Shown in pieces: positions 1-64,000 of a DNA stretch of 64,000 bases. Made by a program: the position numbers and the translations under genes. Within the stretch, counting starts at the first letter, position 1. Every line of letters begins with the position of its first letter. The notes under the pieces were generated by a model. That model was given only the letters and a program-made list of their open reading frames with translations, did no database searches and was not told the origin of the DNA. Source of the DNA: Pseudomonas cannabina (GTDB lineage: Bacteria > Pseudomonadota > Gammaproteobacteria > Pseudomonadales > Pseudomonadaceae). The stretch lies in NCBI RefSeq assembly GCF_900100365.1, contig NZ_FNKU01000001.1, forward strand, positions 5,211,501 through 5,275,500. Direction: 5' to 3'.

Positions 1-1
1 C

Positions 2-1087
2 CGAAAGCTGCAGGAAAGCCTGAAGGGGCTGTTCGGCGGCGGAAACAAACGCGGCAGTGATGGCGGCGGCAGCGGCAACGGCGGCAGCTCGGGCAAGGGC
101 GGTGGTCTTGGCCTGCTCGGCATCGGCCTGGTCGTACTCGTCGCTTTCTGGCTTTACAGCGCGATCTATGTCGTTGACGAGCAAGAGCAGGCTGTCGTGC
201 TGCGTTTCGGTCAGTACCACGAAACCGTGGGGCCGGGCCTCAACATCTATTTCCCGCCGTTCGACAGCAAGTACATGGAAAACGTGACGCGCGAGCGTGC
301 CTACACCAAGCAGGGCCAGATGCTCACCGAAGACGAGAACATCGTCGAAGTGCCGCTGACCGTGCAGTACAAGATCAGCAACCTGAAAGACTTCGTACTG
401 AACGTCGATCAGCCTGAGATCAGCCTGCAACACGCGACTGAAAGCGCGCTGCGTCATGTCGTGGGTTCCACGGCAATGGATCAGGTGCTGACCGAAGGGC
501 GTGAGCTGATGGCGAGCGAAATCAAGGAGCGCCTGCAACGCTTCCTCGACACCTACGGCACCGGCATCACCGTGACCCAGGTGAACGTGCAAAGCGCCGC
601 GGCGCCGCGTGAAGTTCAGGAAGCCTTCGACGACGTGATCCGCGCCCGTGAAGACGAGCAACGTGCCCGCAACCAAGCTGAAAGTTACGCCAACGGCGTG
701 ATTCCGGAAGCTCGTGGTCAGGCCCAGCGTATCCTCGAAGATGCCAACGGCTATCGTGATGAAGTGGTGTCGCGTGCCAAGGGTGAGGCTGATCGCTTTA
801 CCAAACTGGTTGCCGAATATCGCAAGGCACCTGAAGTCACTCGCCAGCGTCTGTATCTGGACACCATGCAGGAAGTCTTCAGCAATACCAGCAAGGTTCT
901 CGTGACCGGTGACAAAGGGCAGAACAACCTGCTTTACCTCCCGCTCGACAAGATGATCGAGAGCAGCCGCAGCAGTACCACCAATGGCTCCAGTGCTGGC
1001 ACGTCATCTCAGGCCAATACTGATGCAGCCACGCGAGTGACCGATACTCAGCAGCGCGGTGAAGTACGTACCAGGGAGACTCGCTGA
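2..1087 (+). CDS. hflK: HflK, FtsH protease modulator (5' end outside window)
   Basis: This is the large subunit of the inner-membrane HflK-HflC complex (SPFH/band-7 family), which surrounds FtsH and limits its proteolysis. The open frame enters from the left edge, so the start is not visible. What is seen is a Gly/Ser-rich linker, one hydrophobic segment encoded at about 100-170, then the SPFH domain beginning VVDEQEQAVVLRFG, and an Ala/Glu/Arg-rich coiled coil in the C-terminal half. The tail is Ser/Thr-rich and low in complexity. The stop shares one base with the hflC start (TGATG), as expected for coupled translation of the pair. Confidence 0.95.
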   Translation, partial: RKLQESLKGLFGGGNKRGSDGGGSGNGGSSGKGGGLGLLGIGLVVLVAFWLYSAIYVVDEQEQAVVLRFGQYHETVGPGLNIYFPPFDSKYMENVTRERAYTKQGQMLTEDENIVEVPLTVQYKISNLKDFVLNVDQPEISLQHATESALRHVVGSTAMDQVLTEGRELMASEIKERLQRFLDTYGTGITVTQVNVQSAAAPREVQEAFDDVIRAREDEQRARNQAESYANGVIPEARGQAQRILEDANGYRDEVVSRAKGEADRFTKLVAEYRKAPEVTRQRLYLDTMQEVFSNTSKVLVTGDKGQNNLLYLPLDKMIESSRSSTTNGSSAGTSSQANTDAATRVTDTQQRGEVRTRETR

Positions 1088-1956
1088 TGAGTAACAAATC
1101 GCTGATCACCCTCATTGTCGGTGTGGTCCTGGCAGTCATTGCCTGGAACAGCTTCTACATTGTGTCCCAGACAGAACGTGCGGTCCTGCTGCAATTCGGT
1201 CGTGTGGTCCAGGCGGATGTTCAGCCGGGTCTGCATGTGAAGGTTCCTTACGTGAACCAGGTGCGCAAGTTCGACGGACGTTTGTTGACCCTCGATGCGC
1301 CGACCCAGCGTTTTCTGACGCTGGAAAAGAAAGCGGTCATGGTCGATGCCTACGCCAAGTGGCGCGTGAAGGATGCAGAGCGTTTCTATACTGCGACTTC
1401 CGGCCTCAAGCAGATTGCCGACGAGCGCCTGTCGCGTCGTCTGGAGTCTGGTCTGCGTGACCAGTTCGGCAAGCGCACCCTGCACGAAGTTGTGTCGGGT
1501 GAGCGTGATGCACTGATGTCGGACATCACCGGTTCGCTGAACCGCATGGCCGAGAAAGAGCTAGGCATTGAAGTGGTGGATGTCCGGGTCAAGGCCATCG
1601 ACCTGCCGAAGGAAGTGAATCGCAGCGTCTTCGAGCGGATGAGCACCGAGCGTGAACGTGAAGCGCGTGAGCATCGCGCCAAGGGTAACGAACTGGCTGA
1701 AGGCATTCGTGCCGACGCCGATCGTCAGCGCCGTGTGTTGCTGGCAGAAGCCTATCGTGAGTCCGAAGAGGCTCGTGGTGATGGCGATGCACAAGCTGCC
1801 TCGATCTACTCCAAGGCATACGGTCAGGATCAGGAGTTCTATGTGTTCTACCGCAGCCTGCGCGCCTACCGTGAGAGCTTCGCGAACAAGAGCGACGTGA
1901 TGGTGCTTGATCCGAATAGCGAATTCTTCCGCTATATGGAAAAAGCCAAGCCGTAA
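1087..1956 (+). CDS. hflC: HflC, FtsH protease modulator
   Basis: The 289-aa partner of HflK has an N-terminal signal-anchor (about residues 5-25, LITLIVGVVLAVIAWNSFYIV), then an SPFH/band-7 domain and a charged coiled-coil region rich in Glu, Arg and Ala (about 180-240). Most of the protein should be periplasmic. Its ATG overlaps the hflK stop by one base, so the genes are one operon. A strong hairpin terminator about 70 bases downstream ends the unit before hisZ. Confidence 0.96.
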   Translation: MSNKSLITLIVGVVLAVIAWNSFYIVSQTERAVLLQFGRVVQADVQPGLHVKVPYVNQVRKFDGRLLTLDAPTQRFLTLEKKAVMVDAYAKWRVKDAERFYTATSGLKQIADERLSRRLESGLRDQFGKRTLHEVVSGERDALMSDITGSLNRMAEKELGIEVVDVRVKAIDLPKEVNRSVFERMSTEREREAREHRAKGNELAEGIRADADRQRRVLLAEAYRESEEARGDGDAQAASIYSKAYGQDQEFYVFYRSLRAYRESFANKSDVMVLDPNSEFFRYMEKAKP

Positions 1957-2026
1957 TCAATCACCCGCCGGGCGGCAAAACCGTCCGGTGGGGTGATCGC
2001 ACGGTGAAACGTGTGTATCATGCGGC

Positions 2027-2050
2027 AGCCGGGAAATTCCCGGCTTTTTT
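2027..2050 (+). terminator. Rho-independent terminator of hflKC
   Basis: The stem AGCCGGGAA/TTCCCGGCT is followed directly by a run of six T. It lies about 70 bases after the hflC stop and about 180 bases before hisZ. Confidence 0.85.
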
Positions 2051-2229
2051 GCGTCTGCACGGTTGATTGGCTGCAGCCAGGTCGATCCCGGCAAGCGGCA
2101 GGTTTTTCGAGGGAAGTGGTCCGGGGTCTTTCGCGGGCGTTTGTCGTGCGCGTCATACGGCTCACCACTTTCTGCTTCACTCTAGGTCGGCCTCAAGGCT
2201 GGCCGCCCGGATCACAGGGGAATGGCGTA

Positions 2230-3417
2230 ATGGCAACGGTTGACCGCTGGCTGCTACCAGATGGCATCGAAGAAGTACTGCCACCAGAAGCGGCGCGCAT
2301 TGAAGTGGCGCGCCGTCAGGTGTTGGATCTGTTTCAGAGCTGGGGCTATGAATTCGTCGTCACCCCGCATATCGAATATCTGGAGTCCCTGCTGACTGGC
2401 GCTGGCTCGGACCTGGATCTGCGTACTTTCAAGGTCATCGACCCGCAATCGGGCCGGCAGATGGGCTTTCGTGCCGACATCACGCCGCAGGTTGCGCGCA
2501 TCGATGCACACACGCTCAAGCGCGAAGGCCCGAGCCGTCTGTGCTACGCGGGCAGTGTCCTGCACGCCCAGCCGCGTGCGCTGTCTTCATCGCGCAGCCC
2601 GATTCAGCTTGGCGCAGAGCTGTATGGCGATGCGAGCCCGAGCAGCGATGTCGAAGTGATCAGCCTGATGCTGGCCATGTTGCAGCTGGCCGAAGTGCCG
2701 GATGTGCACATGGACCTCGGGCATGTCGGCATCTACCGTGGGCTGGCGCGTGCTGCCGGGCTGTCGGGTGAAGTCGAACAGCAGCTGTTCGATGCGCTGC
2801 AACGCAAGGCTATCGACGAAGTGATTGCCCTGACGGCCGATCTGCCGCAGGAGCTGGCGTCGATGCTGCGCGCGCTGGTCGATCTGTGCGGTGGCCGCGA
2901 CGTGCTCGATGCTGCGCGTGATCGTCTGGCTGGCGCGCCTGCGCCAGTGTTGGCGGCACTGGATGACCTGTTGGCCATTGCAGACCGTCTCGCCACCCGT
3001 TTCCCGCAGTTGCCGCTGTATTTCGATCTCGGTGAGCTGCGTGGCTACCATTACCATACCGGTGTGGTGTTCGCGGTGTTCGTGCCGGGTGTGGGCCAGG
3101 CGATTGCCCAGGGCGGTCGTTACGATGACATCGGTGCCGACTTTGGTCGTGCTCGCCCGGCGACCGGCTTTTCCACGGATCTTAAAACCCTGGTGACCCT
3201 GGGGCAGGCAGAAATCGTTTTACCGTCCGGAGGCATCTGGGTGCCGGACAGCACAGATGCGGCACTCTGGCAGCGGGTATGCCAGTTGCGCAGCGAAGGT
3301 CAGCGTGTGGTTCAGGCTTTGCCTGGGCAGCAGGTGAGCGCGGCGCGTGAAGCCGACTGTGACCGGCAATTGATTCAGCATGGCGAGCACTGGCAGGTAA
3401 TGCCGCTGGCTTCTTGA
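2230..3417 (+). CDS. hisZ: HisZ, ATP phosphoribosyltransferase regulatory subunit
   Basis: HisZ is a catalytically dead paralogue of histidyl-tRNA synthetase that pairs with short-form HisG to make the first enzyme of histidine synthesis. I chose ATG 2230 ([20 protein letters not shown]), which gives 395 aa and a typical Pseudomonas HisZ N-terminus. The frame is open for another 219 bases upstream, but that part crosses the hflC terminator. Class II synthetase-like features are visible ([34 protein letters not shown]). It lies 54 bases upstream of purA, as in other pseudomonads, and may be co-transcribed with it. Confidence 0.94.
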
Positions 3418-3456
3418 GTATTCCTGCCGGCCGCCGCCGGCACCAAGTTTGCGTGA

Positions 3457-4764
<1,308 letters not shown>

Positions 4765-4786
4765 TACGTCACCGGGCTGTGCCAGA

Positions 4787-4811
4787 AGGGCCGCGTTTAG
4801 CGGCCCTTTTT
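4787..4811 (+). terminator. Rho-independent terminator of purA
   Basis: The stem AGGGCCGC/GCGGCCCT encloses a five-base loop and is followed by a T run, about 20 bases after the purA stop. Confidence 0.9.
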
Positions 4812-4935
4812 GCGTTCAGCGGCAGGCGCAGCCAATCCGGCAAAAGTGAGACTTGTGTCACGGCACGGCGCTTGCTACAAAGATGACAGAAAAGTGCCAT
4901 CATTTTAATGGCGCTCATGGTGGAAGGATTCTCCT

Positions 4936-6870
4936 GTGTCAGCTGTCCTGTCTCTTTTGCAAAGTCGTCTGCTGCGCCCAGTCTTCATTGCACTGGGCAT
5001 CGCCCTTTTGGTGCAGGTTGTGGTGGCGGTTGCGCTGACCCGAAGCACGGTCTCGGCCCTTGAGGCGGATCTGGCCACTCGCCTTGGGGTAGATTCGCAA
5101 CATCTTTCCTCCGAGCTTGAGCTGGCGAGTAGCGAAGTGACGTCGAGCCTCGATGCTCTGTCTGCCAGCACCCGGCAACGCCTGAGCGTCGGACTGTCGA
5201 CGCGCCTCAAAGATGAGCAGGGGCAACTACGAGCCACGCTGGAAAAAGACCTCAGAGAATCCGCCACTGACATGGCCGAATTGCTGGCCGCCGTCGCCCC
5301 GCGAGCCATGTGGGATAACGACACACCGACCCTTTCAGAATTTGCGCGGCGCGCCCAGCGCAATCCCAACGTGTTGTTCGTGGTTTATGACGACGCGGCG
5401 GGCGAGCACCTCACCCGCTACATGAACCGGGATAACCCGCTGGTCAAGGCGCTGCTGGCCAAGGGTGAAGGCGAGCGGGCGATGGACAAAGTTCTGAACG
5501 CTGCGAAAAACGATCCTTCGGTGTATTACGTCGAAGCTTCTATCAGCCCTAACGGTGTGGAAATCGGCAGAGTACGCATGGGCGTGTCCACGGCGACCGT
5601 CGAGGAGAACCTGGCAGCGCTGGACAAGCGTTTCGCAACGCTGATCACCAGCGGCGAGCAACTGGTTTCCGGCAGCCTTGCCAGCGCCTCAAAGGACAGC
5701 TCGACGGCGCTGCGCACCCGGCTGCAATCCGCTCAGGCCGCAGCGACTGCAATGACCGGCAATACCCGTGTCGCGGTTCAGGATGCGGCTGAAACCTTGC
5801 GCTGGCGGATCGGCATGGGCCTGGCGCTGGTGGGGCTGGGTGTTTTGCTATTGCTGGCCGTAGTGCTGGGGCGTCGTGTGGTCAGCAAACTGCATCTGCT
5901 GATCGCCGCACTGAATGATCTGGCGGCCGGTGAGGGCGACCTGACCAAGCGCGTCAAGCTGGACAGCAATGACGAAATTGGCGACATGTCGGCGGCGGTC
6001 AACCGCTTCATCGACAAGCTGCAACCGATCGTGCGCGAAGCCGGCGAGGTGGCACAGCGCACCGGTGTGGAAATTGGTGCCATGAGCGAGCGCAATGCCG
6101 GTGCCGATGCCGCGGCCGAGTTGCAGCGTGACGAAGTGGCGGCCAGTCTGAAGGCGCTGGAGCAGATGGCTGACGAGGCGCAGTCGGAAAGTCATGCGAT
6201 GCAGGCGGCGTTGCGCCAGGTGATCGACATCAAGCAGGCCACCGACGAAAACACCCGTACTTCCAATCAGGTGGGCGGTCTGATCGAGGCGCTGGCCGGA
6301 CAGGTCGAGACCGGCGCGCAGGTGATCGAGCGTCTGGCGCAGCAAAGTCAGCAGATTGAAGTCGTGCTGGAAGTGATCCACGGCATTGCCGAGCAAACCA
6401 ATCTGCTCGCACTGAACGCGGCTATCGAAGCGGCGAGGGCGGGCGAGACGGGCAGGGGCTTTGCCGTGGTGGCCGATGAGGTGCGTGCGCTGGCCAGCAA
6501 GACGCAAAGTTCGACCGGCGACATCCAGGAGCACATCGTGGCCTTGCAGCGCGGCGCGAAAGAGGCGGTTGCCGCCATCGGCATTGCCGGTCGTCAGGCC
6601 AAGGAAGGTCTGGAAGTGCTGCGCGACAGCGTCAAGCGGCAGCAGACGGTGCAGGCCTCTGTGGAGCAAGTGCACGCGGCCATCGGGCTGGCGACCCAGG
6701 CTGCCGTTCATCAGGCCGAAGGTGCGCAGGCGGTACGTGGTCGGGTCGAGGTGATTCACGCTCAGGCCGAGCGTGCTGCCAAGGCAGTGGTGGCGACGAC
6801 CGCCAGTGGCAAGGTGCTCAATGGGCTGGCAGCACAGTTGAAGGCGAGCCTGGGGCAGTTCCGCGCATGA
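4936..6870 (+). CDS. Methyl-accepting chemotaxis protein
   Basis: This is a 644-aa transmembrane chemoreceptor. It has TM1 (about 14-36), a periplasmic sensor of about 250 residues, TM2 (about 291-316), a HAMP linker, and a cytoplasmic signalling coiled coil. The conserved hairpin tip [19 protein letters not shown] is at about 486-504. The start is GTG with a GGAAGG Shine-Dalgarno eight bases upstream. The sensor domain does not resemble one I can assign, so the ligand is unknown. There is no C-terminal CheR/CheB-tethering pentapeptide. The gene is monocistronic, between the purA terminator and a bidirectional terminator shared with the tRNA-Leu gene. Confidence 0.92.
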
Positions 6871-6945
6871 TGCTCTTGTCTGCTGCGTCACCCCTTGGGG
6901 CGGCGTGCCTGGGCAAGGCGAAAATATTTTCAAATCCCGAAAAGC

Positions 6946-6974
6946 ACAAAACCGAGCCATTGGCTCGGTTTTGT
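6946..6974. terminator. Bidirectional terminator between chemoreceptor gene and tRNA-Leu
   Basis: The near-perfect stem ACAAAACCGAGCCA/TGGCTCGGTTTTGT has A and T runs on both sides. It can end the chemoreceptor transcript on the plus strand and the tRNA-Leu transcript on the minus strand. Confidence 0.85.
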
Positions 6975-6980
6975 TTGAAT

Positions 6981-7067
6981 TGGTGCCCAGAAGAAGACTC
7001 GAACTTCCACGACCTTGCGGTCACCAGCACCTGAAGCTGGCGTGTCTACCAATTTCACCATCTGGGC
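6981..7067 (-). tRNA. tRNA-Leu (anticodon CAG), copy 1
   Basis: The 87-base gene includes an encoded CCA end. On the minus strand it starts GCCCAGATGGTGAAATTGGT. The anticodon arm is CCAGC-TTCAGGT-GCTGG, giving anticodon CAG. It has the long variable arm of a class II tRNA, and the T arm contains GTTCGAGTC. The acceptor stem GCCCAGA pairs with TCTGGGC. It is identical to the copy at 7228-7314. Confidence 0.96.
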
Positions 7068-7101
7068 AGTATCAGCAGCGTGTACGCCGTTGATGGGGCG
7101 C

Positions 7102-7130
7102 ACTATACGGCCATCGTTTTACTCTGTAAA
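7102..7130 (-). promoter_or_regulatory. Sigma-70 promoter of tRNA-Leu copy 1
   Basis: On the minus strand TTTACA (-35) and TATAGT (-10) are separated by exactly 17 bases. A GC-rich discriminator (GCGCCCC) follows, typical of stringently controlled stable-RNA promoters. The predicted start is about 28 bases before the mature tRNA. Confidence 0.75.
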
Positions 7131-7167
7131 CCCCTGTTTTGATTTAATAATCAAAGCCGGAAAATGC

Positions 7168-7191
7168 AAAAACCCGCTTTCGCGGGTTTTT
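7168..7191 (-). terminator. Terminator of tRNA-Leu copy 2
   Basis: The stem AAAAACCCGC/GCGGGTTTTT lies between the two tRNA genes, downstream of copy 2 in its direction of transcription. The symmetric A/T tails would work on either strand. Confidence 0.8.
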
Positions 7192-7227
7192 GTGTGGCTT
7201 GAGACTGCTGTAGTCTGTTGCCTGAAT

Positions 7228-7314
7228 TGGTGCCCAGAAGAAGACTCGAACTTCCACGACCTTGCGGTCACCAGCACCTGAAGCTGGCGTGTCTACCAAT
7301 TTCACCATCTGGGC
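7228..7314 (-). tRNA. tRNA-Leu (anticodon CAG), copy 2
   Basis: This 87-base gene is identical to the copy at 6981-7067, including the encoded CCA. Flanking sequences are similar only in the promoter elements, so each gene is an independent transcription unit with its own promoter and terminator. Confidence 0.96.
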
Positions 7315-7348
7315 AGTATCGACAAGCATCAGCCTGTCGATGGCGCGC

Positions 7349-7377
7349 ACTATACGGAGCGCCTTTTGGGCTGTAAA
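7349..7377 (-). promoter_or_regulatory. Sigma-70 promoter of tRNA-Leu copy 2
   Basis: The -35 TTTACA, 17-base spacer and -10 TATAGT are the same as for copy 1, again followed by a GC-rich discriminator (GCGCGCC). The spacer sequences differ, which shows that selection has kept the elements. Confidence 0.75.
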
Positions 7378-7433
7378 CCCCGGCGGTGAAAAAAAGTCCA
7401 AAAAAATCGTGGGCAGCGTGTTTCGGGTGTTTC

Positions 7434-7456
7434 AGCGTGGTAGAACACGCTTTTTG
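7434..7456 (+). terminator. Hairpin with T run upstream of rnr
   Basis: The stem AGCGTG/CACGCT with a six-base loop is followed by TTTTTG, about 85 bases before rnr. No gene on this strand precedes it nearby, so if functional it could act as a leader attenuator. The rest of the 225-base stretch from 7315 to 7539 shows only the tRNA promoter and an AT-rich TATATATA patch near 7515. Confidence 0.4.
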
Positions 7457-7539
7457 TCGGGTGGTTTGAGCGTGAAATTTCCCGTTTCATGAGGTCTATG
7501 CCAAACTAACCCCTATATATACAAGGTGAAAACTATCTA

Positions 7540-10173
7540 ATGGCCGATTGGCAGTCCCTCGATCCCGAGGCCGCTCGTGAAGCGGAAAAATACGAAAACC
7601 CTATTCCCAGCCGCGAGCTGATCTTGCAGCACCTTGCCGAGCGCGGTTCGCCGGCCAGTCGCGAGCAACTGGTCGAAGAATTCGGCCTGACCACCGAAGA
7701 CCAATTCGAGGCTCTGCGCCGTCGCCTTCGTGCGATGGAACGCGACGCCCAATTGATCTACACACGTCGCGGCACCTACGCGCCGGTTGATAAGCTGGAC
7801 CTGATTCTGGGTCGCATATCCGGCCATCGCGACGGCTTCGGCTTTCTGGTCCCTGATGATGGTTCCGATGACCTGTTCATGAGCCCGGCGCAAATGCGCC
7901 TGGTGTTCGACGGTGATCGTGCGCTGGCGCGGGTTTCCGGTCTTGATCGCCGGGGTCGTCGTGAAGGCGTGATCGTCGAAGTGATCTCGCGAGCGCACGA
8001 AACCATCGTGGGTCGCTATTTCGAAGAAAGCGGCATTGGCTTCGTTGTTCCGGATAATCCGAAAATCCAGCAGGAAGTGCTGGTCACGCCGGGCCGTAAC
8101 AACAGCGCCAAGATCGGCCAGTTCGTAGAGGTGAAAATCACCCACTGGCCAACCCCGCGCTTCCAGCCGCAAGGTGACGTGGTCGAAGTGGTTGGCAACT
8201 ACATGGCGCCGGGCATGGAAATCGACGTCGCGCTGCGCACGTACGACATCCCGCACGTATGGCCTGAAGCCGTCCTCAAGGAGGCTGCCAAGCTCAAGCC
8301 GGAAGTCGAAGATAAGGACAAGGAAAACCGCGTCGACTTGCGCCACTTGCCTTTCGTGACCATCGATGGCGAAGACGCTCGCGACTTCGACGATGCGGTT
8401 TATTGTGAAGCCAAGCCGGGCAAACTGCGGTTGTTCTCTGGCGGCTGGAAGCTCTACGTGGCAATTGCTGACGTATCGAGCTACGTGAAGATCGGCTCGG
8501 CGCTGGATGCTGAATCTCAGGTGCGTGGCAACTCGGTGTACTTCCCCGAGCGCGTCGTACCGATGCTGCCGGAGCAATTGTCCAACGGCCTTTGCTCGTT
8601 GAACCCGCATGTCGATCGTCTGGCCATGGTCTGCGAGATGACTATCTCCAAGACCGGCGAGATGACCGATTATGTCTTCTACGAAGGCATCATCCATTCC
8701 CATGCCCGCCTGACCTACAACAAGGTCAGCACGATCCTGGAACAGCCGAAAACCGCCGAAGCGAAGAGCTTGCGTGGTGAATACGGCGATGTGGTCCCGC
8801 ACCTCAAGCAGCTTTATGCCATGTACAAGGTGCTGCTGGGTGCGCGTCATGTGCGTGGTGCGATCGATTTCGAAACTCAGGAAACCCGGATCATCTTCGG
8901 TTCCGAGCGCAAGATTGCCGAAATCCGTCCGACTACCCGCAACGATGCTCACAAGCTGATCGAAGAGTGCATGCTGGCCGCCAACGTGGCCACCGCGCAG
9001 TTCCTGAAGAAGCATGAAATTCCTGCGTTGTACCGCGTTCACGACGGTCCGCCGCCTGAGCGTCTGGAAAAACTCCGCGCGTTCCTCGGTGAGTTGGGTC
9101 TGACCTTGCACAAAGGCAAGGAAGGCCCTACGCCGAAGGACTATCAGGCGCTGCTCGAGACTGTTCGTGATCGCCCGGACTACCACCTGATTCAGACCGT
9201 GATGCTGCGTTCGTTGAGCCAGGCGGTGTACAGCTCCGACAATAACGGCCACTTCGGTCTGAATTACGAAGCGTATACGCACTTCACGTCGCCGATCCGT
9301 CGTTATCCGGATCTGCTGACCCACCGTGCGATTCGCAGCGTCATCCGTTCCAAGCAGGATACCCCGCACGTCCGCCGTGCCGGTGCTGCAACGATCCCGA
9401 AAGCGCGCATCTATCCGTATGACGAAGCGCTGCTCGAACAATTGGGCGAACAGTGCTCGATGAGCGAGCGCCGTGCCGACGAAGCCACGCGTGATGTGGT
9501 CAACTGGCTCAAGTGCGAGTACATGAAAGATCGCGTCGGCGAGTCGTTCCCGGGCGTGATCACGGCCGTGACCGGCTTTGGTCTGTTCGTCGAGCTGACT
9601 GACATCTATGTCGAAGGTCTGGTCCACGTCACCGCTCTGCCGGGTGACTATTACCATTTCGATCCGCTGCATCACCGCCTTGCCGGCGAGCGCACCGGGC
9701 GTAATTTCCGCCTGGGCGACACCGTTGAAGTGCGTGTCATGCGTGTCGATCTGGATGAGCGCAAGATCGACTTTGAAATTTCCGAGACCGCAGCAGCGGC
9801 AACTCCGGTCGGTCGCAAGCGTCGGGGTCATGACACTGCGCCACCTGCTGCAGCCACCGCTGAAAAAGCCAAGGCGCCTGCCGCCAAGTCAGGTCGCAGC
9901 AAGTCTTCGGCCAAGGAGACCGGTTCCGAAGCGTATCGCCCAGGCGATGCGGCGGCGAAAAACGCAGAAGTGCGTAAAAGTCGCGAACTGAAAAAAGCGC
10001 TTTTGGCTGACGCAAAGGGTGGTAGCAAGACGTCGTCGGGAAAGTCTGACAGGTCGGGTTCTGCGCCTTCATCGGACAAACCGGCCAGCAAGCACCGTAA
10101 AGGTCCGTCGAAGACGGGCTCCGCGCCGGCTGCAAAAAGCAGTGGCGCTCGTAAACCCAAGGCCAAGTCATGA
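7540..10173 (+). CDS. rnr: Ribonuclease R
   Basis: RNase R is an 877-aa processive 3'-5' exoribonuclease that degrades structured RNA and helps in rRNA quality control and trans-translation. In order it has a winged-helix segment at the N-terminus (about 20-90), cold-shock domains, the RNB catalytic domain with the acidic motif DGEDARDFDDAV (about 275-290), an S1 domain (GVITAVTGFGLFVELTDIYVEG, about 670-760), and a Lys/Ser/Ala-rich low-complexity tail of about 120 residues. The stop overlaps the rlmB start by four bases (ATGA), giving a coupled rnr-rlmB pair. Confidence 0.97.
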   Translation: MADWQSLDPEAAREAEKYENPIPSRELILQHLAERGSPASREQLVEEFGLTTEDQFEALRRRLRAMERDAQLIYTRRGTYAPVDKLDLILGRISGHRDGFGFLVPDDGSDDLFMSPAQMRLVFDGDRALARVSGLDRRGRREGVIVEVISRAHETIVGRYFEESGIGFVVPDNPKIQQEVLVTPGRNNSAKIGQFVEVKITHWPTPRFQPQGDVVEVVGNYMAPGMEIDVALRTYDIPHVWPEAVLKEAAKLKPEVEDKDKENRVDLRHLPFVTIDGEDARDFDDAVYCEAKPGKLRLFSGGWKLYVAIADVSSYVKIGSALDAESQVRGNSVYFPERVVPMLPEQLSNGLCSLNPHVDRLAMVCEMTISKTGEMTDYVFYEGIIHSHARLTYNKVSTILEQPKTAEAKSLRGEYGDVVPHLKQLYAMYKVLLGARHVRGAIDFETQETRIIFGSERKIAEIRPTTRNDAHKLIEECMLAANVATAQFLKKHEIPALYRVHDGPPPERLEKLRAFLGELGLTLHKGKEGPTPKDYQALLETVRDRPDYHLIQTVMLRSLSQAVYSSDNNGHFGLNYEAYTHFTSPIRRYPDLLTHRAIRSVIRSKQDTPHVRRAGAATIPKARIYPYDEALLEQLGEQCSMSERRADEATRDVVNWLKCEYMKDRVGESFPGVITAVTGFGLFVELTDIYVEGLVHVTALPGDYYHFDPLHHRLAGERTGRNFRLGDTVEVRVMRVDLDERKIDFEISETAAAATPVGRKRRGHDTAPPAAATAEKAKAPAAKSGRSKSSAKETGSEAYRPGDAAAKNAEVRKSRELKKALLADAKGGSKTSSGKSDRSGSAPSSDKPASKHRKGPSKTGSAPAAKSSGARKPKAKS

Positions 10174-10922
10174 GTCAGCTGGAAAAAATCTACGGCGTGC
10201 ACGCCGTAGAAGCTTTGCTTCGTCACCATCCGAAACGCGTCAAGCACATCTGGCTGGCCGAGGGTCGTAACGACCCTCGTGTTCAGACGCTGGTTGCGCT
10301 GGCGAGCGAGAATCGTGTGACCATCGGGCAGGCCGAGCGCCGTGAAATGGATGCTTGGGTCGAAGGTGTTCACCAAGGTGTAGTTGCCGACGTCAGCCCG
10401 AGTCAGGTCTGGGGCGAGGCGATGCTCGAAGAGCTGCTGGACCGAAGCGAAGGCCCGCCATTGTTGCTCGTGCTCGACGGCGTGACCGATCCGCATAATC
10501 TGGGCGCTTGCCTGCGCACTGCCGATGCGGCCGGTGCGCTGGCTGTTATCGTGCCCAAGGACAAGTCGGCAACCTTGACGCCTGCTGTGCGAAAAGTTGC
10601 CTGCGGTGCGGCCGAAGTGATCCCGCTGGTGGCCGTGACCAACCTGGCGCGTACGCTGGAAAAGCTTCAGCAGCGCGGCTTGTGGGTGGTCGGTACGGCA
10701 GGCGAGGCCGAGGTCGAGCTGTATCAGCAGGATCTGACCGGCCCGACGATCATCATCATGGGCGCGGAAGGCAAGGGCATGCGTCGCCTGACCCGCGAGC
10801 ACTGCGATTACCTGGTGCGCCTGCCGATGGCGGGCAGCGTCAGCAGCCTTAACGTGTCGGTCGCGACCGGTGTGTGTCTGTTCGAAGCGCTGCGTCAGCG
10901 CTCCGCGAAACGGAAGTCCTAA
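10170..10922 (+). CDS. rlmB: 23S rRNA (guanosine-2'-O-)-methyltransferase RlmB
   Basis: RlmB is a SPOUT-class (TrmH family) methyltransferase that modifies G2251 of 23S rRNA. The 250-aa protein has an N-terminal substrate-binding domain (IYGVHAVEALLRHHPKRVKHIWL) and a knotted catalytic domain. The three SPOUT motifs are visible: LDGVTDPHNLGACLRTADA, IIIMGAEGKGMRRLT and LPMAGSVSSLNVSVATGV. It is translationally coupled to rnr. Confidence 0.96.
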   Translation: MSQLEKIYGVHAVEALLRHHPKRVKHIWLAEGRNDPRVQTLVALASENRVTIGQAERREMDAWVEGVHQGVVADVSPSQVWGEAMLEELLDRSEGPPLLLVLDGVTDPHNLGACLRTADAAGALAVIVPKDKSATLTPAVRKVACGAAEVIPLVAVTNLARTLEKLQQRGLWVVGTAGEAEVELYQQDLTGPTIIIMGAEGKGMRRLTREHCDYLVRLPMAGSVSSLNVSVATGVCLFEALRQRSAKRKS

Positions 10923-11060
10923 GTGGTTTAGCTGCACGCTGCAAGTGGAAAGCCTCAAGCCAGAAGCGGATTGTTTTTGCTTGCAGCTTTCCACTTGTGG
11001 CTTGCAACTGGCTTCCCTTTGTAGCTTTCCACTTGCAGCTTGCAGCTGCCTTCTCTACAC
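10923..11060. repeat. GCTTGCAGCTT / GTGGAAAGC repeat cluster
   Basis: This stretch between rlmB and rpsF is a patchwork of short alternating repeats. GCTGCAAGTGGAAAGC-type words and their complements (GCTTTCCACTTGCAGC) recur at about 10932, 10985 and 11022, interleaved with CTTGCAGCT words. They could fold into large hairpins. A related AGCTGCAAGC/AGCTTGA patch lies between ureC and ureB near 55470-55585. I see no gene in it. Confidence 0.7.
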
Positions 11061-11181
11061 TTGCGCCCCTTGCTGTCACGGCAGGCGCGAACGTGCCTGT
11101 CCCTGAGCAAGACCAACAGTGTCATTCACTCCTTGTCTGACCGCTATTTGAGCGGCAGGCTACAACCCGTAAGGAGCATTC

Positions 11182-11607
11182 ATGCGTCATTACGAAATTA
11201 TCTTTTTGGTCCACCCGGATCAAAGCGAGCAAGTCGGCGGCATGGTAGAGCGTTACACCAAGCTGATCGAAGAAGACGGCGGCAAAATCCACCGTCTGGA
11301 AGATTGGGGCCGTCGTCAACTGGCTTACGCAATCAACAATGTTCACAAGGCTCACTACGTGATGCTGAACGTTGAGTGCACTGGCAAGGCTCTGGCCGAG
11401 CTGGAAGACAACTTCCGTTACAACGATGCTGTGATCCGTAACCTGGTCATCCGTCGCGACGAAGCCGTAACTGGCCAGTCCGAGATGCTCAAGGCTGAAG
11501 AGAACCGCAGTGAGCGCCGTGAGCGTCGTGACCGTCCTGAGCACTCCGACAGCGCCGATGGCGATGACGGCGACAACAGCGACGTTAGCGATAACGCTGA
11601 CGAGTAA
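11182..11607 (+). CDS. rpsF: 30S ribosomal protein S6
   Basis: S6 is a 141-aa small-subunit protein ([20 protein letters not shown]) that binds 16S rRNA together with S18. The ferredoxin-like core is followed by an acidic Asp/Ser-rich tail ([19 protein letters not shown]) as in other pseudomonads. AAGGAG precedes the ATG. It is first in the rpsF-rpsR-(membrane protein)-rplI operon. Confidence 0.98.
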
Positions 11608-11635
11608 TCCACGGACCTTTTGAGGAGCCAATTAC

Positions 11636-11866
11636 ATGGCACGTTTCTTCCGTCGTCGTAAATTCTGCCGCTTCACCGCTGAAGACGTCAAAGAGATCGA
11701 TTACAAAGATCTCAACACTCTGAAAGCCTACGTATCCGAGACCGGCAAAATCGTTCCAAGCCGTATCACAGGTACCAAAGCACGTTATCAGCGTCAGCTG
11801 GCCACCGCTATCAAGCGTGCCCGCTTCCTGGCCCTGCTGGCCTACACCGACAGCCACGGCCGCTGA
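11636..11866 (+). CDS. rpsR: 30S ribosomal protein S18
   Basis: S18 is a 76-aa protein ([25 protein letters not shown]) that forms a heterodimer with S6 on the 30S platform. A GAGGAG Shine-Dalgarno precedes it. It lies 28 bases after rpsF in the same operon. Confidence 0.98.
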
Positions 11867-11904
11867 GACCAGGTAGTCGACAAAACGTAACAAAGGATAA
11901 AAGC

Positions 11905-12801
11905 ATGCGTGCCCTGGCTGAATTCATCATGCGCGGCCGTATGCAGGCCACTCTTGTAGTGGCTGGATGTGCGGCATTGCCGCTGTTGTTCTGGTTGAGT
12001 GCTGCCGCAGGGTGCCTTGTGCTCCTGCGACGCGGGTTCAGTGATGCCGTTGGTGTCCTGGCCTGGGCTCTGCTGCCGGCTTTGGTCTGGTGGTATTTCG
12101 GCGAACCTCGTACAGCCATGGTGCTGGCCGGTTCGCTGGGTTTGGCAATGGTTTTGCGTGCCAGCGAGTCCTGGGTCCGCGTGCTGCTGGTCAGCGTAGC
12201 GTTGGGTGTGGTGTATGCAGTCATTCTGGGCACGGTTTTTCGCGAACCTCTGGAAGCAATGTCGCAGGAGTTGCAGAAACATCTGCCGACAATGCTGGCC
12301 GGGCTCTACGAGCAGATGAACGTAGAAGAGCGAGCGCGCCTGGGAGCACTGATTGCCCCTGTCCTGAATGGCCTGATAGCGGCTGTGTTGCAAATCGTCA
12401 GTGTGTTGTGCCTGCTTCTTGGGCGGTACTGGCAAGCGATGTTGTACAACCCTGGCGGTTTCGGGCGTGAATTTCGCGCCGTGAAGCTTCCGCTGGTGGC
12501 TGCGTTGGTGCTTTTGGTGTGCATGCTGGTGGGGCCGAATTTCGGTCCGCAGATAGCGATGCTGACACCGCTGTGCAGCGTACCGCTGGTGTTCGCCGGG
12601 CTGGCTCTGATTCACGGTCTGGTTGCTGAAAAGCGCCTGTCCCGTTTCTGGCTGGTAGGGATGTACATAACGCTGCTGGTGTTCATGCAGCTGATTTATC
12701 CGTTGCTCGTGGTAATTGCCATTGTCGACAGCCTGATTGATTTTCGCGGTCGCCGGGGTTCGAAAGATTCCGGCAATGGTCCTGCGAACGGTGAAGGTTA
12801 A
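11905..12801 (+). CDS. DUF2232-like integral membrane protein
   Basis: This is a 298-aa protein with about eight hydrophobic segments and almost no large soluble domain. It matches my memory of the DUF2232 (YybS-like) family that sits between rpsR and rplI in many proteobacteria. Its function is unknown. It begins 38 bases after rpsR with an AAAGGA site and ends 19 bases before rplI, so it belongs to the ribosomal operon. The position suggests growth-coupled expression but does not show a ribosomal role. Confidence 0.75.
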   Translation: MRALAEFIMRGRMQATLVVAGCAALPLLFWLSAAAGCLVLLRRGFSDAVGVLAWALLPALVWWYFGEPRTAMVLAGSLGLAMVLRASESWVRVLLVSVALGVVYAVILGTVFREPLEAMSQELQKHLPTMLAGLYEQMNVEERARLGALIAPVLNGLIAAVLQIVSVLCLLLGRYWQAMLYNPGGFGREFRAVKLPLVAALVLLVCMLVGPNFGPQIAMLTPLCSVPLVFAGLALIHGLVAEKRLSRFWLVGMYITLLVFMQLIYPLLVVIAIVDSLIDFRGRRGSKDSGNGPANGEG

Positions 12802-12820
12802 AAGTTAAGAGGATTTCCAC

Positions 12821-13267
12821 ATGCAACTGATCCTTCTGGAAAAAGTCGCCAACCTGGGCAACCTGGGCGACAAAGTAAACGTTAAGGCCGGTTACGGTCG
12901 TAACTACCTGCTGCCTTACGGCAAAGCAACCGGTGCAACCGCTGCCAACGTGGCTGCGTTTGAAGAGCGTCGTGCCGAGCTGGAAAAACTGGCTGCAGAC
13001 AAGAAAGCATCTGCCGAAACTCGCGCTGCGCAACTGGCTGAGCTGGAAGTGACTATCACTGCCACCGCTGGCGACGAAGGCAAGCTGTTCGGTTCGATCG
13101 GTACTCACGACATCGCTGATGCACTGACCGCCTCTGGCGTTGAAGTTGCAAAAAGCGAAGTTCGTCTGCCGAACGGCACTATCCGCAACGTTGGCGAATT
13201 CGACGTAGCCGTGCACCTGCACAGCGACGTAGAAGCGACCGTACGCGTTGTCGTAGTGGCTGCTTAA
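12821..13267 (+). CDS. rplI: 50S ribosomal protein L9
   Basis: L9 is a 148-aa protein with the diagnostic N-terminal domain ([32 protein letters not shown]), a long connecting helix and a C-terminal rRNA-binding domain. It is last in the rpsF-rpsR-rplI operon and is followed by a terminator-like hairpin. Confidence 0.98.
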
Positions 13268-13313
13268 GCAATACTGAATCGTCTGGCGGCATTGTCGTCA
13301 GAGGATTAACATC

Positions 13314-13345
13314 GGGCACGATCCTGTTTACAGGTCGTGCCCTTT
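13314..13345 (+). terminator. Terminator after rplI
   Basis: The stem GGGCACGA-CCTG/CAGG-TCGTGCCC with a TTTA loop is followed by TTTGTCTTTG. It lies 47 bases after rplI and 46 before dnaB. Confidence 0.75.
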
Positions 13346-13390
13346 GTCTTTGTGCCATCCCCATTCTGCAAACCCCGAATTAAAGTGGCC

Positions 13391-14785
13391 ATGAACGATA
13401 TATCCGCCCCCAAGCAATACGATCTGCAAACCGCTGCCCTCAAGGTGCCGCCACACTCCATCGAGGCCGAACAGGCGGTACTCGGTGGCTTGATGCTGGA
13501 CAACAACGCCTGGGAGCGCGTGCTCGATCAAGTCTCGGATGGTGATTTCTATCGACATGACCACCGCCTGATTTTCCGCGCCATTGCCCGGCTGGCCGAT
13601 CAGAACAGCCCGATCGACGTGGTCACTCTGGCCGAGCAATTGGACAAGGAAGGGCAGACCTCGCAGGTCGGTGGCCTGGGCTATCTCAGCGAGCTGGCAA
13701 AAAACACGCCGTCCGTGGCCAACATCAAGGCCTACGCGCAGATCGTCCGTGCGCGGGCCACGCTTCGCCAACTGATCGGCATCAGTACCGAAATCGCTGA
13801 CAGTGCGTTCAACCCGGAAGGACGAACCGCCGAAGAGATTCTCGACGAAGCCGAACGGCAGATCTTTCAGATTGCCGAAGCGCGGCCCAAGACCGGCGGC
13901 CCGGTCAGCGTCAACGACCTGCTGACCAAAGCCATCGACCGCATCGACACCCTGTTCAACAGCGACAATGCCATCACCGGCCTGTCCACCGGCTACACCG
14001 ACCTGGACGAAAAAACCAGCGGCCTGCAGCCGTCCGATCTGATCATCGTCGCCGGTCGTCCGTCGATGGGTAAAACCACCTTCGCCATGAACCTGGTCGA
14101 AAACGCGGTGTTACGCAGCGACAAGGTGGTTCTGGTCTACTCGCTGGAAATGCCAGGCGAATCGCTGATCATGCGTATGCTTTCGTCGCTCGGTCGTATC
14201 GACCAGACCAAAGTGCGCGCCGGTCGTCTGGACGATGATGACTGGCCGCGTCTGACGTCAGCGGTCAATCTGCTCAATGACCGCAAGCTGTTCATCGACG
14301 ACACTGCGGGCATCAGCCCTTCGGAAATGCGCGCGCGCACCCGGCGGATCGTTCGTGAGCATGGCGAAATCGCCATGATCATGATCGACTACCTGCAATT
14401 GATGCAGATTCCGGGTTCCAGCGGCGATAACCGGACCAACGAGATTTCCGAGATTTCCCGCTCGTTGAAAGCGCTGGCCAAAGAATTCAACTGCCCGGTC
14501 ATTGCGCTGTCGCAGCTAAACCGCTCGCTGGAGCAGCGCCCGAACAAACGCCCGATCAACTCCGACTTGCGGGAGTCCGGAGCGATCGAGCAGGATGCCG
14601 ACGTCATCATGTTCGTCTACCGGGACGAGGTGTATCACCCGGAAACCGAGCACAAGGGCATTGCCGAGATCATCATCGGCAAGCAGCGTAACGGCCCCAT
14701 CGGCACCACGCGCCTGGCGTTCATCGGCAAATACACGCGCTTCGAGAACCTGGCACCCGGCAGTTACAACTTCGACGAAGATTGA
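13391..14785 (+). CDS. dnaB: Replicative DNA helicase DnaB
   Basis: DnaB is a 464-aa hexameric 5'-3' helicase that drives the replication fork. I chose ATG 13391 (MNDISAPKQYDLQTAALKVP), because the longer open frame starts inside the rplI terminator. It has an N-terminal primase-interacting domain (about 20-125), a linker, and a RecA-like ATPase domain with Walker A GRPSMGKTT at 222-230, followed by IMIDYLQLM (Walker B) and LSQLNRSLEQR. No intein is present. Confidence 0.97.
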   Translation: MNDISAPKQYDLQTAALKVPPHSIEAEQAVLGGLMLDNNAWERVLDQVSDGDFYRHDHRLIFRAIARLADQNSPIDVVTLAEQLDKEGQTSQVGGLGYLSELAKNTPSVANIKAYAQIVRARATLRQLIGISTEIADSAFNPEGRTAEEILDEAERQIFQIAEARPKTGGPVSVNDLLTKAIDRIDTLFNSDNAITGLSTGYTDLDEKTSGLQPSDLIIVAGRPSMGKTTFAMNLVENAVLRSDKVVLVYSLEMPGESLIMRMLSSLGRIDQTKVRAGRLDDDDWPRLTSAVNLLNDRKLFIDDTAGISPSEMRARTRRIVREHGEIAMIMIDYLQLMQIPGSSGDNRTNEISEISRSLKALAKEFNCPVIALSQLNRSLEQRPNKRPINSDLRESGAIEQDADVIMFVYRDEVYHPETEHKGIAEIIIGKQRNGPIGTTRLAFIGKYTRFENLAPGSYNFDED

Positions 14786-14801
14786 TCTCGCTGTGATCCA
14801 G

Positions 14802-14830
14802 TCAAATCCGACCGCTCCCGTCGGATTTGA
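14802..14830. repeat. Inverted repeat between dnaB and ygiQ
   Basis: The 11-bp perfect stem TCAAATCCGAC/GTCGGATTTGA has a seven-base loop, 17 bases after the dnaB stop. It is followed by A residues rather than T, so it is a weak terminator at best on the plus strand. A TGCTATATT word just downstream could be the -10 of the ygiQ promoter. Confidence 0.5.
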
Positions 14831-14892
14831 TCAAAAAATGTGCTATATTCCGCGCCCGCGATTTTTCCACCGTGCAAACGCAGGTCCTGAAC

Positions 14893-17193
14893 ATGCAATC
14901 AGCCAAGCCGTTATTTGACTATCCCAAGTACTGGGCCGAATGTTTCGGACCAGCACCTTTCCTGCCGATGAGCCGGGAAGAGATGGATCTGCTTGGCTGG
15001 GATTCCTGCGACATCATCATTGTCACCGGTGATGCGTACGTCGATCACCCGTCTTTCGGCATGGCAATCATCGGCCGTCTGCTTGAGTCACAGGGCTTTC
15101 GGGTCGGGATCATCGCGCAGCCCAACTGGCAGTCCAAAGACGACTTCATGAAGCTCGGCGAGCCGAACCTGTTTTTCGGTGTCGCTGCCGGCAACATGGA
15201 CTCGATGATCAACCGCTACACCGCCGACAAGAAAATCCGCTCCGACGACGCCTACACGCCCGGCGGCATGGCCGGCAAGCGTCCGGACCGCGCGAGTCTG
15301 GTCTACAGCCAGCGCTGCAAGGAAGCCTACAAGCATGTGCCAATCGTGCTCGGCGGCATCGAAGCCTCGCTGCGCCGCATCGCGCACTATGACTACTGGC
15401 AGGACAAGATTCGCAACTCGATCCTGATCGACGCCTGCGCCGACATCCTGCTCTACGGCAACGCCGAGCGGGCCATTGTCGAAGTCGCCCAGCGTCTGTC
15501 CTATGGCCACAAGATCGAAGACATCACCGATGTGCGCGGCACCGCGTTCATCCGTCGCGATACGCCGCAAGGCTGGTATGAAGTCGACTCGACGCGCATC
15601 GATCGTCCGGGCAAGGTCGACAAGATCATCAACCCGTACGTCAACACCCAGGACACCCAAGCCTGCGCCATCGAGCAGGAAAAAGGCAACGTCGAAGACC
15701 CGAACGAAGCCAAGGTAGTGCAGATTCTTGCCAGCCCGCGCATGACCCGTGACAAGACGGTCATCCGCCTGCCATCGGTAGAAAAGGTTCGTAACGATGC
15801 TGTGCTGTATGCCCACGCCAACCGCGTGTTGCACCTGGAAACCAATCCGGGCAACGCCCGTGCATTGGTGCAGAAGCATGGTGACGTCGACGTCTGGTTC
15901 AACCCGCCGCCGATTCCGATGACTACTGATGAAATGGACTACGTGTTCGGCATGCCTTACGCACGCGTTCCGCATCCGTCTTATGGCAAGGAAAAGATTC
16001 CTGCTTACGACATGATCCGTTTCTCGGTCAACATCATGCGTGGCTGTTTCGGCGGCTGCACGTTCTGCTCCATTACCGAGCACGAAGGCCGGATCATCCA
16101 GAACCGTTCCGAAGAGTCGATCATTCGCGAAATCGAAGAGATCCGCGATAAAGTGCCTGGCTTTACCGGCGTTATCTCCGACCTGGGCGGGCCGACGGCG
16201 AACATGTACCGTATCGCCTGCAAAAGCCCGGAAATCGAGTCGGCCTGCCGCAAGCCGTCGTGTGTATTTCCAGGCATCTGCCCGAACCTGAACACCGATC
16301 ACTCGTCGCTGATTCAGCTGTATCGCAGTGCCCGCGCATTACCGGGCGTGAAGAAGATCCTCATCGCTTCCGGCCTGCGCTACGACCTCGCCGTCGAGTC
16401 GCCGGAATACGTCAAGGAGTTGGTGACGCACCATGTTGGCGGCTACCTGAAGATTGCCCCGGAACACACCGAGGAAGGTCCGCTCAACCAGATGATGAAG
16501 CCGGGCATTGGCAGCTATGACAAGTTCAAGCGCATGTTCGAGAAGTACACCAAGGAAGCGGGCAAGGAGCAGTACCTGATTCCTTACTTCATCGCCGCCC
16601 ACCCGGGCACGACAGATGAAGACATGATGAACCTCGCGCTGTGGCTCAAGGGCAACGGTTTCCGTGCGGATCAGGTGCAGGCGTTCTATCCGTCGCCGAT
16701 GGCAACGGCCACCGCCATGTATCACTCGGGCAAGAACCCGCTGCGCAAGGTCACTTACAAGAGTGACGCCGTCACAATTGTGAAAAGCGAAGAGCAACGT
16801 CGCCTGCACAAGGCCTTCTTGCGCTATCACGATCCGAAAGGCTGGCCGATGCTGCGTGAAGCGCTGGAGCGTATGGGTCGTGCCGACCTGATCGGGCCGG
16901 GCAAGGACCAACTGATTCCGTTGCATCAGCCTGCTACTGACACTTATCAGAGTGCCCGTCGCAAGAACTCGACGCCCGCCGGTAGCCACAAGGTGGGGAA
17001 GACCACGCTGATCCAGACCCAACACACCGGCCTGCCGCCGCGCGGAAGCGACGGCAGCAAGCCGTGGGACAAGCGCGAAGAGGCCAAGGCCGCGGCAATG
17101 GCGCGCAACAAACAGGCCGCCAAAGAACGCATGGACGCAGCCAAAGGCAAGGGCCCCAAACCGGCGAAGCGCAAGCCGGTGGTGCCACGCTAA
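14893..17193 (+). CDS. YgiQ family radical SAM protein
   Basis: This is a 766-aa radical-SAM protein of the UPF0313/YgiQ family, whose substrate is not established. It has an N-terminal YgiQ-specific domain, then the radical-SAM cluster motif CFGGCTFC (Cys385, Cys389, Cys392), which binds a 4Fe-4S cluster. The C-terminus is rich in Lys/Pro/Ala, which suggests nucleic-acid contact. I chose ATG 14893 ([20 protein letters not shown]), because the further upstream start would translate through the promoter region. It is monocistronic. Confidence 0.9.
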
Positions 17194-17204
17194 CCCGGGG
17201 AGTT

Positions 17205-17385
17205 CTGAGCAGATGCAGAGCGTCGCACGATAATTGAGATTATCGTTCCGCACGCTCCAGCGTCGGAATGCATTGCGTGGCGCTCCGCGTCACAAATCTG
17301 CGCCACGCCACGGACCCGAGATCGGACGCAGAGCGTCCAGAACAGCATGCGACGCGGAGCGTCGCACGATAGTTGAAAACCCGCC
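17205..17385. repeat. GGACGCAGAGCGTCC-type REP cluster
   Basis: Several copies of short imperfect palindromes (GCAGAGCGTCGCACGATA, GGACGCAGAGCGTCC, GACGCGGAGCGTC) in alternating orientation fill the first part of the 431-base gap before 17625. Related copies lie at 24997-25052, 36583-36680, 57326-57346 and 58980-59035. The rest of the gap (17386-17624) shows no gene I can support. Confidence 0.75.
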
Positions 17386-17624
17386 TGCAACGCGCCGGAT
17401 GCGTATCCAGACGGCTTCACAATTCTTCACCCCCCCACGCAATCCCTCTGCCACACTGTCTGCCTTATTACTGTGCGACCCTTGCACTGTTCGCTCCGGC
17501 TGGCACACTTTTGGTGCCGCGTCTGATCGGGCGGGCAATGCCGATGTCGTTGGCGCATGACTTTGACCGGATGGCATAAGTCTTGCGCGGCTCAATTACC
17601 GTTCAGGCTCGCAGGAGGCACGCC

Positions 17625-20600
17625 GTGTCGATTCATATTGCCTTGCACCACGTCACGCATTACCGCTACGAACGCGCGGTCGAACTGGGTCCTCAGATCG
17701 TTCGTCTGCGCCCGGCCGCCCATAGCCGCACCCGCGTGCTGTCTTATTCGCTTAAAGTTTTGCCTGAAAACCACTTCATCAACTGGCAGCAGGACCCTCA
17801 GGGTAATTACCTGGCGCGCCTGGTTTTTCCGGAAAAGACCGACGAGTTTCGCGTCGAAGTTGATCTGGTCGCCGAAATGGCGGTGTTCAACCCGTTCGAC
17901 TTCTTTCTGGAACCCTACGCCGAAAACATTCCCTTCACGTACGCCAGCGAAGAGCAGCGTGAGCTTGCCCCGTATCTCGAAAAGCTGCCGCTGACGCCGA
18001 GGTTTCAGGCCTATCTGGACAGCATCAGTCGCGAGCCGATCCCGGCTATCGATTTTCTGGTTGGCCTCAACCAGCGTCTGAGCCAGGACGTGGCTTACCT
18101 GATCCGCATGGAACCGGGCGTTCAGACCCCGGAGTTCACGCTGGAAAACGCCTCGGGCTCCTGCCGCGATTCGGCTTGGCTGCTGGTGCAGCTGCTGCGC
18201 CATCTCGGCATGGCCGCACGTTTCGTGTCGGGTTATCTGATCCAGCTCAAGGCTGATGTCGAAGCGCTGGACGGGCCTTCCGGCACCGACGTCGATTTCA
18301 CCGACCTGCACGCCTGGTGCGAGGTGTATTTGCCGGGCGCGGGCTGGGTCGGGCTGGATGCCACTTCCGGGCTGTTCGCAGGCGAAGGGCACATTCCGCT
18401 GGCGTGCAGCCCCGAACCGTCTTCGGCCGCGCCGATCAGCGGGTTGGTCGAGCCGTGCGAAACCGAATTCAGCCACGAAATGTCGGTCGAGCGCATTTGG
18501 GAGGCGCCCCGCGTCACCAAGCCCTACACCGAAGAACAATGGCAGGACATTCAGGCCCTCGGTCGGCAGATTGACGCCGATTTGCTGCGCGACGATGTGC
18601 GCCTGACCATGGGCGGTGAGCCGACATTCGTGTCCATCGATGATCGCGATGGCGCCGAGTGGAACACCGCTGCGTTGGGCCCTCGCAAGCGCGAACTGTC
18701 CGCCGAGCTGTTCCAGCGCATGCGCGCGCATTACGCGCCGCTGGGCATCGTGCATTTCGGGCAGGGCAAATGGTACCCGGGCGAGCAATTGCCGCGCTGG
18801 TCGCTGAACTGTTTCTGGCGTAAGGATGGCAAGCCGGTCTGGCACAACAACGCGCTGATCGCTGATGAAACGCAGGACTATGGCGCGACCGGCGAACTGG
18901 CCGGGCGCTTCCTCGCCAGTGTTGCCGAACGCTTGAAGCTGCCTGGCCGCTTCGTGTTTCCGGCCTACGAAGACAACTTCTACTACCTGTGGCGCGAAGG
19001 TGCGCTGCCGGTCAACGTGACCGCCGAAGATTCGCGATTGGGTGATGAGCTGGAGCGTGCGCGTCTGCGCAAGGTCTTCGCGCAAGGTCTGGACAAGATG
19101 ATTGGCCAGGTGCTGCCGCTGGCCCGCAGCGCAAAAGGTGATAGCTGGCAGAGTGGGCGCTGGTACCTGCGTGACGAACACTGCCGTCTGGTGCCCGGCG
19201 ATTCGGCACTGGGTTACCGACTGCCGCTGGCCTCGCAGCCGTGGGTCAAGGCGGCGGAGTATCCGTTCATCCATCCGACCGATCACAATCAGGACTTCCC
19301 TGAGCTGGCCGACAGCGACTCGCTGACCGCGCAGCTCAAGGCCAGCGAAAGCGACGCCGAGCGTGCGCCGGAGCTTGATGAGTCCGCCGACTGGCTGACC
19401 CGCACCGCGCTGTGTGCCGAGGCGCGTGACGGGCGTCTGTACCTGTTCATGCCGCCGCTGCAAAAGCTGGAGGAATACCTTGAACTGGTGGCGGTGATCG
19501 AAGCGACCGCCGAAGAGCTGCAATGCCCGATCCTGCTGGAAGGCTACGAGCCGCCGAGCGATCCGCGCCTGTGCAACTTCCGCATTACGCCTGATCCGGG
19601 AGTGATCGAAGTCAACGTGCAGCCCTCTGCAAGCTGGGACGAACTGGTCGAACGCACCGAGTTTCTCTACGAGCAGGCGCGTCTCACGCGGCTGACCACC
19701 GAAAAATTCATGATCGACGGCCGGCACACCGGCACCGGCGGCGGCAACCACTTCGTGCTCGGCGGGGCGACACCGGCGGATTCGCCGTTCCTGCGTCGCC
19801 CGGACCTGCTGCGCAGCCTGCTCAGCTACTGGCACAACCATCCATCGCTGTCGTATCTGTTTTCCGGCTTGTTCATCGGCCCGACCTCGCAAGCACCGCG
19901 TATCGATGAGGCGCGCAACGACTCGCTCTACGAAATGGAAATCGCCTTCGCGCAAATGCCCGAGCCCGGCGAAGAAGTCGCGCCGTGGGTAGTCGACCGT
20001 CTGCTGCGCAACTTGCTGATCGATGTCACCGGCAACACCCATCGTGCCGAATTCTGCATCGACAAACTGTATTCGCCGGACGGCGCAACCGGGCGTCTGG
20101 GCCTGCTGGAGCTGCGCGCCTTCGAGATGCCGCCCCACGCGCGCATGAGTCTTGCCCAGCAATTGCTGCTGCGGGCGCTGGTCGCACGTTTCTGGCGTGA
20201 GCCCTACGCACCGGCCAAACTGGCGCGTTGGGGTACGCAGTTGCACGACCGCTTCATGCTGCCGCACTTCATCGAGCAGGATTTTGCCGACGTGGTGGCC
20301 GACCTCAACTCGGCGGGATATCCGGTCAAGGCTGACTGGTTTGCCGCGCACCTGGAGTTCCGCTTTCCTAAAGTCGGCGATTACGCGGTCAACGGCATCG
20401 AACTGGAGCTGCGTCAGGCACTGGAGCCTTGGCACGTGCTGGGTGAAGAAGGTTCGGCCGGGGGCGCGGTGCGCTACGTCGATTCATCGCTGGAGCGCTT
20501 GCAGGTGCATCTCACTGGCCTGCCACCGCAGCGCTATCTGCTGACCTGCAATGGCATCCCGGTGCCGTTGCAGCCCACTGGCCGGGTTGGCGAGTTTGTC

Positions 20601-20903
20601 GCGGGCGTGCGCTATCGCGCCTGGCAACCGGCCAACTGCCTGCAACCGACCATCGGTGTGCATGCGCCGCTGGTATTTGACCTGCTCGACACCTGGATGC
20701 AGCGCTCGCTGGGCGGCTGCGAGTATCATGTCGCCCATCCGGGTGGCCGCAATTACGAAACGTTACCGGTCAACGCCAACGAAGCGGAAAGCCGCCGTCT
20801 GTCACGTTTCTTCCGAATCGGCCACACACCCGGCAAACTGGACGTTCCATCGCTCAACATTAACGACGAGCTGCCGATGACGCTGGATATGCGTCTGCAT
20901 TAA
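17625..20903 (+). CDS. Transglutaminase-DUF2126 amidoligase-like fusion protein
   Basis: This is a 1092-aa two-part protein. The N-terminal third is a bacterial transglutaminase-like region with a complete triad: Cys180 (GSCRDSAW), His229 (DLHAWCEVY) and Asp245 (GLDATSG). The remaining approximately 770 residues are DUF2126, which includes [11 protein letters not shown] and [15 protein letters not shown]. From memory this domain has been placed in the glutamine-synthetase-like COOH-NH2 ligase superfamily, which makes amide bonds. GTG 17625 follows a perfect AGGAGG six bases upstream. It leads a three-gene cassette with the permuted ATP-grasp and second transglutaminase genes. The substrate is unknown. 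Confidence 0.85.
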
Positions 20904-20992
20904 AAGAACAGTGGCTATGTGCGTCAGATGCACACGGATGTGACATCTGACTGCACCACTCTGAAGTCCTTACGTTGCCTGCCGAGCCTTCC

Positions 20993-23488
20993 ATGCCTGA
21001 CCTGCTTGACCGCTACCCGCTTTCCGAGGGTACCTACCACGAAATGCTCGACGCAGACGGAGCCGTTCGCCCGCACTGGCGTCGCCTGTACGAACACATG
21101 CAGCGCAGCACATCGGCGCAATTGATCCAGCGCCAGGCTCTGTTGACCCGCCAGCTTCAGGAAAACGGTGTCACCTACAACGTTTATGCCGACCCCAAAG
21201 GCGCAGATCGGCCGTGGGAGCTGGACCTGTTGCCGCACATTATTGCGGCGGATGAATGGCAACACGTCGCGGCAGGGATTGCCCAGCGTGCCCGACTGCT
21301 CAACGCCGTGCTCGCCGACCTGTATGGCCCGCAGACCCTGATCGCCAATGGCTTGTTGCCGGCTGAGCTGGTATTTGGCCATAACAACTTTCTGTGGCCG
21401 TGTCAGGGCATCAAACCGCCGGAAAATACCTTTCTGCACATGTACGCCGTGGACCTGGCGCGTACGCCCGATGGTCGCTGGTGGGTAACCGCCGACCGGA
21501 CCCAGGCACCCTCGGGTGCTGGTTACGCGCTGGAGAATCGGCAAAGCGTCGCTCGCGCCTTGCCGGAAACCTTTCGCGATTTGCAGGTCAGGCATCTGTC
21601 GGGGTTTTTCGACACGCTGCAACAGACCCTGTCCCGTCAGGCGCCGACCAGCAGCGAAGCGCCGCTGGTGGTGCTGCTGACACCCGGGCGTTTCAACGAA
21701 AGTTATTTCGAGCACCTTTATCTGGCGCGGCAGTTGGGTTACCCGCTGGTTGAAGGCGGTGACCTGACAGTACGCGATGCGACCGTCTACCTGAAAACCC
21801 TCAGCGGTCTGCGTCGGGTTCACGCCATCATGCGGCGTCTGGACGATGACTTCTGCGATCCGCTGGAATTGCGTACCGACTCCGCGCTTGGCGTGCCAGG
21901 GCTGCTTGAAGCCGTGCGCCAGGGCAACGTGCTGGTTGCCAATGCACTGGGCAGCGGTGTGCTGGAATCGCCCGGCCTGTTGGGCTTTTTACCGAAAATC
22001 AGTCAATACCTGTTTGGCGAAGACCTGATTCTGCCGTCGGTGGCGACCTGGTGGTGTGGAGAACCGACCGTGCTGGCGCAAGCGCTGGAGAAACTGCCTG
22101 ATCTGCTGATCAAGCCGGCGTTTCCCTCGCAGCATTTCGCCCCGGTGTTCGGTCGCGACCTTAGCGAAGAACAACGCAATGCACTCGCTCAGCGCATGCA
22201 GTCGCGGCCTTACGCCTACGTTGCGCAAGAACTGGCGCAGTTGTCCCACGCGCCGGTGCTACAGGCAGACGGCACCAGCCTGCAACCCCGCGCGATTGGC
22301 ATGCGTGTCTACGCCGTGGCCAGTCGCGATGGCTATCGCGTGCTGCCGGGCGGCCTGACCCGAGTTGCTGCCGAAGCCGACGCCGACGTGGTCTCGATGC
22401 AGCGCGGTGGCGCGAGCAAGGATACGTGGGTGCTGGGCGAACGCTCGCACCTGGGCGAACCGTGGAAAGGCCAGCGCGCCTTGGGCGTGTATGACCTGAT
22501 CCGCCGTGATCCTTATTTGCCCTCGCGAGTGGTGGAAAACCTGTTCTGGTTTGGCCGTTATTGTGAACGTTGCGAGGACAGCGCCCGTCTGTTGCGCATC
22601 ATGTTGACGCGCTATGTCGATGACGATGATCCGCTCGCGCTGGAGGCCGCCGTCGCGCTGGCTGAAAGCTTGGGTATGTTGCCGGACGCGGAGGAGGGTG
22701 AAGAGCTGCGAGACCGTCTGCTGACGGCCCTGCTGGGCGATGAGTGGCCATTCAGCCTGCGCGCCAACCTGCAGCGCCTGCAATGGGCTGCCTCGCAAGT
22801 GCGCGGCAAGCTTTCAAGGGAAAACTGGCAGGCGCTGGTCGAATTGCAGCGTGAAGCCCTGAGTCTGGAAATCGAAGCGCCGGACTTTGGCGAACTGGTG
22901 GATTTTCTCAATCGTCTGGTGATGTCGCTGGCGGCGCTTTCCGGGTTTGCCATGGACGACATGACCCGCGACGAAGGCTGGAATTTCCTGATGATCGGGC
23001 GGCGTATCGAGCGCTTGAAGTTTCTCAGTTCCAGTCTGGCAGCGTTTCTGCGCGGCTCGGCCGTCTCCGAGAAGGCAGGGCTGGAGTGGTTGCTGGAGCT
23101 GGGCAACAGCAGCATCACCTATCGCTCACGCTACATGGCCGTACCGCACCTGATTCCGGTGCTGGACCTGTTGCTGCTCGATGAGCAGAACCCGCACGCG
23201 GTGCTGTTTCAGCTCAAGCTGGTGCAACGTTCGCTGCGCCGGCTGAACGATGAGTTCGATGCACCCCGCGACAACAGCCTTGTGGTACTGGCACAGCGTC
23301 TCGCCGGTTTCGATCTGGGCAGCCTGGAAAACCCGCTGTTCGGGCAGAGCAGCATCGACGCCGTGCTCGACGGTCTGGCCGATCTGCTGCAGAGCATTGC
23401 GGATTGCAGCGGGCAAGCGTCCGATCGTCTGGCGCTGCGCCATTTTGCTCACGTCGATGACGTCAGCCAACGCACGGTATCTGTCTGA
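20993..23488 (+). CDS. Circularly permuted ATP-grasp / alpha-E fusion protein
   Basis: The 831-aa protein combines a circularly permuted type 2 ATP-grasp domain (about 1-480; old DUF404/DUF407) with an alpha-helical alpha-E domain (old DUF403, about 505-820, starting RVVENLFWFGRYCERCEDSARLLR). ATP-grasp enzymes ligate a carboxylate to an amine through an acyl-phosphate. I chose ATG 20993 (MPDLLDRYPLSEGTYHEM). An in-frame TTG at 20975 is possible, and neither has a strong Shine-Dalgarno. The stop overlaps the next ATG (TGATG). In many genomes the two domains are separate genes, so this is a fused version. Confidence 0.87.
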   Translation: MPDLLDRYPLSEGTYHEMLDADGAVRPHWRRLYEHMQRSTSAQLIQRQALLTRQLQENGVTYNVYADPKGADRPWELDLLPHIIAADEWQHVAAGIAQRARLLNAVLADLYGPQTLIANGLLPAELVFGHNNFLWPCQGIKPPENTFLHMYAVDLARTPDGRWWVTADRTQAPSGAGYALENRQSVARALPETFRDLQVRHLSGFFDTLQQTLSRQAPTSSEAPLVVLLTPGRFNESYFEHLYLARQLGYPLVEGGDLTVRDATVYLKTLSGLRRVHAIMRRLDDDFCDPLELRTDSALGVPGLLEAVRQGNVLVANALGSGVLESPGLLGFLPKISQYLFGEDLILPSVATWWCGEPTVLAQALEKLPDLLIKPAFPSQHFAPVFGRDLSEEQRNALAQRMQSRPYAYVAQELAQLSHAPVLQADGTSLQPRAIGMRVYAVASRDGYRVLPGGLTRVAAEADADVVSMQRGGASKDTWVLGERSHLGEPWKGQRALGVYDLIRRDPYLPSRVVENLFWFGRYCERCEDSARLLRIMLTRYVDDDDPLALEAAVALAESLGMLPDAEEGEELRDRLLTALLGDEWPFSLRANLQRLQWAASQVRGKLSRENWQALVELQREALSLEIEAPDFGELVDFLNRLVMSLAALSGFAMDDMTRDEGWNFLMIGRRIERLKFLSSSLAAFLRGSAVSEKAGLEWLLELGNSSITYRSRYMAVPHLIPVLDLLLLDEQNPHAVLFQLKLVQRSLRRLNDEFDAPRDNSLVVLAQRLAGFDLGSLENPLFGQSSIDAVLDGLADLLQSIADCSGQASDRLALRHFAHVDDVSQRTVSV

Positions 23489-24381
23489 TGAGTGCTTTTT
23501 ACCAGATTTTCCACGACACCCATTACAAGTACGACACCCCGGTGTCCCTGGCTCAGCAGCTGGCGCATCTGTGGCCGCGCAGCAGTCCGTGGCAGCGCTG
23601 CACTGAACAGGAACTGGAGATTTTCCCGACGCCTACTACGCGTCGCGATGAACTGGACGTGTTCGGCAACCCGCTGACCCGTCTGGCGTTCGAGCGTCCG
23701 CATGATGAGTTGCAGGTCAACGCCCGGCTGCGCGTCGAGGTGCTGGAACGGCCGTTTCTGGACTTCAATCTGTCGCCGGAATGGGAAGTGACCCGCAGTG
23801 CGTTGACCTACAGCGCCAAGCCGATGACCGAAGACATTCTGGACGCCTGCCGCTATCGCTTCGAATCGCCCTACGTGCACCTGAAGCGTTCGTTCGTCGA
23901 GTTTTCGCAAGCGTGTTTCCCCGCCGGTCGACCTTTGCTGCTCGGTGTGCAGGCCTTGATGGAGAAGATCTTCAGCGAATTCACGTTCGATGAAGAGGCG
24001 ACGCAGGTCGCCACGCCGCTGGTGGAAGTGCTGGAACGCAAGCGCGGTGTCTGTCAAGACTTCGCCCACCTGATGCTGGCCTGCCTGCGCTCGCGCGGGC
24101 TGGCGGCGCGCTACGTGAGTGGCTATCTGCTGACCCAGCCCCCGCCGGGTCAACCACGGTTGATCGGTGCAGATGCGTCGCACGCCTGGGTGTCGGTGTT
24201 CTGTCCGGCCTCCGGCTGGGTCGATTTCGACCCGACCAACAATGTACAGCCTGCGCTGGAACACATCAGCCTGGCCTGGGGTCGCGACTTCTCTGATGTG
24301 TCGCCGTTGAGGGGCGTGATTCTGGGCGGCGGCACGCATGATCCCGAGGTTAGGGTAACGGTAATGCCTGTCAGCGCCTAA
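23488..24381 (+). CDS. Transglutaminase-like protease/transferase family protein
   Basis: This is a 297-aa protein with a Bact_transglu_N-type N-terminal domain (FYQIFHDTHYKYDTPVSLAQQ) and a transglutaminase-like core with catalytic residues Cys189 (RGVCQDFAHL), His232 (DASHAWVSV) and Asp248 (DFDPTNN). No signal peptide is visible, so it should be cytoplasmic. It is translationally coupled to the ATP-grasp gene. Members could act as peptidases or amide-forming transferases on the cassette's product. Confidence 0.86.
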   Translation: MSAFYQIFHDTHYKYDTPVSLAQQLAHLWPRSSPWQRCTEQELEIFPTPTTRRDELDVFGNPLTRLAFERPHDELQVNARLRVEVLERPFLDFNLSPEWEVTRSALTYSAKPMTEDILDACRYRFESPYVHLKRSFVEFSQACFPAGRPLLLGVQALMEKIFSEFTFDEEATQVATPLVEVLERKRGVCQDFAHLMLACLRSRGLAARYVSGYLLTQPPPGQPRLIGADASHAWVSVFCPASGWVDFDPTNNVQPALEHISLAWGRDFSDVSPLRGVILGGGTHDPEVRVTVMPVSA

Positions 24382-24533
24382 TTACCTGACTTCGTGAATC
24401 GTTCTTCAACAGGGCGCTTGGCGCAAGCGCCCGAGGGACCATTTGACGCATGTCCCGGAACCCCGACCCTGATCGGGTACTCTCTTCTTACGTCAGTTTT
24501 TACGTTAATCTAATTCCCGCCCTGGAGATTCAA

Positions 24534-24980
24534 ATGATTCGCAAGCTTGTAGCGATTTCGCTGTTGTCGTTGGCCAGTGGCCAGTTGTTGGCTGCCGAGT
24601 GCAGCGCCACAATCGATTCGACCGATCAGATGATGTATGACACCAAAGCCATCCAGATCGACAAGAGCTGCAAGGAATTCACCCTCAAATTGACCCACTC
24701 CGGCAGCTTGCCGAAGAACGTCATGGGGCATAACTGGGTACTGAGCAAAAAAGCCGACGCCGGCGCGATCACCACTGACGGCATGTCGGTTGGCATCGAC
24801 AAAGACTATGTGAAACCGGACGACACCCGCGTCATCGCCCACACCAAAATCATCGGTGCCGGTGAAAACGACTCGGTAACGTTTGACGTATCGAAGCTCG
24901 ATCCGACGGAGGAATATGAGTTCTTCTGCACCTTCCCGGGGCACATCAGCATGATGAAAGGCGCTGTGACGCTCAAGTAA
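24534..24980 (+). CDS. azu: Azurin (periplasmic blue copper protein)
   Basis: Azurin is a 148-aa precursor with a Sec signal peptide ([21 protein letters not shown]). The mature protein starts [12 protein letters not shown] and is about 128 aa, the family length. Copper ligands are visible in GHNW (His46 region) and in the C-terminal loop [10 protein letters not shown] (Cys, His, Met). It carries electrons in the periplasm. ATG 24534 follows CTGGAG, and the frame upstream of it lacks a ribosome site. It is the immediate neighbour of nadE and pncB, as in other pseudomonads. Confidence 0.96.
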
Positions 24981-24996
24981 CGGCAGGTTTCCAGAG

Positions 24997-25060
24997 TAGG
25001 ACGCAGAGCGTCCGGAACGGCATGCCGACGCGGAGCGTCGCACGATAGTTGAAGTGTCCG
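24997..25060. repeat. GGACGCAGAGCGTCC-type REP pair
   Basis: A GGACGCAGAGCGTCC palindrome, the spacer GGAACGGCATGC, then GACGCGGAGCGTCGCACGATA make one complete copy of the same element as at 17319-17375. It sits between the convergent azurin and nadE genes. Confidence 0.75.
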
Positions 25061-25135
25061 CCTGGACACCCGGACCGGGCGACGCTCCCACAGCCCCCCG
25101 CGCTCTACCTGAGGTCGAGCGCAGTCTCGTGTTAC

Positions 25136-25963
25136 TCACGGCGCATACGGCAGTTCGCGCTTGTGCTGGGTCTTGGCGTAGGTTTCGCAAATGATCCGGA
25201 ATGCTTCTTCACGCACGGGCTCGTCGTGCAGAAAGGCGTCGATTTCGGCGTAGGTCACGCCGTGCGAGGCTTCATCCGGTTTGCCGGGTGACAGGTCTTC
25301 CAGGTCCGCCGTCGGGACTTTTTCCACCAGGGATTCCGGTGCGCCGAAATGGCGAGCGATGGCGCGTACCTGGTTTTTCACCAGGCCACTGAGTGGGGCC
25401 AGGTCGCAGGCGCCGTCGCCGAATTTGGTGAAGAAACCCATGACCGCTTCGGCGGCGTGGTCAGTACCGATCACCAGCCCCTGATAAGCCCCGGCGACGG
25501 TGTACTGGGCGACCATGCGCATGCGCGCCTTGGTGTTGCCGAGCACAAAGTCCACAGCGCTGGCCGGCAGCCCGTCGAAGGCCTTTACCTCAGCAGCCAG
25601 CGCCTTGACGCTGGAGCCAATGTTGATGGTGTGGCGTTCGTCCGGCTCGATGAAATCCACTGAAGCCTGAGCCTCATGCTCGTCCGCTTGCACCACATAG
25701 GGCAGGCGCACGGCAATGAAACGGTAGCTGTCATCACCGGTGCTCGCGCGCAACTCCTTGACTGCGCGCTGTGCCAGCAGGCCTGCGGTCAGCGAGTCGA
25801 CGCCGCCACTGATACCCAGCACCAGCGTCTTGAGGCGTGCGTTCTGCAGGCACTCCTTGATGAAATTGACGCGGCGGGCGACTTCGGCCTGCAACGCGTT
25901 CTGGTCCGCAAAAGGTGGCTGGACCTTGAGCTGTTCAGCAATCTGGCGCTGTACGGCGTGCAT
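25136..25963 (-). CDS. nadE: NH3-dependent NAD+ synthetase
   Basis: NadE adenylates nicotinic acid adenine dinucleotide and amidates it to NAD+. The 275-aa protein has the PP-loop SGGVDS ([17 protein letters not shown]) and no N-terminal glutaminase domain, so it uses ammonia directly. It lies 26 bases downstream of pncB on the same strand, forming a two-gene NAD salvage operon. Confidence 0.96.
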
Positions 25964-25989
25964 GATTCACTCCTCGTAAATAGGACAAT

Positions 25990-27213
25990 TCAAGCGGGTT
26001 TTTCAGGCGTCGGTAAAGCCGGTACCTTGAACACATGGCGCAGGTAGGCGACAAAGTTCGGGTCCTTGCATTGCGTCTTGCCTGGCTCGTCGGAAATCTT
26101 TGCTACGGCCTGACCGGCACAGGCGGTCATTTTCAGCACCATGTTCATCGGCGCAATGCCGGGTATGTCTGCGGTCAGGTTAGTCCCGATACCGAAACTG
26201 ATATTGATACGTCCGCGCAGTGCACGGAAAATCTCCAGTGACTTCTGCAGATTCAGGCCATCGGAAAATACCAGCGTCTTGCTCATCGGGTCGATGCCGA
26301 GCTTCTGGTAATGCGCGATGCATTTTTCGGCCCACTTTACCGGGTCGCCCGAATCATGGCGCAAGCCGTCGAACAGTTTGGCGAAGTACAGATCGAAGTC
26401 GTTCAGGAAGGCATCGGTGGTGATGCAGTCCGTCAGGGCGATGCCCAGCAGGCCGCGGTACTCGCGAACCCAGCAATCCAGCGCGGCGATCTGGCTGTCG
26501 ATCAGGCGCGGCCCCAGTTGCTGGTGCGCCATGATCCATTCGTGGGCCATCGTGCCAAGCGGCTTCAGATCGAGCTGGCGCGCTAGGTGCACGTTGCTGG
26601 TGCCGACAAATTGCCCCGGGAAATCGTTTTTCAGTACGCCGAGAATTTCTTCCTGCACGCGATAGGAAAACCGTCTGCGCGTCCCGAAATCCGCCACTTT
26701 CAGTTCGGCCAGCTCATCCGGCGTGGCATTGCTGGTCAGCCATTCAAACTTCTCATACAAACGATCCCGCGCCTGGCTCAGCAGGGTGTCCGGGTAACGG
26801 TGCCGATTGCGCACTTCGCTGACAATGGCCAGCAACGGCACTTCGAACAGGATCACATGCAGCCACGGCCCGTGCAGGCGAATGCACAGTTCGTCGTTCT
26901 CGATCGTGGTTTTCACATAGCGGGTATTGAAGCGGAACAGGCCGAGAAACCTGAGGAAGTCCGGCTTGATGAAAGTGATACGCTCCAGAAAGACCAGATG
27001 TTCAGGGGTCAGGGACAGCTCGCACAGCAGCTCGATCTGGTGCTTGATTTCACCCCGGTAGGGGCGAAGATCCTCGCCATTGCGGCAGCGAAACTCCCAC
27101 TCGACGTCCACGTTGGGGTAGTTGTGCAGGACAGCCTGCATCATCGTCAGCTTGTAGAAATCGGTATCGAGCAGGCTTTGCACGATGCGATTGGAAAAGG
27201 CGCTCTCGCTCAT
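25990..27213 (-). CDS. pncB: Nicotinate phosphoribosyltransferase
   Basis: PncB converts nicotinate and PRPP to nicotinate mononucleotide in the Preiss-Handler salvage path. The 407-aa protein starts [28 protein letters not shown] and carries the phosphoribosyl-binding segment [14 protein letters not shown]. It is first in the pncB-nadE operon. Confidence 0.96.
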
Positions 27214-27312
27214 TGAATCGGGCTCTCCAGAGCAGCCGGATAATGTCGGGCTCGTGACTTCCTGTCTGTCAGCACGGAAAGTTCACGGCCGGATGGGGGT
27301 GCATTGTCGCCC

Positions 27313-28218
27313 TTAAGCTGGCGGTTGATCCAACTGTTCCAGCATCCATTGTAGAAAAACCCGGATTTTGGGCACGTCGGCGGTGTGTTCCGGATAGGAC
27401 AGGTAGTAGGCGCTGTTAGTGCTGGGCAATGCGTAATCCCAGGGAATCACCAGTTTGCCCTCGGCCAGTTCTTCCTCGACAAGAAAGCGCGGCAGCAGCG
27501 CAACGCCACAGCCGACCTGAGCCGCGCGGATGCACATGTAGAACGTTTCAAAGCGCGGGCCGTGATAGCTGTGGTCGGTGTGATAACCCTGACTTTCGAA
27601 CCACTCATGCCAGGCCTGCGGGCGGAAGGCGTTCTGCAACAGGACCAGCTCGCTCAATTGGGTCGGGTCGGTGAAGGGGGTATCAGGCAGGCTGTCGGGT
27701 GAACACACCGGCACCAGTTGCTCGCCGAACAGCTTCACACTTTCTGCGCCGGGAATGGCGGCCTGACCGAAATAGAACGACACATCGCAACGGCCCTTGA
27801 TCAAATCATCGGGCTCCTGCTCGTTCAGCAGGTCCAGGTGAATGTGCGGGTGGCGCAGACGCCAGCCTTTAAGGCGCGGCACCAGCCAGCGGGCGCCGAA
27901 GGTCGATGGCGTCGAAACCCGCAGGACCTCGGTTTCGCCACCATAAGAGCGCAGAAAGTGGGTGGACATCTCGATCTGCGTGAGGATCTTGCGCACCTCC
28001 GCCAGGTACAGCGCGCCCGCCGGCGTCAGTTGCAGGCGACGACGTACGCGCTGAAAGAGCAGGTGCTGCACCAACTCTCCAAGCTGCGCGACTTGTTTGC
28101 TGACTGCGCTTTGCGTCAGGTTCAGTTCTTCGGCGGCACGCGTGAAGCTCAAATGCCGGGTAACCGCCTCAAAGCATTGCAGGGCGGCGATCGACGGCAG
28201 ATGGCGATTGTTCAGCAT
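27313..28218 (-). CDS. LysR family transcriptional regulator
   Basis: This is a 301-aa LysR-type regulator with an N-terminal winged helix-turn-helix (SFTRAAEELNLTQSAVSKQVAQLGE, about 24-48) and a periplasmic-binding-like effector domain of the GcvA/AmpR type (WLVPRLKGWRLRHPHIHLDL). It is divergent from the livK transporter operon across a 475-base gap, so it might regulate that operon or the NAD genes. Neither is shown by the sequence. Confidence 0.9.
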   Translation of the reverse strand: MLNNRHLPSIAALQCFEAVTRHLSFTRAAEELNLTQSAVSKQVAQLGELVQHLLFQRVRRRLQLTPAGALYLAEVRKILTQIEMSTHFLRSYGGETEVLRVSTPSTFGARWLVPRLKGWRLRHPHIHLDLLNEQEPDDLIKGRCDVSFYFGQAAIPGAESVKLFGEQLVPVCSPDSLPDTPFTDPTQLSELVLLQNAFRPQAWHEWFESQGYHTDHSYHGPRFETFYMCIRAAQVGCGVALLPRFLVEEELAEGKLVIPWDYALPSTNSAYYLSYPEHTADVPKIRVFLQWMLEQLDQPPA

Positions 28219-28644
28219 GGCAGGGCTTCTCTGTTTTGCGACACGAGCGTGCTGACGTCAGCAACATGAATGGCGGTGATGATATCTCGCCTGTCAGGCG
28301 TTTGTCGGTCACATACAGGGCAGGCGACCGTGGATGCATCTCTAGGATGGGCGTGCTTCTCGAAAGCGTGCGATAGCTTCAGCAGGTTTAAGCGATTGCG
28401 CTAGCCTTAATTGGTGCGTCTCGTAGCGTTCGCGCACTGCGCGTGTGCACTTCGGTGACGTGTGTTGTTACAGATGGGTTGCCCATCGGGCTCCGTCCTG
28501 GTTGCTACTCGACCCGGCACGGGTTGCGCGTTTTCGCGGAGGGGTTGCACCTTCTGCGCCGTAAGCGATTGAGAGGCCTTGTTGCAAGGCATTCAGGCCG
28601 TTGAATGGCACGAGCACGCGACATTTTCGATTACCAAAAAGCAA

Positions 28645-28660
28645 TGGCACGCGCCTTGCT
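28645..28660 (+). promoter_or_regulatory. Sigma-54 promoter upstream of the liv-type operon
   Basis: TGGCACGCGCCTTGCT matches the RpoN -24/-12 consensus TGGCACG-N4-TTGCW at every defined position. The predicted start is about 28672, upstream of either candidate start codon of livK. The 475-base gap from 28219 to 28693 also holds GTGCACTTCGGTGAC near 28443, a possible degenerate NtrC-like site, and GC-rich hairpins. I see no gene in it. Confidence 0.8.
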
Positions 28661-28693
28661 CTAAGCAAAAAGCAAAGCTGTATCTGTTCGATC

Positions 28694-29872
28694 ATGAAAG
28701 TGCCAACTAAAAAAATATCCTCAGGAGCACCACTTCTGTCGCATACGTTTTACAGGAAAGGTTTTCTGGCAATCGCAGTGGCAACTGCGTTGGGCGTGTC
28801 TTCGTTTGCACAGGCGGACGTGAAAATCGGTGTGGCAGGGCCAATGACGGGCGCTAACGCATCGTTCGGTCAGCAATACATGAAAGGTGCGCAAGCTGCC
28901 GCCGACGCAATCAACAAGGCGGGTGGTGTAAATGGGGAGAAAATCATTCTGGTCGCAGGTGATGATGCCTGTGAGCCAAAGCAGGCAGTCGCGGTTGCCA
29001 ACCGCCTCGTCGACCAGGAAAAAGTGATTGGTGTCGTCGGGCACTTCTGCTCTTCGTCGACCATCCCGGCTTCGGAGATCTATGGCGATGCAGGCGTGAT
29101 TGCCATCACCCCTGGCTCGACCAACCCGGCAGTGACCGAGCGCGGCCTGAAAGAAATGTTCCGCATGTGCGGTCGTGATGACCAGCAGGGTATCGTTGCA
29201 GGCGACTACATCGTCGACGTGCTCAAGGGCAAGAAAGTCGCGGTCATCAATGACAAGGACACTTACGGCAAGGGCCTCGCCGACGCAACGGCCAAGCAAC
29301 TGACGGCGCGTGGCGTCAAGCCGATACTCGAGGAAGGTCTGACCCGTGGCGAGAAAGATTTCAGCGCTCTGGTCACGAAGATTCGTTCGGTTGGCGCTGA
29401 TGTCGTGTACTTCGGTGGTCTGCACCCGGAAGCCGGTCCACTGGTTCGCCAGATGCGCGAGCAGGGCCTCAAGGATGTCAAGTTCATGTCTGACGACGGC
29501 GTCGTGACTGACGAACTGGTCACCACCGCAGGCGGTGCACAGTACGTCGATGGCGTGTACATGACCTTTGGCGCCGACCCGCGCGCACTGCCGGACAGCA
29601 AGGCCGTTGTGGATGAATTCCGCAAGGCCGGTTACGAGCCTGAAGGCTACACCCTCTATGCTTACGCCTCCATACAGGCCCTGGCTGCCGGTTTCAATGG
29701 CGCCAAGTCCAACAAGAGCGACAAGGCCGCCGAGTGGCTCAAGGCCAACCCGGTCAAGACCGTCATGGGTGAAAAAGCCTGGGATGCCAAAGGTGACCTG
29801 AAAGTCTCCGACTACGTGGTTTACCAGTGGGACGCCACCGGCAAATACAAGCAACTCGAAAAACAGAAGTGA
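28694..29872 (+). CDS. livK: Branched-chain amino-acid ABC transporter, substrate-binding protein
   Basis: This periplasmic binding protein is of the LivK/BraC type, with mature sequence from about ADVKIGVAGPMTGANASFGQ. ATG 28694 gives 392 aa but an unusual polar N-terminal extension and no Shine-Dalgarno. A better match to a standard signal peptide (SHTFYRKGFLAIAVATALG...FAQA) begins at the in-frame CTG 28736, eight bases after AGGAG (28723-28727). The true start may therefore be the CTG (378 aa). It is followed by livH, livM, livG and livF. Ligand specificity cannot be read from sequence. Confidence 0.9.
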   Translation: MKVPTKKISSGAPLLSHTFYRKGFLAIAVATALGVSSFAQADVKIGVAGPMTGANASFGQQYMKGAQAAADAINKAGGVNGEKIILVAGDDACEPKQAVAVANRLVDQEKVIGVVGHFCSSSTIPASEIYGDAGVIAITPGSTNPAVTERGLKEMFRMCGRDDQQGIVAGDYIVDVLKGKKVAVINDKDTYGKGLADATAKQLTARGVKPILEEGLTRGEKDFSALVTKIRSVGADVVYFGGLHPEAGPLVRQMREQGLKDVKFMSDDGVVTDELVTTAGGAQYVDGVYMTFGADPRALPDSKAVVDEFRKAGYEPEGYTLYAYASIQALAAGFNGAKSNKSDKAAEWLKANPVKTVMGEKAWDAKGDLKVSDYVVYQWDATGKYKQLEKQK

Positions 29873-29917
29873 CAGACCTCGCGTCAGCCCTGCCCGTCAG
29901 GTGCTGACCCGGTGATG

Positions 29918-29998
29918 GGCTCGCCCATGAGCGAGCCTGCATCTCTTTTGTTGTTTTCGGACCTGCCGGTCGCGCCTCACGAGGGACTGACCGGCAGG
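29918..29998 (+). terminator. Two hairpins between livK and livH
   Basis: GGCTCGC/GCGAGCC (29918-29937) is followed by a T-rich stretch. A perfect 10-bp stem CCTGCCGGTC/GACCGGCAGG then spans 29962-29998. They could partly terminate or stabilise the livK transcript so that the binding protein is made in excess over the membrane subunits, as is usual in such operons. Confidence 0.55.
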
Positions 29999-30031
29999 GT
30001 GCTGAGCTGCCTTCTTGTGTGAGCGTGCGTG

Positions 30032-30946
<915 letters not shown>

Positions 30947-30948
30947 GT

Positions 30949-32262
30949 ATGTCCGCTCCTGATGCTGTTCCAGTTTCCAAACCTGTTGAAATCAAGAAGA
31001 GTCTGATAGACGCCGTGGTCGCCGGGTTGCTGGCGCTGATCGTGTTCGGCCCCATCGTCGGGATCGTGCTCGATGGCTACAGCTTCAACCTGCAGCCGAC
31101 CCGCGTGGCCTGGCTGGTGGGCGTGGTCATGATCGGTCGCTTTCTGATCAGTCTGTTTCTGCAAACACCCAGAGGCCTGCGTGTTTCCCAGAGCTTCGAA
31201 AGCTCCGACTCCGGCGTGCATGTGCTCAAACCGGATCATCGATCACGCTTGTACTGGATCATTCCGCTGCTGATCGTGATTGCCATCGTGTTCCCGATCT
31301 TCGCCAACAAGTACATTCTGACCGTGGTCATCCTCGGTCTGATCTACGTGCTGCTCGGCCTGGGTCTGAACATCGTGGTCGGTCTGGCGGGGCTGCTCGA
31401 CCTTGGCTACGTGGCGTTTTACGCCATCGGTGCTTATGGTCTGGCGCTGGGCTATCAGTATCTGGGCCTGGGCTTCTGGTCGGCGTTACCGCTGGCGGCG
31501 ATTGCGGCGGCGCTGGCCGGATGCATTCTCGGCTTCCCGGTGTTGCGCATGCATGGCGACTATCTGGCCATCGTGACCCTCGGGTTCGGCGAGATCATTC
31601 GCCTGGTGCTGAATAACTGGCTGTCGTTCACCGGCGGCCCGAATGGTGTGCCGGTGCCCGCGCCCACCTTCCTCGGGCTGGAGTTCGGCCGACGCGCCAA
31701 GGATGGCGGGGTGCCGATCCATGAATATTTCGGCTTCGATTACAACCCGGACCTGAAATTCATCTTCATCTACGCCGTGCTGTTCCTGGTCGTGCTGGCA
31801 GTGTTGTTCATCAAGCATCGCCTGACGCGCATGCCGATCGGGCGTGCCTGGGAAGCCTTGCGCGAGGACGAGATCGCCTGTCGTTCGATGGGCCTCAATC
31901 ACGTGCTGGTCAAGCTGTCGGCGTTCACGATTGGCGCATCGACAGCAGGCCTTGCAGGGGTGTTTTTTGCCAGCTACCAGGGCTTCGTCAACCCGACCTC
32001 ATTCACATTTTTCGAGTCGGCGCTGATTCTGGCGATTGTGGTGCTGGGCGGCATGGGCTCGACCGTCGGTGTGGTGATCGCCGCGTTCGTGCTGACCGTT
32101 GCGCCTGAACTGCTGCGCAGCTTCTCCGAGTACCGCGTGCTGCTGTTCGGGATTCTGATGGTGCTGATGATGATCTGGCGACCACGCGGCCTGATTCGCA
32201 TCAGCCGCACCGGGGTGAAACCGCGCAAAGGCGCGCTGGTGACAGAGGGGGCTGCGCGATGA
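30949..32262 (+). CDS. livM: Branched-chain amino-acid ABC transporter permease LivM
   Basis: The 437-aa second permease has a longer N-terminal part (two extra hydrophobic segments before about residue 110) and then the conserved core NIVVGLAGLLDLGYVAFYAIG and PIGRAWEALREDEIACRSMG. I chose ATG 30949, just after the livH stop, although the frame stays open far upstream inside livH. The last four bases overlap livG (ATGA). Confidence 0.94.
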   Translation: MSAPDAVPVSKPVEIKKSLIDAVVAGLLALIVFGPIVGIVLDGYSFNLQPTRVAWLVGVVMIGRFLISLFLQTPRGLRVSQSFESSDSGVHVLKPDHRSRLYWIIPLLIVIAIVFPIFANKYILTVVILGLIYVLLGLGLNIVVGLAGLLDLGYVAFYAIGAYGLALGYQYLGLGFWSALPLAAIAAALAGCILGFPVLRMHGDYLAIVTLGFGEIIRLVLNNWLSFTGGPNGVPVPAPTFLGLEFGRRAKDGGVPIHEYFGFDYNPDLKFIFIYAVLFLVVLAVLFIKHRLTRMPIGRAWEALREDEIACRSMGLNHVLVKLSAFTIGASTAGLAGVFFASYQGFVNPTSFTFFESALILAIVVLGGMGSTVGVVIAAFVLTVAPELLRSFSEYRVLLFGILMVLMMIWRPRGLIRISRTGVKPRKGALVTEGAAR

Positions 32263-33134
32263 GCACTGAAGTGATTCTCTCCGTCGAGCACCTGATGATG
32301 CACTTTGGCGGCATCAAGGCCCTTAGCGACGTCAGCCTCAAGGTCCGTCGCAATTCGATCTTCGCCCTGATCGGCCCCAACGGCGCGGGCAAGACCACGG
32401 TCTTCAACTGCCTGACCGGTTTCTACAAGGCCACCGGCGGACGCATCGAACTGCACACCCGCGGCAAGACCATCAACGTGATCCGGCTGCTGGGCGAACC
32501 CTTCAAGGCCACCGACTTCGTGTCGCCGAAAAGCTTCCTCAGCCGTGTGTACTACAAGATGTTTGGCGGCACTCACCTGGTCAACCGGGCCGGGCTGGCG
32601 CGTACCTTCCAGAACATTCGCCTGTTCAAGGAAATGTCGGTGGTCGAGAACCTGCTGGTTGCCCAGCACATGTGGGTCAACCGCAGCCTGATCAGCGGGA
32701 TTCTCAACACCAAGGGCTATCGCAAGGCCGAAGAGGACGCGCTCGATACCGCGTTCTACTGGCTGGAGGTGGTCGATCTGGTGGACTGCGCCAACCGTCT
32801 GGCTGGCGAGTTGTCCTACGGCCAGCAACGTCGGCTGGAGATCGCCCGCGCCATGTGCACGCGGCCGCAGGTGATCTGCCTGGATGAGCCTGCTGCCGGC
32901 CTCAACCCGCAGGAAACCGAGGCACTCAGCGGCATGATTCGTCTGCTGCGTGACGAGCACGACATGACCATCGTGCTGATCGAGCACGACATGGGCATGG
33001 TCATGGGGATTTCCGACGATATTGTGGTGCTCGACCATGGCAACGTGATTGCGATGGGCGGGCCGGAACAGATCCGTAACGATCCGAAGGTGATCGCTGC
33101 GTACCTGGGCGCTGATGAAGAGGAGTTGGTATGA
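32259..33134 (+). CDS. livG: Branched-chain amino-acid ABC transporter ATP-binding protein LivG
   Basis: The 291-aa ATPase subunit has Walker A GPNGAGKT, an ABC signature in the variant form LSYGQQRRLEIARAM, Walker B VICLDEPAAGLNP, and the C-terminal extension typical of the LivG group. An insertion of about 35 residues after the Walker A helix (HTRGKTINVIRLLGEPFKATDF region) is a feature of the LivG type. It overlaps livM and livF by four bases each. Confidence 0.95.
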   Translation: MSTEVILSVEHLMMHFGGIKALSDVSLKVRRNSIFALIGPNGAGKTTVFNCLTGFYKATGGRIELHTRGKTINVIRLLGEPFKATDFVSPKSFLSRVYYKMFGGTHLVNRAGLARTFQNIRLFKEMSVVENLLVAQHMWVNRSLISGILNTKGYRKAEEDALDTAFYWLEVVDLVDCANRLAGELSYGQQRRLEIARAMCTRPQVICLDEPAAGLNPQETEALSGMIRLLRDEHDMTIVLIEHDMGMVMGISDDIVVLDHGNVIAMGGPEQIRNDPKVIAAYLGADEEELV

Positions 33135-33847
33135 GCAAGCCGATCCTCGAACTGAAAGAGATCGATGTGTTTTACGGGCCGATTCAGGCCCTCAAGAAAG
33201 TCTCGCTGCACATCAATGAAGGCGAAACAGTGAGCCTGATCGGCTCCAACGGTGCGGGCAAATCCACGCTGCTGATGTCGATCTTCGGCCAGCCACGCGC
33301 TGCCAACGGGCAGATCATCTATCAGGGCACCGACATCACCCAGAAGTCCTCGCACTACATCGCTTCCAACGGCATTGCGCAGTCGCCGGAAGGGCGGCGG
33401 GTGTTCCCCGACATGTCGGTCGAGGAAAACCTGATGATGGGCACCATCCCGATTGGCGACAAGCATTCGGCTGAGGACATGCAGCGCATGTTTGAACTGT
33501 TTCCGCGTCTCAAGGAGCGCCGCAATCAGCGCGCCATGACGATGTCCGGTGGCGAACAGCAAATGCTCGCCATCGCCCGCGCATTGATGAGCCGCCCCAA
33601 GTTGCTGCTGCTTGACGAACCGAGCCTCGGTCTGGCGCCGATCATCGTCAAACAGATCTTCTCGACCCTGCGCGAACTGGCCGCCACCGGGATGACCATC
33701 TTTCTGGTCGAGCAGAATGCCAACCATGCGCTCAGGCTGTCGGACCGCGCTTACGTGATTGTCAACGGCGAGATCCGTTTGTCCGGCACAGGCCAGGAAT
33801 TGCTGGTCAATGAAGAGGTCAGGAACGCTTATCTGGGCGGCCACTGA
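33131..33847 (+). CDS. livF: Branched-chain amino-acid ABC transporter ATP-binding protein LivF
   Basis: The 238-aa second ATPase has Walker A GSNGAGKST, signature MSGGEQQMLAIARAL and Walker B LLLLDEPSLGLAP. It pairs with LivG on the LivH/LivM membrane dimer. It is the last gene of the operon and is followed by a strong hairpin. Confidence 0.95.
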   Translation: MSKPILELKEIDVFYGPIQALKKVSLHINEGETVSLIGSNGAGKSTLLMSIFGQPRAANGQIIYQGTDITQKSSHYIASNGIAQSPEGRRVFPDMSVEENLMMGTIPIGDKHSAEDMQRMFELFPRLKERRNQRAMTMSGGEQQMLAIARALMSRPKLLLLDEPSLGLAPIIVKQIFSTLRELAATGMTIFLVEQNANHALRLSDRAYVIVNGEIRLSGTGQELLVNEEVRNAYLGGH

Positions 33848-33877
33848 GTCAGTCAACACTTCACCGTTTCCTGCGTG

Positions 33878-33905
33878 CGCCCCGGACGTTCAACTGTCCG
33901 GGGCG
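33878..33905 (+). terminator. Hairpin after livF
   Basis: A 10-bp perfect stem CGCCCCGGAC/GTCCGGGGCG with an eight-base loop starts 30 bases after the livF stop. The following TCGTTGTCTG is only moderately T-rich. Confidence 0.65.
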
Positions 33906-35332
<1,427 letters not shown>

Positions 35333-36511
35333 TCAGCCTTCTGCAGGCGTTGGCGGCGGGAACGCGGTGATGAAGCGATTCTCGATGTAGTCGGCCAGGC
35401 CGATGTAGCAGGTCGCCAGATGGTAAGGCGTGGTCGACGGCATATCGCTGCGACTCACGCGGCCATCGGGTTCGACGCATTCGTTCCAGCCCTTGGCGTG
35501 CAGAAAGCGCTGCTCGAACGCCAGCAGTTGTTGGGGCAGTGCGGCATCGCATTCGGGCCTCAGCGCCATGGCCCGCAAGTATTCGGCCTGGGCCCAGATG
35601 CGCTGGGTCGCGTCGCGCACCGTACCATCCAGCGTCAGCATGGCCGTTACAGCGCCGCTCTGCGCATCGACGCCCTGCGCTTGCGCATACGCAAATGCAC
35701 GGGTCATGGATTCATGCAGTTCGCGACCGTGCAGGTCGGGCGCAGATTGCAGCAGGAAAAACCACTCGAACTGATGGCCGGGCTCGTACCAGTTATCCAC
35801 AGCACCCAGCGGTTTCTCCAGCATCACACCCGTCGCGGTATCGACGAAGCGGCGTTGCATGTGGATAACCAGCGCATCCATCGCCGATTGAGTAGCCGGG
35901 TCGGCACGCACCGACAGCGTCGCCAGAAAGGCTTCCGCCAGGTGCATCAACGGGTTCTGCAATGCGCCGGTGCCCAGCGCTGACCAGTCTTCATCGAGTT
36001 GCGCTTCGTACAGGCCGTCGTCGTCGGCAAAGCGTTCAGCCACCACGTTGAGCGCTGCGTTGAGGACTGATTCGGCCAGCGGGTCGCGCACCTTCGCCCA
36101 GTAATGTGCGCAGGCAAAGATGATGAAGGCGTGGGTGTAGAGGTCCTTGCGGCGATCCAGTGGCTTGCCCTGTGGATCGATGCTGTAAAACCAGCCGCCA
36201 TGCTCGGCATCATGGAAATGCTGCTGCAGCGAGCGGAACAATGCTCCGGCCCGGGTTTGCGCATCGGGTACTTCGGCGTGATCGATCAGGCTGGAAAACA
36301 GGAACAGTTGCCGCGCGCAGGCCATCGCCCGATAGCGTTGCGGCGGCAGCGGCTGATCGTTGGCATCCAGTGCTTCGTAAGGCAATGCCAATTGCGCATT
36401 CCAGCCCGGCCCCTGCCAGAGAGGCACGACGACGTTCAGGAAATGCTCCTGCAAGGCGGCGAACACCGGAGTCAGTTCAGGGGCGGAGTCAGAGCTGGAA
36501 ACAGAAGGCAT
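35333..36511 (-). CDS. AGE-family (N-acylglucosamine 2-epimerase-like) sugar epimerase/isomerase
   Basis: This is a predicted (alpha/alpha)6-barrel protein of the AGE family, which includes GlcNAc 2-epimerases and mannose or aldose isomerases. Conserved patches are GGWFYSIDPQGKPLDRRKDLYTHAF, NPLMHLAEAFL, WYEPGHQFEWFFLL and RIWAQAEYLRAM, with the His residues used for proton transfer. I chose ATG 36511 (MPSVSSSDSAPELTPVF, 392 aa), with ATG 36547 as an alternative. The stop is the complement of the dehydrogenase stop within one TGATCA. Confidence 0.85.
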   Translation of the reverse strand: MPSVSSSDSAPELTPVFAALQEHFLNVVVPLWQGPGWNAQLALPYEALDANDQPLPPQRYRAMACARQLFLFSSLIDHAEVPDAQTRAGALFRSLQQHFHDAEHGGWFYSIDPQGKPLDRRKDLYTHAFIIFACAHYWAKVRDPLAESVLNAALNVVAERFADDDGLYEAQLDEDWSALGTGALQNPLMHLAEAFLATLSVRADPATQSAMDALVIHMQRRFVDTATGVMLEKPLGAVDNWYEPGHQFEWFFLLQSAPDLHGRELHESMTRAFAYAQAQGVDAQSGAVTAMLTLDGTVRDATQRIWAQAEYLRAMALRPECDAALPQQLLAFEQRFLHAKGWNECVEPDGRVSRSDMPSTTPYHLATCYIGLADYIENRFITAFPPPTPAEG

Positions 36512-36582
36512 CGGCGGGCATCGCGGCAGTGTCGAAGTGCGCAGCATGTTATCAGGATTGCTGCGCCGGTGAGTATTCGGGA

Positions 36583-36680
36583 CGCTGCGCTTGCCGCTCG
36601 TTGCGCACGCTCCAGCGTGGCAATGCAGTTCGCGACGCTCTGCGTCGCAAAGGGGACGCGGAGCGTTGGCACGAGCGTCA
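36583..36680. repeat. GACGCGGAGCGT-type REP cluster
   Basis: Alternating GCGCACGCTCCAGCGTGGCAATGC, GCGACGCTCTGCGTCGC and GGACGCGGAGCGTTGG palindromes lie between the epimerase and hupE genes. They are the same family as at 17205-17385. Confidence 0.7.
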
Positions 36681-36684
36681 GCTA

Positions 36685-37257
36685 TCAGCCCGCTAGCAGC
36701 CACACACCCGTCGCTGCCGAGGCTGCGCCGGCGAGGCGTACCAGTGGCGCAGCCGCTTGCGGCAGTACGCGCACCACGGCATAACCCGCCGCATGCAATG
36801 CCGCAGTCGCCGCTACGAAACCTGCCGCATAAGCCCATGGGCTGGACATCTCTGGCAGCTCAAGACCATGCGCTACGCCATGAAACAGTGCGAACAGCGC
36901 AGTCGCCGCGACCGCCAGTGCCAGTGGTGGACGCACCGCCAGGGCCACTGCCAGGCCCAGCGCCAGCACCGAGGCGGCAATGCCGCTTTCCAGCGCAGGC
37001 AGGTTCAGGCCTTCGAAACCCAGAACGCCACCGATCAGCATGGTGCCGACAAAGGCGCAAGGCAGCGCCCAGCGCGCCGCACCTTTTTGCTGCGCGGCCC
37101 ATAAACCCACGGCCAACATCGCCAGCAAATGGTCCAGCCCGCCCAGTGGGTGGCTGATACCTGCGATCAGGCCGTTATCGCCATGACCGGGGTGAGCCAG
37201 TGCCAACGTGGGTACTAACAGCAGGGCAAGGGCGCCCAAGGCTTTTTTGTAGTTCAT
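36685..37257 (-). CDS. ureJ: HupE/UreJ family nickel transporter-like protein
   Basis: The 190-aa integral membrane protein has a cleavable signal (about 1-22) followed by HPGHGDN and the family motif HPLGGLDHLLAMLAVG, then five or six more hydrophobic helices. HupE/UreJ proteins supply nickel to hydrogenase or urease. It is the last gene in the ureE-ureF-ureG unit, 24 bases after ureG, which supports nickel uptake for urease. I chose ATG 37257; a TTG one codon upstream also fits the frame. Confidence 0.9.
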   Translation of the reverse strand: MNYKKALGALALLLVPTLALAHPGHGDNGLIAGISHPLGGLDHLLAMLAVGLWAAQQKGAARWALPCAFVGTMLIGGVLGFEGLNLPALESGIAASVLALGLAVALAVRPPLALAVAATALFALFHGVAHGLELPEMSSPWAYAAGFVAATAALHAAGYAVVRVLPQAAAPLVRLAGAASAATGVWLLAG

Positions 37258-37281
37258 CAACGGGTTCCTCAGGGGGTGAAT

Positions 37282-37899
37282 TCAGGCGGCCGCAGTCAGC
37301 AGGCCCTGGCGTTCGATAAAGGCAATGATCTGCTCCAGACCCTGGCCGGTTTTCTGGTTGCTGAAGACAAACGGCTTCTCGCCGCGCATCTTGCGCGTGT
37401 CGCTGTCCATCATCTCCAGCGACGCGCCCACCAACGGTGCAAGGTCGATCTTGTTGATCACCAGCAAGTCCGACTTGCAAATGCCAGGCCCGCCTTTGCG
37501 TGGCAGCTTGTCGCCCGCAGACACGTCGATCACATAGATCGTCAGATCGGAAAGTTCGGGGCTGAACGTCGCTGACAGGTTGTCACCGCCGGACTCGACG
37601 ATGATCATGTCCAGACCCTCAAAGCGCCGGTTCAACTGATCGACTGCTTCGAGATTGATCGATGCATCTTCGCGGATCGCCGTGTGCGGGCAGCCGCCAG
37701 TCTCGACGCCGATGATGCGCTCAGGTGCCAGCGCTTCGTTGCGCACCAGAAAGTCAGCGTCTTCACGGGTGTAGATATCGTTGGTCACCACCGCCAGGTT
37801 GTAGCGGTCGCGCAGGGCGAGGCACAGCGCCAGAGTAAGGGCGGTCTTGCCGGAGCCGACCGGGCCACCGATACCGACGCGCAGGGGTTGGCTGTTCAT
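37282..37899 (-). CDS. ureG: Urease accessory GTPase UreG
   Basis: UreG couples GTP hydrolysis to nickel delivery into apo-urease. The 205-aa SIMIBI-class GTPase has the P-loop [10 protein letters not shown], the nickel-binding CPH motif in [15 protein letters not shown], and [10 protein letters not shown] for guanine recognition. It lies 21 bases after ureF. Confidence 0.97.
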
Positions 37900-37920
37900 T
37901 GAATTCTCCTAGGGGGCTGA

Positions 37921-38595
37921 TCAGGACCGGAATAACCGGCTGTATTGACGTTCGTGCGCCATGCTCGCCAGCGCCAGGCCAAAAGGCGCGCTGCCGACAG
38001 AATGGGTGTCGTGGTTGCTGGCATTGACCTGCGCCTGTTGCAGTAACGGCAACAGCTCGCTGGTCAGACGTTGTGCGGCCTGCTGGCCCAGCGGCAAGGT
38101 TTTCATCAGCACGGCCAGCTGGTTTTCCAGCCAGCTCCAGAGCCACGCGGCCAGCGCGTCCTGCGGGCTGATCTGCCAGGTGCGCGCAGCCAGCGCCCAG
38201 CCCAGCGCCAAGTGCGGCTCTGCGGTTTGTTGCAGAAAGTGGCGAGCATCGCGGTCCAGCTCGGGCAGCCCATCGAGCAACTGCTTCAGGGAATAGCCCA
38301 TCTGACGGCTTTCCAGATGCAGTTCGCGCGTCTCGCGGCTGGCGCGATGCTGTTCGCTGACTTGCAGCAGTTGGCCCCAATCGCCAACGGCGGCCGCTTC
38401 GCAATGCGCCAGCAGCAAGGGCGCTTCGAAACGGGCGAGATTGAGCAGCAACTGATCGCCGATCCAGCGCCCGGCGGTCTGCGGATCGACCACAATGGCT
38501 TGTTCTACGGCCATCTCCAGCCCTTGCGAATAGCTGTAGCCGCCAATCGGCAGCTGCGGACTGGCCAGACGCAAAAGCGCCCAGGCGCTGTTCAC
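37921..38595 (-). CDS. ureF: Urease accessory protein UreF
   Basis: UreF is a 224-aa all-helical protein that bridges UreD and UreG in the nickel-insertion complex. It has the family N-terminus LLRLASPQLPIGGYSYSQGLE and the C-terminal segment ASMAHERQYSRLFRS. Its start overlaps the ureE stop by four bases. Confidence 0.96.
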   Translation of the reverse strand: MNSAWALLRLASPQLPIGGYSYSQGLEMAVEQAIVVDPQTAGRWIGDQLLLNLARFEAPLLLAHCEAAAVGDWGQLLQVSEQHRASRETRELHLESRQMGYSLKQLLDGLPELDRDARHFLQQTAEPHLALGWALAARTWQISPQDALAAWLWSWLENQLAVLMKTLPLGQQAAQRLTSELLPLLQQAQVNASNHDTHSVGSAPFGLALASMAHERQYSRLFRS

Positions 38596-39092
38596 GTGCG
38601 CACGCCGAACTGATGCATGCGCGGCGGGTAGTTGAAGTCCTCTTCACCGGCACGCGAATGATGATGGCCGCCGCCATAGGCGCCGTGTTCCGGCTGGAAG
38701 GGCGCCTCGATGGACTCAGTGGTTGCGCCCAGTTGATCGAGCATCGCCTTGAGCACGTAATCGTCGAGCAGGCGCAGCCAGCCATCACCGACTTGCAAGG
38801 CGACGTGGCGGTTGCCTAAATGATAAGCCGCGCGGGTCAGCTCGAAGGTGCTGCTGCACGTGACGTGCATCAGCTTCTCGGGACGTGCGCAGACGCGCAC
38901 GATTCGGCCGTCCTCGGCCTGCAAAAATTCGCCATCGCGCAAAGGTGACTGACCGCGTTGCAGGAACAGCCCTACGTCTTCGTTTTCTGCACTGAAGCAG
39001 CGCAGACGGCTTTTGCTGCGCGCCTCGAAATTCAAATGCAGCTCGGCGGCCCATTCGGCCTGAGGTTCGATTCGATTGTGAATCACCAGCAT
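38592..39092 (-). CDS. ureE: Urease accessory nickel metallochaperone UreE
   Basis: UreE binds nickel and hands it to UreG. The start at 39092 (MLVIHNRIEPQAEW) gives 166 aa. The frame is open for six more codons, but those lack family likeness. The protein has a peptide-binding N-terminal domain and a metal-binding C-terminal domain with a short His cluster (GGGHHH) rather than a long His tail. It is the first gene of the ureE-ureF-ureG-ureJ operon, behind the sigma-54-type promoter at 39130-39145. Confidence 0.95.
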   Translation of the reverse strand: MLVIHNRIEPQAEWAAELHLNFEARSKSRLRCFSAENEDVGLFLQRGQSPLRDGEFLQAEDGRIVRVCARPEKLMHVTCSSTFELTRAAYHLGNRHVALQVGDGWLRLLDDYVLKAMLDQLGATTESIEAPFQPEHGAYGGGHHHSRAGEEDFNYPPRMHQFGVRT

Positions 39093-39129
39093 CAGATAGT
39101 TTCCAGGCAATTGCGATGCTTCAAATCAG

Positions 39130-39145
39130 AGCAAGGTGCTTGCCA
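39130..39145 (-). promoter_or_regulatory. Sigma-54-type promoter of ureEFG-ureJ
   Basis: On the minus strand TGGCAAGCACCTTGCT fits TGGCACG-N4-TTGCW with one mismatch, and the -24 GG and -12 GC are at the correct spacing. The predicted start is near 39119, 27 bases before ureE. An inverted repeat TTGGTGC-N14-GCACCAA (39219-39246) lies 75-100 bases upstream, the usual enhancer distance. Its half-sites face the opposite way from a classic NtrC site. Confidence 0.7.
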
Positions 39146-39341
39146 ACAGCGCAGAGTGTAGGAAATGGCTGGCGGAAATGGCTGGCATTGATCTCAATAT
39201 ATCTGCTCGCGCCATTTGTTGGTGCGTAATTTCATATAGGCACCAAAAAGATGCGAATCACATACGCCTATGCGGATACGACCAGAGTGGCGATCCGCAT
39301 TGCTCGCGAGGGGGCCTGTCGTGCAGACCCCGATTCAGCGC

Positions 39342-39974
39342 TCAATCATGGCTGCCAAGCCCGCGCCAGTGGCGGGCGCCGATGAAGATGAAGCGCAGCT
39401 GCTGGGTGATTTTGGCCTGTGGCGTGAGGTGCGGGGCGAGCGAGGCGGGTGGGGGGTCGATCAACTCAGGCAGCATGGCGAACACACTTTTGACCACCAG
39501 GTCGGCAATGATCGACAGTGCTTCGGCATTCAAGTGTCGCCATTTGGGCATCTTCGCCAGGTCGGCAGTCAGGTCGGCACTGATGCCCTCGCGCAGGGCA
39601 CCCAACGCCTGACGCACCTTCAGCGAGCCACCGTATTGTTCGCGGGCCAGAAACAGGAACTGCGAACGGTTGGCGGCAACGCGCTCAAGAAAGATCTTCA
39701 CCGAGGCACGAATAAGGCCGCCCACAGCAAATTCGTTTTGTCGTACCAGCCGGATAGTCTCGCGGAAGGTCTGACCGACTTCGCTGACCAAGGCCAGGCC
39801 CAGTTGATCCATATCTTCAAAGTGGCGATAGAAACCTGTCGGTACAATGCCCGCCGTACGCGCCACCTCGCGCAGGCTCAGGCTGCCGAAACCACGCCCG
39901 CTTTCCATCAATTGGTGGGCAGCGTCCATCAGGGCTCGGCGGGTCTGTTGTTTCTGTTCGGCGCGCGGCAGCAT
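39342..39974 (-). CDS. TetR family regulator, FabR/DesT-like
   Basis: This is a 210-aa TetR-type repressor. The N-terminal helix-turn-helix (GSLSLREVARTAGIVPTGFYRHFEDMDQLGLAL) is strikingly similar to FabR/DesT, regulators of unsaturated fatty acid genes that sense acyl-CoA composition. From memory the DesT gene of P. aeruginosa also lies next to ureE. Here no desaturase genes are adjacent: its neighbours are ureE and an asmA-like gene. The target genes must therefore lie elsewhere, or the role differs. Confidence 0.82.
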   Translation of the reverse strand: MLPRAEQKQQTRRALMDAAHQLMESGRGFGSLSLREVARTAGIVPTGFYRHFEDMDQLGLALVSEVGQTFRETIRLVRQNEFAVGGLIRASVKIFLERVAANRSQFLFLAREQYGGSLKVRQALGALREGISADLTADLAKMPKWRHLNAEALSIIADLVVKSVFAMLPELIDPPPASLAPHLTPQAKITQQLRFIFIGARHWRGLGSHD

Positions 39975-40196
39975 GGCTCAAACGATTCTTGGAATAGACT
40001 GGTGAGCACTTTACCAAATGCGCTTTGCCTGCGTCGAAGAGGTTTTAGCGCAACCTATTCAAATGAGGGGCAGTGCCGCTGCTGGCCTTTTGCTTGATTT
40101 CGTATTCCGATCAAACCCTCGGCGTGTTTGTCAGTCGAAGGATCATGTCGTATTCAGCGCGTCAGGGTCGGGGCGCTGTTTTCTGGAGATTCACGC

Positions 40197-42263
40197 ATGA
40201 CGCGTAGCCGCAAGATCTTCGCATGGACAGGTATCACCCTCGTGGTGCTGTTGGCCCTATTGGTCATCGTGATCGTTACTTTCGACTGGAATCGCATCAA
40301 ACCCACGCTCAACACAAAAGTCAGCGAAGCGCTGCATCGCCCGTTCGCCATCAACGGCGATCTGGACATACGCTGGACCCGCGAGCCTGAACTGGGCGGC
40401 TGGCGCGCCTGGGTGCCGTCGCCGCATTTCGTCGCGGACGACCTGACGCTGGGCAATCCCGAATGGTCAAAAACGCCGCAGATGGTCACCCTCAAGCACG
40501 TCGAATTTCGCCTCTCCCTGCTGCCTTTGCTGGTCCAGCAAGTGGTTATTCCGCGTATCGACCTGACCGGTCCTGAAGCGAAGCTGGAGCGGCTTGCCGA
40601 CGGGCGTGCCAACTGGGTATTCGACCTGCCCAAGTCCGATCCGAATGCCGAACCCTCCAAATGGGTAATCGACATCGGTGCCATCAAGTTCGATAAAGGC
40701 CTGGTGAGCTTCAATGACCAGACGCTGAACGCCAATCTGGATGTAGTGATCGACATGCTCGGCAAGCCGATCCCGTTCAGTGAGATCGTCGGCAGCAAAG
40801 AAGCGAAAAAGGCGCAGGACAAAGGTGCGGTGCCGCAGGACTATGCATTCGGTTTGGCGGTCACGGGCCAGTACCACGGCCAGAAACTGAGTGGCACCGG
40901 CAAGATTGGTGGCTTGCTGGCGCTCAAAGACGCGAATCAGCCATTCCCGGTGCAGGCAGACGTCAAGGTCGGCGACACCCATGCGGTGATCGCCGGGACC
41001 CTGACCGACCCGCAGAACCTCGGCGCGCTGGACCTGCGCCTGAAGCTGTCCGGCGCCAGCCTGAGCAATCTGTACCCGCTGACCGGTGTGGCCTTGCCTG
41101 ACTCGCCGGCCTATTCCACCGATGGCCGACTAGTCGCCAAGCTGCACGATGCGGCAGGCGCCAGCTTTCGCTATGAAGGCTTCAACGGCAAGATCGGCAA
41201 CAGTGATATCCATGGCGACCTGGGCTATGTCGCCAGCCAGCCGCGTCCCAAGCTGAGCGGCGTGCTGGTGTCCAATCAGTTGCTGTTCAGTGACCTCGCG
41301 CCGCTGATCGGTGCGGACTCCAATGCCGCGCAGAAAAAACGCGGCGGTGAGAGCAAGCAGCCGTCGGGCAAGGTCTTGCCGGTTGAAGAGTTTCAGACAG
41401 ATCGCTGGCGCGCCATGGACGCCGACGTCGAGTTCACCGGCAAGCGCATTGTGCAAAGCCCTGATCTGCCGTTTACCGACCTCTACACCCACCTGATTCT
41501 CAATGATGGTCAGTTGAGCCTTGAGCCGCTGCGCTTTGGCGTAGCAGGTGGCAAGCTGGACGCCGATATTCGCCTCGACGGGCGTAACAAACCGTTGCTG
41601 GGCCGTGCCAGGCTGTCTGCGCGCAATTTCAAGCTCAAGCAACTGTTCCCGACCTTCGAACCGATGAAAACCAGTTTCGGTGAGCTGAATGGTGATGCGG
41701 ATATCAGTGGCCGGGGCAACTCGATTGCGGCCTTGCTCGGCACTGCCAACGGCGAAATGAAAATGCTGGTCAATGATGGCGCGATCAGCCGGGGCCTGAT
41801 GGAGATCGCCGGGCTCAACGTCGGCAACTATGTGGTGGGCAAACTGTTCGGCGACAAGGACGTAAAGATCAACTGCGCAGCTTCCGACTTCGGCATCAAG
41901 GATGGCCTGGCGACCAGTCGCCTGATCGTCTTCGATACCGAGAACGCGATCATCTACATCAGCGGCACCGCCAACATGAAGACCGAACAGCTGGATTTGC
42001 AGGTCAACCCTGAATCCAAGGGCTTCCGCGTGTTCTCGCTGCGTTCGCCGCTGTATGTCAACGGTCCGTTCGCCAAACCGAACGCCGGCGTGCAGTCCGG
42101 CCCCCTGCTGTTGCGCGGCGCCGGCATGGTCCTGCTTGGCGCAACCGTAGGCCCGGTGGCAGGCTTGCTGGCACTGGTGGCGACCGGCGACAACGAACCC
42201 AACCAATGCGGCCCGCTGCTGGAACAGATGCGCACCGGCAAGGCGCCGAAGACGGTGAAGTGA
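40197..42263 (+). CDS. AsmA family protein
   Basis: This is a 688-aa envelope protein with a short cytoplasmic N-terminus, one signal-anchor (about 10-32, FAWTGITLVVLLALLVIVIVTF) and a large periplasmic region with the AsmA N-terminal (RPFAINGDLDIRW) and C-terminal (AGGKLDADIRLDGR; NGEMKMLVNDGAISRGLMEIAGL) signatures. AsmA-like proteins are beta-rich bridges implicated in lipid traffic to the outer membrane. ATG 40197 follows CTGGAG. It is monocistronic, with a terminator after it. Confidence 0.9.
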   Translation: MTRSRKIFAWTGITLVVLLALLVIVIVTFDWNRIKPTLNTKVSEALHRPFAINGDLDIRWTREPELGGWRAWVPSPHFVADDLTLGNPEWSKTPQMVTLKHVEFRLSLLPLLVQQVVIPRIDLTGPEAKLERLADGRANWVFDLPKSDPNAEPSKWVIDIGAIKFDKGLVSFNDQTLNANLDVVIDMLGKPIPFSEIVGSKEAKKAQDKGAVPQDYAFGLAVTGQYHGQKLSGTGKIGGLLALKDANQPFPVQADVKVGDTHAVIAGTLTDPQNLGALDLRLKLSGASLSNLYPLTGVALPDSPAYSTDGRLVAKLHDAAGASFRYEGFNGKIGNSDIHGDLGYVASQPRPKLSGVLVSNQLLFSDLAPLIGADSNAAQKKRGGESKQPSGKVLPVEEFQTDRWRAMDADVEFTGKRIVQSPDLPFTDLYTHLILNDGQLSLEPLRFGVAGGKLDADIRLDGRNKPLLGRARLSARNFKLKQLFPTFEPMKTSFGELNGDADISGRGNSIAALLGTANGEMKMLVNDGAISRGLMEIAGLNVGNYVVGKLFGDKDVKINCAASDFGIKDGLATSRLIVFDTENAIIYISGTANMKTEQLDLQVNPESKGFRVFSLRSPLYVNGPFAKPNAGVQSGPLLLRGAGMVLLGATVGPVAGLLALVATGDNEPNQCGPLLEQMRTGKAPKTVK

Positions 42264-42320
42264 TTTCCAGAAATGCACTGTCGCGCTGGAGTGGCCAGCG
42301 TTATACACAAGTCCTGAAGA

Positions 42321-42339
42321 ACCCCGAAACGGGGCTTTT
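42321..42339 (+). terminator. Terminator after the asmA-like gene
   Basis: The short stem CCCCG/CGGGG with an AAA loop is followed by CTTTT. It lies immediately before the REP array begins. Confidence 0.6.
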
Positions 42340-42340
42340 G

Positions 42341-43955
42341 TAGGAGCGGACCGGGCGACGCTTCGCTTGTCCGCGATCTCTCGGTTTTTGTAGGAGAGGA
42401 CTTGTCCGCGAACTGCCGGGGACCGGCAGTAAACCGGTGCATACGGTACATCAGGTACAACTGAGGTAGTTTGGATCAGGGCCGCTTCGCAGCCCATCGA
42501 GGACGAGTCCGCTCCCACGCCCTCCGGGCAGAAACGCGTTGTGTGGCAGCAGACCGGGCGACGTTTCGCTTGTCCGCGATCTCTCGGTTTTTGTAGGAGC
42601 GGACTTGTCCGCGAACTGCCGGGTACCGGCAGCAAAACCGGTGTATGCGGTACATCAGGTACAACTGAGGTGGTTTGGATCAGGGCCGCTTCGCAGCCCA
42701 TCGTGGACGAGGCCGCTCCCACGCCCTCCGGGCAGAAACGCGTTGTGTGGCAGCAGACCGGGCGACGTTTCGCTTGTCCGCGATCTCTCGGTTTTTGTAG
42801 GAGCGGACTTGTCCGCGAACTGCCGGGGACCGGCAGTAAACCGGTGCATACGGTACATCAGGTACAACTGAGGTAGTTTGGATCAGGGCCGCTTCGCAGC
42901 CCATCGCGGACGAGTCCGCTCCCACGCCCTCCGGGCAGAAACGCGTTGTGTGGCAGCAGACCGGGCGACGCTTCGCTTGTCCGCGATCTCTCGGTTTTTG
43001 TAGGAGCGGACTTGTCCGCGAACTGCCGGGTACCGGCAGCAAAACCGGTGCATACGGTACATCAGGTACAACTGAGGTAGTTTGGATCAGGGCCGCTTCG
43101 CAGCCCATCGCGGACGAGTCCGCTCCCACGCCCTCCGGGCAGAAACGCGTTGTGTGGCAGCGGACCGGGCGACGCTTCGCTTGTCCGCGATCTCTCGGTT
43201 TTTGTAGGAGAGGACTTGTCCGCGAACTGCCGGGTACCGGCAGCAAAACCGGTGCATACGGTACATCAGGTACAACTGAGGTAGTTTGGATCAGGGCCGC
43301 TTCGCAGCCCATCGCGGACGAGTCCGCTCCCACGCCCTCCGGGCAGAAACGCGTTGTGTGGCAGCAGACCGGGCGACGCTTCGCTTGTCCGCGATCTCTC
43401 GGTTTTTGTAGGAGCGGACTTGTCCGCGAACTGCCGGGTACCGGCAGTAAACCGGTGCATACGGTACATCAGGTACAACTGAGGTGGTTTGGATCAGGGC
43501 CGCTTCGCAGCCCATCGCGGACGAGTCCGCTCCCACGCCCTCCGGGCAGAAACGCGTTGTGTGGCAGCAGACCGGGCGACGTTTCGCTTGTCCGCGATCT
43601 CTCGGTTTTTGTAGGAGCGGACTTGTCCGCGAACTGCCGGGTACCGGCAGCAAAACCGGTGTATGCGGTACATCAGGTACAACTGAGGTAGTTTGGACCA
43701 GGGCCGCTTCGCAGCCCATCGCGGACGAGTCCGCTCCCACGCCCTCCGGGCAGAAACGCGTTGTGTGGCAGCAGACCGGGCGACGCTTCGCTTGTCCGCG
43801 ATCTCTCGGTTTTTGTAGGAGCGGACTTGTCCGCGAACTGCCGGGTACCGGCAGTAAACCGGTGCATACGGTACATCAGGTACAACTGAGGTGGTTTGGA
43901 TCAGGGCCGCTTCGCAGCCCATCGCGGACAAACAAAACGTCGCCCGGTCCGCTTG
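42341..43955. repeat. Array of eight 203/204-bp tandem REP-pair units
   Basis: The landmark AGGTACAACTGAGG starts at 42453, 42657, 42860, 43064, 43268, 43471, 43675 and 43878, so the period is 203 or 204 bp. Each unit contains GTAGGAGCGGACTTGTCCGC and its inverse GCGGACGAGTCCGCTCCCAC, a pair of inverted REPs. Between them lie a CCGGGTACCGG hairpin and GATCAGGGCCGCTTCGCAGC. The one-base difference comes from GCAGCAAAACCGG versus GCAGTAAACCGG. Variant bases are shuffled between units, a sign of unequal exchange or conversion. The right end is a short inverted piece (43925-43955) abutting the IS element. Long open frames here are artefacts of periodicity. Confidence 0.92.
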
Positions 43956-43973
43956 TCTAGTCCTGAAATAGGT

Positions 43974-44789
43974 TTACACCTGTTTCACGCTCAAAAACGC
44001 CCGATGCACCGCGTCGGGCGTTTTGTATTTCAGGGATAGGTGCGGTCGCTCCCCATTATAGATCTGCACCGATTCATCCACCATTTTCACTGCATCTGCC
44101 AAGTCTTTAGGCCGATGGAGTAGAAACTCGGTCTTCAAAATTCCGTTTATTCGCTCGGCCATAGCGTTCTGGTAACAGTCATAGCCATCAGTCATCGAGC
44201 ACCGGATTTCATGCCTGGTATGCAGACGTTGGTAGAGGTCGGAACAGTACTGGGCACCGCGATCTGAATGATGAATCAGCATCTGATCGGTTTTTCGCTC
44301 TCCTACCGCTTTTTCCAGTGCCTTTATCACCGACTGTGTATGCAGGCTCTCATGCACATGATGACCAACAATCTTGCGTGAGTACGCATCTGTCACAAGG
44401 CTCACATAGGCCACGCTTTCCTGTGTAGGCAGATAGGTGATGTCTGCAACCCAGACCTGTTCGGGTCCATTGGCCACGACTTGTTCAGGACCTGCTTTGA
44501 GCAGGTTGGGGTGGCGGCGAAAGCGATGATGACTATGAGTGGTCTTGTGATAAGCCCGTTTGCGCGGAACCAGCTCGCGCGCATCACGAAGGATGGTAAA
44601 CAGACGGTCTCTACCCACGCACAACGACGCAGGAGCTTCGACGCTCATCAAGTAGTGCAGCTTGCGCGTTCCCAGCCTGGGCTGGCGACGCCGCTTTTCC
44701 AGGACGAAGTCCACCACCTCTTGGTCTTGGCGGACCTTCGCGTCAAAAGCGCGATTACGCTTGTAATACGCTTGACGCGAAATACCCAT
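43974..44789 (-). CDS. IS3-family transposase OrfB (DDE catalytic domain)
   Basis: The 271-aa reading from ATG 44789 has an HTH_21-like segment (RRQPRLGTRKLHYLM) and an rve integrase core with the catalytic triad: Asp in VADITYLP, Asp in HHSDRGAQY and Glu in NAMAERINGILKTE. The frame stays open upstream to the slippery site at 44855-44861, so the active enzyme is most likely an OrfAB fusion made by -1 frameshifting. The stop codon overlaps the terminal inverted repeat. Confidence 0.92.
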   Translation of the reverse strand: MGISRQAYYKRNRAFDAKVRQDQEVVDFVLEKRRRQPRLGTRKLHYLMSVEAPASLCVGRDRLFTILRDARELVPRKRAYHKTTHSHHRFRRHPNLLKAGPEQVVANGPEQVWVADITYLPTQESVAYVSLVTDAYSRKIVGHHVHESLHTQSVIKALEKAVGERKTDQMLIHHSDRGAQYCSDLYQRLHTRHEIRCSMTDGYDCYQNAMAERINGILKTEFLLHRPKDLADAVKMVDESVQIYNGERPHLSLKYKTPDAVHRAFLSVKQV

Positions 44790-44812
44790 GAACAGGCAAG
44801 CCCTGGTAATGC

Positions 44813-45214
44813 TCAGGTCTTGGATTTGCCCTTGCGAGAGGACTTGCCGGGTCGCTTTTTTACGATGGAAACACCGTAGTCATTTTTCAAGACGTTCACG
44901 ACAGCTTCAAAGAACTGGGCCTTCTGATTGCTCAGCACCAGCTGTTCTTCAAGCTCTTTAATCCGCTGCTCAGGTGTCGGCGGGAGTGTTGGCTCGGTCA
45001 TGGACCTGTTCCTCGGCTCTCGAATTGATGCGCCTTGGCTCCAATCCTGTCGACCGTGCTTTCGTAACCAGACCAGCACCGTCGACCGGCCTTGGATGCC
45101 ATAGCGTCGCTGGGCTTCTTTATAACTCAACTCGCCTTTTTCAACCTGATCTACGACCGATAATTTAAAGGCTAGCGTGTAATCGCGCTGGCTGCGCCTT
45201 TTGCCCGAATTCAT
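44813..45214 (-). CDS. IS3-family transposase OrfA (DNA-binding)
   Basis: The 133-aa protein has an N-terminal helix-turn-helix (DYTLAFKLSVVDQVEKGELSYKEAQRRYG) that recognises the terminal repeats, and a leucine-zipper-like coiled coil (EQRIKELEEQLVLSNQKAQFFEAVV). Translation of the first 15 codons after the slippery heptamer in the zero frame ends at TGA 44815-44813. Confidence 0.9.
   Translation of the reverse strand: MNSGKRRSQRDYTLAFKLSVVDQVEKGELSYKEAQRRYGIQGRSTVLVWLRKHGRQDWSQGASIREPRNRSMTEPTLPPTPEQRIKELEEQLVLSNQKAQFFEAVVNVLKNDYGVSIVKKRPGKSSRKGKSKT
44855..44861 (-). promoter_or_regulatory. Programmed -1 frameshift site of the IS
   Basis: On the minus strand A_AAA_AAG is in phase with orfA (codons GTA AAA AAG). 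A -1 slip continues as ATRQVLSQGQIQDLSITRACLF and reads straight into orfB with no stop. This is the canonical IS3-family heptamer. Confidence 0.85.
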
Positions 45215-45275
45215 TGAGTCCTCCTGAGGAAAGGTCAGAAGGTGTAAACCTTATTCAGGACGGGACAGCTCCCAC

Positions 45276-45307
45276 AAAAAAGCCAGGACACAGGTCCTGG
45301 CTTTTTT
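45276..45307. terminator. Bidirectional terminator after the bacterioferritin-like gene
   Basis: A 14-bp stem AAAAAAGCCAGGAC/GTCCTGGCTTTTTT with a four-base loop starts just beyond the IS right end. It serves the minus-strand gene at 45323. Confidence 0.9.
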
Positions 45308-45322
45308 ACTGGGTGCCGCGTT

Positions 45323-45862
45323 TTACAGGCCTTCGAGAATGTCCGCCATGTCATCGGCATGCTCTTCTTCCTGAGCAAGGATTTCTTCAAAGATGCGGCG
45401 GGTGGTCGGGTCGCTGTCGCCGATGTACTGGATGATCTCGCGATAGCTGTCGACCGCGATGCGCTCGGCGACGAGGTCTTCGTAGACCATTTCTTTCAGC
45501 GTGTTACCGGCAACGTACTGCGCGTGAGAGTTCTTCGACAGCAGGTCCGGGTTGAACTCCGGTTCGCCGCCCAGTTGCACGATACGCTCGGCCAGTTTGT
45601 CGGCGTGCTCGGCTTCCTGGGTCGCATGCTCCAGAAACTCTTCCGCTGCGACGCTGGCCTTCAGGCCAGACGCCATATAGTAGTGGCGCTTGTAGCGCAG
45701 TACGCAGACCAGTTCGGTCGCAAGCGACTCATTGAGCAGGCGCAACACCGTCTCACGGTCAGCGCTGTAGCCTTCAGTCACCGCACCATTTTCAACGTTC
45801 TGGCGCGCACGCTGGCGCAGGGTGTTTACATCGGATAGCTGTGATTGCGGTGCAGAGTTCAT
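45323..45862 (-). CDS. Bacterioferritin-like di-iron protein
   Basis: The 179-aa ferritin-like four-helix protein has iron-ligand motifs in order: NESLATELVCVLRYKRHYYM, EHATQEAEHADKLAERI, and a final EEILAQEEEHADDMADIL. It probably oxidises and stores iron or protects against peroxide. ATG 45862 lies eight bases after GGAG; an adjacent ATG one codon upstream is closer to the site. A longer frame upstream is not preceded by a ribosome site. In other pseudomonads a similar gene lies near osmE. Confidence 0.88.
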   Translation of the reverse strand: MNSAPQSQLSDVNTLRQRARQNVENGAVTEGYSADRETVLRLLNESLATELVCVLRYKRHYYMASGLKASVAAEEFLEHATQEAEHADKLAERIVQLGGEPEFNPDLLSKNSHAQYVAGNTLKEMVYEDLVAERIAVDSYREIIQYIGDSDPTTRRIFEEILAQEEEHADDMADILEGL

Positions 45863-46072
45863 CATTTTTCTCCAGGACTCATCAGGTTTTGCTGTCTCGC
45901 TCTGTGCGTTGCCCGGCAAGATCAGCAAAGGTTGTGAGTGGCGCGGGAGGGAAAAAGTTTTATCGGATTTTCGCAGGACAGGGCGGATGTGACTAAATGT
46001 AAAAATATAAGAAACGAGCGCCGAGCGGTGGGGTCCCAACCATGTGACCCAAATAAATCGTGGAGATACACA

Positions 46073-46159
46073 ATGCTCAAGTTTCTGGGAAGCACCGTAG
46101 GCATCATCTTTCTGATCGGCCTGGTCGTGGTTATTGCCCTGTTCAAGCTGGTTTTCTAA
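46073..46159 (+). CDS. 28-residue single-span membrane peptide
   Basis: The short gene encodes MLKFLGSTVGIIFLIGLVVV followed by IALFKLVF, essentially one transmembrane helix with a Lys near each end. It has a GTGGAG Shine-Dalgarno at a normal distance and its own terminator just downstream, which supports real expression. I do not recognise a family. It may be a small membrane regulator of a neighbouring complex, but that is speculation. Confidence 0.6.
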   Translation: MLKFLGSTVGIIFLIGLVVVIALFKLVF

Positions 46160-46173
46160 AACGCATTCAACAA

Positions 46174-46205
46174 AAAGCCCGAGGCATTCTGTCTCAGGCT
46201 TTTTG
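46174..46205 (+). terminator. Terminator after the small membrane peptide gene
   Basis: The stem AAAGCCCGAG/CTCAGGCTTTT (one mismatch) is followed by T residues, 15 bases after the stop. It could also serve the convergent osmE gene. Confidence 0.75.
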
Positions 46206-46222
46206 TTTGCGGCGTGCTTTTA

Positions 46223-46561
46223 TTACATCGCTTTTTCGTTCTTCTCGCGCTGTTCGCAGGTCATGAAACCTTTGTTGGTCACACGGCCGTCGCTGTTGAA
46301 GCTGACGTGGTAAACCTGTCTGTGGCCGTCTTTGGTCATGATGTAGTTGTTGCACGTGCCCGGGTTGACCTTGCGCTCGATGGTGGTCGAAGGCTCGCCG
46401 CCGATGGTCAGGACTTGCTGGCGGGTCATGCCGTTCTCGACCTGTTTGACCAGCGGTTCGTTGCGATACGTGACGTAGTCCACCGGGTTCTGCACGGTTG
46501 TGTTGCTGCAACCTGCCATTGTTGCCAGGACAAATGTTGCCGCGAGGATTTTCTTGTACAT
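46223..46561 (-). CDS. osmE: OsmE-like outer-membrane lipoprotein (SmpA/BamE fold)
   Basis: The 112-aa lipoprotein precursor has a signal peptide and lipobox ending MAGC, so Cys18 should be acylated. The mature part has the BamE/SmpA-type motif NGMTRQQVLTIGGEPSTTIE. It resembles E. coli OsmE, an osmotically induced lipoprotein of uncertain role. I chose ATG 46561 (MYKKILAATFVLATMAGC) because the longer frame upstream would bury the signal peptide. Confidence 0.88.
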   Translation of the reverse strand: MYKKILAATFVLATMAGCSNTTVQNPVDYVTYRNEPLVKQVENGMTRQQVLTIGGEPSTTIERKVNPGTCNNYIMTKDGHRQVYHVSFNSDGRVTNKGFMTCEQREKNEKAM

Positions 46562-46867
46562 CGTTATTGCTCCACAGGTCAGAGCCGGTTTTGGCCCGGT
46601 ATGCCTTGGAGCGGGCACGGTGCTGAAGAGTTCGAAAAAAAGATGGCGATAAGGCAGTATTTTACTGTCGCATTAGTGGCTTTCCTGGCCCAGAATGCCA
46701 CGATCGTCGGGAAACGATGGCCCTTTGAATATTCCCCGCACGTTCCCGAAAGGCCGAGGTCAATCTGATGGCATGGTCGAGCGTTCAGCCCGGCCTTCGG
46801 CTCGGTCATCGGTGTCAGACCGTAGTTCGTTAATCAGCCGATCCTCAGTGACGGCCAGGAAGATGCG
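46562..46867. other. 306-base gap between osmE and the 77-aa gene
   Basis: This divergent intergenic region must hold the promoters of osmE (minus) and of the small plus-strand gene. A GAGCGGGCACGG... stretch and a GC-rich hairpin GCCCGGCCTTCGGCTCGG near 46790 are visible. I see no further gene. Confidence 0.4.
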
Positions 46868-47101
46868 ATGAGCGATAAAGAACTGTATGAGATCGAGTAC
46901 ACCCTGCTCGGTGAGCACCACGTAGACGTTATCGAGAATCTGGACGTGCCCATCATCGAGGTGGTGCACGAGCTGGCGCTCAAGCACCATGTAGAACTGG
47001 ACGAACTTTCAGGCGGCGAAACCGGCATTCCTCACGCTGCCGGCATCACCGATGTTTCGATTCACAGCCTGGAGGTGGGCGAGAGCAGCGCGACTGCCTA
47101 A
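46868..47101 (+). CDS. Conserved small acidic protein of unknown function
   Basis: The 77-aa acidic, His-containing cytoplasmic protein (MSDKELYEIEYTLLGEHHVD) has no signal peptide or membrane segment. CAGGAAGA lies seven bases before the ATG. I do not recognise the family, although similar small genes lie near osmE in other pseudomonads as I remember. Its last four bases overlap the stop of the convergent transporter gene. Confidence 0.7.
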   Translation: MSDKELYEIEYTLLGEHHVDVIENLDVPIIEVVHELALKHHVELDELSGGETGIPHAAGITDVSIHSLEVGESSATA

Positions 47102-47979
47102 TCCGCTTTTGACCGCAACGGCGTGGTCCAGCGTTCTGCAAGGATGACCCCGCACAAGGTCAGCGCTCCGCCGAACAGGTGATAGAGCGCCAGTTGCTCG
47201 CCCAGCGTCGCCGCGGCAATCAATGCCGTGGCGATGGGCATCAGGTTGAAGAACAGGGTCGTGCGGCTTGGGCCAAGGCGCATGATCGCTTTCATCCACA
47301 GCCATGGCGCAAGCATGGACGTGGGAATGGCCGCATACAGCACCATCGGAATGTTGCTCGCATTCAGGCCGGTTTTTGCCGACAGGATGAACGGCGGCAG
47401 CAGCACGATAATCGCCAGCAGAATCTGCACATACAGCAATTGCAGGGGCGGCAGACACAGTTGCCACTTCTTCAGCAGCGTGCTGTAGATGGCATAGGAC
47501 GCTGCTGCCACCAGCACCATCGCATCCCCTCGATTGACACCGTGCTCGATCAGATCACCCGGATTGCCCGCCGAAACCACGACCACCACGCCTGCGAATG
47601 AAATGATGGCGCCCACCAGCGCGCCCGAGGTCAGGCGATTGCCCAGGCAGGCGATTGACAGCCCGAGCGCCATCATCGGCACCATGGACTGAATGATCCC
47701 CATATTGGTGGCGGTCGTCAGGCCAGCGGCGAAATACGCCAGGCTCTGGTAAAGCGCCGTGCCCAGCACCGCGAGGATAAAAATCTTGCCCAGCAACGGT
47801 TTGATCGCCGCCCGGTTTGCCCAGACGGGCCTGAGCATGAATGGTGTGAACAGCAGCCCGGCCATTGCCCAGCGATAGAAACCTATTTCGGCCGGGAAGA
47901 TCACCCCGGACGAAGCCTTGGTGACAGCCGTATTGACCGCCCAGATAAGGATGGTGATCAGCGGAAACGCGTATTGCAT
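47098..47979 (-). CDS. EamA/DMT family transporter
   Basis: The 293-aa inner-membrane protein has ten predicted helices in two EamA repeats (first PLITILIWAVNTAVTKASSG; second GDAMVLVAAASYAIYSTLL). DMT exporters move small metabolites such as amino acids or their derivatives out of the cell. The substrate is unknown. It starts at ATG 47979. Confidence 0.88.
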   Translation of the reverse strand: MQYAFPLITILIWAVNTAVTKASSGVIFPAEIGFYRWAMAGLLFTPFMLRPVWANRAAIKPLLGKIFILAVLGTALYQSLAYFAAGLTTATNMGIIQSMVPMMALGLSIACLGNRLTSGALVGAIISFAGVVVVVSAGNPGDLIEHGVNRGDAMVLVAAASYAIYSTLLKKWQLCLPPLQLLYVQILLAIIVLLPPFILSAKTGLNASNIPMVLYAAIPTSMLAPWLWMKAIMRLGPSRTTLFFNLMPIATALIAAATLGEQLALYHLFGGALTLCGVILAERWTTPLRSKAD

Positions 47980-48120
47980 GAGGGGATCATCGTGAAAACG
48001 AGGGGCGATTATCCGCCTGTTTACCGGCTAATGCACCGTGCCACGTCATATCTCGCAACAGCTGACTACACTGATTCTCAGCCTGTGCCGCCCGGCGCAG
48101 CGGATCTGGAGAGTCGATCG

Positions 48121-48411
48121 ATGAAGAAGCTCGGTATTCCTCTATTGCTCGTTGGCCTGATGGTGTCCGCCCAGGGTTTTGCCGCCACCGCGCAGCAGAA
48201 CAAGATGACCACCTGCAACGCTGACGCCAGCGCCAAATCGCTCAAGGGCGACGAGCGCAAGACGTTCATGAGCAGTTGCCTGAAAGCTGCACCGCCGCCA
48301 GCACCCACCCAGCAGGAAAAAATGAAGACCTGCAATGCGACTGCCAGCGCCGATGCGCTCAAAGGTGACGCTCGCAAGAGCTTCATGAGCGATTGTCTCA
48401 AGAAGAAATAA
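48121..48411 (+). CDS. PsiF family periplasmic repeat protein
   Basis: The 96-aa precursor has a Sec signal (about 1-22, ending GFAA) and two PsiF repeats of about 33 residues, each with two Cys: KMTTCNADASAKSLKGDERK... and KMKTCNATASADALKGDARK... PsiF was named in E. coli as phosphate-starvation inducible, and its function is unknown. ATG 48121 lies after CTGGAGAG. Confidence 0.88.
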   Translation: MKKLGIPLLLVGLMVSAQGFAATAQQNKMTTCNADASAKSLKGDERKTFMSSCLKAAPPPAPTQQEKMKTCNATASADALKGDARKSFMSDCLKKK

Positions 48412-48599
48412 TTTTCCGGCATTGCCCGACGCCTGGATCAGCGCGTGCACGTGCAGCAAATACGGCACTTGCGCGCGGTTTTCAAGCCGATCATCAGATG
48501 GATGATCGCGGCGCATTTTTTCCACCTTGCGCATCGCTGGTTCTCGGCTAAGAAGGCTGGCAGACTGCCCACCTTCCTAGTGTTGCCCTTTGAGGGTCT

Positions 48600-49610
48600 A
48601 TGCCAACGTTTTCTGCGCGTCAGGTGTTAATAGCCAGCTGGATTCTTGTCTTTGGCGGTTTGCTGTTGGTACTGCCTTTCAAGTTGCTGCCCAGCCTGTT
48701 GGCAGGATTGCTGGTCTTCGAACTGGTCAACATGCTGACCCCCAAGCTGCAACGCCTGATCTCCGGCGAGCGTGCGCGCTGGCTGGCGGTGGCCTTGCTG
48801 GGGACCATCGTGGTCAGTCTGCTGACCCTGATTTTTGCCGGCGTCATCAGCTTTGTGCTGCATGAAGCCGAGAATCCGGGCGCTTCGCTGGACAAGTTCA
48901 TGGTGCTGGTGGATCGTGCTCGTGGTCAGCTGCCACCGTTCATCGATGCCTATCTGCCCGCCAGTGCCGCGGAATTACGGGTTTCGCTGGGGCAGTGGCT
49001 GCAAAAGCATGTGGGTGAGCTGCAACTGATCGGCAAAGGCGCGGCGCACATGTTCGTCACCATGCTGATCGGCATGGTGCTGGGTGCGATCATTGCCTTG
49101 CAGCGCATCTCCGCTGATCACGTGCGCAAGCCGCTGGCTGCCGCGCTGTTCGATCGTCTGTATCTGCTCAGCCGGGCGTTCCGCAATATCGTCTTCGCCC
49201 AGATCAAAATCTCCTTGCTCAATACCGCCTTTACCTCGGTATTTCTGGCCATCGTGCTGCCGCTGTGCGGCATTCACCTGCCGCTGACCAAAACCCTGAT
49301 CATCATGACCTTCCTGCTCGGCTTGCTGCCGGTGGTGGGTAATCTGATGTCCAACACGCTGATCTTTATCGTCGGCATGTCGATCTCGATCTGGGTCGCC
49401 TTGGCGGCGCTGGGTTATCTGATCGTGATCCACAAGGTCGAGTATTTCCTCAACGCGCGAATCGTCGGTGGGCAGATCAACGCCAAGTCGTGGGAATTGC
49501 TATTGGCGATGCTGCTGTTCGAAGCCGCCTTCGGCCTGCCGGGTGTGGTGGCAGGGCCGATCTATTATGCGTATCTGAAGAGCGAGTTGCAGAAGGAAGG
49601 GTTGGTTTAA
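48600..49610 (+). CDS. AI-2E/PerM family membrane protein
   Basis: The 336-aa polytopic protein belongs to the AI-2E transporter (PerM/TqsA) family. It has three N-terminal helices (two hydrophobic hairpins within about 10-90), an amphipathic central domain (about 95-140) and four or five C-terminal helices, including the family stretch LLPVVGNLMSNTLIFIVGM. The family includes exporters and a few Na+/H+ antiporter-like members. The substrate cannot be inferred. Confidence 0.85.
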   Translation: MPTFSARQVLIASWILVFGGLLLVLPFKLLPSLLAGLLVFELVNMLTPKLQRLISGERARWLAVALLGTIVVSLLTLIFAGVISFVLHEAENPGASLDKFMVLVDRARGQLPPFIDAYLPASAAELRVSLGQWLQKHVGELQLIGKGAAHMFVTMLIGMVLGAIIALQRISADHVRKPLAAALFDRLYLLSRAFRNIVFAQIKISLLNTAFTSVFLAIVLPLCGIHLPLTKTLIIMTFLLGLLPVVGNLMSNTLIFIVGMSISIWVALAALGYLIVIHKVEYFLNARIVGGQINAKSWELLLAMLLFEAAFGLPGVVAGPIYYAYLKSELQKEGLV

Positions 49611-49649
49611 GGCTGATGTTGATACCCGTCTGGACGGGAGCGCAGAACG

Positions 49650-49825
49650 CAGCTTCTGCCCGGAGGGCGTGGGAGCGGGCCGGGCGACGCTTCACTTGTC
49701 CGCGATGGGCTGCGAAGCGGCCCCAAAACAGGCTGCGTCGGTTGTGTCTGGTACACCGAGGCGGCTGTTTTGCTGCCGGTTCCCGGCAGTTCGCGGACAA
49801 GTCCGCTCCCGCAAATTGACTATCG
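49650..49825. repeat. Single diverged copy of the REP-pair unit, inverted
   Basis: Read on the minus strand this stretch has the same parts, in the same order, as one unit of the 42.3-43.95 kb array: GAGCGGACTTGTCCGCGAAC, an ACCGGCAGCAAAAC hairpin, a diverged middle with GGTGTACCAGACAC, then GGGGCCGCTTCGCAGCCCAT and CCCGCTCCCACGCCCTCCGG. It fills most of the gap between the AI-2E family gene and yegD. Confidence 0.8.
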
Positions 49826-49853
49826 TGCCAATGCTCCGCGTCCGCTTTTGAGC

Positions 49854-51119
49854 TTAGCCGTAACGCTTCTTCGCTTCGATCGCCAGGCCGCTGCCGATGC
49901 TGCCGAAGATGTTGCCTTCGACGTGGCGTGCGTTGGGCAGCATGGCCGATACGCTGTTGCGCAGCGCCGGAATGCCGCTTGAGCCGCCGGTGAAGAACAC
50001 CGTATTGACCTGCTCGACGCTCACGCCCGCGTCATTCAGCAACTTCGTCACGCTGTTGCGTACCCGCTCGAGCTGGGCGTCGATGGCGGCTTCGAACATC
50101 ACCCGGTTCAGGTCCACGCTCAGCCCGGCTTCCACTCGATCCATCGGTAAATGACGACTTTCGGCGTGGGTCAGCTGGATTTTGGTTTCTTCCACTTCCA
50201 TGGCCAGCCAATGCCCGGCGCGTTGCTCGATCAGCTTGAACAGGCGATCGATGCCGCCGGTGTCTTCGATGTCGTAGCGCATGCTGCCCAGCGCCAGTTG
50301 GGACTTCTGCGAGTACACCGCGTTGATGGTGTGCCAGGTCGCCAGGTTCATGTGGTGGCTGGTGGGCATGTACGCGCCGCTTTTCATGCGGCTGCCATAG
50401 CCGAACAGCGGCATCACGCCCTGCAGGCTCAACTGTTTGTCGAAGTCGGTCCCGCCGATGTGCACGCCGCCGGTGGCCAGGATGTCCTGCTGGCGATCAT
50501 CATGCTGGCGCCGCTCGGGCGACAGGCGCACCAGCGAGAAGTCTGACGTACCGCCGCCGATGTCGACAATCAGCACCAACTCTTCGTTTTCAATGGTGGA
50601 CTCGTAATCGAAGGCGGCTGCAATAGGCTCGAACTGGAAAGACACGTCCTTGAAGCCGATCTTGCGCGCCACTTCCGCCAGCGTGTCTTCGGCTTCCTGA
50701 TCGGCCAGGGCGTCGTCGTCGACAAAATGCACCGGGCGACCCAGCACAACCTGTTCGAACTCGCGGCCTGCGGTGTTCTCGGCGCGCTTCTTCAACTCGC
50801 CGATAAACAGCGCCAGCAGATCCTTGAACGGCATTGCCGTGCCCAGCACGCTGGTGTCGTGCTTGATCAGCTTGGAACCCAGCAGGCTCTTGAGCGAGCG
50901 CATCAGGCGGCCTTCGTAACCCTCCAGGTACTCGTGAAGCGCCAGGCGGCCATACACCGGGCGGCGCTCTTCCATATTGAAGAACACCACCGAGGGCAGG
51001 GTAATCTTGTCGTCCTCCAGCGCGATCAACGATTCCACGCCGGGTCGTTGCCAGCCGACGGTGGAGTTGGACGTGCCGAAATCGATACCGCAGGCACGGG
51101 CCGGGGATTGGTCATTCAT
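49854..51119 (-). CDS. yegD: YegD-like Hsp70 family protein
   Basis: The 421-aa actin-fold ATPase has the Hsp70 phosphate-1 motif GIDFGTSNSTVG at the N-terminus, LIVDIGGGTSDFSLV as phosphate-2 and FFTGGSSGIPALR as the adenosine motif. It lacks the C-terminal substrate-binding and lid domains of DnaK, as is typical of YegD. A chaperone role is assumed by family. It is divergent from the J-domain gene cbpA. Confidence 0.9.
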   Translation of the reverse strand: MNDQSPARACGIDFGTSNSTVGWQRPGVESLIALEDDKITLPSVVFFNMEERRPVYGRLALHEYLEGYEGRLMRSLKSLLGSKLIKHDTSVLGTAMPFKDLLALFIGELKKRAENTAGREFEQVVLGRPVHFVDDDALADQEAEDTLAEVARKIGFKDVSFQFEPIAAAFDYESTIENEELVLIVDIGGGTSDFSLVRLSPERRQHDDRQQDILATGGVHIGGTDFDKQLSLQGVMPLFGYGSRMKSGAYMPTSHHMNLATWHTINAVYSQKSQLALGSMRYDIEDTGGIDRLFKLIEQRAGHWLAMEVEETKIQLTHAESRHLPMDRVEAGLSVDLNRVMFEAAIDAQLERVRNSVTKLLNDAGVSVEQVNTVFFTGGSSGIPALRNSVSAMLPNARHVEGNIFGSIGSGLAIEAKKRYG

Positions 51120-51227
51120 GTCTTTTACGTTCCAGTCAAAAAACGGCCGCGCAGTTTATGTCAGCACGCGCAAATTGCGTAGCGCGACACGTCGCTTATA
51201 TTTGCTTGGCTGTATTTGCGCCCAAGG

Positions 51228-51256
51228 CTTGAACTGAGGCCTGTTACCCCCAATCT
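51228..51256 (+). promoter_or_regulatory. Possible sigma-32 (heat-shock) promoter upstream of cbpA
   Basis: CTTGAA, 13 bases, then CCCCCAATCT resembles the sigma-32 consensus CTTGAAA-N11-16-CCCCATNT. It lies in the 312-base gap between the divergent yegD and cbpA genes, about 170 bases before the cbpA start. I see nothing else certain in that gap. Confidence 0.5.
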
Positions 51257-51431
51257 TGAAGGGATTCTCGGTAGACCAGGTTGTCGAAAGCTCGACCCGC
51301 CTGAAAACGCGGCTGTCTATCTGTACATTTTTCGACGTTAGGTAATCCAGATGCCTCTTTGACAGAGGAAGCTGGGCGCGTGACGCCAGCGTATCTGGCT
51401 TTGCCGGATAAATCGGATAGGTGATCGTTAC

Positions 51432-52376
51432 ATGGATTTCAAAGACTACTACAAGATACTTGACGTTGAGCCCACTGCGGACGACAAGGCGATCAAGACC
51501 GCCTACCGCAAGCTGGCCCGCAAGTACCATCCCGACGTCAGCAAGGAGGCCGGCGCCGAAGACAAATTCAAGGAAGCGTCCGAAGCCTACGAGGTGCTCA
51601 GCAGCCCTGACAAGCGCGCCGAGTACGATGAACTGCGCAAGTACGGTCGACAGGGCCGTCCGTTCCAGACCCCGCCGGGCTGGCAAAGCCGTGCCGGGGC
51701 GGGTGCTGGCGGTTTTGAAGAGACGGCGGACTTTTCCGAGTTCTTCAGTTCCATTTTCGGTGGTCGGCCGCAGCAGGGCGGACGCACCCGCAATCCGGGA
51801 CGCCAGGGTCAGGACGTTGAAATGGAGCTGGCGGTGTTCCTCGAGGAAACGCTGTCCGGGGAGTCCAAGCAGGTCAGTTTCAAGGTGCCTCAGCACAGCC
51901 CCAACGGCCAGCGCATGAGCGATATCACCAAGACCCTGAACGTGAAGATTCCAGCGGGCGTGGTCGACGGCGAGCGCATTCGGCTCAAGGGCCAGGGCGC
52001 TCCGGGTGTCGGTGGCGGTGCCAGCGGGGATCTGTACCTGATCATCCGCCTTGCACCGCATCCGATGTTCGAGGTCGAAGGCCATGATCTGGTGATCACC
52101 GTGCCGCTGGCCCCGTGGGAAGCGGCGCTAGGCACCAAAGTGGCGGTGCCGACCCTGACCAGCAGGCTCAACCTGACCATCCGGCCCGACAGTCAGAACG
52201 GTCAACGCCTGCGAATCAAGGGCAATGGCCTGATGAACAAGAATGGCGAGCGCGGCGATTTGTACGCGCAGTTGAAGATCGTCATGCCCAAACAGTCCGA
52301 CGAGACGACGCGGGCGCTCTGGCAGAAGCTGGCTGACAGCGCTGCGTTCGACCCGCGTGCGCACTGGAAGGGCTGA
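51432..52376 (+). CDS. cbpA: CbpA, DnaJ-like co-chaperone / curved-DNA-binding protein
   Basis: The 314-aa class B J-protein has a J domain (about 4-70) with the HPD motif at residues 33-35, a Gly/Phe-rich linker (about 75-130) and a C-terminal substrate-binding region (about 135-300). It lacks the Cys-rich zinc domain of DnaJ. It can stimulate DnaK and bind curved DNA in the nucleoid. The usual partner gene cbpM, often just downstream, is missing: the next gene is a histidine kinase on the other strand. Confidence 0.93.
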
Positions 52377-52410
52377 GCCGATTCGGCGTCGAGATGACGT
52401 GAAGCGTCAC

Positions 52411-52436
52411 GGCTGCATGTCGAAGAGCATGCAGCC
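52411..52436. terminator. Hairpin between convergent cbpA and histidine kinase genes
   Basis: A 9-bp perfect stem GGCTGCATG/CATGCAGCC with an eight-base loop starts 34 bases after the cbpA stop. There is no T run, so termination strength is uncertain. Confidence 0.5.
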
Positions 52437-52444
52437 GGCGTGGA

Positions 52445-53575
52445 TCAGTGTTTTGGCAGCACCACGGTAAACGTGGTGCCATCACCAATGGTCGAGGTCA
52501 CGGTGATGCTGCCGCCGTGAGCGTTGACCACTTCCTTGACGATGAACAGACCTAGGCCCAAGCTGGTCGAAGTGCCGCGTGTCTCGCTGTTTTCCTCGGT
52601 GCTGCGCACCAGCGGATCGAAAATCGTGCCGATGGCATCTTCAGCGATGGGCTTGCCTTCGTTGTGCACGACCAGCACCACCGCGTTCTCGGCGCCGGTG
52701 ACACTGACGGTAATCTGGTGACTGGCGGCGCCATGTTGCAGGGCGTTACCGATCAGGTTCTGCAGCATCTGGCTGATGCGTCCAGTGTCCCAGTGGCCCT
52801 TGGTGTTGCCTTCGATGTTCAGCACCGGCGTCGAGTCCGGATGCCCGGCGCAGGCTTCTTCAATAGCTTCGCGGCAGGCGCTGGCCAGGTCCATGTACTT
52901 GCGCTCCACCGGCAGCCCGGCACCCAGGCGGCTGCGCACGAACTCCAGCAGATCGCTGACCATCGCGCCCATGTGGCGAGTGCTGTTCTGAATGCGCGAA
53001 ACGTAGGACTGAGTCTTCTCGTCCAGCGTTATTTTGCGTGCCAGCAATTCAGTGGACATGCTGACGGCCTGAAGCGGCGCGCGCAGATCATGCCCCAGAA
53101 TGGCCAGAAAGATATCCCGAGAACGTCCGACGCGCTCGGCGTAGGCGGCGGTTGACTCTGCCAGCGCTTCGTCGATGGCTTCGTTGAAACGGATCACTTC
53201 CTGAAAGTCGGCCAACTGCGGTGCCGTCAGGCTTTCGACCCACAAACGGATGACGCTCGCGCGCAAATGGCGGAACTCTGACGTCATCTGCACCAGATCA
53301 AAACCGACCTCATGACGTAGCTCTCCATGACTGCAGGCGGCTTCGTCCAGGCTCGGCGTCTTGTGCACGTCTTCGCCACGGGCCTTGGCGATCTCTTCGC
53401 TCTTGCTCTGTGCAGTTCTCATGTCCCGCGCGGCCGCGAGCAGAATCGACTTGGCATGATCGCGCAGCTCGACCTTGGTCATCGTTTCTGCGGCGGGTTT
53501 CAGGGTTCTGGCGAAGTCTTCCCACTCGTCGACAATGCGATCCACATGAACAACGATGAATTCGGAAAGGCGCAT
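52445..53575 (-). CDS. Soluble sensor histidine kinase with RsbRD-like N-terminus
   Basis: The 376-aa kinase has no transmembrane segment. The N-terminal ~140 residues are helical and resemble the RsbRD N-terminal sensor fold. Then come a dimerisation domain with H-box ILGHDLRAPLQ (His162) and an ATP-binding domain with N-box QNLIGNALQHG and G-boxes GLGLFIVKEVVNAHGG. No response regulator gene is adjacent, so it is an orphan kinase and its partner is unknown. Confidence 0.88.
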   Translation of the reverse strand: MRLSEFIVVHVDRIVDEWEDFARTLKPAAETMTKVELRDHAKSILLAAARDMRTAQSKSEEIAKARGEDVHKTPSLDEAACSHGELRHEVGFDLVQMTSEFRHLRASVIRLWVESLTAPQLADFQEVIRFNEAIDEALAESTAAYAERVGRSRDIFLAILGHDLRAPLQAVSMSTELLARKITLDEKTQSYVSRIQNSTRHMGAMVSDLLEFVRSRLGAGLPVERKYMDLASACREAIEEACAGHPDSTPVLNIEGNTKGHWDTGRISQMLQNLIGNALQHGAASHQITVSVTGAENAVVLVVHNEGKPIAEDAIGTIFDPLVRSTEENSETRGTSTSLGLGLFIVKEVVNAHGGSITVTSTIGDGTTFTVVLPKH

Positions 53576-53755
53576 GGCCGATTACCTTGCTGGAGGTGCG
53601 TGGCGAAAGATGGCGCATAGTACCTCCTTTGCATGACACGAAATACAGGGCGTTGACTGTCATTTCTGTCAGTCAGCGCGCTTTTCACGAGCCTGTGTTC
53701 AATCTGCAGATTAAAAGTGCCTGAGCATGCGAATGCTGCGCATTGGCAAGCCTCT

Positions 53756-55456
<1,701 letters not shown>

Positions 55457-55462
55457 CTCTCG

Positions 55463-55582
55463 TACCTTGGATTCAGAGCTGCAAGCTACAAGCCGCAAGC
55501 TGTCAGTTTTTCAAAGCGACCAGCTGCAAGCAGCAAGTCGTCGTAGGCTTTCTTCTTGAAGCTTGAAGCTTGAAGCTTGAAG
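55463..55582. repeat. AGCTGCAAGC / AGCTTGA tandem repeat between ureB and ureC
   Basis: Starting from the ureC side there are AGCTGCAAGCTACAAGC, CAGCTGCAAGCAGCAAG and then four tandem seven-base units of the type GAAGCTT (TTGAAGCTTGAAGCTTGAAG). It resembles the repeat after rlmB and sits inside the urease operon. Confidence 0.75.
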
Positions 55583-56971
<1,389 letters not shown>

Positions 56972-56981
56972 GCTCGTCTCC

Positions 56982-57284
56982 TCAGGCAATCGGCTGGTGC
57001 ACGGTGACCAGCTTGGTGCCGTCCGGGAAGGTGGCCTCTACCTGGATTTCCGGAATCATTTCCGGGATGCCTTCCATGACCTGATCGCGGCTCAGCAGGG
57101 TGGTGCCGTAGTGCATCAGATCAGCGACGGTCTGCCCGTCACGCGCACCTTCCAGTAACGCCGCCGAGATGTAGGCCATGGCTTCCGGGTAGTTGAGCTT
57201 CACGCCGCGTGCCAGGCGCCGTTCGGCAACCAGCCCGGCGGTGAAAATCAGCATCTTGTCTTTTTCGCGTGGCGTCAGGTCCAT
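56982..57284 (-). CDS. ureA: Urease gamma subunit
   Basis: UreA is the 100-aa small structural subunit ([35 protein letters not shown]). It follows ureD by 67 bases, in which a GGAACGCAGAGCGTCC palindrome is inserted (57326-57346). The order ureD-ureA-GNAT-GNAT-ureB-ureC is a single strand unit. Confidence 0.96.
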
Positions 57285-57351
57285 GGGTCGTCCGTTTCTT
57301 CATATTCGGTGGTTGATCGTTCCCCTGGAACGCAGAGCGTCCAGTCATCAA

Positions 57352-58197
57352 TCAGGTATTCCAGATTCTTGGTGTTACCGCCTCGCGTCCCAGCAGGGCA
57401 GGCCGCAGGCGTTTCCAGATTTGTATCAGCCAGGCCCTGGCGTGCAAGGCTTCGTCAGCCAGGCAGCGCGCGACTATCAAGCCCGGCAACTGAGTCAGGT
57501 TACCGCGGACCGGATTGGGCATCGACAGCGAGCGGCATTCTTCAAGCAGGTCGCTGGCCACTTCACCGGTCATCAGCAGGGTGGCGAACACCGTTTTGCC
57601 ATCCAGCCCGACAGGCGAATACAGCAGCCGGTCAGCGCCGATAATGCGTTGCCGTTCATGCCAGAGCAATGCGCCGTCACGCCGGATGTCCAGATGTGAC
57701 TGAAAGTGGCCATGCTCGAAACGCTCGCCGCTGGCCGGACGCCCCAGCGCCACGACGTCCCAATAGCATAACCGGGCATCGCCGTGCAGTTCGATGCGCG
57801 TGGTGAGTTCTGCCTGGGCGTTGCTGAACACGATGGTTTCCTGGGGCAGCCATTCAAGCGTCGCGCCGGGCTGGACATGCAGCGCCAACTGTTGAAACGC
57901 AGGGCTGGCGGCGCGATACCATTTGGCGGCGCCAGGGCTGGTCAGTTGCGCCCAGGCATCGGTGCCGACGTTGACTGAAATGTCCAGCCGGTCGCCGCCG
58001 GCGATTCCGCCCGGAGGGTGAACGATGATGTGCTGGCACACCTCAGGCCCTTCGGCGTACAGATGTTTTTGTACCCGCAACGGCCCTTTGTGGCGCCGTT
58101 GGGTCGGGCGCGTGCCGTCATCGAAACGGCCATAGCCCAGTTCCAGCTCGGCGTGCCAGCTGGGTGTGAACAGGGCAGTAGGTGCTGGCAGATTCAT
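57352..58197 (-). CDS. ureD: Urease accessory protein UreD
   Basis: UreD (UreH) is the 281-aa scaffold that binds apo-urease and UreF-UreG during nickel insertion. It has the family stretches [13 protein letters not shown] [29 protein letters not shown] and [11 protein letters not shown]. It follows urtE by 48 bases. The other three accessory genes lie about 18 kb away at 37.3-39.1 kb. Confidence 0.96.
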
Positions 58198-58245
58198 GGC
58201 GTCTTCATTGCTTTGTCGAGTGCTGCACGATAACGGATTGGCGCA

Positions 58246-58944
58246 TCAAATGGTGACCAGACCGCGTACACCGTCGGCCTCCATGTTCTCGCCCCGGCCC
58301 TGCTGAACGATCTCGCCCCGCGACATCACCAGATACTGATCGGCCAGCTCTGCGGCAAAATCGTAGAACTGTTCTACCAGCAGAATCGCCATGTCACCGC
58401 GCTCGGCCAGCTTCTTGATCACCGCGCCGATTTCCTTGATCACCGACGGCTGAATACCTTCCGTGGGCTCATCGAGAATCAGCAGGCGCGGGCGGCTTGC
58501 CAGCGCCCGGCCAATCGCCAGCTGCTGCTGTTGACCGCCAGACAGATCACCGCCCCGACGATGCTTCATTTGCAGCAACACCGGGAACAGTTCGTAGATG
58601 AACGCCGGCACCTCTTTGGCTTCCGAGCCGGGAAAGCGTGACAGGCCCATCAGCAGGTTCTCCTCAACCGTCAGCCGCCCGAAGATCTCCCGCCCCTGCG
58701 GCACGTAGGCAATACCGGCGTGCACGCGCTGATGCGTCTTGAAACCCGTAATGGCTTTGCCTTCCCAATGCACCGAGCCTTCTTTTGACGGCAGCAGGCC
58801 CATCAGTACACGCAACAGCGTTGTTTTACCGACACCGTTGCGGCCCAGCAGGCAGGTGACTTCGCCGACCTTCACATCAAACGACAGACCGCGAAGAATG
58901 TGGCTGCCGCCGTAATATTGGTGGAGCTTTTCGACCTGAAGCAT
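58246..58944 (-). CDS. urtE: Urea ABC transporter ATP-binding protein UrtE
   Basis: The 232-aa ATPase has Walker A GRNGVGKTT, signature LSGGQQQQLAIGRAL and Walker B LLILDEPTEGIQ, all typical of UrtE, the LivF-like subunit of the urea transporter. ATG 58944 (MLQVEKLHQYYGG) fits the family; the longer frame reads through REP-like DNA. It lies 100 bases downstream of urtD, with the palindromes at 58980-59035 in the gap. Confidence 0.95.
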   Translation of the reverse strand: MLQVEKLHQYYGGSHILRGLSFDVKVGEVTCLLGRNGVGKTTLLRVLMGLLPSKEGSVHWEGKAITGFKTHQRVHAGIAYVPQGREIFGRLTVEENLLMGLSRFPGSEAKEVPAFIYELFPVLLQMKHRRGGDLSGGQQQQLAIGRALASRPRLLILDEPTEGIQPSVIKEIGAVIKKLAERGDMAILLVEQFYDFAAELADQYLVMSRGEIVQQGRGENMEADGVRGLVTI

Positions 58945-58979
58945 GGTTCGTGTCTCTTCCGTTGCAGCATGATCACCGC

Positions 58980-59035
58980 TTTGCGACGCGGAGCGTCTGG
59001 ACATGCATTCCTACGCGGAGCGCAGGAACGATCAG
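58980..59035. repeat. GACGCGGAGCGTC-type REP pair between urtD and urtE
   Basis: GCGACGCGGAGCGTCTGGAC, a short spacer and CTACGCGGAGCGCAGGAACGAT make one copy of the same element family as at 17205 and 24997. It lies within the urea transporter operon. Confidence 0.7.
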
Positions 59036-59044
59036 TTCTTCGCG

Positions 59045-59905
59045 TCAGCGCCCCAAGTACACTTCAATCACACGTTCGTCGGCCTGGACGTCGTTCAGTG
59101 AGCCTTCGGCCAGCACGCTGCCTTGATGGAGCACGGTGACGTGGTCGGCAATCGAGCCGACGAAGCCCATGTCGTGTTCCACCACCATCAGTGAGTGCTT
59201 GCCGGCGAGGCCCTTGAACAGTTCGGCGGTGAATTCGGTTTCGGCGTCGGTCATGCCTGCCACCGGCTCGTCGAGCAGCAAAAGCTGCGGGTCCTGAACC
59301 AGCAACATGCCGATTTCCAGAAACTGCTTCTGACCGTGCGACAGCAAGCCCGCCGGGCGATGCATCGAGCTGGTCAGGCGGATGGTTTCCAGCACTTCAT
59401 CGATCCGGTCCTGCTGTTCGCCACTCAGGCGTGCACGCAGGCTGGCCCATACCGATTTATCGGTCTTCTGCGCCAGTTCCAGGTTTTCGAACACGCTCAG
59501 GGCTTCGAACACCGTGGGTTTCTGAAATTTGCGGCCAATCCCGGACTGGGCAATCTGCACTTCGCTCATCTGCGTCAGGTCCAGCGTTTCGCCGAACCAG
59601 GCCTTGCCGTGGCTGGGGCGGGTCTTGCCGGTAATGACGTCCATCAACGTGGTCTTGCCTGCGCCGTTGGGGCCGATGATGCAGCGCAGCTCGCCCACGC
59701 CGATGTACAGATTCAGGTCATTCAGCGCCTTGAAACCGTCAAAACTGACACTGATGTCTTCCAGCGTAAGGATCGTGCCATGCCGCGTGTTCAGCCCTTT
59801 GCCTGCGCTTTTGCCTAGGCCTACCGCATCGCGGCTGGTGCCGGCGTCGGAGTTAGGGGCCAGCACCGGTTCGAGCATGAATGACGGGGTCGGAGTGGTT
59901 TTCAT
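59045..59905 (-). CDS. urtD: Urea ABC transporter ATP-binding protein UrtD
   Basis: The 286-aa ATPase has Walker A GPNGAGKTT, signature LSHGQKQFLEIGMLL and Walker B LLLLDEPVAGMTD. About 40 residues precede the ABC core. ATG 59905 overlaps the urtC stop by four bases, which supports this start over the much longer frame. Confidence 0.95.
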   Translation of the reverse strand: MKTTPTPSFMLEPVLAPNSDAGTSRDAVGLGKSAGKGLNTRHGTILTLEDISVSFDGFKALNDLNLYIGVGELRCIIGPNGAGKTTLMDVITGKTRPSHGKAWFGETLDLTQMSEVQIAQSGIGRKFQKPTVFEALSVFENLELAQKTDKSVWASLRARLSGEQQDRIDEVLETIRLTSSMHRPAGLLSHGQKQFLEIGMLLVQDPQLLLLDEPVAGMTDAETEFTAELFKGLAGKHSLMVVEHDMGFVGSIADHVTVLHQGSVLAEGSLNDVQADERVIEVYLGR

Positions 59906-60981
59906 GGCTCGCTCCTTTTCTTCAGCAGGCCGATGACGCCCTTGGGCAGATACAGCGTGACGATGATGAACAGCGCGCCGAGAAAGAACAGCCAGTACTC
60001 CGGGAAAGCCACGGTGAACCAGCTCTTCATGCCATTCACCAGGCCCGCGCCGAGCAGCGGGCCGATCAATGTGCCGCGACCGCCCAGGGCGACCCACACA
60101 GCGGCTTCGATGGAGTTGGTCGGCGACATTTCGCTGGGGTTGATGATGCCGACTTGCGGCACATACAAAGCCCCGGCAAGACCGCACATGACCGCGCTCA
60201 GCACCCAGACGAACAGCTTGAAGCCGCGCGGATCGTAACCGCAGAACATCAGGCGGTTTTCTGCGTCACGCAGCGCTGTCAGCACCCGCCCGAACTTGCT
60301 CTGCGCCAGTTTCCAGCCGATGTACAGGCAGGCGACCAGTAACACGACCGTCGCCAGAAACAGCGTCGCCCGAGTGCCTTGCGAACTGATGCTGAAGCCC
60401 AGAATGCTGCGGAAGTTGGTGAAGCCGTTGTTGCCGCCAAAGCCGGTTTCGTTGCGGAAGAACAGCAACATGCCGGCAAAGGTCAGGGCCTGGGTCATGA
60501 TCGAGAAATACACGCCCTTGATGCGCGAGCGGAAGGCGAAAAAGCCGAACACCAGCGCCAGCAGGCCTGGAGCCAGCACCACCAGGCACAGTGCCCAGAG
60601 AAAGTTGTCGGTGCCCGTCCAGTACCATGGCAGTTCGGTCCACGACAAAAAAGTCATGAACGCGGGCAAGCCATCGCCAGCCGCCTCACGCATCAGGTAC
60701 ATGCCCATCGCATAGCCGCCCAAGGCGAAAAACAGGCCGTGGCCCAGCGATAACAGCCCGGCGTAGCCCCAGACCAGGTCCAGCGCGAGGGCGACAATGG
60801 CGTAGCAGAGAATTTTGCCGACCAGCGTCAGGGTGTAAGCCGAGACCTGAAAGCCGTTATCGGCTGGCAGCAACGACAGCAGTGGCAACGCCAGCAGCAC
60901 GGCCAGAATCAGGCTGCCTACGGCCAGCGTACCCTTGGGGCCGACTTTTTGTGCGGCGGTTACCATCAATGGCTGGCTCAT
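59902..60981 (-). CDS. urtC: Urea ABC transporter permease UrtC
   Basis: The 359-aa permease of the LivM type has about ten hydrophobic helices, including LVWGYAGLLSLGHGLFFALGGYAMGMYLM. It has the coupling-loop motif LTALRDAENRLMFCGYDPRG. Its start shares one base with the urtB stop. Confidence 0.95.
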   Translation of the reverse strand: MSQPLMVTAAQKVGPKGTLAVGSLILAVLLALPLLSLLPADNGFQVSAYTLTLVGKILCYAIVALALDLVWGYAGLLSLGHGLFFALGGYAMGMYLMREAAGDGLPAFMTFLSWTELPWYWTGTDNFLWALCLVVLAPGLLALVFGFFAFRSRIKGVYFSIMTQALTFAGMLLFFRNETGFGGNNGFTNFRSILGFSISSQGTRATLFLATVVLLVACLYIGWKLAQSKFGRVLTALRDAENRLMFCGYDPRGFKLFVWVLSAVMCGLAGALYVPQVGIINPSEMSPTNSIEAAVWVALGGRGTLIGPLLGAGLVNGMKSWFTVAFPEYWLFFLGALFIIVTLYLPKGVIGLLKKRSEP

Positions 60982-62570
60982 CAGTCAATCACCCGTCCTT
61001 TCAGTGCAAAGAGGCCCTGCGGACGTTTCTGGATAAACAGAATGATCAGCGCGAGGATCAGGATCTTGCCCAGCACGGCGCCGATCTGCGGTTCAAGAAT
61101 CTTGTTGGCGATGCCCAGCCCGAAAGCCGCCGTCACACTGCCCGCCAGTTGCCCGACACCGCCGAGCACCACCACCAGGAACGAGTCGATGATGTAGCTC
61201 TGGCCAAGGTCGGGGCCGACGTTGCCGATCTGGCTCAGCGCGACGCCTCCCAGTCCTGCGATGCCCGAGCCCAGTCCGAACGCCATCATGTCGATGCGCC
61301 CGGTCGGCACGCCGCAGCAAGCGGCCATGTTGCGGTTCTGGGTCACGGCACGCACGTTCAGGCCCAGGCGGGTTTTGTTCAGTAGCAGCCAGGTCAGCAC
61401 GACCACGAACAGCGCGAAAGCGATGATCACGATGCGGTTGTACGGCAGCACCAGATTGGGCAGCACCTGAATCCCGCCGGACAACCATTCCGGGTTGGCC
61501 ACTTCGACGTTTTGCGCGCCGAAAGCCAGGCGCACGGCCTGAATCAGCATCAGACTGATGCCCCAGGTGGCGAGCAGGGTTTCCAGTGGGCGGCCGTACA
61601 AGTGACGAATCACCGTGCGCTCCAGCGCCATGCCGATCATGGCGGTGACAAAGAATGCCACTGGCAGCGCGATCAGCGGGTAGTACTCGATAGCGCCCGG
61701 CGCGTAGCGCTGGAACATCAGCTGCACCACATAAGTTGAATAAGCGCCCAGCATCAGCATTTCGCCGTGGGCCATGTTGATCACGCCGAGCAGGCCGAAG
61801 GTGATTGCCAGACCCAGCGCGGCCAGCAGCAGGATCGAGCCCAGCGACATGCCGCTGAATGCCTGACCGAGCAACTCGCCAATCATCAACTTGCGGTTGA
61901 CCTGAGCCAGGCTGGTTTCTGCTGCGATGCGCACTGAGCTGTCGGTTTCCACCCCGGGTGCCAGCAGCGATTCGAGACGGGTGCGGGCCAGCGGATCGCC
62001 GGTTTCACCAAGCAGGCGCACGGCTGCCAGGCGCACGCTGGGGCTGGAATCGACCATCTGCAGGTTGGCCAGCGCCAGCGTCAGGGCACTTTTGACGCTG
62101 GCATCGGTTTCGCTGGCAGCCCGTTGGCTCAGCAGATCCAGTTGCGCAGGGCGGGCACTTCGCTGCAATTGCCGGGCGGCCGCGAGGCGTACGGCCGTAT
62201 CAGCCGCTAACAGTTGATGGCTGGCCAGTGCGGTTTCCACCAGCCCTCGCAATCGATTATTCAAGCGCAGTTTGCGCGGTTCATCAGGGGTTGGGGCGTC
62301 GGCGGCAGCGGGCGCTTCGGCATCCACGGGCATGAATTGGGCGTTGTTTTCGATCCACGCGCGTTTGCTGCTGTCAGCTGCAACCCTGCCATCGCGCAGC
62401 GCTTCCAGCAATTCGATGCGCTCCGGCGCTGGAGCGGCTGCCCAGGCTTCCAGCAGCTCGGCCTGTTTCGAGGCACTGGCAGCGGCGAAATCACCCGCAT
62501 CGCTGGCCTGAGCTGCAACGGGCAGCAACAGGCTGATGGCGAGGATGAAACGGTAGAGGTAAGAAGGCAT
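60981..62570 (-). CDS. urtB: Urea ABC transporter permease UrtB with periplasmic N-terminal extension
   Basis: The 529-aa protein has a signal peptide (MPSYLYRFILAISLLLPVAAQA), an Ala/Leu-rich helical extension to about residue 225 that looks like HEAT-type repeats, and then a LivH-type permease (GLLGVINMAHGEMLMLGAYS). I chose ATG 62570 because it gives a clean signal peptide. The long extension is common in UrtB of pseudomonads. Its function is not established. Confidence 0.93.
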   Translation of the reverse strand: MPSYLYRFILAISLLLPVAAQASDAGDFAAASASKQAELLEAWAAAPAPERIELLEALRDGRVAADSSKRAWIENNAQFMPVDAEAPAAADAPTPDEPRKLRLNNRLRGLVETALASHQLLAADTAVRLAAARQLQRSARPAQLDLLSQRAASETDASVKSALTLALANLQMVDSSPSVRLAAVRLLGETGDPLARTRLESLLAPGVETDSSVRIAAETSLAQVNRKLMIGELLGQAFSGMSLGSILLLAALGLAITFGLLGVINMAHGEMLMLGAYSTYVVQLMFQRYAPGAIEYYPLIALPVAFFVTAMIGMALERTVIRHLYGRPLETLLATWGISLMLIQAVRLAFGAQNVEVANPEWLSGGIQVLPNLVLPYNRIVIIAFALFVVVLTWLLLNKTRLGLNVRAVTQNRNMAACCGVPTGRIDMMAFGLGSGIAGLGGVALSQIGNVGPDLGQSYIIDSFLVVVLGGVGQLAGSVTAAFGLGIANKILEPQIGAVLGKILILALIILFIQKRPQGLFALKGRVID

Positions 62571-62614
62571 ATCAATATGGCCTTGATTCAGTGTGGTGTC
62601 GTCTGCTCTCGATT

Positions 62615-62750
62615 CTGGCCGAAGGCCGTGGGAGTGAACTTGTTCACGAAAGGGCCGGTACATTTACTGAAGATGTATCGTTTGAACAGCCGTCTTCGCG
62701 GACAAGTCCGCTCCCACGCCCTGCGGGCAGAAGCCTGAAGCCTCCGACTT
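62615..62750. repeat. REP-like inverted pair between urtA and urtB
   Basis: CGTGGGAGTGAACTTGTTCACGAAAGG and TTCGCGGACAAGTCCGCTCCCACGCCCT face each other across about 45 bases. They belong to the same GAGCGGACTTGTCCGC family as the 42-kb array, but as a single pair with a different middle. They interrupt the urt operon (226-base gap). Confidence 0.75.
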
Positions 62751-62796
62751 TCGGTGCTTCAGAACTTGTGCATAACGTCCAGCGTAAGAGCGACGG

Positions 62797-64000
62797 TCAG
62801 TTGCTCTTCACCGGGGTGTCCGGCTTCTTGTCGTTGCCGGGAATGTACGGGCTCCAGGGTTGGGCGCGGATCGGTTCTTTGGTCTGCCAGACAACGTTGA
62901 ACTGCCCGTCGTCCTGGATTTCGCCGATCATCACCGGCTTGTGCAGGTGGTGGTTGGTCTTGTCCATGGTCAGGGTGAAGCCCGAGGGGGCGGCGAACGT
63001 CTGTCCGGCCATCGCTTCGCGTACTTTGTTCACGTCGGTAGACTTGGCTTTTTCGACCGCTTGCGCCCACATATGGATGCCGACGTAAGTGGCTTCCATC
63101 GGGTCGTTGGTGACGGCCTTGTCCGCGCCCGGCAGGTTTTTCTTCTTGGCGTAAGCTTTCCAGTCAGCGACGAACTTCTTGTTGACCGGGTTTTCCACCG
63201 ACTGGAAGTAGTTCCACGCGGCCAGATGGCCGACCAACGGCTTGGTGTCGATGCCGCGCAATTCTTCTTCGCCCACCGAGAAGGCTACAACCGGAACGTC
63301 GGTGGCTTCGAGGCCCTGGTTGGCCAGTTCCTTGTAGAACGGCACGTTTGAGTCGCCATTGACGGTGGAAATGACGGCGGTCTTGCCACCGGCGGAGAAT
63401 TTCTTGATGTTGGCGACGATGGTCTGATAGTCGGCGTGACCGAACGGGGTGTAGACCTCTTCGATATCCTTGTCCGCTACCCCTTTGGATTTCAGGAACG
63501 CGCGCAGAATCTTGTTGGTGGTACGTGGATAGACGTAGTCGGTGCCGAGCAGGAAGAAGCGCTTGGCCGAGCCGCCTTCTTCACTCATCACATACTCGAC
63601 CGCAGGAATCGCCTGCTGGTTAGGCGCTGCACCGGTATAGAACACGTTGGGCGACATTTCTTCGCCTTCGTACTGTACCGGGTAGAACAGCAGGCCATTG
63701 AGCTCTTCGAAGACCGGCAATACGGATTTTCGCGACACCGAGGTCCAGCAACCGAATACCACCGCGACCTTGTCCTGCGTCAGCAACTGGCGGCCTTTTT
63801 CGGCGAACAGCGGCCAGTTGGACGCCGGGTCCACGACCACCGGCTCAAGCATCTTGCCGTTGACACCGCCCTTGGCGTTGATCTCGTCGATGGTCATCAA
63901 CGCCATGTCTTTAAGCGAGGTCTCGGAAATTGCCATGGTCCCGGACAACGAATGCAGAATGCCGACCTTAATGGTCTCGGCAGCCTGAACGGTCTAGGTC
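62797..64000 (-). CDS. urtA: Urea ABC transporter substrate-binding protein UrtA (5' end outside window; in-frame TAG)
   Basis: UrtA is the periplasmic urea receptor of the UrtABCDE transporter. The visible ~400 codons cover essentially the whole mature protein, from AETIKVGILHSLSGTMAISE through YPVQYEGEEMSPNVFYTGAAPN to DTPVKSN at the C-terminus. The frame meets TAG at 63994-63996, four codons before AETIK, inside what should be the signal peptide. A single change from TGG (Trp) would explain it. If real, the exported protein would be lost. The edge position prevents checking the start. Confidence 0.85.

Follow-up and report, generated by a model that had tools for sequence, protein, structure and literature searches.

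The three plus-strand genes at positions 17625 to 24381 of the 64,000-nucleotide stretch of the Pseudomonas cannabina genome analyzed here (the window) are best read as a variant, tied to nitrogen limitation, of the predicted amidoligase/Anbu-type systems, and not as the self-contained three-enzyme pathway that a first-pass annotation of the sequence had proposed. The balance of the data tilts, if only slightly, toward a reading in which two cassettes together form an amide-making and amide-breaking system, induced by NtrC and sigma-54 at nitrogen shortage, with the one described here as its accessory half.

Analysis of open reading frames and domain matches upheld the original description of three adjacent genes carrying five domains. 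Gene 1 (17625..20903) begins with a GTG codon preceded by a Shine-Dalgarno sequence, AGGAGG, read from the sequence at 17613..17618, and encodes a transglutaminase-like domain (Bact_transglu_N and Transglut_core) fused to DUF2126. Gene 2 (20993..23488), assigned an ATG start at 20993 with a TTG at 20975 as the alternative, encodes a degenerate circularly permuted ATP-grasp domain fused to a divergent Alpha-E domain, and is a predicted pseudo-enzyme, while gene 3 (23488..24381), overlapping the gene 2 stop codon at a TGATG, encodes a second transglutaminase-like protein. Among the best 80 of 593 loci, 67 show gene 1, gene 2, and gene 3 in this succession; 12 of the remaining 13 have fewer than three cassette genes, several of them at contig ends, and a different gene order is seen at locus L120. 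Because this order is so widely kept, and because dN/dS lies between 0.05 and 0.12 in five comparisons, the arrangement is not a chance pattern.

Evidence for the conditions under which the cassette is likely expressed comes from the region preceding gene 1. On the plus strand, a sigma-54 -24/-12 element, TGGCATAAGTCTTGCG, occupies 17572..17587 and matches 9 of 12 consensus positions, with the GG-N10-GC core exact, and an NtrC-like palindromic site, GGCACACTTTTGGTGCC, is located at 17502..17518, approximately 107-123 nt upstream of the gene 1 start, matching 10 of 14 positions of the NtrC consensus. The earlier statement that no regulator is adjacent thus holds for the identified neighboring genes but misses these two sites. 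The sigma-54 element is present before gene 1 in 26 of 27 loci of the genus, being absent from L034, and across those 26 its mean conservation is 0.99, as compared to 0.47 for one block beside it and 0.50 for another. In 45 loci from other genera (one locus per named genus, with unnamed MAGs kept as separate entries), 22 have a sigma-54 site of at least 10/12 before gene 1, where 0.78 would be expected, and 23 do not; in a separate set of 32 non-genus loci, 7 have a site of at least 10/12 and none reaches 11. An upstream-site comparison spanning sigma-54 and NtrC-like sites covered 76 of the best 80 of 593 loci, no start having been found in L089, L090, L110, and L129, and used as controls mechanically called open frames of at least 200 codons rather than curated genes. 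At two loci in which gene 1 adjoins a stand-alone ATP-grasp gene, L155 has a 9/12 site and L154, with its short upstream region, has none of at least 8. Sites resembling that of NtrC are less uniform: a TGGTGC half-site is found between -170 and -60 in 21 of 27 genus loci, and in the upstream-site comparison a site of at least 11/14 precedes gene 1 in 10 of 57 loci outside the genus. A sigma-54 scan of the window alone, yielding 7 matches against 1.42 expected, one of them on the minus strand of the same intergenic region, is weak evidence, and the promoter claim is instead founded upon multi-locus conservation and the upstream-site comparisons. Together these sequence data suggest that the cassette likely carries the switch of a nitrogen-starvation response.

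The gene 2 product matches the CP_ATPgrasp_2 profile at 525 bits and aligns with a solved circularly permuted ATP-grasp structure, 3n6x ('Putative glutathionylspermidine synthase'), at 305 bits over residues 15-481. In glutathionylspermidine synthetase, the E..N pair binds Mg-ATP. While 3n6x and the stand-alone ATP-grasp paralog encoded in a second cassette of the same genome retain the E..N (EDN) motif, GSGGYGM, DLRPF, and NSSQGGGT, none of these is intact in gene 2. The same division separates the two types more broadly: the E..N motif and the GGYG loop are each present in 29 of 29 stand-alone-type sequences and in 0 of 75 gene-2-type sequences, all 75 of which have A, S, G, N, or R at the E position and R, H, or Q at the N position (sequences from the best 80 of 593 loci and the same genome, many from related species, and sorted into types, ahead of the motif tally, according to their phmmer scores against the proteins of the window). 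Since both motif and loop are lost from the gene 2 type, the proposal that the permuted ATP-grasp is an amide-forming enzyme is unsupported, and the domain appears to be a copy that has been conserved while losing its catalytic function. That gene 2 is a decaying pseudogene is disfavored by a dN/dS of 0.06-0.11, indicative of purifying selection, although with dS of about 1 these ratios are rough. The Alpha-E portion (PF04168, 224.5 bits) is divergent. Its ER motifs are maintained in the gene-2 type (E525/R526 in 73 of 73 sequences, E673/R674 in 72 of 73), while nine polar positions conserved in 28-30 of 30 stand-alone Alpha-E proteins (N82, R94, E95, N96, R98, E110, N113, D173, and R177 in the numbering of the paralog from the same genome) are replaced in most of the 73 gene-2 sequences, as judged by the three commonest residues per column. 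The paralog used for numbering itself deviates at positions 95, 96, and 98.

As originally noted, both transglutaminase-like enzymes contain complete Cys-His-Asp triads, C180/H229/D245 in gene 1 and C189/H232/D248 in gene 3, the former invariant across all 56 sequences of an alignment that includes the window's own. DUF2126 is matched over profile positions 1-826 of 826 (1353 bits), and its earlier placement in the glutamine synthetase (GS)-like ligase superfamily is supported by a structure model of moderate quality (pLDDT 72.7, pTM 0.69) which, upon structure comparison, predicts a GS fold for residues from about 297 to 1000. This model matches 7cql, 9qur, and many GS entries, with 8-16% identity in the GS rows; additional Foldseek rows for diphtheria toxin, at probabilities of 0.03-0.08, are meaningless. 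The motifs E332, E662/N664, H709, and E829/R831 are collinear with those of GS, an assignment that follows the succession of motifs in two GS-family proteins from the same genome rather than a residue-level structural alignment, and the GS residues to which they correspond presumably serve in metal and ATP binding. All six are identical in 56 of 56 sequences, as is T334, which takes the place of the second acidic residue in the E-x-E motif of GS. Of the predicted ATP- and metal-binding residues whose loss would, by the first-pass annotation, refute its reading, those of the gene 2 ATP-grasp are gone. Gene 1 keeps most GS motif residues under this motif-order assignment, and the invariant T334 raises the possibility of altered chemistry in the GS-like domain. 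Comparison of the DUF2126 profile with those of GS and GCS2 was uninformative, the positive control, GS against GCS2, having failed as well.

The second cassette, on the minus strand at L007:7198-10406, encodes a circularly permuted ATP-grasp, an Alpha-E protein, and a transglutaminase, and is preceded by both a sigma-54-type element and an NtrC-like site, the latter matching 12 of 14 positions. DUF2126 was found only in genomes that also encode the stand-alone ATP-grasp type (32 of 32 positive genomes, and 35 of 35 in a class sample), as was the gene-2 type, in counts which, like the accompanying Fisher tests, ignore shared ancestry and omit seven short ATP-grasp fragments and secondary DUF2126 matches, all within genomes already counted. 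The expectation that the three genes would be co-conserved has a mixed outcome, agreeing with the 67 of 80 loci noted above but less so with other counts: no gene-2 type was detected in 22 of 35 DUF2126 genomes of the class sample by a protein search that may miss distant ones, and among 57 relatives and 185 genomes of the class, 5 and 2, respectively, have the gene-2 type but not DUF2126.

Several of these features have precedents, predictions for the amidoligase, transglutaminase, and Anbu families dating to 2008-2009. The 2008 account (PMC2588565) names a transglutaminase-ligase fusion family, exemplified by M. tuberculosis Rv2566, with an architecture identical to that of gene 1 (a transglutaminase-like N-terminus and a carboxylate-amine ligase domain), assigns it to the superfamily of the Pup ligase, and predicts a role in peptide formation. 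The passage on this family makes no mention of control by sigma-54/NtrC or of an ATP-grasp partner that has degenerated, whereas in the window a fused pseudo-ATP-grasp/Alpha-E gene follows gene 1. The Anbu operon (PP_2685-2688 of P. putida; also Y. bercovieri) has the ATP-grasp, Alpha-E, and transglutaminase families in common with the window cassette, and its order of these three is that of the paralogous cassette; the window differs in the presence of DUF2126, in the fusion and degeneration of ATP-grasp and Alpha-E, and in that no Anbu was found. The P. putida operon responds to nitrogen, one dataset comparing nitrate with ammonium rather than starvation, and in one study PP_2686-2688 were up 11- to 15-fold while PP_2685 stood at 1.12 in the wild type; expression was unchanged under various other conditions according to one paper. 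In a passage from an NtrC study of Caulobacter, hvyA, a transglutaminase homolog that is up threefold without ntrC, is the only such gene named. Gene 1 differs from GS and GmaS, with which it has the predicted fold and collinear motifs in common, by T334, by the low identity, and by its fused transglutaminase-like domain. RimK/RimB and RloABC are also Pseudomonas loci (PMC12239564), and at Rlo an ATP-grasp is accompanied by a protein of transglutaminase type; as described there, however, the transglutaminase of RloABC is inactive and bound to the membrane, and it occurs with an aspartic protease (retropepsin) in place of DUF2126 and Alpha-E. In agreement with the first-pass annotation, a literature search found no known substrate or characterized product for these families.

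An adjacent Anbu protease was rejected, the sole PF00227 match in the genome being HslV beside HslU, though this profile scores Anbu low and a copy may have been missed. An additional conserved neighbor family was likewise rejected: among 61 non-Pseudomonas loci, clustering of open frames of at least 100 codons gave only three clusters reaching 6 loci, two whose representatives lie antisense to cassette genes and a third, present in 8 loci, with a Competence-domain protein as its representative. Of ten open frames taken from gaps and flanks, four have no Pfam match and six match families with no relation to the cassette (histidine kinase, OprB porin, solute-binding protein, alpha/beta hydrolase, competence protein, and HerA-like).

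Other readings of the cassette must be weighed against these data. The first-pass reading, with transglutaminases, GS-like ligase, and permuted ATP-grasp all acting catalytically on one small product, is in keeping with the adjacency and conserved order of the genes, the intact triads of genes 1 and 3, and the retention of most GS motif residues by gene 1, yet it seems highly improbable given the motif loss in gene 2 and the existence of gene 2 and gene 3 units without gene 1; moreover, because DUF2126, like the gene-2 type, was found only alongside the stand-alone ligase type, a self-contained pathway is unsupported. A narrower proposal, that gene 2 retains ATP-dependent ligase activity by way of rearranged residues (conserved D154, W163, R169, Q171, Q470, and R471), draws upon the strong family match, the purifying selection, and the retention of K374 in 55 and D154 in 75 of the 75 gene-2-type sequences from the best 80 of 593 loci and the same genome. 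We consider it unlikely, in that the substitutions described above affect all 75, and arginine in place of what is presumably a metal ligand speaks against the usual Mg-ATP chemistry.

Protein tagging, in which the ligases would couple an amino acid or small peptide to proteins and the transglutaminase-like enzymes would remove or recycle the tag in nitrogen starvation, suits control by nitrogen limitation and echoes both the role suggested for the Anbu operon in two reports (PMC6376114, PMC5666114) and the kinship with the Pup ligase. It is nonetheless rendered fairly unlikely by the lack of a detected Anbu in this genome, by the lack of peptidase activity reported for Yersinia Anbu, and by the absence of a Pup-like small gene from the fusion-family neighborhoods in the 2008 account (PMC2588565). 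Lastly, since NtrC is read from a 10/14 match, another sigma-54 activator is possible, which would place the cassette in a different stress response. The far greater consistency of the sigma-54 sites relative to the imperfect NtrC-like sites fits such a reading, which nevertheless appears decidedly unlikely in light of the 12/14 site of the paralogous cassette, the half-site common to most genus loci, and the finding that the cluster of B. cenocepacia is strongly NtrC dependent (PMC5491218).

Within the favored two-cassette reading, NtrC and sigma-54 would turn on both cassettes when nitrogen is short. The paralogous ATP-grasp, with its Alpha-E partner, would form one amide bond via an acyl phosphate. 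A second carboxyl-amine bond would be made or remodeled by the GS-like part of gene 1, and the papain-fold transglutaminase-like domains may hydrolyze or transfer the resulting amides. Gene 2, as a non-catalytic protein, would pair with the active ATP-grasp/Alpha-E or with gene 1 and set specificity or activity. More tentatively, and with somewhat less than even confidence, we propose that gene 2 is an ancient fused dead ATP-grasp/Alpha-E copy which strong selection has kept as a subunit that regulates, or docks substrates for, a machine making amides in nitrogen starvation, with gene 1 as the effector linking that machine to nitrogen recycling. The system would likely serve to recover or store amide nitrogen, or else to mark proteins with a peptide.

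Taken together, the conserved nitrogen-starvation-type promoter indicates when cells likely produce the cassette proteins, and the motif loss in gene 2, along with its steady partnership with a stand-alone paralog, allows the likely enzyme to be told apart from the likely partner. The promoter and dead-copy findings thereby turn an annotation puzzle into a defined condition, a co-factor cassette, and a protein pair.

The three adjacent plus-strand genes of the window cassette consist of gene 1 (17625-20903; GTG start with AGGAGG 5' of it), encoding a transglutaminase-like domain fused to DUF2126, gene 2 (20993-23488), encoding a circularly permuted (CP) ATP-grasp fused to Alpha-E, and gene 3 (23488-24381), which overlaps gene 2 at a TGATG and encodes a transglutaminase-like protein. 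This domain content agrees with that assigned in the first-pass annotation; an NCBIfam search of the three proteins (E 0.001) returned no matches. Close named relatives carry similar proteins (gene 1, 92% identity in P. capsici; gene 2, 95% in P. syringae pv. aceris), which points to the Pseudomonas syringae group, and the flanks appear ordinary, with dnaB and ygiQ-type genes upstream and azurin, nadE and pncB downstream.

Alignment of 75 gene-2-type and 29 stand-alone CP-ATP-grasp sequences, one per locus, showed that the two types differ. Specifically, the E-D-N motif, GGYG loop, D of DLRPF and N of NSSQ are intact in all 29 stand-alone sequences, and the solved family member 3n6x has an intact motif set. 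In all 75 gene-2-type sequences, the E of E-D-N is replaced (A 39, S 24, G 7, N 3, R 2), as is the N (R 72, H 2, Q 1), and none retains GGYG. The E..N pair is presumably the Mg-ATP binder, as in glutathionylspermidine synthetase. The Alpha-E half of the gene-2 type retains both ER motifs and has lost most other polar residues conserved in the stand-alone type. The gene-2 type forms a single clade (75/75, support 0.74; stand-alone side 1.0; midpoint rooting), and gene 2, like its neighbours, is under purifying selection (dN/dS 0.06-0.11, five comparisons). On sequence grounds gene 2 is predicted to encode a pseudo-enzyme, and the initial view of its ATP-grasp as a catalytic amide-former is not borne out, given these motif losses. 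No report of a degenerate ATP-grasp in this cassette was found in searches of open-licence literature.

An intact counterpart exists in the same genome, where a second cassette (L007:7198-10406, minus strand; start 10406 chosen by us) lies ~2.6 Mb from the first and comprises a stand-alone CP-ATP-grasp, an Alpha-E and a transglutaminase. A class-I glutamine amidotransferase-like gene (L007:5414-6178) occurs ~1 kb beyond it on the same strand. The genome has only one DUF2126 gene, and Anbu was not found in it, since the sole proteasome-family match is the HslV adjoining HslU.

Types were called per genome by identity to this paralogue alone (at least 45%, stand-alone; below 45%, gene-2 type). 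So defined, the stand-alone type is present in all 32 DUF2126-bearing genomes among 57 relatives and in 8 of the 25 without DUF2126; among 185 genomes of the class, the figures are 35/35 and 20/150. It likewise accompanies the gene-2 type in every genome having the latter (37/37 relatives, 15/15 class). Within the class, the stand-alone type lies at most 4 kb from DUF2126 in 25 of the 35 genomes, 19 of which have no gene-2 type beside DUF2126 (two such layouts read: L154, L155), and neither type is adjacent in six of the 35. The gene-2 type occurs without DUF2126 in two class genomes and five relatives, the loci of the latter retaining genes 2 and 3. Among the 80 fetched loci (the best 80 of 593), 28, mostly from Burkholderiales, Marinobacter and Verrucomicrobia, have a stand-alone ATP-grasp in the same stretch. 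These co-occurrence and layout counts suggest that the system is likely built around the intact ATP-grasp/Alpha-E pair, on which the add-on DUF2126 would depend, gene 2 being a derived partner. The pathway had been considered self-contained, a claim at odds with the constant presence of the stand-alone type in the sampled DUF2126 genomes.

DUF2126 also varies in form. L147 (G219:C104) has three consecutive DUF2126 genes, one a 709-aa form without a transglutaminase domain, and at L146:5431-8548 and L148:4038-7151 a ~710-aa DUF2126 without fused transglutaminase is divergent from a stand-alone transglutaminase-like gene, an arrangement that may be a split form of gene 1.

Upstream of gene 1 lies a -24/-12 element, TGGCATAAGTCTTGCG (17572-17587, plus strand), with exact GG-N10-GC spacing, 37 bases from the start codon, preceded by GGCACACTTTTGGTGCC (17502-17518, plus strand), whose sequence resembles NtrC sites. 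The former is found in 26 of 27 genus loci (absent from L034), with a mean conservation of 0.99 across the 26, where two blocks flanking it score 0.47 and 0.50; the TGGTGC half-site is found in 21 of 27. Outside the genus, sigma-54 sites matching at least 11/12 positions precede gene 1 in 17/57 loci versus 0/519 control upstream regions. With one locus per named genus, 22/45, including loci titled Verrucomicrobia and Akkermansiaceae, have sites of at least 10/12 (dinucleotide-shuffled mean 0.78, maximum 5). Of the 32 non-genus loci in the order and class samples, seven have a site of at least 10/12 and none has one of at least 11, a weaker signal, and sigma-54-type control is thus not universal. 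NtrC-like sites of at least 11/14 are less clearly enriched (12/76 loci versus 18/692 controls). The second cassette is preceded by a sigma-54 site (11/12 consensus positions) and an NtrC-like site (12/14). No Pseudomonas mapping of this cassette's sigma-54 promoter was found in searches of open-licence literature. A minus-strand sigma-54-like match in the same spacer (17439-17453), facing the ygiQ-type gene, is probably due to chance. A repeated element with core GGAGCGTCGCACGAT (four matches with at most two mismatches versus 0.25 expected), located at 17217-17370 in this spacer and at 25032-25088 downstream of azurin, looks like a REP-type intergenic repeat.

Published work also bears on these families. 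In B. cenocepacia under nitrogen limitation, the sigma-54/NtrC targets include BCAM1233-1236, annotated as DUF404/DUF407, DUF403, transglutaminase-like and large transglutaminase-like, whose expression in an ntrC mutant changes by log2 -8.2, -9.4, -9.4 and -6.0 (PMC5491218); going by its annotation, the large protein is probably the DUF2126 fusion. In P. putida, nitrate gives higher levels of PP_2685 and PP_2688 than ammonium does (log2 4.44 and 3.99; PMC8050072), PP2685-2687 are raised under nitrogen limitation (PMC3325844), and in another wild-type dataset PP_2686-2688 rise 11- to 15-fold with PP_2685 at 1.12 (PMC7801951). A sigma-54 site is listed before a CP_ATPgrasp_1 gene in Bradyrhizobium (PMC13207237), and the same domains are associated with urea metabolism in marine metagenomes (PMC3597751). 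A 2008 paper named the transglutaminase-ligase fusion (PMC2588565). For the Y. bercovieri Anbu operon, the ATP-grasp is reported to release phosphate from ATP, and Anbu to have shown no peptidase activity (PMC6376114).

The analysis shows the domain content, the folds predicted for gene 1, the ATP-grasp motif loss, the promoter-like elements and the genome co-occurrence. In the mechanism proposed here, a nitrogen-starved cell would make both cassettes; amide bonds would be formed by the intact ATP-grasp and by the GS-like domain, and the transglutaminase-like domains would cut or transfer these amides, with gene 2 as a partner that is itself non-catalytic. Candidate substrates are a small peptide, an amine conjugate or proteins, the evidence favouring none of these. 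With this reading, the cassette gains a physiological setting, nitrogen starvation, that lends itself to direct testing.
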